A stretch of DNA of 32,419 nucleotides from a virus: positions 1-32,419 of IMG/VR virus record IMGVR_UViG_3300024346_000294. The stretch is one strand, 5' to 3'. A model generated the notes under the pieces. That model saw nothing but the letters and a program-made list of their open reading frames with translations. It was not told the origin of the DNA and ran no database searches. This document shows, one piece after another, positions 1 through 32,419 of the stretch. The translations under genes and the position numbers were made by a program. The first letter of the stretch is position 1; each line of letters begins with the position of its first letter.

Positions 1-1189
1 AACGTACAATAAAGTTTACAGTTAAATCTGGCATTGACTTTATTGGTTGTGGAAGTTTAGCAATTGCAACTAAATCACAATTATCATCGTATAATCCGAT
101 TGTTGTAATCATAGGTGCTAAGAATGAACCAGTAGAATCTACTGAGCCACTTATATCATAGTGTTCAAATCCAGCTTTTTTATTACCAATTGAACCACTA
201 AATCTATAATCTAATATATCGCCTGTTTCTAATGTTGTTAATTTTTTAATATATTTAACACCTGGAGTTGTAGTTGTTTTATAAATTTTACCATCTGAGC
301 CTGATACAAATCCATTTTCTCTTCCAATCTCTACTACTGCCGTTGGATTTTGGGATACATTGAATTCATCATCATTTGCAATTAAAAGATACTCATGCTC
401 ATAAATTGTTTTTGTAGATTTAAATGATAATTCCCAATTTGTATTTAATTTTGCGGCTGCATCTCTAGTTAATACAATCAATCCTTGTGTGTAAAATATG
501 TTACCAATTTTATCACTACCAGCTGCTCCTTCTAAAAATGGTATATTTTCTACAACCATAACACCCGTATTTATATTAAAACTCACTACGTTTAAGTTAT
601 AATTAGTTCCATTGTAAATTATATCAAATGTACCATCTGATAAATCGAATCCAACATATGGTATAGTATGAAATGTTCCAGAATATGCATTTGAAGCTAT
701 ATCTAAAAAATTTAAACTATGTTCTTGTAAATCAATTTTACCAAAAGTAATACTATCTCCACCTGCTCCAATTATATTTCCAAACTTATCATCTATAAAT
801 GATGTAGTTACTCCATTTTTATCAATTAATAAAACAGACCCCTTTTTGATTCCTTCGCCTACATATATTTGTGGAATAGAAATTACTTTAGCCGAACCGC
901 TTAGATATCTATCACGAGTAGATTCTTGTATATTATAATCAGATGATTTATCACCATATCTTACAAATGGATTATCTTCATGTCCATTATAAAATTGAGC
1001 TCTTAGTTGTCCATATAATGAGTTTTTATTAATCGATAATCCACCATCAGTTGTTACACTATTTGATGTATAATTTCCATCTTCAGCTTCCAATAAAGCA
1101 ATTTCAGATGAAGCCTGATTAAAATCCCATTGTTTATAGGCTTTAAATGGACGTATACTAATATCTGATTTTGGTATTCTTTTTAACAT
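1..1189 (-). CDS. Partial phage appendage/structural protein, paralogue of the gene at 1286-2545
   Basis: The reading frame opens with ATG at 1189 (MLKRIPKSDISIRPFKAYKQ) and stays open to the left edge, giving at least 396 residues; the stop lies outside the window. Its C-terminal part contains HEYLLIANDDEFNVSQNPT and then ITTIGLYDDNCDLVAIAK followed by LPQPIKS. These align with HYFVRANNREFNFSNNPT and ITSVGLYDDSNELLAVAK plus TSKPIEKS at the end of the next gene upstream, so the two share a C-terminal module. The N-terminal parts do not look alike. I infer a tail or baseplate appendage component from this homology and from its place at the end of the structural block. The frame is preceded by a terminator and an ATATTTATTA motif, so it may be its own transcription unit. 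Its exact role is unknown. Confidence 0.8.
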   Translation of the reverse strand, partial: MLKRIPKSDISIRPFKAYKQWDFNQASSEIALLEAEDGNYTSNSVTTDGGLSINKNSLYGQLRAQFYNGHEDNPFVRYGDKSSDYNIQESTRDRYLSGSAKVISIPQIYVGEGIKKGSVLLIDKNGVTTSFIDDKFGNIIGAGGDSITFGKIDLQEHSLNFLDIASNAYSGTFHTIPYVGFDLSDGTFDIIYNGTNYNLNVVSFNINTGVMVVENIPFLEGAAGSDKIGNIFYTQGLIVLTRDAAAKLNTNWELSFKSTKTIYEHEYLLIANDDEFNVSQNPTAVVEIGRENGFVSGSDGKIYKTTTTPGVKYIKKLTTLETGDILDYRFSGSIGNKKAGFEHYDISGSVDSTGSFLAPMITTIGLYDDNCDLVAIAKLPQPIKSMPDLTVNFIVR

Positions 1190-1194
1190 ATCAC

Positions 1195-1204
1195 TAATAA
1201 ATAT
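1195..1204 (-). promoter_or_regulatory. Candidate late promoter motif ATATTTATTA
   Basis: The minus strand reads ATATTTATTA five bases before the ATG at 1189 and directly after the terminator at 1211-1241. The same motif precedes five other genes in this window (starts 3177, 8518, 15052, 24976, 31001). Recognition by the gp55-like factor at 19699-20439 is inference. The closeness to the ATG would give a very short or absent leader if this is a -10-type element. Confidence 0.45.
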
Positions 1205-1210
1205 CTTATT

Positions 1211-1241
1211 AAACAAAAACCCAACTTTTTAGGGTTGGGTT
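1211..1241 (-). terminator. Intrinsic terminator after the gene ending at 1286
   Basis: Read on the minus strand, AACCCAAC (1241-1234), an 8-nt loop and GTTGGGTT (1225-1218) form a perfect 8-bp stem, followed by TTTGTTT. It lies 44 nt past the TAG stop of the upstream gene and just before the next start. Stem plus U-rich tail is the standard rho-independent form. Confidence 0.85.
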
Positions 1242-1243
1242 CA

Positions 1244-1265
1244 ATCTATGGTTTTAATCATAGAT
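1244..1265 (-). other. Second small hairpin ahead of the terminator
   Basis: ATCTATG (1244-1250) and CATAGAT (1259-1265) are perfect reverse complements around an 8-nt AT-rich loop. The hairpin sits between the stop codon at 1286 and the terminator at 1211-1241. It has no U-tract of its own. It might stabilise the 3' end of the transcript or protect it from exonucleases; this is inference. Confidence 0.5.
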
Positions 1266-1285
1266 AGTTATTTGGCTATTCTCCT

Positions 1286-2545
1286 CTAAAAATCTAATTT
1301 AACCTTAATTGCCACTTCTTTATCAAATGATTTCTCAATTGGTTTAGAAGTTTTTGCTACTGCTAATAATTCATTAGAATCATCATATAATCCTACACTT
1401 GTAATATACACATGCGGGTCTCTTTCAAATAATGATTGAACAAACTGACCAGTAGAACCGGTTACGAATGTTGGGTTGTTTGAGAAGTTAAATTCTCTAT
1501 TGTTTGCTCTTACAAAATAATGAGATGTTGAAACGTTTTCAGTTCTTCTTACTTGGAAGTCAGCGCCACCTTGTAAAGAACGTAATAACATTACTGAGCC
1601 AGAGTTTGCACTATATGTAGAACCACTTAAAGAAAGGTTATGATAAACACTTTTTTGTGAATCATATGCTGGTGCTAATTTGGTATCAACCGAAGAAGAT
1701 AATGCTGCTGGGTTTAATAAAATGATTCCCATATCTGGATAGAATAAACCCCATCCTTGTCCATTAGATGCCGTTGCACTATTTACTGAAGAAGTAGCTG
1801 CAGTTCCAATGTTTAATGAACCACTAACTAAATTATAAACTCTTCCTGCGGTTGTAACGTTTTCATCAGTTCCACCACTATCATCGATTAACGTAATACT
1901 TCTTAATGAACCAGATAAATCAATTGATATATTACCTGGGTCTAATCTTTCTTTGTATCTAGCTCTATTGATATTGATTGCGTAGAATGATGTCATATCA
2001 GCACCACCTGCCGTTGTACCACTATATATGCTAAAATACGGGTCAGCTGAATCTAATAATACGTTTTTATACTGATTATAAGTTGCTTTTGTTGGAGAAG
2101 TTGAATCATCATTTTGAGCCAATGTTGGTGAACCATATCCGAATGCATCGCCATAAGCAACTGAGAATTGAACCTGAGATGCATCAGATGATGTTAATCC
2201 ATTATAAACATCGATATAGTATTTACCACTTACAGATGTTACTTGTGCAGAAGATGTATATGTTGCGTTTACATCCAATGAACCTGTATCACCACTCCAT
2301 ATTCCAGAAGTTACAATTTCAGTTCTATTAGTTACTTTATCAATAGCTCCGAACTTTTTATAAATACCATTTGTGATGGTAGTTATATCCGAGCTGATTT
2401 GTTCACCTTGACCTAAAAATTGGTTTACGATTCTAACTAATTCGTTAGTATCAACGGGAGTTCCTGCGGTGTTCGCTGCACCGGCTAAGTATTGTGATAA
2501 ATTACTTGCTAATAGGCTTCCTCTATTGTCTCTTATTAATGCCAT
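1286..2545 (-). CDS. Phage appendage/structural protein (419 aa)
   Basis: The start is MALIRDNRGSLLASNLSQYL and the stop is TAG. The chain is rich in Ser, Gly, Thr and Asn with SGS-type stretches, as is common in phage fibre and appendage proteins. No enzyme motif, signal peptide or membrane segment is visible. The last ~90 residues hold HYFVRANNREFNFSNNPT and VGLYDDSNELLAVAK, shared with the partial gene at 1-1189, and the protein ends in IKVKLDF. I recall related C-termini in structural proteins of environmental T4-like phages, but that is memory and not a search. It starts 8 nt after the stop of the 2554-3177 gene, so the two are probably co-transcribed, and a strong terminator follows. 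The precise role (fibre, collar or baseplate decoration) cannot be read from the sequence. Confidence 0.85.
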   Translation of the reverse strand: MALIRDNRGSLLASNLSQYLAGAANTAGTPVDTNELVRIVNQFLGQGEQISSDITTITNGIYKKFGAIDKVTNRTEIVTSGIWSGDTGSLDVNATYTSSAQVTSVSGKYYIDVYNGLTSSDASQVQFSVAYGDAFGYGSPTLAQNDDSTSPTKATYNQYKNVLLDSADPYFSIYSGTTAGGADMTSFYAININRARYKERLDPGNISIDLSGSLRSITLIDDSGGTDENVTTAGRVYNLVSGSLNIGTAATSSVNSATASNGQGWGLFYPDMGIILLNPAALSSSVDTKLAPAYDSQKSVYHNLSLSGSTYSANSGSVMLLRSLQGGADFQVRRTENVSTSHYFVRANNREFNFSNNPTFVTGSTGQFVQSLFERDPHVYITSVGLYDDSNELLAVAKTSKPIEKSFDKEVAIKVKLDF

Positions 2546-2553
2546 AGTTTAAA

Positions 2554-3177
2554 TTATTGAACGTATGTTACGGTTACTGGAATTGTTTGTGAACCACCTG
2601 TTTCGTTACCATAAACAGTTATAGTTGTTCTGATAGTTGAAGTTAAGGATGGGTTTGGAATAAATTTAAATGATAATCCTTTTGCAATTGCTGCAGTTGC
2701 AGATACATCATCTCCGATAAATACAGGCACTGTTCCTACATCAGATGTTACACCTTCTCCCACAATATCACCTGCTGTTTTATTAGAAAGGATAATTGTA
2801 TATCCTAAGCTTCTATTTCCGGCTGGAGATGTTGTTGGTGATAATGAAACTTCACCACTTTTTTGATTTACTGCAATATTAGGAACACCAAATTCTACAA
2901 CCGGAATACGAGTTGTGTTTTTTGGTAAAGTTACTAATTTGTATTTCATTACTTGTGTTTCATCAGGATTAGCTTCTAAAACTGGCATATTTTTAATTGC
3001 CGCATCGTAGTAAGATGACCCTAATGGATGTGCCGGTTCGTATAAAGAGTAATCAATCTCATCATCTGCTAAAGCAAATTGAGTTATGTTTAAACCCTGT
3101 CCAGCTGCCAGTTTTTCTCTACCCTTTTTTGTAAGGATTGCATCGACTGTTAATTCTGTATTACTTAAATATCCCAT
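2554..3177 (-). CDS. Conserved phage structural protein, Ig-like C-terminus (207 aa)
   Basis: The N-terminus has DAILTKKGREKLAAGQGL followed by ITQFALADDEIDY, a block I recognise from uncharacterised structural genes of environmental phages. The C-terminal half (~residues 110-207) alternates short beta-strand-like stretches and ends SQTIPVTVTYVQ, fitting an immunoglobulin-like or other beta-sandwich fold. No catalytic motif or membrane segment is seen. It is followed after 8 nt by the appendage gene at 1286-2545 and preceded by the large 1763-aa gene. A candidate late promoter lies 22 nt before its ATG. A tail or appendage component is likely; a more exact role is not supported. Confidence 0.85.
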   Translation of the reverse strand: MGYLSNTELTVDAILTKKGREKLAAGQGLNITQFALADDEIDYSLYEPAHPLGSSYYDAAIKNMPVLEANPDETQVMKYKLVTLPKNTTRIPVVEFGVPNIAVNQKSGEVSLSPTTSPAGNRSLGYTIILSNKTAGDIVGEGVTSDVGTVPVFIGDDVSATAAIAKGLSFKFIPNPSLTSTIRTTITVYGNETGGSQTIPVTVTYVQ

Positions 3178-3199
3178 AGTGTTGTATTATATCGTTTGT

Positions 3200-3209
3200 T
3201 AATAAATAT
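3200..3209 (-). promoter_or_regulatory. Candidate late promoter motif ATATTTATTA, extended form
   Basis: The minus strand reads ATATTTATTAACAAAC 22 nt before the ATG at 3177 (core at 3200-3209). This 16-nt string is identical to the one upstream of the gene starting at 15052. Such identity in two separate intergenic gaps suggests a functional element, most likely a late promoter read with the phage sigma factor. Confidence 0.6.
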
Positions 3210-3226
3210 AGTTTTTATAAAAATTA

Positions 3227-6200
3227 TTACTCAACTTCTAAAATTGGTTCAGAACTATCTCTACCAGTCTTATTAACTCTTAGAGTATTTGGATTAGATA
3301 CAAATGTTTCAATAGGAGAACTACCATCTAAAGTAGTAGCTGCAGTGTTTTTTGAACCTCTAAAGAAACTATTTTCTAATCCTCTTGTTAAATCCGAAGT
3401 ATTTCTATAATGTGTTGGTAAATATCCGTTTACTTTTGTTACTTCAACTATACTACCCGTTCCAGCGTTTATTACTTTGGAACCGGAATATGGTTGTATA
3501 TTTAATTTCGTTTCATAATAAATAGAAGATGTTATGTGGTATCCACCACGTGGGTCACCTTTTCCATTTATTACTATATTATACGCAACTACATCTCTTT
3601 GTTTTTGTTCTTTAATTAAATCTACTTTAATTCTTTCCTTAACACGTCTACCATTTGTATCAAAGTATGTTCTAATAGCATGTCCATTTTCTGCATATAC
3701 ACCAAATCCTACATTTTCATAATCACTTTGTCCAACAAATGTGTTCGTATCATAAATATCAATCTCCGATAAAATAGTAGCTTCACCCAACCCAGCATCT
3801 ATTGTAACTTCATTTTGAAAAGATTCTGCTATTTGATTTAAATTATCATTTGGATTGATTAAACTATATAATTGATATGATTCTGCAAATGTTTTATCTA
3901 TTGAAGCAGTATATATTATACCATCATATTGATTATTTTCTCCAAATAAATTTTCAGATAAATTACCATCAATAATAGTTTCATATTGTTGATTTTCTGC
4001 TAAAAATATAGTTGTATCAGCAAAATGAATCGATGTTTCTTGTTGATATTCTTCTCCTGATGGTTTTTTATGAGGAACTTTACTTCTTTCCAAAAAGTGT
4101 GGTTCAATTAATAAACCCGTAGTAGCCTTAACTCTCGCTGGTAGCATTTTTTTAATATCATCAAACATTGATTTTTCATATAGTTTGATTAAATTAATAT
4201 ATGCGTAAATATCTCTACCATCAAATCTTTGGAAATAATAATTTCTTAAAGAATCTAATTTTGAATAGTTTGGTTTATAATCATCCGATGGGTCTCCAAT
4301 GTAATCATCTATATTTAATCCACCAAATGATTTTGCAATATCCAAATTCAATTCCTTAGTAGGCGAGAAAAATAATCCCACTCTATTAGAATCAGTTGGC
4401 GATTGGTCGAATGCTTTTTTAGTTGCTCTTTGTTTTACTGATAAATCAACGCCAACACTTCCACTTATTTTTGTTCCATCAAATGTATATTGGTCTTCAA
4501 ATCTAATTTTATTAGTTGAATATCTACTTGCACCGCCATCCGGTACTTCCATTACAATTGTTCTATCAATTGCTTCGAACTGATAAGGATATGATGTTAT
4601 TGGTGTAAATCCACTAGCGCTTACATATAATAGTGGAGAACTATTTAATGAATATAATGGGATTAATGAACCACTTTCATAATCATTACGAGTTTTACCT
4701 GTTTGGAAATAAACGTTGGTATCAATATTAATCATTGATTGCGTTACTGCCAAATTCTTTGGATATTCAAAATCTAAACGGAAATATAAATCCGATGTAG
4801 ATGCCGAAATACTATTACCATTTACCATTTCAGGAAATGAAACGTGTTGATTGAATACATTAGTATCCAATTGCTCACTCCATAAACGGAATTCATCCAA
4901 TGAACCGGAATATTTTTCTCCAACTTTGATTTTACTTCCGTTATTCCAATTTGTATAATTAGATGAAGATACCGAATTACTGAATAAGGTTCTTTCTTTA
5001 TCAGCTTGTCTAATATCTAATTGTAATCCATTAGAGCCACTACTTACAGATATACCAAAGAACTTATCATTGAATATTGGTAATAATGATGATGAAATCG
5101 TATTTATTAAAGTGTTTGAACCTGAATATGTAAATTTAACCTGTCCGTATGTAGAATCGGTTGAGCCACTAAGATATACTCCCCAACTACTTCCTGAAAC
5201 TAATTGGTATTCTCTTGCATATGCTGGCTTTACAAACATTTCAATTGTGTTTGGAACTCTACTTTTATCGGTAATTTTCCAATCCATCTCTAAATAAGAA
5301 CCACTATTCATTTTAAGAGCAGTTGTAACGTTATCCATTACTAATTTACTCTTAGTTTCATTGTTATTTATTTCCGGTCCACCAAATTCTAAAATTGAAA
5401 GATTTGATGCAGGGATACCATAACAACTTAATAAAGCGTATACACCTCTTCTAGTTCCTTTATGTTTTAATAAGTAAGGTAAATTATTTACAATTCTTCT
5501 CCAAACTTCGTATGTTCTTTGTTTAGCTGGATTAGTTTCTTTGGTATTACCATTTGAGTCTAATCCAAATGTATATTCCCATAATTGTTCATCAGCTGCA
5601 AGGTTCTTTGCATCCCAATTAAATGATTTTAATACATCAAATAATAATTTATCAGAAATACCATCTTTTGCTTTATATCCCAATCCTCTACTTTTTTCAA
5701 TAGATTTAGTATGATAATATATGTTATCAAAATGCTGCCCAACCATTGTAAAGAATAATAAATAACTTGCATTATTTTCATCGTTTACAATATATTGTGG
5801 AATATTATTTTTAATAAAATTTGGATTGTTATTATCCCAAACTTCTGCTAATTCTATAATATTATTATACCAAGGAACTACACTGCCCGTATCGGTAGAT
5901 AATAATCTAACACTACCACTATATGGCCAAGTTATAGATGTACTATTATTTGTTGTATATAATGAAGATGATGTGTATAAGAATTTTTCAAATCCATCAA
6001 ATGCATTTACTAATTGATTTTTTTTCAACTCTTGTCTTACTGCTTCTTGTGTAGATGCAATAGAACCACTATGTGCTTGTGATGCATTTGAAGCAGATAT
6101 AGCCGTTTCGTAGGTTTCTATCAATTGTACTTTATATGCAAAATTATCTACTCTTTCTTTTGCTGAACTAAAGTGTACAAAATTATTCCACAAATAAGTT

Positions 6201-8518
6201 GAACCACTTACATACTCTATATTTAATTCATCTGTATTATTCAAAGATGAACTTAAATATGTTGAAACTAATTGATTTGATGTGGTAGACCCACTTAATA
6301 TTAAATTATCTAAAGATTCATAGTTAGTAGATTGCCCACTAACAAAATCAACATCAATATTGAAATTAGGTCCTTTTATAGTAGGACAACTTAAATTATC
6401 TTGTTCGCTTAATACAACCGTTTCAATAAGAGGATTACTCATTAATTTAGTAATCCAAAATGTTGAATTAGATGTTACATTAGCAGGTAGTGGTGAATAT
6501 AATTTTAATATAGTAGATTCTACCACATCACCATCTTTAACAATTTCATTTCCTAAATCATCAGTAGATTTTTTAGATAATGTCCAATCATCCTTTTCCC
6601 AAGATGATATTATAATTTGCTCATCATTTCCAAAATTGGCAAGATGTGTTAAATACTTACTATCTCTTTCAGGTTCTATAAATTTAAGATTTCCAATAAA
6701 AGCATCGTAAATAGATTTTCTAATAATATCTTCATCCAGTCTAATTGTAGGATACGATATATTTGTAATAATAGTATATTCGTTTCCAACTAATTCTTCT
6801 TCGCCACCTCTATTAAATGGTTTAAATATTAATGTTACAGTACTATTACCATTCCATTGAGAAAATCTATCGGCTAATTGCCTTAGGTTTATATTAAAAG
6901 CACCATTGGGTGGTAAATTTTTAAATAATCCAATTCTACTATTATCTTTTGCTAATAATTCTACATCAATAGAACTTACTGCAAATGAATTATATTGTAC
7001 TTCATAATCAATTTGTAAATCAGAAAACGAAGGTACATCTATTGAATCTGGATAAATAATCTGAGTTATTGATGGAAAATCATTTATTGCAATAAAGTTT
7101 ACTAATACTTCAACTCTATCACCCGTTCCAAATAAATCACTAACAGGTACTAAGTATATTTTTTTAGTACCATATTCACTTGCAAAATCTTTATTGAAAA
7201 ATAAACTAATGTACCCTTGATTTGCAGATACTCTTAATGGATTATCAGCGTTTACATATGCGTATACATAATCAGCATTTGTTGTACTAAATGTAACATT
7301 TACGACTTTATCTACATCGGATTCTTTTATTTCCGCATCGTATTTAAAATTAGATACACTTATTTCTGGCTTAGCTACTTTAACATCTTTTTCTAAAATA
7401 GCAGCAACTACAATTCCACCCGATAATTCAGATGATTGTATTTTGAAAAACTGACCTACTTTATTCCAAGAAGAAAAATCAGTTGAATTTCTTTCTCCAT
7501 TACCACGAGATGTGTAATATATAGAACTATATGTGTATCCTTCTGGTAATTCTCCCTTTACTTCTAAATTTACATAACTATTTTTTAATAGTTCAGAATT
7601 TATTACCTTATCATTGGTATTGGCATTTTTTAATAGTATAGTTGAACCATCTACTATATTTAAACTGTTATCAACTATTTCATATTTTAAAGATAATATA
7701 TCTCCTAATTCTGATTGGAAGTTGGAAGCAAATGCTATTTCATACGCAATATTCGTTGGGGGAAGTAGGTCTATTGGATTACCATCACCAACACTTATTG
7801 GTTTAAATTTAAAACGTAAATCAATAACACCACTTGTAGATGGTAAAGAACGTTCAGTACCAATTGTATATCCACCACCTATATTTAACTCATACTCTCT
7901 TACTAAAATATTTTCAGCGTATCTAATATCATTTCTAGTAGGTTCTACGCTAGTTTTGATTCTAGACGTATATTGAAAGTTATAATTCCAATTATAATTG
8001 TTATTGTAACTAAATCCATTATTGTTGTTAAACCCATTGCCAAAATTACTATTATTAAAATATCCGTAATTATAATCGTTAGAATTATATGTTGGGTAAA
8101 AATAATCTTGATAATTTACAGTAGGAGCTGGTTCGTTAAGTGGTTCTTTATATGTTTTTTCTACCGATACAACAAAGTAGTTAGTAGTTGTTTTACCATT
8201 AACGTTAGCTTTATATGTTCTACTACTTCCAAATTGTAATGCCGGTGAAAATATTACATCGCTTGATACACCTATTCCAACATTAACATCATCTTGTAAA
8301 AATTCAGCAGCTTCATCTGATATTAAAGCTATTTTTAATCTATTATTATCAGAATCTAAGTACGATGGTGGTACGAATGTAGGATTTGGTGTTGTAGGTG
8401 GAACGTATGAACTACCACCTCCGCCGCCTCCGCCACCATCTATAAATGACGTATACTCACCATTACCATCGTATGGTCGGTTCATATTCATTTCATCTCT
8501 ATTATTTACTGATTGCAC
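3227..8518 (-). CDS. Very large baseplate/tail-associated structural protein (1763 aa)
   Basis: The N-terminus has an 8-glycine run (residues ~28-35), Pro-rich stretches and an Asn/Tyr/Phe-rich low-complexity segment (~140-185), then several beta-rich Ig-like stretches. Around residues 1005-1050 lies NLPYLLKHKGTRRGVYALLS with CYGIPASNLSILEFGGPE, a motif I recall from large baseplate-region proteins of T4-like environmental phages and from P2 gpI-type tail proteins. It is followed by a LamG/concanavalin-like region (~1060-1230; LKMNSGSYLEMDWKI, GSLDEFRLWSEQL), usual in carbohydrate-binding phage proteins. The chosen start is GTG at 8518; in-frame ATG codons at 8491 and 8485 are equally plausible and remove only 9-11 residues. 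A late-type motif lies at 8532-8541. I infer a host-contact or wedge-periphery role from size, the LamG-like part and its position. Confidence 0.85.
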   Translation of the reverse strand: MQSVNNRDEMNMNRPYDGNGEYTSFIDGGGGGGGGSSYVPPTTPNPTFVPPSYLDSDNNRLKIALISDEAAEFLQDDVNVGIGVSSDVIFSPALQFGSSRTYKANVNGKTTTNYFVVSVEKTYKEPLNEPAPTVNYQDYFYPTYNSNDYNYGYFNNSNFGNGFNNNNGFSYNNNYNWNYNFQYTSRIKTSVEPTRNDIRYAENILVREYELNIGGGYTIGTERSLPSTSGVIDLRFKFKPISVGDGNPIDLLPPTNIAYEIAFASNFQSELGDILSLKYEIVDNSLNIVDGSTILLKNANTNDKVINSELLKNSYVNLEVKGELPEGYTYSSIYYTSRGNGERNSTDFSSWNKVGQFFKIQSSELSGGIVVAAILEKDVKVAKPEISVSNFKYDAEIKESDVDKVVNVTFSTTNADYVYAYVNADNPLRVSANQGYISLFFNKDFASEYGTKKIYLVPVSDLFGTGDRVEVLVNFIAINDFPSITQIIYPDSIDVPSFSDLQIDYEVQYNSFAVSSIDVELLAKDNSRIGLFKNLPPNGAFNINLRQLADRFSQWNGNSTVTLIFKPFNRGGEEELVGNEYTIITNISYPTIRLDEDIIRKSIYDAFIGNLKFIEPERDSKYLTHLANFGNDEQIIISSWEKDDWTLSKKSTDDLGNEIVKDGDVVESTILKLYSPLPANVTSNSTFWITKLMSNPLIETVVLSEQDNLSCPTIKGPNFNIDVDFVSGQSTNYESLDNLILSGSTTSNQLVSTYLSSSLNNTDELNIEYVSGSTYLWNNFVHFSSAKERVDNFAYKVQLIETYETAISASNASQAHSGSIASTQEAVRQELKKNQLVNAFDGFEKFLYTSSSLYTTNNSTSITWPYSGSVRLLSTDTGSVVPWYNNIIELAEVWDNNNPNFIKNNIPQYIVNDENNASYLLFFTMVGQHFDNIYYHTKSIEKSRGLGYKAKDGISDKLLFDVLKSFNWDAKNLAADEQLWEYTFGLDSNGNTKETNPAKQRTYEVWRRIVNNLPYLLKHKGTRRGVYALLSCYGIPASNLSILEFGGPEINNNETKSKLVMDNVTTALKMNSGSYLEMDWKITDKSRVPNTIEMFVKPAYAREYQLVSGSSWGVYLSGSTDSTYGQVKFTYSGSNTLINTISSSLLPIFNDKFFGISVSSGSNGLQLDIRQADKERTLFSNSVSSSNYTNWNNGSKIKVGEKYSGSLDEFRLWSEQLDTNVFNQHVSFPEMVNGNSISASTSDLYFRLDFEYPKNLAVTQSMINIDTNVYFQTGKTRNDYESGSLIPLYSLNSSPLLYVSASGFTPITSYPYQFEAIDRTIVMEVPDGGASRYSTNKIRFEDQYTFDGTKISGSVGVDLSVKQRATKKAFDQSPTDSNRVGLFFSPTKELNLDIAKSFGGLNIDDYIGDPSDDYKPNYSKLDSLRNYYFQRFDGRDIYAYINLIKLYEKSMFDDIKKMLPARVKATTGLLIEPHFLERSKVPHKKPSGEEYQQETSIHFADTTIFLAENQQYETIIDGNLSENLFGENNQYDGIIYTASIDKTFAESYQLYSLINPNDNLNQIAESFQNEVTIDAGLGEATILSEIDIYDTNTFVGQSDYENVGFGVYAENGHAIRTYFDTNGRRVKERIKVDLIKEQKQRDVVAYNIVINGKGDPRGGYHITSSIYYETKLNIQPYSGSKVINAGTGSIVEVTKVNGYLPTHYRNTSDLTRGLENSFFRGSKNTAATTLDGSSPIETFVSNPNTLRVNKTGRDSSEPILEVE
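8412..8434. repeat. Gly-coding GGN repeat, copy 1 of a 23-bp identical pair
   Basis: This CCN/GGN trinucleotide tract encodes the poly-Gly near the N-terminus of the 1763-aa protein. The 23 bp are identical to 8645-8667 in the neighbouring gene. It is strikingly G+C-rich against the surrounding AT-rich sequence and may be prone to slippage or recombination. Confidence 0.8.
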
Positions 8519-8531
8519 GTGTGTCTTTTAG

Positions 8532-8541
8532 TTATAAATAT
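8532..8541 (-). promoter_or_regulatory. Candidate late promoter motif ATATTTATAA
   Basis: The minus strand reads ATATTTATAA in the 35-nt gap between the stop at 8554 and the start of the 1763-aa gene. It is 13 nt before the GTG at 8518 and 40 nt before the alternative ATG at 8491. It matches the motif upstream of five other genes here. Confidence 0.45.
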
Positions 8542-8553
8542 TTTAATATTATT

Positions 8554-9876
8554 TTATTGGAAAGCTTGTAGCTGTGTATCGTTCCCACGATTATCATCAT
8601 TTCCACCATACCCATATCTATCTCTATCCCTATCAATAAATTCTCTACCACCTCCGCCGCCTCCGCCGCCTCCGCCGCCATATGATGGGGGAGCTGGTTC
8701 AACTGATTCAGTTGGAGGCATTTTAATAACAACAGGCTCAGCTGGTGTTATAGTAATTGGTGGTTCTGGAACCGGCAATGGCTTTATAACATCAACAGGT
8801 GGCTCTTCTCTAGGAGGTGGAGGTAGTATTGGTGTATCTTGTATTTTTTCAACATCATCAAATGTTGCACTAATATTTTGAGGATTATATACATTTCTCT
8901 TAATAGTAGTGGGTGTACCAAATGCTTCTAAGTTATTTTTAATTTCTTTTCTTATTTCAGTTATAGCAAACTCTTTTGGTAATGATTTTACTGTAATATT
9001 TCTTCTCTTTAAAAATGAAGAATTTGCATCAATACATTCGAATAAAATTGTTTGAATTTCATTTGTTAATCTTTCAAAATCATATTGCTCACAAGCTTCA
9101 AATCTAATACTTGAATTTTGTCCAAAATTAGATTCTTTTATATTATAGTTTTTATTATTAAGATAATATGTTACAGACGTTTTAAAATCTTCATATATCT
9201 TTTTTCTAAAATTATCAAATCTACTTAATCCAAAATCTTTTTTAAGTACACTAAAAAAATCATTTCCAAATTTAGAACTCAATGCTGTATCTATTGATTC
9301 TAAAAATGTTCCTTCAAATGAATTTAATGAATCTAATATACTTTTTTTATAGTATTTAAAATCTCTTCTTAAATTACCTAAATTACTAAATTCATTATTG
9401 GTTTTATTATTAATTGTAGCATTCTTTGTTTTTAAAGGTAATATACGAATCTCTTCTCTTGATGGGGAAATTTCATGTATCCAAACTTTTTCTAAATCAT
9501 TTTCTGAACCTACTCTATATCTAACAAAGTTCATATTGATTTTAAGAATACCATTTGTAAATCCTAAATCATTAAGAAGTTTTTCTGCATCAATTGCAAG
9601 TTCTTTTTGTCCACCTGCATTTGTTACATTATACATATAATTTTTAATATCACCCGTTTTGATATAAGCAACATTGTTACCTGTTTTATTTGGTAATAAT
9701 AAATTATTTACATCATATATAGATACTTCCATTACATCGTATCTACATTCACCGAAATCAGCTTCCTCTATTTCATTTTTTGATACAATAAATAAATCAT
9801 CCGCTTGAAGAAATTGTCCTTCATTAGTGGAGTTTGAATTTATACCATCAAAGTTTGTATATTTCTTTATAGCCAT
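8554..9876 (-). CDS. Phage structural protein with Pro- and Gly-rich C-terminal tail (440 aa)
   Basis: The protein starts MAIKKYTNFDGINSNSTNEG. Residues 1-150 look beta-rich and globular (VMEVSIYDVNNLLL, NMNFVRYRVG), resembling conserved but unnamed structural proteins of T4-like environmental phages. The middle is mixed and charged. From about residue 345 it becomes low-complexity: a Pro/Val-rich stretch, an 11-glycine run at ~400-410 and an acidic/Arg-rich end (REFIDRDRDRYGYGG). The Gly run is encoded by the same 23-bp DNA tract that encodes poly-Gly at the start of the adjacent large protein. It starts 2 nt after the stop of the 9879-11030 gene. A baseplate or tail role is inferred from its neighbours; the flexible tail could be a linker. 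Confidence 0.85.
   Translation of the reverse strand: MAIKKYTNFDGINSNSTNEGQFLQADDLFIVSKNEIEEADFGECRYDVMEVSIYDVNNLLLPNKTGNNVAYIKTGDIKNYMYNVTNAGGQKELAIDAEKLLNDLGFTNGILKINMNFVRYRVGSENDLEKVWIHEISPSREEIRILPLKTKNATINNKTNNEFSNLGNLRRDFKYYKKSILDSLNSFEGTFLESIDTALSSKFGNDFFSVLKKDFGLSRFDNFRKKIYEDFKTSVTYYLNNKNYNIKESNFGQNSSIRFEACEQYDFERLTNEIQTILFECIDANSSFLKRRNITVKSLPKEFAITEIRKEIKNNLEAFGTPTTIKRNVYNPQNISATFDDVEKIQDTPILPPPPREEPPVDVIKPLPVPEPPITITPAEPVVIKMPPTESVEPAPPSYGGGGGGGGGGGREFIDRDRDRYGYGGNDDNRGNDTQLQAFQ
8645..8667. repeat. Gly-coding GGN repeat, copy 2 of a 23-bp identical pair
   Basis: The 23 bp identical to 8412-8434 sit about 230 bp away in direct orientation. The GGN tract continues a few codons further here and encodes an 11-Gly run. 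Recombination between the two copies would fuse the two genes and delete the intergenic gap with its candidate promoter. Confidence 0.8.
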
Positions 9877-9878
9877 TA

Positions 9879-11030
9879 TTATTCGTTTTTCTCGTAATTA
9901 TTTGGATGGTTTTTTACTAAATCCGCTGGATAAGATTTTTTATCGGTTTTTCCATCAGCCATAGTTACAACCACTTCAACATTACCGCCTTTATATCTAG
10001 CATCACCCGTAAACTTTTTCTTGTTTGGTTTTGAATCTAATCCACCAGTTTGTGATGTTGATATTATTAAATTAATATCTTTAGATTGTCCTGCTGCGAT
10101 TGTAAAATCGGTTTCAGCTGCCGATAGCCAATTTATATTAGGAGGATTAGTTATTTTTATACTAACTTTTATATCTTTTTTATCATTATTAATAATATTG
10201 ATAGCCTCACCATTAGCCCAACGTTTATCGGTATTATTTGCATTTATTTTACCAACTATCGCCGTATCGTTTTTAGCATTTTTAGTTTTAATTTTAACTA
10301 ATACATTTCCAGCTAATACATCTGCTCCACTTGCAATTGCTTGTGATTGTGTACCTTGCTGAATTGCCTGTTGTTGTTGAACTGCTCCCAATTGAGATTG
10401 TAAACCTTCAATGATTGAGTTTAATGAATCAATTTGTTTAATTAGAGCCTCAATTTGTGCTTTAAACCCCTGATTTTGTGATTGTAAAGATGCTCTTAAA
10501 ATAGATTCTTCAACTGATTTTTGTACAGCTGATTGAATTTGGTTTGAGAAATCTTGTATAGTTCCAGTTAAAGTACTTATCTGATTACTCAATGCATCAT
10601 TAACTTGCTCAACTGCAAGTTTATTATTTATTTCAGTTTGAACTTCTGCTTCTAATCCGGCAACTTCTGAGGTTAATGTTTCTACTTTTTTAGTTAAATC
10701 TTCTACTTGCTTTGTTAAATCTGCATTAGTTACAACTTGTTCATCGTATAATGACTTTGGAACTAATTCTTTATTTGGTACAGGTATAGACGGTTTTAAT
10801 TCTTTAACTTCAACATCAATTGCTTTTAATAACTCTACATTATCGATTTTTGTTTTGGTTAATGGCTTGAATACCAACGATGATGCTACGTTTTGTTCAT
10901 CAATTATTGTAACCCCATATTCATTTTTTGAAACAGCCGCAGAACCTGATATCCTTAGAATCGATTCTAAATCTTCTTTACGTTTATCAGCTAACTTTTG
11001 TGCAATTGTTTCTAAAGGTGTTAATGCCAT
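9879..11030 (-). CDS. Coiled-coil phage structural protein (383 aa)
   Basis: Three parts can be seen. There is an N-terminal globular part (~1-105). A long coiled coil follows (~110-225; LTKQVEDLTKKVETLTSEVA, then IEALIKQIDSLNSIIEGLQS) ending in a Gln-rich stretch. The C-terminal beta-rich domain (~235-365) contains IKVSIKITNPPNINWLSAAE and DFTIAAGQSKDINLIIS, like an Ig-type or other beta-sandwich. No catalytic motif is seen. Its ATG overlaps the previous stop by one base (TAATG at 11030), suggesting translational coupling within the baseplate operon. The shape suggests a trimeric fibre-like or rod-like appendage component, which is inference. Confidence 0.85.
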   Translation of the reverse strand: MALTPLETIAQKLADKRKEDLESILRISGSAAVSKNEYGVTIIDEQNVASSLVFKPLTKTKIDNVELLKAIDVEVKELKPSIPVPNKELVPKSLYDEQVVTNADLTKQVEDLTKKVETLTSEVAGLEAEVQTEINNKLAVEQVNDALSNQISTLTGTIQDFSNQIQSAVQKSVEESILRASLQSQNQGFKAQIEALIKQIDSLNSIIEGLQSQLGAVQQQQAIQQGTQSQAIASGADVLAGNVLVKIKTKNAKNDTAIVGKINANNTDKRWANGEAINIINNDKKDIKVSIKITNPPNINWLSAAETDFTIAAGQSKDINLIISTSQTGGLDSKPNKKKFTGDARYKGGNVEVVVTMADGKTDKKSYPADLVKNHPNNYEKNE

Positions 11031-12097
11031 TATTCTACTATTTCAAATATTAATTTATCATCAATTAGTGTTGTTATTCCACCTTCGACTATTTTTAGTT
11101 TTATTTCATACATCCTATTAGCCGGTAATGTATTTAAGTTCATATTAAAATAATTAGAAGTACTATCACAACTAATTTTAGTATATGTTCCAAATGGATA
11201 TATTACTTCGCCAGTAACATAATCTTCCAATTGATAATAAGTAGTAGTTGGTAAGTATTTATTTTGGTCTAATTCATATATTGTTCCAAATGATTTTAAT
11301 GGAAACATATCTCTACCCTTAACTCTTAATTTAATTAAACTATCTTTTTGGTAGTTTGTTTTTAAATTAGTAAATACTACTTTATAACCTTCTTCAGCTG
11401 AACCCGTTACAGGTGCTAAACTTCCTGTTGCTACTATTGAATCATTCCAAACTATTTCTAATTTAGGTTCGTATATTGTATTTGTTTCTTTTGAAAAGAA
11501 TTTAAGTACACCATAATCATTTGAGTCAATTGATGCTGATGTGTGGTGATGTAATATAAACCCATTATTTGGTAAAGAACCACTAACCCATAAATTTATA
11601 ATACTCGTAACATCCATTCTCACATCATCTGGCTCATTACTAAATGATTGAGATGCCATAGATGCCGTATACCAAGTACCGCCACCCCCATTTGAAATTG
11701 AACCCGTATCAGAACCACTTACATATGAATTTGGTATTGCAACGTAATCCATCCATTTATCAGTTCCATTTTTATAATACCAACTGACTCCATTTGATGT
11801 TATATTATCAAATTTTGTACCAGTTCCCATATTCCAACTTTGAGAAACCGCGTTTGCATATATTGTATATTCTAATGGAATTTCTTCTGAGTTTGCTGAT
11901 TTAATATTTAAATAAGCTTTCCATCCACTACCTGTTTCTAAATTAGAAACATCGAACTTTATTAAACTTCTAGCTACATCGATAGTAGACCCATAATAAA
12001 GTTTACCAACTTCTAATAGTTCATCTCTACCTGTATTTTGTTCAGGTTGTTGAAGATATATGCTCGCGTCAAATGATGATGTATAAAATTTATGCAT
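11030..12097 (-). CDS. DNRLRE-domain-like tail/baseplate protein (355 aa)
   Basis: Residues ~1-220 read as one beta-sandwich. YLQQPEQNTGRDELLEVGKL, DVARSLIKFDVSNLETG, DVTSIINLWVSGSLPNNGFI and FFSKETNTIYEPKLEIVW match the usual course of the DNRLRE family (a start with repeated polar residues, R-SLIKFDVS, a VT-LV-W-G segment and an ST-EN-Y-P-L-V-Y end). That family occurs in secreted and phage structural proteins. Residues ~230-355 form a second, beta-rich C-terminal part. Both ends overlap neighbours by one base (TAATG at 12097 and 11030). It lies immediately downstream of the gp6-like gene, so a peripheral baseplate or adhesion component is likely. Confidence 0.8.
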   Translation of the reverse strand: MHKFYTSSFDASIYLQQPEQNTGRDELLEVGKLYYGSTIDVARSLIKFDVSNLETGSGWKAYLNIKSANSEEIPLEYTIYANAVSQSWNMGTGTKFDNITSNGVSWYYKNGTDKWMDYVAIPNSYVSGSDTGSISNGGGGTWYTASMASQSFSNEPDDVRMDVTSIINLWVSGSLPNNGFILHHHTSASIDSNDYGVLKFFSKETNTIYEPKLEIVWNDSIVATGSLAPVTGSAEEGYKVVFTNLKTNYQKDSLIKLRVKGRDMFPLKSFGTIYELDQNKYLPTTTYYQLEDYVTGEVIYPFGTYTKISCDSTSNYFNMNLNTLPANRMYEIKLKIVEGGITTLIDDKLIFEIVE

Positions 12098-14115
12098 TAT
12101 AAAGCCCTCCCTTTTATGTCTTTGTTAGGATATTTAACTTCGAAGATACAAGGGTCTAAGGAAGGGTAGACAATCTTTCCTTTGGTTGCTTGCTCTATAT
12201 TATATTTGTTTGGAGAATAATTACCATCACCACCACATAGATTTGAAATCTTTACAGATGGTACACTCATTACTCCTTCTACGTTTGCAAGAATTAATTC
12301 CATTTCTGAAATATTTATTGGTTTATTAAATGTCCAATTATCTATATCAAAATAGTTTTGCATTTCTAATAAACATTTACTTAATACTTCCCTTTTGTTA
12401 TAATTTGAATAACAAATTATTTCAAAATCAACTGCAATGTTTACAATGAATCCATCAATCATATTGACTGCATCAGTAATCATTCTATATTCACCTAAAT
12501 AAGTTTTAAGATTTTGTTTTACCGCTGGATTTAATTGAGTTAGCTTGTTATTACCATCGTATCCAAGCATATACATATTGATAGCAAATGGATTATTTAC
12601 TTCAGATACATTTGATTTTTTCTGAGAAAGGTATTTAACTAATTCTTTTTGAATGTCTGCTTTTGATTTATCTTTCATACCATCTACTAATCCAACAAAT
12701 TCTGCTATATTATTAGGACTTGCTAAAATAGATGATGGGGAATTATTATCAATTTCACCGTCAGGAGAAACATATACCTTTGCAACACTACCATATCTTG
12801 CTGGCATACTTAATGCTCTTACAATATAATCCTGTCTTGTTACTGCTCTGTTTTGAGAACCAAATGTTGATAATGCATTCTGTCTTATTTCTTCAATTGA
12901 TTCCGCGCCTCTACCACCTACTGCAGATTCTAAGTTTTCAACTGCTATTGATTTTTTCATTGTTTCATACAACGTTTCATCTAATACAGATAATAAATCT
13001 TCTTCAAATTCTATTCTATTGATTGTAGTTAAATCTCCCATATTTACATTCGACGTAATTCCACCGCCTGTTAAATACTTTACAATTAATGTACTACCGG
13101 CTGCTGGAGCTATTCCAAATGTATTTGTTTTTAAAAAGTTAGATGGGTCAATACCCTGATTTAATCTTTGTACCGAATTGGCTAAACCAAGTCCTACATT
13201 TTTGGTGTTTGGCAAAATAGTTTCATCCGGCATAGTAACATCTCCATTTCCAAATTGTAAATTCATTGTATTATCTGAATTTACTTTTACCGAAAATCTT
13301 CTTGGTACTTTTTGTACTTCTAAGATATATGGTACATCATTTGAATATGAATTTAAATCACTATTAGATTCTATGTTAGAATTTTCTACAAATATTGTTT
13401 CTTGTGCCAAATATGGAACTTCATAATATTTGTTATTTCCATCTGTTACCGATGTTATTTGTATTACATTTGTATCAGGCAATGTTATATATGGATAATC
13501 GCCTGTGGGAACTGATAAATTAATTTCCGATTCTCTGGCTGATATTGCTTTTACTTTTTTGGTTATTAAATAAAATGTAGGAGCTCCAGTAGTAGTATCT
13601 CTACTATGTACATCAATTTCTCTACTACCAGAATTTGCAAAATCAACTGCATCTATTGTTCTAAATGTAACACTACCATTTGTAGTAGATGTTATTTCCA
13701 TACCATCTTTTATTTTTAAATAATAACTATCATCTGGTTCGTATCCACTACCTCCACCTATATTTTTAGATGGTACTAATTGATAAACAGTCATGGTAGT
13801 AACCGCAGGAGCTGTTACCTTTGGTTTATATCCCATTGCTTGTGCCAATGCTACTACGTTTTTACGTTCAGTAGCATGTGATAACATTGATTCTTTTAAT
13901 TGGGTATCTTGATAAAATGAAAGTACATCTCCAATATATGATGCCATTTCAATAAACACCATACCAGGTGAAGCTTCATTAAAATCCGAATATGTGTTTG
14001 GAAAATATGTTTTAGCATATTGGATTAGATTATCTCTTAAAGAATCAAAATCCTTACCAACATAATTTATATTCTTAGAATTTCCCCAAGATTTTTTTAT
14101 ACTCTTTACTGCCAT
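12097..14115 (-). CDS. Baseplate wedge protein, T4 gp6-like
   Basis: At 672 residues it is close to T4 gp6 (660). The N-terminus has the typical opening YVGKDFDSLRDNLIQYAKTY and then EASPGMVFIEMASYIGDVLS, QDTQLKESML and TERKNVVALAQAMGYKPK. The C-terminal part has the baseplate J-like features (ETMKKSIAVENLESAVGGRG and SIEEIRQNALSTFGSQNRAV followed by TRQDYIVRALS). gp6 dimers form the continuous ring of the contractile-tail baseplate. It follows the gp25-like gene by 2 nt, the order expected for wedge genes in T4-type phages. Confidence 0.95.
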   Translation of the reverse strand: MAVKSIKKSWGNSKNINYVGKDFDSLRDNLIQYAKTYFPNTYSDFNEASPGMVFIEMASYIGDVLSFYQDTQLKESMLSHATERKNVVALAQAMGYKPKVTAPAVTTMTVYQLVPSKNIGGGSGYEPDDSYYLKIKDGMEITSTTNGSVTFRTIDAVDFANSGSREIDVHSRDTTTGAPTFYLITKKVKAISARESEINLSVPTGDYPYITLPDTNVIQITSVTDGNNKYYEVPYLAQETIFVENSNIESNSDLNSYSNDVPYILEVQKVPRRFSVKVNSDNTMNLQFGNGDVTMPDETILPNTKNVGLGLANSVQRLNQGIDPSNFLKTNTFGIAPAAGSTLIVKYLTGGGITSNVNMGDLTTINRIEFEEDLLSVLDETLYETMKKSIAVENLESAVGGRGAESIEEIRQNALSTFGSQNRAVTRQDYIVRALSMPARYGSVAKVYVSPDGEIDNNSPSSILASPNNIAEFVGLVDGMKDKSKADIQKELVKYLSQKKSNVSEVNNPFAINMYMLGYDGNNKLTQLNPAVKQNLKTYLGEYRMITDAVNMIDGFIVNIAVDFEIICYSNYNKREVLSKCLLEMQNYFDIDNWTFNKPINISEMELILANVEGVMSVPSVKISNLCGGDGNYSPNKYNIEQATKGKIVYPSLDPCIFEVKYPNKDIKGRAL

Positions 14116-14117
14116 TA

Positions 14118-14555
14118 TTAGTTATTTACATTTATTGTTACCGATTCGGATAAATTTCTATTTGATTTTAATGAAAAATTAATTTCTACTCCGAATTTAT
14201 TTGCATCTTTATATTCATCATTGTAATCTACAATGATTTCATTTATTTCTAAATAAGGTAACCAAATATTAACTGCTTCACTAATTACACGTTCTACTTC
14301 GTAATCAATTTCACCATCTACAATTTGTTCAAAAAGTATTTTCCAAATATCACAACCAAATTCGGGTTGAGCTACTCTCTCTCCTTTTTTTGTTAAAATC
14401 AAATTAGTTAAGTTAGATTTTGCTTGTGTTAATGTTGTAAAATTTGTAGCAAATACACCACCTGCATTGGAAGTTTCGTTTATACCAATACCCAATACTT
14501 TATAGTCATTTACTGCTAAATCCGTTACATTAACTTTACCTAACTCTATTGCCAT
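14118..14555 (-). CDS. Baseplate wedge subunit, T4 gp25 / gpW-like
   Basis: This 145-aa protein (T4 gp25 is 132 aa) carries the gp25-family core LILTKKGERVAQPEFGCDIW followed by KILFEQ, then EVERVISEAVNIWLPYLEIN near residue 90. Members of this family (gp25, P2 gpW, T6SS TssE) sit at the inner wedge and start sheath assembly. It overlaps the preceding stop by one base (TAATG at 14555) and lies directly before the gp6-like gene, which strongly supports the assignment. Confidence 0.95.
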   Translation of the reverse strand: MAIELGKVNVTDLAVNDYKVLGIGINETSNAGGVFATNFTTLTQAKSNLTNLILTKKGERVAQPEFGCDIWKILFEQIVDGEIDYEVERVISEAVNIWLPYLEINEIIVDYNDEYKDANKFGVEINFSLKSNRNLSESVTINVNN

Positions 14556-15052
14556 TATTTAAATCTCTTTACTAATTCTGAATAATCTCTTGTCAATGCT
14601 TTTATTGTAGCATCTTGTAAACCATCGCCGGTTGATTCAAAATTTGGAGTACCAGCTGGTACGTTTACATCTCTGTAATCTAATGTTTCCCACTCATCTG
14701 CATCTACTCTTAATTCCGGTTTAATCATATCCAATACACTACTTACTGATTGAGCTCCTTCTTTACGTTGTTCTGATGTAAATGGTTGAGTCATATTCAA
14801 AATCTCATTTATCATTGGGTCTTTTGTAAATTCTTTTTGTGTTCTTTGTGGTTGTTGTACAGTTTGTTGTCTTTTAACCGGCGTAGGGGTAACGTCTGTC
14901 ATCTCTCTCAATGATGGAGTAGATGGTTTTTTTTGTGAGTTTAATGTAACCGCACCAGATTTAATTAATTTAATTAATTCTTCTTTAACTTGCGTTTTTA
15001 CTTCATTCTTAACCACTTCCTTAATTAGTGATACTAAAATGTCTGATTTCAT
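14555..15052 (-). CDS. Conserved phage protein in the baseplate operon, unknown function (165 aa)
   Basis: The start is MKSDILVSLIKEVVKNEVKT. The first ~35 residues are a charged amphipathic helix, residues ~35-80 are Pro/Gln/Thr-rich and probably disordered, and the C-terminal part (DADEWETLDYRDVNVPAGTP) looks conserved. There is no membrane segment or catalytic motif. It is the first gene after a late-type motif 20 nt upstream of its ATG and shares a TAATG junction with the gp25-like gene, so it is probably made together with the wedge proteins. A small structural or assembly protein is the best guess. Confidence 0.8.
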   Translation of the reverse strand: MKSDILVSLIKEVVKNEVKTQVKEELIKLIKSGAVTLNSQKKPSTPSLREMTDVTPTPVKRQQTVQQPQRTQKEFTKDPMINEILNMTQPFTSEQRKEGAQSVSSVLDMIKPELRVDADEWETLDYRDVNVPAGTPNFESTGDGLQDATIKALTRDYSELVKRFK

Positions 15053-15072
15053 AAAATTATTGTTCTGTTTGT

Positions 15073-15082
15073 TAATAAATAT
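15073..15082 (-). promoter_or_regulatory. Candidate late promoter motif ATATTTATTA, extended form
   Basis: The minus strand reads ATATTTATTAACAAAC 20 nt before the ATG at 15052 (core at 15073-15082), identical over 16 nt to the site before the gene starting at 3177. It could drive the run from 15052 down to 8554, which contains no other such motif in its gaps. Confidence 0.6.
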
Positions 15083-15106
15083 TGAAAGATAAAATTAATA
15101 CAATGA

Positions 15107-16339
15107 CTATCCCATTATAGTATAGCCCGACCAATTTAATACCGCAGGAGCGGGTGGAGCAGGTGGTGGGTATTGTGACATTACTGCTAATGTACCTCCG
15201 GCTCCCATCAAATGTAATTTAGCTACATTTACAAATGGATTAATTAACATATTTGTTCCAAAACTAAATACAATGGTTGGTGGAATAAAATGTATATTTG
15301 GTATTTTTGGTATTTTATCTTTAATTAAATCATATGCCATAGCCAATAGTTCTTCTTTTGTTGGCGTTGCATCATCTATCATTTTTTGTAATTCTTCTTT
15401 GGTAGGTATTGTTGGTATACTAATACCTGGTAGTTGTATATCCGGCACTACTCCATCTATTGTATCTTTTACAAATTTCTTTATTTCCTCTTTGGTTGGT
15501 TTTGGGTTTGGAATACTATTGGCCAATTCTACTGCCGTAGTAACTGCTGCTATTATGGGTGCCAATATCGTTGCTTCAATTGGTATTATTAATTGTTTTT
15601 TTAATTCTTCAACTGCTACTTCAATTAATTTATTTTTAGCTTTTTCAATTATATCTTTCTTTTTAGGTAGTTCTGGAAATGGAAATTTAATAGATTTTTT
15701 TATTTGTGAGCCAATTGATGGTTTCTTCTTTTTAGCTTGTTTAACTTTTTGAATAATTGTTTTTCCAGCTTTAATTGCAGGATGTTGAGCTATCTTTATA
15801 TCAACGGGTTCTTTTTTTAATATTTTTTGAACAGTTTCATAAACATTTACAGCTCCGATTGGTGGTATATCAATAGTTTGTTCTTTTAATTTATCTTCAA
15901 TTGCTTTTAAAGCCTCAACTTCAGCTTTATGGAGTGCTGCTGAAATTGCCATTGGGATTGGATTTGGTCCTATGTTCATAATAGTTCCGGGTGCAGGTGG
16001 AGTTGAAGGCCAGCCTCCTGGTTTTAATAGGGGGTTTGGTATTGGTGCCATTTCAGCTCCTAACCAATATGCATCAAATGCTGCTGGGTATATTTCTGCT
16101 AAAAAATTGAAATTCTCATCTCCATTATCTTGTCCTTTTTTAAGTGCGGTTTTAATAGCATCTATCATACCTTGAACATTTCCATTCATAACAGGTACAC
16201 CATATAACATATCTCCACCTCTTTGTATACAACTATGATATTCATTTGCGTAGAATTCAGCAAATGCATCCATATCTTTTCCAAATTGAAAAGACACCAT
16301 AGATTTTAAAACATTAACTTTAAATAGTGTCCAAGACAT
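15107..16339 (-). CDS. Conserved baseplate-operon protein with PTKEE repeats (410 aa)
   Basis: The start is MSWTLFKVNVLKSMVSFQFG. Residues 1-100 look like a folded helical domain containing FAEFYANEYHSCIQRGGDML and AAFDAYWLGAEMAPIPNPLL. The middle is Lys/Pro-rich (KKKKPSIGSQIKKSIKFPFP). Between ~270 and 340 the segment PTKEE occurs three times (PTKEEIKKF, PTKEELQKM, PTKEELLAM), each followed by a helix and, for the first two, a Pro-rich stretch (LPGISIPTIPT). The C-terminus is Pro/Gly-rich. The alternating short helices and prolines suggest an extended molecule. It shares a TAATG junction with the spike gene at 16339. I recall similar N-termini in environmental T4-like phages but no established function. 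Confidence 0.8.
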   Translation of the reverse strand: MSWTLFKVNVLKSMVSFQFGKDMDAFAEFYANEYHSCIQRGGDMLYGVPVMNGNVQGMIDAIKTALKKGQDNGDENFNFLAEIYPAAFDAYWLGAEMAPIPNPLLKPGGWPSTPPAPGTIMNIGPNPIPMAISAALHKAEVEALKAIEDKLKEQTIDIPPIGAVNVYETVQKILKKEPVDIKIAQHPAIKAGKTIIQKVKQAKKKKPSIGSQIKKSIKFPFPELPKKKDIIEKAKNKLIEVAVEELKKQLIIPIEATILAPIIAAVTTAVELANSIPNPKPTKEEIKKFVKDTIDGVVPDIQLPGISIPTIPTKEELQKMIDDATPTKEELLAMAYDLIKDKIPKIPNIHFIPPTIVFSFGTNMLINPFVNVAKLHLMGAGGTLAVMSQYPPPAPPAPAVLNWSGYTIMG

Positions 16340-17559
16340 TATGATTTACTTAAAAAGTTTTTAGCTGATAATAAGGTTTTTAATTTACCTTTGATTGACA
16401 TAAATGCCGCTACGTTTGTTGGACCGGGTGCAGTTGGTCCTACTGGAGTTGCATATACTTGCTTTGTTATCTCATCTATCAACTCACCCATTATTTTAAC
16501 CAATTCACCACCTAATACCATTTTTTGTACGGCTGCACCGGCATCTCCTTCGCCTTTATCTTTACCCAAATAAATTTTACCACCACTATCTGAATTTAAA
16601 AATATTTTATTATTACCTTTAGAATGTAATGTTATATTTTTATTAGTGTGTACATATACATCTTTTTCAGCATCTACTGTAAATGTGCCATCTGTAATAA
16701 TTCCCGTATTTTTTTTACCAAATATTATAAATTCATTTGCTTTAGCTGATAATATAATTCTATCAGAATTTACAAATAATTGGTCACCTGTTAATTTATC
16801 AGATGTAGGATATTCTTTAAAAGCATCTTTTGTTTTTTTAATAGTTTCTTTAAATGGAACTTTGACTTTACCAGATGTTAAGTAAATCGATGTACCATCT
16901 TCATTGATATCTTCTTCTATTAATTCGCCAATTGGCTTTTCATCTAATTTTGGATTTTGTTTATTTCGTATGAATATAGATGGAGATGATGTCTTATCAT
17001 CTTCGGTTAAAAATAATTCACTAAAACGAATTGTATTTCCAACTCTACCTTGTAGTATTGTATCTCCTACTTTTGGTTTTAAAAATTTAACCTTTTCGTT
17101 TACTTTATATTTTGATTTTTCCGAATCTTGTTTTGCTTTAGTTTGATTAGGCGTACCTGTTTCTTTACTTTCTTTATAATCTTTTGAATTACTACCGCCG
17201 GAAGCTGGTGCTATGCTTCTTTCTTTACCTGCCATTGAAGTTTTATAATCTTCTCTGTAATTTGGGTATTGCGTATTTGTATATGGTAACCAAAAACATT
17301 CAGTTCCACTTATTATTATAAGAACTGTTTCACCAATGATTGGGTATGTTACATTATTTTTATCAAATGGAAATGCATAATTTTCTTTTAAAATAGGAGT
17401 AGCTCTTTGGAATTCAATAGCACCTAAAAATCTTGCATCTTTTTTATCAAACTTTTTGTTCTCATTATAAAACGTTACAAAATCCGCATCAGTTTTTAAC
17501 TCTAAAAAATCTTCTGATTTTAGAAATACTTTTGTTACGGTTGCTAAAAATGATTCCAT
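16339..17559 (-). CDS. Baseplate hub/spike protein, T4 gp5-like without lysozyme domain
   Basis: This 406-aa protein has an N-terminal beta-barrel-like part (~25-115; YPIIGETVLIII, ECFWLPYTNTQYPNYR), a second beta part around GRVGNTIRFSELFLTEDD (~180), and a C-terminal run of short beta repeats (FTVDAEKDVYVHTNKNITLH, SKGNNKIFLNSDSGGKIYLG) typical of the intertwined beta-helix of gp5/VgrG-type spikes. T4 gp5 is 575 aa and carries a lysozyme domain between these parts; I see no lysozyme motif here and the shorter length agrees. The ~70-residue end is helical. It is flanked by TAATG junctions on both sides (17559 and 16339). Wall digestion, if needed, must come from another gene. Confidence 0.85.
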   Translation of the reverse strand: MESFLATVTKVFLKSEDFLELKTDADFVTFYNENKKFDKKDARFLGAIEFQRATPILKENYAFPFDKNNVTYPIIGETVLIIISGTECFWLPYTNTQYPNYREDYKTSMAGKERSIAPASGGSNSKDYKESKETGTPNQTKAKQDSEKSKYKVNEKVKFLKPKVGDTILQGRVGNTIRFSELFLTEDDKTSSPSIFIRNKQNPKLDEKPIGELIEEDINEDGTSIYLTSGKVKVPFKETIKKTKDAFKEYPTSDKLTGDQLFVNSDRIILSAKANEFIIFGKKNTGIITDGTFTVDAEKDVYVHTNKNITLHSKGNNKIFLNSDSGGKIYLGKDKGEGDAGAAVQKMVLGGELVKIMGELIDEITKQVYATPVGPTAPGPTNVAAFMSIKGKLKTLLSAKNFLSKS

Positions 17560-17963
17560 TATAATTTAGTTTTAATTTCTTCAATTTCTATTTCTAAATC
17601 ACCCATCTTTTCTTTTGTTTTTTCTTCAACTGCATTTATAGTATCTTCCATATCTTGTAGTAATTGTGCTTTTTCACTCTCACTCAACCAACCATCTTCT
17701 CCGATGCCTTTAGCTTCTGCAGCTGCTAATCGTTGTCCGATTGTTGCAAGTTTAATTAAGTGGTCATCGTTTTTAACGGATACCTCTATTAAATCTTTTA
17801 TAATAGGAGCAATAACAGTAGCTTCTCCTACGTTACGGATAAGTTTTCTTAATGATTCAATTAACTCCGAAATGTTTTTTTTCTTTGTTTGTTGATTATC
17901 GTATATATCCTTAAATAATGATGATAAGTTTTTACCATCAAATAATTGAAATTCTGATGCCAT
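17559..17963 (-). CDS. Small helical conserved phage protein, unknown function (134 aa)
   Basis: The start is MASEFQLFDGKNLSSLFKDI. The protein is almost entirely helical and charged, with a coiled-coil C-terminus (AVEEKTKEKMGDLEIEIEEI) and an Ala-rich turn (LAAAEAKGIGEDGW) in the middle. No membrane segment, Cys cluster or catalytic motif is seen. It is the first gene of the spike/wedge run, joined to the spike gene by a one-base overlap. An assembly factor or a small structural protein is possible; the sequence does not decide. Confidence 0.8.
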   Translation of the reverse strand: MASEFQLFDGKNLSSLFKDIYDNQQTKKKNISELIESLRKLIRNVGEATVIAPIIKDLIEVSVKNDDHLIKLATIGQRLAAAEAKGIGEDGWLSESEKAQLLQDMEDTINAVEEKTKEKMGDLEIEIEEIKTKL

Positions 17964-17986
17964 ATTGTGTATTTATATACTAATAA

Positions 17987-19696
17987 TTATTTACTTATTA
18001 AAAACTTCCCCAAAACTAAGTAATTCATATCACAATTATTGAATGTCCAAATTGCTTTTTGTGGGTCATTTGTCATTGTATGGTCTTTTAAATTGAATGA
18101 TGTATTCAATAAAATGGGTGTTCCTGTCAATTTTTCAAACTCTTTAAGTAACTCATAGTAAAGTGGGTTATCTTCTTTTTTTAGGGTTTGTATTCTGGCT
18201 GAGTTATCAACGTGTGTTACTGATGGTATATTTACACTATCTTTAACTTGTACTACTTGATTCATATATGGAACATCTTCTTCCGATGCAAAGTATTTTT
18301 GATAATCTTCAATTGTTACCGATGGAGCAAATGGTCTAAACATTTCTCTCTTTTTGACAACCTTATTAATCCTATCTCTTACATCTGGCAAATGTGGATT
18401 AGCTAATATAGAACGATTACCCAATGCTCTTGCACCAAATTCAGTTCTACCTTGAAACCACCCAACTATATTACCTTCGTTGATTAACCTTGCAACTTCT
18501 TTACACAATACTTGCGGTGTTTCATACATTACAATTGCATTACCTCTAACTCTTTTTTGTAATATAATTTTAAGTAATTCAGGGTTAGTCCATTCCTCAC
18601 CTAAATATGGAGATTGATTATCTCCACCTTTTACTTTTGGATTACCAAATGTTTGATGATAATGATATAAACATGCACCAATAGCAGAACCACTATCGGA
18701 TGGTGCAAATGGTATCCATACATTTTTAATTGATGTATATTTTTTTATCTTACCATTAGCAGTTCCATTATATGCACATCCACCTCCTAATACTAAATTA
18801 TCACATTCCCAAATATTAATAACTCTATTTATAATAAAATACAACATAGATTCATACCATCGTTGTAATGATGCTGCTAAATCTTTATGATGTTGTTCTA
18901 TTGGTTCATCTTTGAAACGTGGAGGAAAGCCAATCAAATCAATAAGTTTTTGATTAAACATATCCGTTTCCGATGTTTTATATGTAAAGTATTTCTGATT
19001 TATCTTTATAATATCAATATCATCTCCTATGTGTGCAATTTTGTCAAATATACTATGATATGTTTGACTTTCACCATAAGGTGCTAATCCCATAACTTTA
19101 TACTCTCCTTCATTTGGTTTAAATCCTAAATATGCAGTAAATGCTGAATAAACTAATCCTAATGAGTGTGGGAAATGTAGTGTTTGAATTTTATGAAATC
19201 CATTTTCATCACACATTGCAGCGTATATTGTATGAGATTCGCCTACACCATCTACTGATAAACCAATTGCTTTATCAAATGGTGATGTGTAATACGATAG
19301 TGCTAAATGGGAGTGGTGGTGTAATGTATATAAAATTTCACCGGTATACCCAATTGATTCCAATATTCCTTCTAAGTTACCTTCGGTTTCGTTCCATCTT
19401 TTAATAAAACGTCTCCACTTAGGAAAAAATGATTTTAATGGCCAATATTTACTTCCAATGGTTTGTTTAACTCTTTCAAATTTATCTTTTGGATTTTCAT
19501 ACCAACACACCATATCAACTTCATCAATTGTTATGTTTGCGTATTCTAAACACCATTGGATTGCTTTAAACGGAAAAGAACTATCATGCTTTTCGCCGGA
19601 TAGTTTCTCTTCTTCAATTGCACATATTACTTTACCATCTATAACTAATGCTGCTGCTGAATCGTGATAGAAAGCTGATAGTCCTAATTGTATCAT
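17987..19696 (-). CDS. Carbamoyltransferase, NodU/CmcH/TobZ family
   Basis: At 569 residues it has the usual family length. The N-terminal ASKHA-type domain opens LGLSAFYHDSAAALVIDGKV with the HDS metal/ATP motif (H11), then TLHHHSHLALSYYTSPFDKA and a GLSVDGVGE nucleotide-binding stretch near 155. GGGCAYNGTANGKI lies near 305. The C-terminal carbamoyltransferase domain has GWFQGRTEFGARALGNRSIL and KREMFRPFAPSV. Such enzymes make carbamoyl-adenylate from carbamoyl phosphate and ATP and move the carbamoyl group to a hydroxyl. In phages, members have been linked to modified nucleobases (carbamoylated hydroxymethylcytosine) and could also act on glycans; the substrate here is not readable. It starts 2 nt after the sigma-factor stop. 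Confidence 0.93.
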   Translation of the reverse strand: MIQLGLSAFYHDSAAALVIDGKVICAIEEEKLSGEKHDSSFPFKAIQWCLEYANITIDEVDMVCWYENPKDKFERVKQTIGSKYWPLKSFFPKWRRFIKRWNETEGNLEGILESIGYTGEILYTLHHHSHLALSYYTSPFDKAIGLSVDGVGESHTIYAAMCDENGFHKIQTLHFPHSLGLVYSAFTAYLGFKPNEGEYKVMGLAPYGESQTYHSIFDKIAHIGDDIDIIKINQKYFTYKTSETDMFNQKLIDLIGFPPRFKDEPIEQHHKDLAASLQRWYESMLYFIINRVINIWECDNLVLGGGCAYNGTANGKIKKYTSIKNVWIPFAPSDSGSAIGACLYHYHQTFGNPKVKGGDNQSPYLGEEWTNPELLKIILQKRVRGNAIVMYETPQVLCKEVARLINEGNIVGWFQGRTEFGARALGNRSILANPHLPDVRDRINKVVKKREMFRPFAPSVTIEDYQKYFASEEDVPYMNQVVQVKDSVNIPSVTHVDNSARIQTLKKEDNPLYYELLKEFEKLTGTPILLNTSFNLKDHTMTNDPQKAIWTFNNCDMNYLVLGKFLISK

Positions 19697-19698
19697 AT

Positions 19699-20439
19699 TT
19701 AAATTTTTATATCACCATCTCTATCGTATTCATTATATAAATCCATTTGTCTTTCTTTCATTTTATTGACAACTTTTGTTATATAATGTGTAGGATGGCC
19801 TGTCATTTCTCTAATAAGTAGATATAATGATTTTTTATTAAATGATTCAATATACTCTGCTCTACGGAATAGTTCTAATACCGCATCTGCTATTTGCATA
19901 TCTCTTCTTTTTGGAAAATAGTTTTCTAAATGTTTATCCCAATATTGTAACATTCTTACATTGAATGTTCTATGTTCATCATTTCTAACTTCTTCTCTAA
20001 AATTATTTTCAGTATCAAATGATGCGGGTAATGCCGATAAGATATCAGTTTCTTTATATCTTTTGTAATTTGCGTTATTATTTAAAATAAGATAATTTCT
20101 GGCAACAATTGTAAAATATGAAAAGGCTTTACCTTTACCATTTTTATACATATGAATCTTTTCTACCATAAATGCAACAACCTCAGCCATTACATCTCTC
20201 GGGTCATCATCGAAGTAACTAAATTTCCATTTATTATAAACTATTTCAGCAAGTTTATCAAATGCTGATGCAATCCTTTCTCTATATAATTTATCTTTTA
20301 TATATTGGTCAGTCGTGATATTATATTCTATAATAGCATCTTCAGTATCTTTTGTAAAATACTGTCTATTTGGAGCTCTTTTTCTTTTTGGTTTATTTGG
20401 GTCAGCTTTTACTGATTTAGCTGATTTAGTTACTGCCAT
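19699..20439 (-). CDS. Late-gene sigma factor, T4 gp55-like
   Basis: This 246-aa protein has a basic N-terminal extension (KRKRAPNRQYFTKDTEDAII). It is followed by a sigma region 2-like helical core: LAEIVYNKWKFSYFDDDPRD, VMAEVVAFMVEKIHMY and GKGKAFSYFTIVARNYLI. This pattern (helix, acidic DD-DV, then the KAFSYFT--RN element) is that of gp55 and phage-type sigma factors. A C-terminal helical part with LYLLIREMTGHPTHYITKVV may be HTH-like. In T4, gp55 directs host RNA polymerase to late promoters together with the sliding clamp. The repeated ATATTTATWA motif upstream of late-type genes is a natural target. It is tightly packed between a small membrane protein and the carbamoyltransferase. Confidence 0.8.
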   Translation of the reverse strand: MAVTKSAKSVKADPNKPKRKRAPNRQYFTKDTEDAIIEYNITTDQYIKDKLYRERIASAFDKLAEIVYNKWKFSYFDDDPRDVMAEVVAFMVEKIHMYKNGKGKAFSYFTIVARNYLILNNNANYKRYKETDILSALPASFDTENNFREEVRNDEHRTFNVRMLQYWDKHLENYFPKRRDMQIADAVLELFRRAEYIESFNKKSLYLLIREMTGHPTHYITKVVNKMKERQMDLYNEYDRDGDIKI

Positions 20440-20442
20440 AAT

Positions 20443-20682
20443 TTAAATTTGTTTGAATCTTTCGATGGTTTCTTTTATTTGATAAAATATAGAACCTACC
20501 TCATCGTCCTTCTCAAACATTTCACGAGAATCTATTTCTCTTAGTGCTTCCAGTAATGCGTTATTTCTTTGTTGTTCTTGTCCTATGAAATCTTCATATC
20601 TTTCTAACTTATTAAGAAGATTCCATATACTATATCCAGCAATTGCTAAAAATATAGATAAAATTATTATTATTATTTCCAT
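20443..20682 (-). CDS. Small membrane-anchored coiled-coil protein (79 aa)
   Basis: The N-terminus MEIIIIILSIFLAIAGYSIW is one hydrophobic transmembrane segment. The remainder is a charged helix (LLNKLERYEDFIGQEQQRNN onward) with a coiled-coil look and no Cys or catalytic motif. It starts 1 nt after the peptide deformylase stop and ends 3 nt before the sigma-factor start, so all three are probably one transcription unit. An inner-membrane protein with a cytoplasmic tail is likely. A spanin-like or holin role cannot be shown. Confidence 0.8.
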   Translation of the reverse strand: MEIIIIILSIFLAIAGYSIWNLLNKLERYEDFIGQEQQRNNALLEALREIDSREMFEKDDEVGSIFYQIKETIERFKQI

Positions 20683-20683
20683 A

Positions 20684-21319
20684 TTATACTATTTCGTATC
20701 CTTGTAAAAAATATTTGTTTGCATGTTTGTATTTAACCTCTTCCATATCACCGGTTGGAGATTTCATTACAATCTTTTCGTTTCTACCATAATCCTTTCT
20801 CTTTGTAACCGTTGTTGAATATACTCTATCCTTTATGGTGGCGCCATCCAAATGGTCAATCTCATGTTGTACTACTACTGTTTTCATAGTTTCGGGAGAG
20901 ATTTGTTCATTTTGTTTATCACCTTCTGCGTTAATTTCAAAACGTATTTCACCTAAGTTATCGGTTTGAACTACAACATACGTTGCTCTAATTGTTCTTA
21001 CAGGCTTTTCCATTGTTGATGGAATCGATAAACATCCTTCAAAAAATAAAAACCCATCTTTAGAACGTTCTGTAATGAAAGGGTTTAATAAGAATATATC
21101 TTCTTCACCAAATTTAATTAAACAAGCTCTTTTTTTGATTCCTAATTGAGTTGCTGAAATTCCAATACCACCATATTTTACTAAAGCCTCTTCTAATGTA
21201 GCTCGTAATTCATCAGCTTCTTTTTGTGTAAATTCTGATTTAGGAATCGGGGTTTTTAAATATTCTCTAAATTCATTGGATATTAATCCTTGTCGATTTT
21301 TGTCTGTTATTAATTTCAT
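20684..21319 (-). CDS. def: Peptide deformylase
   Basis: All three PDF motifs are present. Motif 1 reads GIGISATQLG (51-60; usual GxGxAAxQ), motif 2 EGCLS (94-98, metal-binding Cys96) and motif 3 HEIDH (152-156, the two metal His and catalytic Glu). The enzyme removes the formyl group from new N-terminal methionines in the cytoplasm. At 211 aa it is longer than most phage PDFs because of a ~45-residue Lys-rich C-terminal extension. Phage PDFs are known from T4-like marine phages. It follows DUF2061 by 1 nt. Confidence 0.95.
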   Translation of the reverse strand: MKLITDKNRQGLISNEFREYLKTPIPKSEFTQKEADELRATLEEALVKYGGIGISATQLGIKKRACLIKFGEEDIFLLNPFITERSKDGFLFFEGCLSIPSTMEKPVRTIRATYVVVQTDNLGEIRFEINAEGDKQNEQISPETMKTVVVQHEIDHLDGATIKDRVYSTTVTKRKDYGRNEKIVMKSPTGDMEEVKYKHANKYFLQGYEIV

Positions 21320-21320
21320 A

Positions 21321-21530
21321 TTATTTTTTTAATCCGTATTTTATCCATTTATACCAAACTCTTTCGTGAATATAGTATTGTATGGGTTTATAAATCAATT
21401 CTGCTACTCCAAATGCTGCTCCAACTTTAATTGAACCACTTATCAACCACATTAATAAGAATCCAATTAGGGTACTTAAAATACGATATGAGATGGTTTT
21501 AGCAATGTGTCTCTTACGTTCTACTATCAT
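21321..21530 (-). CDS. DUF2061 small membrane protein (69 aa)
   Basis: The sequence RHIAKTISYRILSTLIGFLL, then LISGSIKVGAAFGVAELIYK and a C-terminal YYIHERVWYKWIKYG match the DUF2061 family, including the H-AK--S-R opening and the YY-HER-W end. Two hydrophobic segments are seen (~17-34 and ~37-52). The function is unknown. From memory the family is sometimes encoded near sulfate-activation genes in bacteria, which I could not check. The ATG overlaps the stop of the nucleotidyltransferase-like gene by one base (TAATG at 21530), suggesting coupled translation. Confidence 0.9.
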   Translation of the reverse strand: MIVERKRHIAKTISYRILSTLIGFLLMWLISGSIKVGAAFGVAELIYKPIQYYIHERVWYKWIKYGLKK

Positions 21531-21907
21531 TATCCTTTGGTTTTATCATAGGTAATAGAGCCATCCGGTGTCATGTGGCCGGTTCTAATAGCAGTTCCAC
21601 TAATTACTGCTACATCAGTTGGTGGTTCGTGATATATTACATCATACCCCACTCCTCTACCATAGTTTACTGATTCAATATCAGGAATAATACTAATTAG
21701 GATTTTATCTATGTTTTTTTGAAAGAATGGTTCTTCCATTAAATCCATCATTACTTTGAATGCTGATTTGGGGTTGTTCTCATCTTCGGGTACATCTCTA
21801 ATTGCTACCCAAACGTTTTTACCTTGAGTTAGTTGTTGGTTTATTAACCATTCGTGTCCTTTGTGCCAATTTTGCCATCTTCCGATGTACATTGCGTATT
21901 TTTTCAT
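21530..21907 (-). CDS. NMNAT-like nucleotidyltransferase (HxGH family, 125 aa)
   Basis: The N-terminus YIGRWQNWHKGHEWLI carries the HxGH signature (H15, H18) of the nucleotidylyltransferase superfamily in a context like GRFQPxHxGH of NMN adenylyltransferases. ISGTAIR at 102-108 corresponds to the (I)SxTxIR motif at the other side of the active site. Both are intact although the protein is shorter than usual for NMNAT (~165-180), with the end just after ISGTAIR missing. Substrate could be NMN or another phosphorylated small molecule. It overlaps the SGNH gene by 4 nt upstream and DUF2061 by 1 nt downstream. Confidence 0.8.
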   Translation of the reverse strand: MKKYAMYIGRWQNWHKGHEWLINQQLTQGKNVWVAIRDVPEDENNPKSAFKVMMDLMEEPFFQKNIDKILISIIPDIESVNYGRGVGYDVIYHEPPTDVAVISGTAIRTGHMTPDGSITYDKTKG

Positions 21908-22785
21908 ATTTCTAATTTTTCTTTTAATTGTGGTATTAAATTTTGGGTAAGTGCATCATGTCCTTTTGGTGAAAAATGGCCATCATTGCAATATCCTTCT
22001 TCTTTTAATGTTTTTACTTTATTTGGATATTCCCAATTTATATTCCAAAACTCTATTTTTTCTATTAATGTTATTCTTTTTGGAAAGCGTACATCAACTT
22101 GCTCCCACATTCGGCTTGGATTCATTCCATTGATTCCCGTCATATAATCTTCGGATTTTAAATATGGCCAGATTTCTTTGTATTCATTTAATACTGGTCC
22201 ATTTATAAAATTAAATGGTAAAAATTTAATTCCTTTTGATTCTATAAATCCTTTATATTCATACAAATACATTAAAAATTTTGCAATATAATAATCAAAA
22301 TCAAAATGATTTAAAAAATAATACATTGATATCTCATTATTTTCTTCTAATGTTTGAAAATTATAATTTAAAAAATCAATTCTATTTTTATTATCATTTG
22401 TAGTATCTAATATTTCAACTCTATTAAAAGCTGGTAACTGATAACAAAATACTGCTTTAGTAAAATCAATAGTATCTTCATTATTAATGATGAATGAAGT
22501 TACTTTTCTAAATTGAGATTCTATTCCTTTACCAGGAATAGAAAGATTGTATGTATTTTCAAACCCCATTTCTTTTCCAATTTGATTGGGGTATGCTCTA
22601 GCTGCTACATCTCTCATAGCATCTTTAACTGATATTACATTTGGAAAATCTTTATAGCATTTTGGATTACACCATTCAACTGGTTTTGTATATAAATCTT
22701 CCGTTTCTTCATGATTGTTTTCATCAAACATACCACTACCATATGAATGAGAGCAACCAGACCATATTAAGGTTTTATATTTCAT
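21904..22785 (-). CDS. SGNH/GDSL-hydrolase-like protein (293 aa)
   Basis: Block I reads SGCSHSYGSG with S12 as the likely nucleophile (GCS in place of GDS). Block II is LSIPGKGIES near residue 82, and block V is CNDGHFSPKGHDAL with D268 and H270 as the expected catalytic pair. The family hydrolyses esters, commonly removing acetyl groups from carbohydrates. No signal peptide is seen, so it may act in the cytoplasm or be a virion part. The start overlaps uvsE by 11 nt and the end overlaps the nucleotidyltransferase by 4 nt. A second, distantly similar SGNH gene lies at 26699-27445. Confidence 0.8.
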   Translation of the reverse strand: MKYKTLIWSGCSHSYGSGMFDENNHEETEDLYTKPVEWCNPKCYKDFPNVISVKDAMRDVAARAYPNQIGKEMGFENTYNLSIPGKGIESQFRKVTSFIINNEDTIDFTKAVFCYQLPAFNRVEILDTTNDNKNRIDFLNYNFQTLEENNEISMYYFLNHFDFDYYIAKFLMYLYEYKGFIESKGIKFLPFNFINGPVLNEYKEIWPYLKSEDYMTGINGMNPSRMWEQVDVRFPKRITLIEKIEFWNINWEYPNKVKTLKEEGYCNDGHFSPKGHDALTQNLIPQLKEKLEI

Positions 22786-23677
22786 ATAATTTAATAAATG
22801 GTAATATTGCTAATTCTTTTGCTTTTGCTTCAACCATAATATCCACATCCAATTCGTATGTATTGGGGAGGGATTTAATATACAATGAGTGAGCTTGTGG
22901 CTTTTCTTTTGGGTTATTTTCATGCAATGCTTTTGATTCTGAATAATGTACAACGGGTGTAATTCCTTCGGGCCAAGTTGTGGCTGCTAATTTAAGAGCT
23001 GCTTCTTCGGATAAATCGCCTGTACAAAATTGATGGTGATGATAATCGAAAACAATTGGTATTCCAATTGCATTATGTATATACATTAAGTCTTTAACCG
23101 AATACATAGATGCCTTATCATCATTCTCTATTGTAAGTCGTTTTTGAACCGATTTAGAGAGTCTTTGGAAGTTTTTGATGAATCTATCCATTGCAGATTT
23201 TTTATCTCCGTAGACACCATTACAATGGATATTAATCTTATTATAAGGAGTTTTAGATAACCCCATCATATCGAATATCTTACCATGTAATTCTAAATCT
23301 GCAATTGCAGCCGATACTACACTTTCTTTTGGCGAAACCAATACAACAAATGGACCAGGATGGGATGTTATACGGATATTATGAAATTTTGCGAAATCAC
23401 CTGCTTTCTTTAACTCACTTTTAATTTCTTTATAATCTTTTAATTGAGTTAAATCTAAATTATCACCCCATGGGATAAGTGCAGATGATAAACGAAAGAA
23501 ATAGATTCCATTCATTCGATTCCACTCTAAAATTTTGATAATATCTTTGGCGTTAAGTAATGCCAACTCCGAAACATAATCCAAGCCTTTGGCATTGAAC
23601 GTTTTCTTCACCATTGAACGATTTGTGGTAACTTTCTTACCCATCGTCATATTAATACATGCATATCCTATATTCAT
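22775..23677 (-). CDS. uvsE: UV damage endonuclease (UVDE/UvsE)
   Basis: This full-length 300-aa TIM-barrel UVDE opens MNIGYACINMTMGKKVTTNR. Family motifs are in order: FRLSSALIPWG (61-71), ITSHPGPFVVL (103-113, H106), INIHCNGVYGDK (H151), LTIENDD (E184), FDYHHHQFC (D211, H214) and VVHYSES (H244). These His/Glu/Asp residues fit the trinuclear metal site. The enzyme nicks DNA 5' of UV photoproducts and starts repair without UvrABC. A TTTG-N20-TATATTTG promoter sits immediately upstream, with only 4 nt between the -7 box and the ATG, suggesting early, leaderless expression. Confidence 0.95.
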   Translation of the reverse strand: MNIGYACINMTMGKKVTTNRSMVKKTFNAKGLDYVSELALLNAKDIIKILEWNRMNGIYFFRLSSALIPWGDNLDLTQLKDYKEIKSELKKAGDFAKFHNIRITSHPGPFVVLVSPKESVVSAAIADLELHGKIFDMMGLSKTPYNKINIHCNGVYGDKKSAMDRFIKNFQRLSKSVQKRLTIENDDKASMYSVKDLMYIHNAIGIPIVFDYHHHQFCTGDLSEEAALKLAATTWPEGITPVVHYSESKALHENNPKEKPQAHSLYIKSLPNTYELDVDIMVEAKAKELAILPFIKLYEI

Positions 23678-23681
23678 ATAT

Positions 23682-23713
23682 CAAATATAAGAAAATTATT
23701 TTAAATTACCAAA
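23682..23713 (-). promoter_or_regulatory. Bacteroidota-type promoter before uvsE
   Basis: On the minus strand, TTTG (23713-23710), 20 nt, then TATATTTG (23689-23682). This fits the Bacteroidota housekeeping consensus TTTG ... TAnnTTTG. The ATG at 23677 lies 4 nt beyond the -7 box, so the transcript would be leaderless or nearly so. Confidence 0.8.
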
Positions 23714-23717
23714 CTTT

Positions 23718-24797
23718 TTAATAAGTTTTTGTATTTTCTAATTCTGTTCTGATTTGTGAGAGTTCTTTTACTGAGCCTTTTTTTGTATTAATCCAATATT
23801 GAACGGCTTTTGGATTATTTATCCATAAATTCTTTTTATTCCACGGAAAATCAGGATGCATATATTCTTCCCATTGTAAATTGGGCGATTCTTCTTGTTC
23901 TTGTTGAATATTCTCCACATTAACCGAAATTTCTTCTTCTAATGGTGGAATTTTTCCACTATCTCCATAAATTTCGTAATTTTTTTCCATTAACTCATCT
24001 AAATTATCATATAACCCCAATTTTTGGTCATTTTCCATCATTTCGGTTAAAATCTCTCTTTGCTTTTTCTTTTTATCTTCGATTAAACCATTAAATGCGA
24101 TGATTAGAGCAACTGCAAGTGGGTCAAATACAATTACAATCAAAAATATAAAGAATTTTACAACATTTTTCAATTCCATACCAAATGCTTCGGCAACAAA
24201 ACGGAATCCACCAACTTCTTTTTCTAAATCTAAGTTTTTTATCTTAATTTCGTTGATTTTTTCAGTTTCTTTAGCATTTTCGGTTTGTAAAATGGAAATT
24301 TTATTGTTAATTTTACCAATTTCTTTATCTCTGTTATCAATAGAACGAAGTAAGCGTGAATTTACCTTACCACCATCTATAATTTTACCCTGGTTGGTGT
24401 TAAATTCAGTAATTTGCGTGGAAAGTTGCTCAATTTGAATAGTATTTTGGTCAATTTTAGTTTGGTGAACTGCAATTTCTCTATCCACTTGTTGTAATTG
24501 TAGGGATTGCGCCTGAAACGCGTTTGAAAGATATCCAAAAATACCTGCGGAAGTGATTACCATCAATAATGCAACGGCTGATGTTAAATACCATTTGTTA
24601 AATCCTCCAATTTCATCCCATTTTTGTTTGAGATATGTTGCAGCAACTAATTTAGCTAACTCCAAAGAGCTAGCCATTACCATAACGGATATAGATGCCC
24701 CCGCAAAGAGAACACCTAAACCTGTTACGGAGAAATAAGCTGCACAACCCGCTATTATAATAGCAGATAATCCTACTAATACTTTTAGCCAATTCAT
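23718..24797 (-). CDS. Four-TM membrane protein with periplasmic-size coiled coil (359 aa)
   Basis: Segments at ~5-24, ~26-46, ~68-88 and ~208-232 are hydrophobic and membrane-spanning (LKVLVGLSAIIIAGCAAYFS; FFIFLIVIVFDPLAVALIIA). Between TM3 and TM4, residues ~95-195 form a coiled coil (LQLQQVDREIAVHQTKIDQN ... KIDGGKVNSRLL). A ~125-residue acidic C-terminal tail follows. SLELAKLVAATYLKQKW in the first loop looks like the conserved core of a family common in environmental T4-like phages, recalled from memory. The function is unknown; the coiled coil between TM segments could act in the envelope, for example in lysis timing or superinfection exclusion. It starts 2 nt after the small gene at 24800-24976. 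Confidence 0.85.
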   Translation of the reverse strand: MNWLKVLVGLSAIIIAGCAAYFSVTGLGVLFAGASISVMVMASSLELAKLVAATYLKQKWDEIGGFNKWYLTSAVALLMVITSAGIFGYLSNAFQAQSLQLQQVDREIAVHQTKIDQNTIQIEQLSTQITEFNTNQGKIIDGGKVNSRLLRSIDNRDKEIGKINNKISILQTENAKETEKINEIKIKNLDLEKEVGGFRFVAEAFGMELKNVVKFFIFLIVIVFDPLAVALIIAFNGLIEDKKKKQREILTEMMENDQKLGLYDNLDELMEKNYEIYGDSGKIPPLEEEISVNVENIQQEQEESPNLQWEEYMHPDFPWNKKNLWINNPKAVQYWINTKKGSVKELSQIRTELENTKTY

Positions 24798-24799
24798 AG

Positions 24800-24976
24800 T
24801 TATCTTTCTAAATTTACTAATTCATTGATTCTATCAATAACTTTTTTAGTATCTTCAATTACTTGAAGAACTTGATTGTTTGGCAATTGCATTGCACCAT
24901 TAGCAACTGCTTCAATAACTCTAATTTTTCCAACTAGAACATCAATCTGTCCTATTACTTTTTGTTTGTATATCAT
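24800..24976 (-). CDS. Small helical protein, unknown function (58 aa)
   Basis: The protein reads MIYKQKVIGQIDVLVGKIRV and onward as one amphipathic helical stretch with Leu/Ile/Val at regular spacing and no Cys. I place the start at ATG 24976. The longer frame beginning at 25015 would start inside the loop and stem of the hsp20 terminator (24992-25031) and include the late-type motif at 24979-24988, so its extra 13 residues (MTSTFFYFKIFIN) are very unlikely to be made. It lies 2 nt before the four-TM membrane protein, so the two are probably expressed together. Function is not recognised. Confidence 0.75.
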   Translation of the reverse strand: MIYKQKVIGQIDVLVGKIRVIEAVANGAMQLPNNQVLQVIEDTKKVIDRINELVNLER

Positions 24977-24978
24977 AT

Positions 24979-24988
24979 TTATAAATAT
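24979..24988 (-). promoter_or_regulatory. Candidate late promoter motif ATATTTATAA
   Basis: ATATTTATAA on the minus strand lies directly after the U-tract of the hsp20 terminator and 2 nt before the ATG at 24976. A terminator followed at once by a promoter-like motif marks a clean break between units. The short distance would give a leaderless message. Confidence 0.45.
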
Positions 24989-24991
24989 TTT

Positions 24992-25031
24992 AAAATAAAA
25001 AAAGGTAGAAGTCATTACAACCTCTACCTTT
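24992..25031 (-). terminator. Intrinsic terminator after hsp20
   Basis: On the minus strand AAAGGTAGA (25031-25023), a 13-nt loop and TCTACCTTT (25009-25001) form a perfect 9-bp stem, continued by TTTTATTT. It begins 23 nt after the hsp20 stop at 25055. The form is that of a rho-independent terminator. Confidence 0.88.
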
Positions 25032-25054
25032 GTAAGATACGAAAAATAACTGAA

Positions 25055-25441
25055 TTAACCAACTTTAATGGTTAATTTTTTTGGTTTAGATTCCTCTTTC
25101 TTTTCAAGTGTAATTAGAAGAATTCCGTTTTTAATCTCTGCTTTAGCGTTTCTACCATCATAATTTTTACCAATAGAGATTCTCTCATCAATATCAGAAA
25201 TTAATTGATTAAAAGGATTTTCCTTATCCTCTTGATTCTTTTTTGCTAAGATTTCAATCTTGTCCTCAAAGCAGTTAATTTCAACATTTTTTGGTTCATG
25301 TCCCAATATGTTCAAAGACATAATTGCTGTATCATCTTTAAATTGTACTGCAAATTTGGTAGGAACATACGTTACTCTCGTTTTAGGTTGTTCAATTGGA
25401 AAAAATTCATCGAACAACTTGTTTAATTCATACGAAATCAT
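25055..25441 (-). CDS. Small heat shock protein, Hsp20/alpha-crystallin family
   Basis: In this 128-aa protein the alpha-crystallin domain runs from about residue 28 to the end, with AIMSLNILGHEPKNVEINCF matching the beta2-beta4 strands and NAKAEIKNGILLITLEKKEE the conserved A-x-x-x-NGxLxI-x-L end. It closes KPKKLTIKVG. Hsp20 proteins are ATP-independent holdases that keep unfolded proteins soluble. Phage copies are common in T4-like cyanophages and may help virion protein folding. It has its own terminator, and a regulatory region with two direct repeats around a TAAATTTG box lies upstream, so control separate from its neighbours is likely. Confidence 0.93.
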   Translation of the reverse strand: MISYELNKLFDEFFPIEQPKTRVTYVPTKFAVQFKDDTAIMSLNILGHEPKNVEINCFEDKIEILAKKNQEDKENPFNQLISDIDERISIGKNYDGRNAKAEIKNGILLITLEKKEESKPKKLTIKVG

Positions 25442-25497
25442 AATAAAATAATTTTAACTTAAATAATGTCAGATATAGTTCAATTACTATACCATCC

Positions 25498-25545
25498 CTC
25501 ACTTTGTTACAATGTTATGACAAATTTACACTCACTTTGTTACAA
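25498..25545 (-). promoter_or_regulatory. Direct repeats flanking a -7-like box upstream of hsp20
   Basis: Two identical 15-bp direct repeats, TTGTAACAAAGTGAG on the minus strand, lie at 25498-25512 and 25531-25545, 33 bp apart (about three helical turns). Each contains the near-palindrome TTGTAACAA. Between them is TAAATTTG (25528-25521), matching the Bacteroidota -7 box, though no TTTG sits 20 nt upstream of it. The layout suggests operator sites controlling hsp20. Confidence 0.5.
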
Positions 25546-25561
25546 ATCGGAAATCCTGTCA

Positions 25562-26209
25562 TTAAATATTATTATCTTGTGATTCTATTACCGTACTCAT
25601 ATGGTCGGCCCAATGCATGATGTAAGGAATTTTATATTTCATTCTCTTACTAATATCAAATACTTTTAAATATTTGGCATTATCTTCATCATATAATCCA
25701 TCAGTAAGTTTCATTCCAAAATATTCTGCTTCTGAAACAGTGATGTTATATTGCTGTAATAGAAACATAGTCCTATCAGTATGAGTCATATGTGATAAAT
25801 CTGGATTTGCTGTATATACCTTACCTTGATTCTTAATGTGCCAATCGGATGGGTTTGGCATATAGTATGGATTTCCCTTAGTTCCTAATTTACCTAAGTC
25901 GTGATGTAATGCACAAAATATTAATTCTTCATCGGTAAAGTCTGGCTTGCCACCCATTTGAATAAATAGCTCCTTAACTTTAAGTGCGTTTTTACATACA
26001 TTGAAAATATGGTCTATGTAACCACCTGTATAGCAGTTATGATATCCTACGTTTCCACTAGCTGGTGATATTGCAAGATTTACTCCTAATTCATTTTCTG
26101 AATACATGAATAAGAGTTTCTCTAATCTTTCTCCTGTGAAATACTTGTTAATGATGGCAATGAACTTGTCATAGCTTTGTTTCAATTCTTGTTCTGTCTT
26201 TTGTTTCAT
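25562..26209 (-). CDS. HD-domain phosphohydrolase-like protein (215 aa)
   Basis: The HD metal-binding pattern is seen as GGYIDHIFNV (H67), CALHHDLGKLG (H102/H103-D104) and a distant IMHWADHMST (D202). This is the H...HD...D spacing of HD phosphohydrolases. The family cleaves phosphate esters of nucleotides or cyclic nucleotides; nothing shows the substrate. No response-regulator, GGDEF or Cas3-like partner domain is attached. It has its own host-type promoter (26288-26319) with a leader of about 70 nt. The start MKQKTEQELKQSYDKF fits the leader and has no upstream in-frame alternative. Confidence 0.85.
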   Translation of the reverse strand: MKQKTEQELKQSYDKFIAIINKYFTGERLEKLLFMYSENELGVNLAISPASGNVGYHNCYTGGYIDHIFNVCKNALKVKELFIQMGGKPDFTDEELIFCALHHDLGKLGTKGNPYYMPNPSDWHIKNQGKVYTANPDLSHMTHTDRTMFLLQQYNITVSEAEYFGMKLTDGLYDEDNAKYLKVFDISKRMKYKIPYIMHWADHMSTVIESQDNNI

Positions 26210-26287
26210 TCTTTTAGATTTTAATTGTTTTATTTATTTTATATTCTTTTTTAGTGCTGTCAAGTATAATACTATAAAAAGATACCT

Positions 26288-26319
26288 CAAATATACAACA
26301 AATTTTTTAATTTTCCAAA
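26288..26319 (-). promoter_or_regulatory. Bacteroidota-type promoter before the HD-domain gene
   Basis: On the minus strand, TTTG (26319-26316), 20 nt, then TATATTTG (26295-26288). The -33 box is part of the palindrome CAAATATTTG (26316-26325). The start codon at 26209 gives a leader of about 70 nt, unlike the leaderless layout at the other sites. Confidence 0.78.
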
Positions 26320-26330
26320 TATTTGAGCGT

Positions 26331-26651
26331 TTATTTTAAAAATAATTCTTTTTTAGTCAAAATCTTATATAAAATCTCCACTTCTTCTTCCGTAGTAAGT
26401 TCAGGCAAATCTTCTTCAAATAAACGCATAGTGTATATGGATTTGCCAGTATCATCGGTAAATTCATCGGATGCAGAACTAAAAATAGTTGGCATATATT
26501 CTAATTGTTGAATTTCATCTTCATTCAAATCAACTAACGGAATAACAAAATAATGGTAATTTCCTTCAATTTCATCGGTAGCATCAATCTTGTGACACTT
26601 CCATTTATTAAAACTGGCTTCGGTAATTGGGGTTTCGGGTACTATAATCAT
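26331..26651 (-). CDS. Acidic small protein, unknown function (106 aa)
   Basis: The protein starts MIIVPETPITEASFNKWKCH and has a clearly acidic second half (LVDLNEDEIQQLEYM, FEEDLPELTTEEEVEILYK). No membrane segment, zinc motif or known domain was recognised. It is a monocistronic-looking gene: a host-type promoter overlapping an inverted repeat lies right before the ATG, and another promoter begins before its stop region ends. Small acidic early proteins in phages are often inhibitors of host functions, which is only a possibility here. Confidence 0.8.
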   Translation of the reverse strand: MIIVPETPITEASFNKWKCHKIDATDEIEGNYHYFVIPLVDLNEDEIQQLEYMPTIFSSASDEFTDDTGKSIYTMRLFEEDLPELTTEEEVEILYKILTKKELFLK

Positions 26652-26652
26652 A

Positions 26653-26679
26653 GTAACAAATATAGTAAAAATTTGTTAC
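26653..26679 (-). promoter_or_regulatory. Inverted repeat (operator-like) overlapping the promoter
   Basis: GTAACAAAT (26653-26661) and ATTTGTTAC (26671-26679) are perfect 9-bp inverted repeats separated by 9 nt. They lie across the -7 box and spacer of the promoter at 26657-26688. The half-site GTAACAAA also occurs in the direct repeats upstream of hsp20. A dimeric regulator binding here would block RNA polymerase; this is inference. Confidence 0.6.
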
Positions 26680-26688
26680 ATTACCAAA
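26657..26688 (-). promoter_or_regulatory. Bacteroidota-type promoter before the gene starting at 26651
   Basis: On the minus strand, TTTG (26688-26685), 20 nt, TATATTTG (26664-26657), then 5 nt and the ATG. It shares the extended TTTGGTAA start with the promoters before uvsE and the gene at 31315-31617. The transcript would be leaderless or nearly so. Confidence 0.8.
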
Positions 26689-26698
26689 CTAAATCCAT

Positions 26699-27445
26699 TT
26701 ATTTATATAAATAATTGTATATTTTTTTAGCGTATTGCTTATTGGTATTCGGTCCTGGGTGAAAACCATCTATGCCGTAATCTATGAATGGGTAATAATC
26801 TCCATCAAATCTATTATCATCATTGTAATCATTAGTTGCATACCAACCATTCCAAAGCCAATTACATTTTTTTGATTCTAAAAAATATTTAATCAACATA
26901 TGATTTTTATACCAATTAATAAAATTATTTGATTTATTTAATAGAGTAAGATGTGCATTATGTTCATTTATACCAATCATATCTTCTTTAAAATATCCCC
27001 AACTTTTGTGATGAAATGGTTCTATACCACCTTCATTTGTATAAAACTCTCGTCTATGTGATTCGGTATACATAATTAAAACCAAATCAGGTTTTATTAT
27101 ATCGTAATATGCCATTAAACAACGGGTGATATAATCATTACTTCTACCACCACATCCGAAATTTAAATCAACTCCATTTGGTATTAATTTACAGAATTCA
27201 TGTGGCCACGTTTCGTTATCATTTACACCAACTCCCTCAGTAATAGAACAACCAATTGACATTACTTTAAATCCTTTTTTATTTATACTATCTCCTCTAA
27301 ATCCTAATTCATTATATGTGTAAGTACATTCACCTGTTTTATCTGAACCAGACCCATTATATTTTTGATTAACTCTTTCACTTAAATTGTTTCTAAACGA
27401 TGAAATTTCAAACCCATCAGGATTCCAATATTTTAAACTATCCAT
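26699..27445 (-). CDS. SGNH-hydrolase-like protein (248 aa)
   Basis: Block I is VMSIGCSITEGVGV with S67 as the likely nucleophile, block II NFGCGGRSND (95-104), block III-like LVLIMYTESHRREF and block V YGIDGFHPGPN with D226 and H229. The protein is Trp/Tyr/Asn-rich in the middle. It has no signal peptide. The likely activity is ester hydrolysis, perhaps de-O-acetylation of a glycan. The GCS form of block I is shared with the SGNH protein at 21904-22785 but the rest differs. It is immediately (0 nt gap) downstream of a 2OG oxygenase and closes the accessory enzyme block. Confidence 0.8.
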   Translation of the reverse strand: MDSLKYWNPDGFEISSFRNNLSERVNQKYNGSGSDKTGECTYTYNELGFRGDSINKKGFKVMSIGCSITEGVGVNDNETWPHEFCKLIPNGVDLNFGCGGRSNDYITRCLMAYYDIIKPDLVLIMYTESHRREFYTNEGGIEPFHHKSWGYFKEDMIGINEHNAHLTLLNKSNNFINWYKNHMLIKYFLESKKCNWLWNGWYATNDYNDDNRFDGDYYPFIDYGIDGFHPGPNTNKQYAKKIYNYLYK

Positions 27446-27946
27446 TTAAATAATTGATTTTGAATTAAATTTAATATTTGTATTTTTTAAAAACCATATT
27501 AATGAATAGCGATTACCTTTTGTAATTTTTGTTACTTCGTGCTTTATACTTACGGGAAATATATAGGAATTACCGGCGGATTTATCTAATGTAATATTTT
27601 TGTCAGTTGGATATAATAAAAAATCCCCACCATCAAAATTATCATTTAATAAAACTCCTACGGAAAACACCCTAGAATCCATATTATCATCGTGAATGCC
27701 AAAATAATCATTTGGCTCGTATATGTGGAAATGTAATTCCGGTCGTATCTCTATTATAGATATGCCTGTTTTTATTTCAAAAAAGTTTTTTAATTTTTCG
27801 AATATCCAATTAGTATCCGTATCTTTTAATATTAATAAAGATTTATAGTTTCTATCATCCGAATTCCAATATCGGTTGTCTGTTTTTATTAAATCAATAA
27901 TAGTATTACATTCATCTATTGTAAATATGCTTTGTTGGTAAATCAT
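27446..27946 (-). CDS. 2-oxoglutarate/Fe(II) oxygenase, prolyl-4-hydroxylase type (166 aa)
   Basis: The double-stranded beta-helix core is visible: HFHIYEPNDYFGIHDDNMD gives the HxD pair (H85, D87), GGDFLLYPTDKNITL a core strand, and FPVSIKHEVTKITKGNRYSL gives the distal His (H136) and the Arg that binds 2-oxoglutarate (R146). All key residues are present. These enzymes hydroxylate protein side chains or small molecules with O2 and 2-oxoglutarate. It overlaps the sulfotransferase by 4 nt (ATGA). Hydroxylation followed by sulfation of the new hydroxyl would be one logical use, but no sequence shows it. Confidence 0.88.
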   Translation of the reverse strand: MIYQQSIFTIDECNTIIDLIKTDNRYWNSDDRNYKSLLILKDTDTNWIFEKLKNFFEIKTGISIIEIRPELHFHIYEPNDYFGIHDDNMDSRVFSVGVLLNDNFDGGDFLLYPTDKNITLDKSAGNSYIFPVSIKHEVTKITKGNRYSLIWFLKNTNIKFNSKSII

Positions 27947-28536
27947 ATTACTGAATTTATCTTTACTCTATATTTTTTTGAATTATCTAAAAATTTATTA
28001 TAATAGATTTCATTATAATTAGAACCTATTGCTTTTAAAAATTCTAACATATTTTCTTTTGTTGAGTAAATATCTTCGTAATAAAACACTTTAGTATTTT
28101 TATCTTTAGCTAATGTGTGGAATTGTTCTTTCCAAAATAACATATGTTTTAATTCTTCATCTATAAATTTATTATGTTTTTTATCACTATAAACATATGA
28201 AGTATGCCAGGTATTGGTTGTTAAAGAATGTGAAAGACTTTCCAATTGCTCTTTTATATTTTTTCTATCTAAAAAAACAATTTTATCAAATGATTTATAA
28301 TAAATTTCATTTATTTCATTAATAGATATATTTTTTAAGTCAGGCGGTAATTGGTCGTATATGTGTTTTACAAATACATTTTCATATTGAATTATATGAT
28401 TGTATGTAAAATATCCTTCTCTACCATTTTTATTAAATGGTTCACTAAATGTTTTGATATCTGGGTTTGAGTATTTATAATACTCTATTATAGAAGTTGA
28501 GCCAGTTCTTGGAAAACATATCAACAATATTTTCAT
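27943..28536 (-). CDS. Sulfotransferase-like protein (197 aa)
   Basis: The N-terminus MKILLICFPRTGSTSIIEYY carries the 5'-phosphosulfate-binding loop (PRTGSTS, 9-15) of PAPS-dependent sulfotransferases. KIVFLDRKNIKEQLESLSHS near 85-104 fits the 3'-phosphate-binding strand-loop-helix. At 197 aa it is shorter than typical sulfotransferases (~250-300) but both cofactor motifs are present. It would transfer sulfate from PAPS to a hydroxyl on a sugar, peptide or small molecule. It lies between two 2OG oxygenases, 3 nt from one and overlapping the other. Confidence 0.82.
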   Translation of the reverse strand: MKILLICFPRTGSTSIIEYYKYSNPDIKTFSEPFNKNGREGYFTYNHIIQYENVFVKHIYDQLPPDLKNISINEINEIYYKSFDKIVFLDRKNIKEQLESLSHSLTTNTWHTSYVYSDKKHNKFIDEELKHMLFWKEQFHTLAKDKNTKVFYYEDIYSTKENMLEFLKAIGSNYNEIYYNKFLDNSKKYRVKINSVI

Positions 28537-28539
28537 AAA

Positions 28540-29175
28540 CTATATGAGATTGGAAGAATCGGATTTTGCATTGAATAGTACATTGCCAGCTAATACAATT
28601 CTATCATTTGTTGAATTTGGATTCACTTCAGGTCTATGCCATAATGTTCCACCAAATATGTATAAATACCCAGCTTCAGGCATTATCATAATAGAATCGG
28701 TTTGTTCATCATCCCCTCTTTCATTTAAAAAAATAAGCTTTCCTTCATTTCCTTCACAATTGTTTGGAACATCTACATAATATGTCCAAGTAAACGATGT
28801 AGTTAATGTTGGTAGTTCATAACTAAATTTAGAATGTTGATGATATTGGGAATCTGGATTAGATGCGGTGGATATAAAAATCCAACTATTTTGATACCCA
28901 CTAATTACTTCTTTATTAGATATAGAAGTATATACGTCTTTTACTATATTATAGCATTTATCTTTTATTTCAAATATACTTTTACTATTTGAAAGGTTTG
29001 TACTAAATTGTATACCAGGCGAACCCATTTCTTTTGGGTTAAATGGTATATCGCCAACCAAAAATTTTCTATCAATATCTATATCTTCTAATAACTTAGA
29101 AGTATCAATTCCATCGATTTTTATTTTATAAATTTTATGATGTTTAAAATTTATAATTTCATAACTGTTTAACAT
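28540..29175 (-). CDS. 2-oxoglutarate/Fe(II) oxygenase-like protein (211 aa)
   Basis: A double-stranded beta-helix is indicated by NSWIFISTASNPDSQYHQHS (H112, H114), TWTYYVDVP, GKLIFL, then MPEAGYLYIFGGTLWHRPEV (H180) and NDRIVLAGNVLF (R192). The first site is H-Q-H rather than the usual HxD, as in the phage-rich branch with an HxH motif that I recall as 2OG-FeII_Oxy_5. The substrate is unknown. It follows the 48-aa ORF at 29187-29333 and precedes the sulfotransferase by 3 nt. It differs clearly from the prolyl-hydroxylase-like enzyme at 27446-27946, so the two are not a recent duplication. Confidence 0.8.
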   Translation of the reverse strand: MLNSYEIINFKHHKIYKIKIDGIDTSKLLEDIDIDRKFLVGDIPFNPKEMGSPGIQFSTNLSNSKSIFEIKDKCYNIVKDVYTSISNKEVISGYQNSWIFISTASNPDSQYHQHSKFSYELPTLTTSFTWTYYVDVPNNCEGNEGKLIFLNERGDDEQTDSIMIMPEAGYLYIFGGTLWHRPEVNPNSTNDRIVLAGNVLFNAKSDSSNLI

Positions 29176-29186
29176 ATGGAATTTTT

Positions 29187-29333
29187 TTAACTTAGGTGTT
29201 TAGCTTTTATAGCAGATATAATAGATACTACTTTTGCTAATAGTGTAGTTTTATCGGTTTCGTTTGATACTTTCTTTACAAAAGCCGTTTTTTCAGCCAT
29301 TGCATATTTTTTATTTTTATTTACTTCGCTCAT
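29187..29333 (-). CDS. Small ORF, 48 aa, between the ATP-grasp/Hint gene and a 2OG oxygenase
   Basis: The frame from ATG 29333 to TAA 29187 encodes MSEVNKNKKYAMAEKTAFVK, then KVSNETDKTTLLAKVVSIIS and AIKAKHLS. It is Lys-rich, has no Cys, Trp or Pro, and its second half is a probable amphipathic helix. It fills a gap that would otherwise be a 176-nt empty space in a tightly packed operon, and it lies 18 nt after one stop and 11 nt before the next start, which supports its being real. A substrate or carrier peptide for the neighbouring enzymes is possible but not shown. Confidence 0.6.
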   Translation of the reverse strand: MSEVNKNKKYAMAEKTAFVKKVSNETDKTTLLAKVVSIISAIKAKHLS

Positions 29334-29351
29334 AATATTTTTTATTTTTTT

Positions 29352-31001
29352 TTAATTTTTTGCACCTCCACCACAAATTTGCGCGTCACAACAGTATGGA
29401 CATGTAGAGTAGTAACTATAAGTACCGCACTGAAATGACCCTTCAGCACAACATACGCCACTACTATAAGCATAACCGTTATAGGAGTACCCATTACATG
29501 GTGAACCACAATACCAATATGAATAGTTACAACAATTATTCTGACACTGCTGCGCTGGGTTATGTTGTATCAACGCATATATAGGAGAAATAGATTGTTC
29601 TTCCATTGTAAGATACAAATCCGATTCTTCTACATCCAATTTATAAATAGTTTCTTTATTGTAACTGTATTGTATGGAACTTATCGTTTTTATTTCTAAT
29701 TCATTTGTTGTTGTATTTACTACAATTATATTATCATTTACACCCAATCCTCTAAAATTTATGAATCTAAACAATTCACTTGGGTCGGTAGATACCTTAG
29801 CAATAACAGTTGAACTATCTACATCGGAAAATATAGTACCATCATTTAATGTTATTTCCTTTAACCAAAATGTAACTCCTTCAAATGATTCTATATTAGT
29901 TACATTTGTATTTATTATTGAGCTTCCAATTGTTACATCATCAACAGATGCACTATATAATGGCATTTCATTATCACTCCATCCTAAATTGTTTAATTGT
30001 ACAGACTTCAGAGTATCACCCAATACTATATCATTTATATTTTTGAGAAAGCCATCTCCATCTAAAATTTTTGAATCGGCATCTACTTTATAATTTTTAA
30101 ATTTATTCGTATTAAGTCTATCCACTACTTTTTGTAGATAGATAGGTCTTTCCCAATATTGTAATTCGTTATTACTATCAAAATCTGCAGCTGCAGATAA
30201 TATAGTACTATTTGTATGTACATATGGTGAAAATAAATTCATTACCTCCAAATTAGAACCATATATCATATCAACACTCCTATAAGTTTGAAGTTTGTTA
30301 TTATACAAATCATTCTCATTTATTATATACTCTTGTAAAAGTGTATTAAATGGTAACGAACTTTTTAAATTAGAAAGCTCTTCGGCTGTATTTATTTTAT
30401 ATATTTTTGGATATTGTTCATAATTAGTTGTTGGATATCTTTCTTTAACAATAAAATTAGGATACTCCCCATTATCTCTAATAACTTCACCTATACTATC
30501 AATTCCCAATGTATCATTTACAAAATACGTCTTTGGTATAGAATTTACATCCGCATCATACATTAATTTTAAAAATTCAAAATTATCTTTAGCGTAAGTA
30601 TCATCAATTAATGCGGTTGAATCATATGCATTTCTAAGAATTAATTTATTAGATGCATCTTCTATAAATGGAATCGTTGTTGCTGTAGCTTCTACATTAT
30701 GTATTGTAAGTGAAACCGTAGAACTGCCAGAATAATATTCACTCAATATGGTATTAAATGCTTTAGGAACACTGGATTCAGCCATTTCTACATCGATGAC
30801 GGTATCATTCAATCCCATTGATTGATTTATAAATTCTATAACTTCAATACCATTTGATACCACAAACTGATTAAATGCTTCAATATCAAAATAATTATTA
30901 ATATCCCCAACAACATTTCCTACATTTGTATTTAATTCCAATATTTTAAAGCTACCATCTGTATCTTTTAGTAAATCCGTTGCTACTATTACTGCCTTCA
31001 T
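29352..31001 (-). CDS. ATP-grasp-like / degenerate Hint / Cys-rich tail fusion (549 aa)
   Basis: Three parts are visible. Residues 1-290 resemble an ATP-grasp enzyme: GSFKILELNTNVG (ELNTN, 22-26) is like the metal-binding E-x-N end motif, RNAYDSTALIDDTYAKDNFE and SIPKTYF (155-160) like the N-terminal lobe, NFIVKERYP gives a candidate ATP-binding lysine (K186), and LLQEYI (221-226) and R241 follow. The ELNTN motif comes before, not after, the lysine. Residues ~306-481 look like a Hint fold: VDADSKILDGDGFLKNINDI then VLGDTLKS at the start and IYKLDVEESDLYLTMEE with IQHN (478-481) at the end. The nucleophilic Cys is absent and Pro follows HN. Residues 486-549 hold 12 Cys among many Tyr and Gly. 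A late-type motif lies 19 nt upstream. The substrate is unknown. Confidence 0.7.
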   Translation of the reverse strand: MKAVIVATDLLKDTDGSFKILELNTNVGNVVGDINNYFDIEAFNQFVVSNGIEVIEFINQSMGLNDTVIDVEMAESSVPKAFNTILSEYYSGSSTVSLTIHNVEATATTIPFIEDASNKLILRNAYDSTALIDDTYAKDNFEFLKLMYDADVNSIPKTYFVNDTLGIDSIGEVIRDNGEYPNFIVKERYPTTNYEQYPKIYKINTAEELSNLKSSLPFNTLLQEYIINENDLYNNKLQTYRSVDMIYGSNLEVMNLFSPYVHTNSTILSAAADFDSNNELQYWERPIYLQKVVDRLNTNKFKNYKVDADSKILDGDGFLKNINDIVLGDTLKSVQLNNLGWSDNEMPLYSASVDDVTIGSSIINTNVTNIESFEGVTFWLKEITLNDGTIFSDVDSSTVIAKVSTDPSELFRFINFRGLGVNDNIIVVNTTTNELEIKTISSIQYSYNKETIYKLDVEESDLYLTMEEQSISPIYALIQHNPAQQCQNNCCNYSYWYCGSPCNGYSYNGYAYSSGVCCAEGSFQCGTYSYYSTCPYCCDAQICGGGAKN

Positions 31002-31020
31002 ATACGTTCTTTATTGTTTC

Positions 31021-31030
31021 CTATAAATAT
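31021..31030 (-). promoter_or_regulatory. Candidate late promoter motif ATATTTATAG
   Basis: ATATTTATAG on the minus strand lies 19 nt before the ATG at 31001 and is followed by an A-rich stretch (GAAACAATAAAGAAC), as at the other sites. It would place the ATP-grasp/Hint gene and those after it under late control. Confidence 0.5.
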
Positions 31031-31039
31031 AAACTTTTA

Positions 31040-31309
31040 TTAAATAATTGATTTTTGAGTTTTACTTTTAAAATAATCTTTTTCTACTTCCAACCATTTA
31101 TTTAAAGGACAAGCATCATTTTCCATTGTGAATATCTTTTTACTAAGTGGACACCCACATTGAGTACAAACTACAATATTAAGCGTAGTTCCTTTTTTAT
31201 CACACGAATCGCATATATCCATTCGTTTTTCAGCCAACTCCGCTTGTATTGGGGTTGGGTTAGCTGCAGTAATCCAAGCTTTTGCTATTTTTTTAAGATT
31301 AATTCCCAT
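31040..31309 (-). CDS. Small zinc-ribbon-like protein (89 aa)
   Basis: CDSC (33-36), CTQCGC (48-53) and CPLNKW (67-72) give six Cys in the order CxxC...CxxCxC...C, a probable zinc ribbon. The pattern AxxRxxxCxxC ... CxxCGCPLxxK ... CPLxKW is familiar from small proteins of phages and bacteria with no established function. The N-terminus is basic and helical. It lies 5 nt after the gene at 31315-31617. Its location upstream of the ATP-grasp-like gene makes an accessory role in that block possible. Confidence 0.82.
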   Translation of the reverse strand: MGINLKKIAKAWITAANPTPIQAELAEKRMDICDSCDKKGTTLNIVVCTQCGCPLSKKIFTMENDACPLNKWLEVEKDYFKSKTQKSII

Positions 31310-31314
31310 ATTAA

Positions 31315-31617
31315 CTATAATTTATTATATATTTTTTGAATTCTTGCACACTCTTCATAAATCTCTAATCCACTTAACCTAACTAATAACCAATCCGCCA
31401 TACGTTTGAATTCACTTCTGTGTATAGTTATATAGACTGGCAGTTTTTTGTATTTAATCAGAATTATTTCTTTACATTTTTTATTAGATTTCCAATTATC
31501 TAATTTATCAACTAACTCTGATAAATTTTCTGGCGTTAGATGGACACGATTTAAGTGTTCATCCCAATCTAATGAAATCCATCCACTTTCTAACTTCTTT
31601 AAAACACTTATATCCAT
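31315..31617 (-). CDS. Small conserved-looking protein, unknown function (100 aa)
   Basis: The start is MDISVLKKLESGWISLDWDE. The protein looks alpha/beta with basic patches (NKKCKEIILIKYKKLPVYIT) and a helical end (RMADWLLVRLSGLEIYEECA). No known domain was recognised and there is no membrane segment. A host-type promoter lies upstream with 9 nt between its -7 box and the ATG, so this is likely the first gene of an early transcript that continues into the zinc-ribbon gene 5 nt later. Confidence 0.8.
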   Translation of the reverse strand: MDISVLKKLESGWISLDWDEHLNRVHLTPENLSELVDKLDNWKSNKKCKEIILIKYKKLPVYITIHRSEFKRMADWLLVRLSGLEIYEECARIQKIYNKL

Positions 31618-31626
31618 ATATAATTA

Positions 31627-31658
31627 CAAATGTACAAATAATTATCCAATTTACCAAA
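31627..31658 (-). promoter_or_regulatory. Bacteroidota-type promoter before the gene starting at 31617
   Basis: On the minus strand, TTTG (31658-31655), 20 nt, then TACATTTG (31634-31627). The ATG is 9 nt further. Spacing and the extended TTTGGTAA match the promoters before uvsE and the gene starting at 26651. Confidence 0.78.
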
Positions 31659-31665
31659 TGTTACA

Positions 31666-32376
31666 CTATAAACTTTTATTCATAGTTCTAATTAATTCCA
31701 TAAATCCTAGCTGATATTTTTTAAAAGAATATATGTGAATATATGAATTAATAGTGTTCATTGGGAGTGAATTCCATCCTTTGTTATCCGATATTAGTTT
31801 TAATAAGGCTTGCTCCAACGTCAAATACGCATATTTTATCTCAACCCCACCATAGTTCTTATAATAAAAGTTTTTAATCGAATAAAAAGAATCTACATAT
31901 TTTTTCATTTTCAATGGGTCTTTAAATCCTATTATACCGGTATTATATGCTCCATTCCATTTAGAATTCCATTCTGGTAATATATCACCCACTCCCCAAT
32001 TCGATAACGCATTAATTGAATCTATATATCCTATTTCAGAAGTATCCGCAAAATCATATAACACATCATATTCTTTTGGAAATACCAATGGTTCTGCTAT
32101 AAAGATATCACCATCCATATGAATAAACTCACCCGTTTCATTTTTAAATACTTCAAACTTTGGCTCATCCCACAAATATGGTATAGTATCCTTTTTTAAA
32201 AATTTAACTTCATCAACTAAATGACCTAATTCATTAGCTCCTCTTTCATCTGTATATAATGTAATTGGATGAAATCTTCTAGCCATCTTAATTGAGCATT
32301 GATAAATATCCAATATTTTTTGTATATAGGTTTCATCATTAATTCGTGTTGTTGATAACGATTGAATTATTTTCAT
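31666..32376 (-). CDS. Glycosyltransferase-like protein with DxD motif (236 aa)
   Basis: EFIHMDGDIFIAEPLVF (84-99) has the DxD metal/sugar-nucleotide motif (D88, D90) after a beta strand, as in GT-A glycosyltransferases. WNGAYNTGIIGF (~140-155) fits the acceptor-side loop. The start MKIIQSLSTTRINDETYIQK and TLYTDERGANELGHLV (39-54) also fit families of small phage and Bacteroidota transferases. No signal or membrane segment is seen, so action in the cytoplasm is likely, on a host or phage glycan, DNA or protein. The leader is extremely C-rich on the coding strand. Specificity cannot be read. Confidence 0.75.
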   Translation of the reverse strand: MKIIQSLSTTRINDETYIQKILDIYQCSIKMARRFHPITLYTDERGANELGHLVDEVKFLKKDTIPYLWDEPKFEVFKNETGEFIHMDGDIFIAEPLVFPKEYDVLYDFADTSEIGYIDSINALSNWGVGDILPEWNSKWNGAYNTGIIGFKDPLKMKKYVDSFYSIKNFYYKNYGGVEIKYAYLTLEQALLKLISDNKGWNSLPMNTINSYIHIYSFKKYQLGFMELIRTMNKSL

Positions 32377-32389
32377 AACTTAAATTTTA

Positions 32390-32413
32390 GGGGGGAGGGG
32401 GTTGGGGGAAAGG
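32390..32413 (+). other. G-rich tract at the right edge (coding strand C-rich)
   Basis: Three G-runs of 6, 5 and 5 bases, separated by A and TT, then AAAGG, lie just upstream of the ATG at 32376. In such AT-rich DNA this is out of character. It could form a G-quadruplex on the + strand or be a low-complexity or assembly end effect. The 43 nt from 32377 to the window edge otherwise show no gene. Confidence 0.5.
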
Positions 32414-32419
32414 TCGTTT

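Follow-up and report, generated by a model that had tools for sequence, protein, structure and literature searches.

A phage protein family that joins ATP-grasp-like and Hint-like modules to a variable cysteine-rich tail, and the tagged enzyme genes beside it

What would a phage make from a single polypeptide that appears to hold a ligase-type module, a self-processing fold and a cysteine-rich end? The question is raised by a 549-residue protein encoded in the window, the whole 32.4-kb virus record analysed here, which also encodes baseplate wedge proteins of a contractile-tailed phage. A first-pass annotation had proposed that an ATP-grasp-like ligase, a Hint-like autoprocessing unit and a Cys-rich cargo are fused in this chain, and the motifs on which it drew (E22-L-N-T-N26, K186 within FIVKERYP, QEYI at 223–226, R241, H480-N481 and 12 tail cysteines) were all recovered in place. 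We refer to the gene as the precursor gene; its parts are as follows.

29352..31001, minus strand: precursor gene, 549 aa with an ATG start, encoding a permuted ATP-grasp-like module, a Hint-like domain and a Cys-rich tail
30912..31001, minus strand: residues 1–30, a β-hairpin with D9 and E22-x-N24 (model strands 2–12 and 18–24)
30126..30911, minus strand: residues 31–292, the remainder of the ATP-grasp-like module, with K186, the hinge QE at 223–224 and R241
29559..30104, minus strand: residues 300–481, the Hint-like domain, whose last residues are His480-Asn481
29355..29558, minus strand: residues 482–549, the Cys-rich tail with 12 Cys, the predicted product

Domain architecture of the precursor family

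The window protein had no informative match in Pfam, NCBIfam, PHROGs or PADLOC, and thus none among the PADLOC models of anti-phage defence, and a full-length precursor profile found nothing relevant in a sequence search of the PDB. Searching with the single sequence identified one relative, present on two large contigs at 44% identity. Profile searches enlarged the family to 20, 23 and then 30 loci, a route guided by a neighbouring zinc-ribbon gene found the precursor gene in 50 of 80 loci, and a later scan gave 284 relatives, with 80 loci kept. The set analysed here is made up of 99 distinct proteins, identical ones having been removed, of which 57 were collected first and 42 are new. Neither the window protein nor four of its relatives nor two zinc ribbons gave a tblastn match among the cultured phages of INPHARED. 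One relative (L027, VHCC01000082.1) lies on a 3.7-kb contig that was binned into a Pelagibacterales MAG and is probably phage DNA, and a 211-kb phage contig (IMGVR_UViG_3300042892_005961) carries two separate precursor-family loci (L160 and L204).

The catalytic positions of ATP-grasp enzymes include an acidic residue in strand 4 and an ExN motif in strand 5 of the kinase-like subdomain, together with a Lys in strand 2 of the RAGNYA subdomain and an Arg in strand 1 of the kinase-like subdomain (PMC4431377). The matching residues of the precursor, D9, E22-x-N24, K186 and R241, are invariant in all 99 proteins, as is T25, and the hinge residue E224 is present in 85 of them; this conservation places the motifs beyond chance. 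In a predicted model of the protein (mean pLDDT 74.5) the catalytic residues fall on strands in the secondary-structure context expected of an ATP-grasp, with strands 183–187, 220–224 and 236–247 forming the region of K186, the hinge and R241. The canonical motif order is absent: D9 and the ExN hairpin, which correspond to ATP-grasp strands 4 and 5, stand at the N terminus instead of at the end of the module. Because the hairpin precedes the remaining motifs, the module would be circularly permuted, an arrangement that the first-pass annotation had missed.

Foldseek, which requires the same chain order, returned no significant match to this module in the PDB, the best probability going to a glutathione-synthetase-like effector. 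A fold search of BFVD ranked a tubulin-tyrosine ligase first (E 4e-3) and a D-Ala-D-Ala ligase third (E 0.1). Sequence searches of the PDB with the N-terminal profile, in its natural and in an artificially re-ordered form, gave nothing relevant, and hhalign paired the expected segments with RimK and GshB profiles at P of about 0.1–0.2, below significance. The proposed ATP-grasp identity is supported by the invariant catalytic residues, their strand context and the top viral fold matches, and weakened by the permuted order and by profile and fold searches that each stay below significance when taken singly. From the sequence and the model together, residues 1–292 are probably an ATP-grasp module.

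For the second module, the full model matched 44 PDB structures at E ≤ 1e-3, all of them intein, Hint or hedgehog structures, with TM scores for the Hint-like domain of up to 0.83 when normalised by target, which strongly supports the proposed Hint fold. The terminal His-Asn pair is nearly universal (His in 98 and Asn in all of the 99 proteins) and the block B His is retained in only part of the family. Position 1 is occupied by Ser in some members and by Asp in the window protein, and a Cys is absent from the aligned region around it in all 99 proteins. Peptide splicing, which the annotation had listed among the known activities of Hint domains, is thus unlikely, and we rejected it. Given the residue roles described in PMC4031507, retention of His-Asn without Cys1 suggests that cleavage by Asn cyclisation would be the only likely reaction, so that of the autoprocessing first envisaged, only a cut after the His-Asn pair stays plausible.

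The segment that follows this pair has an even number of cysteines in all 57 of the proteins collected first (6–12 Cys) and, in an out-of-sample test, in all 42 of those fetched afterwards (4–8 Cys). In the part of the same proteins that precedes His-Asn, even and odd counts stand at 22 and 35 in the first set and at 15 and 27 in the second. The first 57 proteins represent 40 clusters at 70% identity and 30 at 60%, a spread too wide for the even-Cys rule to follow from shared descent alone. Where close relatives differ in their tail cysteines, they differ by two. In 88 of 89 close pairs, conservation is lower in the tail than in either of the two domains before it; L010 and L041, for example, share 91% and 94% identity over those domains, and 46% over the tail. 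Tails range in length from 23 to about 110 residues, with 162 in one relative, and hold 4–12 Cys. The even counts and paired changes suggest fully paired cysteines, that is, disulfides, within a fast-changing segment. The idea of a Cys-rich cargo is accordingly not only retained but sharpened, to an even-Cys segment in 99 of 99 proteins that evolves faster than the rest of the chain. PDB sequence searches with two of the tails found nothing. Some of the spacing in the tails of L231, L211 and L201, of the form C...C...CC...C..C, appears cystine-knot- or hevein-like by eye.

A further C-terminal domain follows the Cys segment in 22 of the 57 proteins collected first. This domain matches PF13884 (peptidase S74) in 16 of 19 relatives tested (best 1.6e-6), with S1, D2 and K6 invariant, and its best match in the PDB is a neck-appendage protein. 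It begins directly after the Cys segment, and L024, which is without it, ends at exactly that point; neither the window protein nor the family's short members have the domain. In the pair L010 and L041 the S74 domain is 89% identical. The PHROG links of S74-bearing members are to virion structural proteins. Because some relatives carry this chaperone domain, the crosslinked virion part suggested by the first-pass annotation may still be what the protein forms.

A C-terminal tag on neighbouring enzymes

The precursor gene of the window is surrounded by genes on the same strand whose products end alike.

31040..31309, minus strand: zinc-ribbon protein, 89 aa, adjoining the precursor gene and ending in the tag QKSII
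28540..29175, minus strand: 2OG-Fe(II) oxygenase-like protein (phrog_81, 1.7e-14), tag end SSNLI
27943..28536, minus strand: sulfotransferase-like protein, with an N-terminal PRTGST seen in the sequence and no Pfam family, tag end INSVI
27446..27946, minus strand: 2OG-Fe(II) oxygenase (PF13640, 3.8e-10), tag end SKSII
31666..32376, minus strand: DUF6734 protein (PF20508, 8.3e-9), ending in MNKSL, a near-match to the tag

The precursor gene and the gene of the tagged oxygenase are separated by a 48-aa open reading frame (29187–29333, minus strand). Relatives of the DUF6734 protein are tagged in L111 and L128. The tag, common to many cassette proteins, has the form K-x-x-K-[TS]-[LI]-[ILF]-COOH with the core K-[TS]-[LI]-[ILF]-COOH, and this tagged modification cassette had escaped the first-pass annotation. 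The four-residue pattern ends 129 of the 481 ORFs in the first 25 loci, against a null of 1.2% of internal positions. Tagged members predominate in 21 of 148 sequence clusters, some of the clusters being distant members of one superfamily (for example, the 2OG oxygenases). About 20 unrelated families carry the tag. The precursor protein itself is never tagged.

The tag depends on the precursor gene. In an independent set of loci, 209 of 544 ORFs (38%) are tagged where the precursor gene is present, compared with 2 of 184 (1%) in zinc-ribbon loci that are without it. Most tagged genes are found no more than nine or ten genes away from the precursor gene, with a concentration at offsets +1 to +9. 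A general effect of composition was rejected on these grounds, tags being nearly absent from loci without the precursor gene and rare far away in the loci that have it. Codon choice inside the tag is that of the background, so the constraint acts on the protein; as the tag Ser also uses both codon families, an origin at the DNA level, in promoters or terminators overlapping the stop codons, was likewise rejected.

In almost every locus the precursor gene has the zinc-ribbon gene beside it. Without a precursor gene, the zinc ribbon ends two residues past its last motif (16 of 17 cases); with one, and only in such loci, 17–23 residues are added that end in the tag. In other phages (L071, L083, L101 and L119) an untagged zinc-ribbon gene is found directly before a tail-sheath-like gene.

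Across loci the cassette comprises 2OG-Fe oxygenases, proteins that are sulfotransferase-like by eye, SGNH hydrolases, glycosyltransferase-like proteins and others, including a Trp halogenase (PF04820, 2e-91), a SET protein (3e-12) and a radical-SAM-like protein (2e-5, under the curated cut-off). No significant correlation was seen between presence of the halogenase and Trp-rich tails (p=0.08). Elsewhere in the window, positions 17987–19696 encode a Nol-like carbamoyltransferase (phrog_1601, 2.5e-119), which may belong to the wider cassette, and L001 has a similar carbamoyltransferase gene just upstream.

Possible functions of the precursor and its cassette

The reading that we favour, and to which we assign an even chance of being correct, is a phage RiPP-like system in which tailoring enzymes are recruited by their tag to a self-cleaving precursor. 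In this precursor, a large leader with enzymatic activity would be joined through a self-cleaving hinge to a variable product rich in disulfides. Its permuted ATP-grasp module would probably be an active ATP-dependent carboxylate–amine ligase, whose substrate would be either the tail or a partner. The Hint-like domain, having lost its Cys1 chemistry, would most likely cut after Asn481 through succinimide formation and so release the C-terminal Cys-rich segment as a peptide product; in S74-bearing relatives, the other end would be freed by a second self-cleavage before the SD motif. The tagged enzymes and the zinc ribbon would dock on the precursor through the tag and modify it before release, with the tail as their substrate, and the disulfides would form once the tail has left the cytosol.

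As in RiPP precursors, a variable core here follows a conserved leader and is linked to tailoring enzymes. Several considerations count against this RiPP-like reading. The S74 domain, carried by 22 of the 57 proteins collected first, suggests trimerisation and a role in the virion, neither of which a small free peptide needs, and the enzymes could be acting on glycans and not on the precursor. The ATP-grasp assignment falls short of significance in each single search, the block B His is retained in only part of the family, and the halogenase does not track Trp-rich tails significantly. We extend the RiPP-like reading only tentatively to a general peptide-maturation machine of phages, in which a ligase-fused, self-cleaving precursor and a changing set of tag-recruited enzymes would release diversified, modified, disulfide-rich peptides.

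The main rival is a virion adhesin with an inert Hint-like fold, in which the even-Cys tail stays attached as a disulfide-locked receptor-binding tip, S74 trimerises the protein and the tagged enzymes decorate it. The 22 S74-bearing members and their PHROG links to virion structural proteins fit such an adhesin, high tail diversity is expected of a receptor-binding part, and even cysteine numbers suit an extracellular disulfide domain. It is hard to explain, however, why the terminal His-Asn should be the best-conserved Hint pair in an inert fold, why short members should lack S74 and have tails of only 23–62 aa, or why an adhesin should carry an invariant ligase-type active site, which would be unusual there. 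We consider the adhesin unlikely on balance.

The tag might alternatively be a substrate and not a docking peptide, its C-terminal carboxylate being activated by the ATP-grasp module and joined to an amine, so that the enzymes become attached either to the precursor or to some part of the virion. Its position at the extreme C terminus leaves that carboxylate free, carboxylates are the substrates of ATP-grasp ligases (PMC4431377), and tag and ATP-grasp gene are tightly linked. Such a reaction would, however, consume the enzymes stoichiometrically, and a docking peptide explains the same data; we regard a substrate role of the tag as very improbable. Equally doubtful is a glycan or surface-polymer cassette whose tag recruits the enzymes to another scaffold, with the precursor gene merely one more member: glycosyltransferase-like and sulfotransferase-like proteins, SGNH hydrolases and a carbamoyltransferase are common nearby and a related cyanophage cluster has been interpreted as serving capsule decoration or secondary metabolism (PMC7824862), but SET, Trp halogenase and radical SAM proteins suit peptide targets better and the tag vanishes where the precursor gene is absent.

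Relation to known systems

Taken with the RiPP-like reading, the locus resembles an assembly line for modified peptides, of a type not yet described, in a little-known group of phages. A literature search of open-access scope found no paper on this combination of domains and cassette. A common C-terminal tag shared by enzymes of about 20 unrelated families and tied to one gene would represent a new principle for an enzyme assembly line. Were the tails released, phages would offer a large and so far unexploited reservoir of modified disulfide-rich peptides; were they virion tips, they would constitute a novel type of phage receptor-binding part. Such cassettes could be located by means of the tag, which could also serve as a tool for recruiting enzymes to a substrate.

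Each part of the precursor has counterparts from which it departs. With ATP-grasp ligases such as tubulin-tyrosine ligase, the R2K clade and eukaryotic-type glutathione synthetase it has in common the D, ExN, K and R residues and the strand pattern, but its D...ExN hairpin is N-terminal, no family profile matches it and it is fused to a Hint domain. The fold and the terminal His-Asn are those of BIL and hedgehog Hint domains, whereas the precursor never has Cys at position 1, carries an even-Cys segment after the Hint domain and would be expected to undergo C-terminal cleavage alone. Many relatives share the SDxxxK start and the PF13884 match of the peptidase S74 intramolecular chaperones (endosialidase, neck appendage protein and MyRF); unlike in the known examples, S74 sits here after a Cys-rich segment.

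At the level of the locus, a cyanophage cluster with 2OG, halogenase and carbamoyltransferase genes (PMC7824862) offers a similar mix of enzymes in large phages, but the cyanophage 2OG genes that we checked do not have the tag, and the precursor has no relative among the cultured phages of INPHARED. The precursor loci resemble RiPP systems in their conserved N-terminal part, variable C-terminal core and adjacent tailoring enzymes. Proteusin RiPP systems include a leader-dependent Trp brominase (PMC10858898), and some precursor loci likewise contain a Trp halogenase. They differ from RiPP systems in that the leader is about 480 residues long, is built from ATP-grasp-like and Hint-like domains and is encoded by a phage, and in that a common C-terminal tag is carried by the enzymes and not by the substrate.
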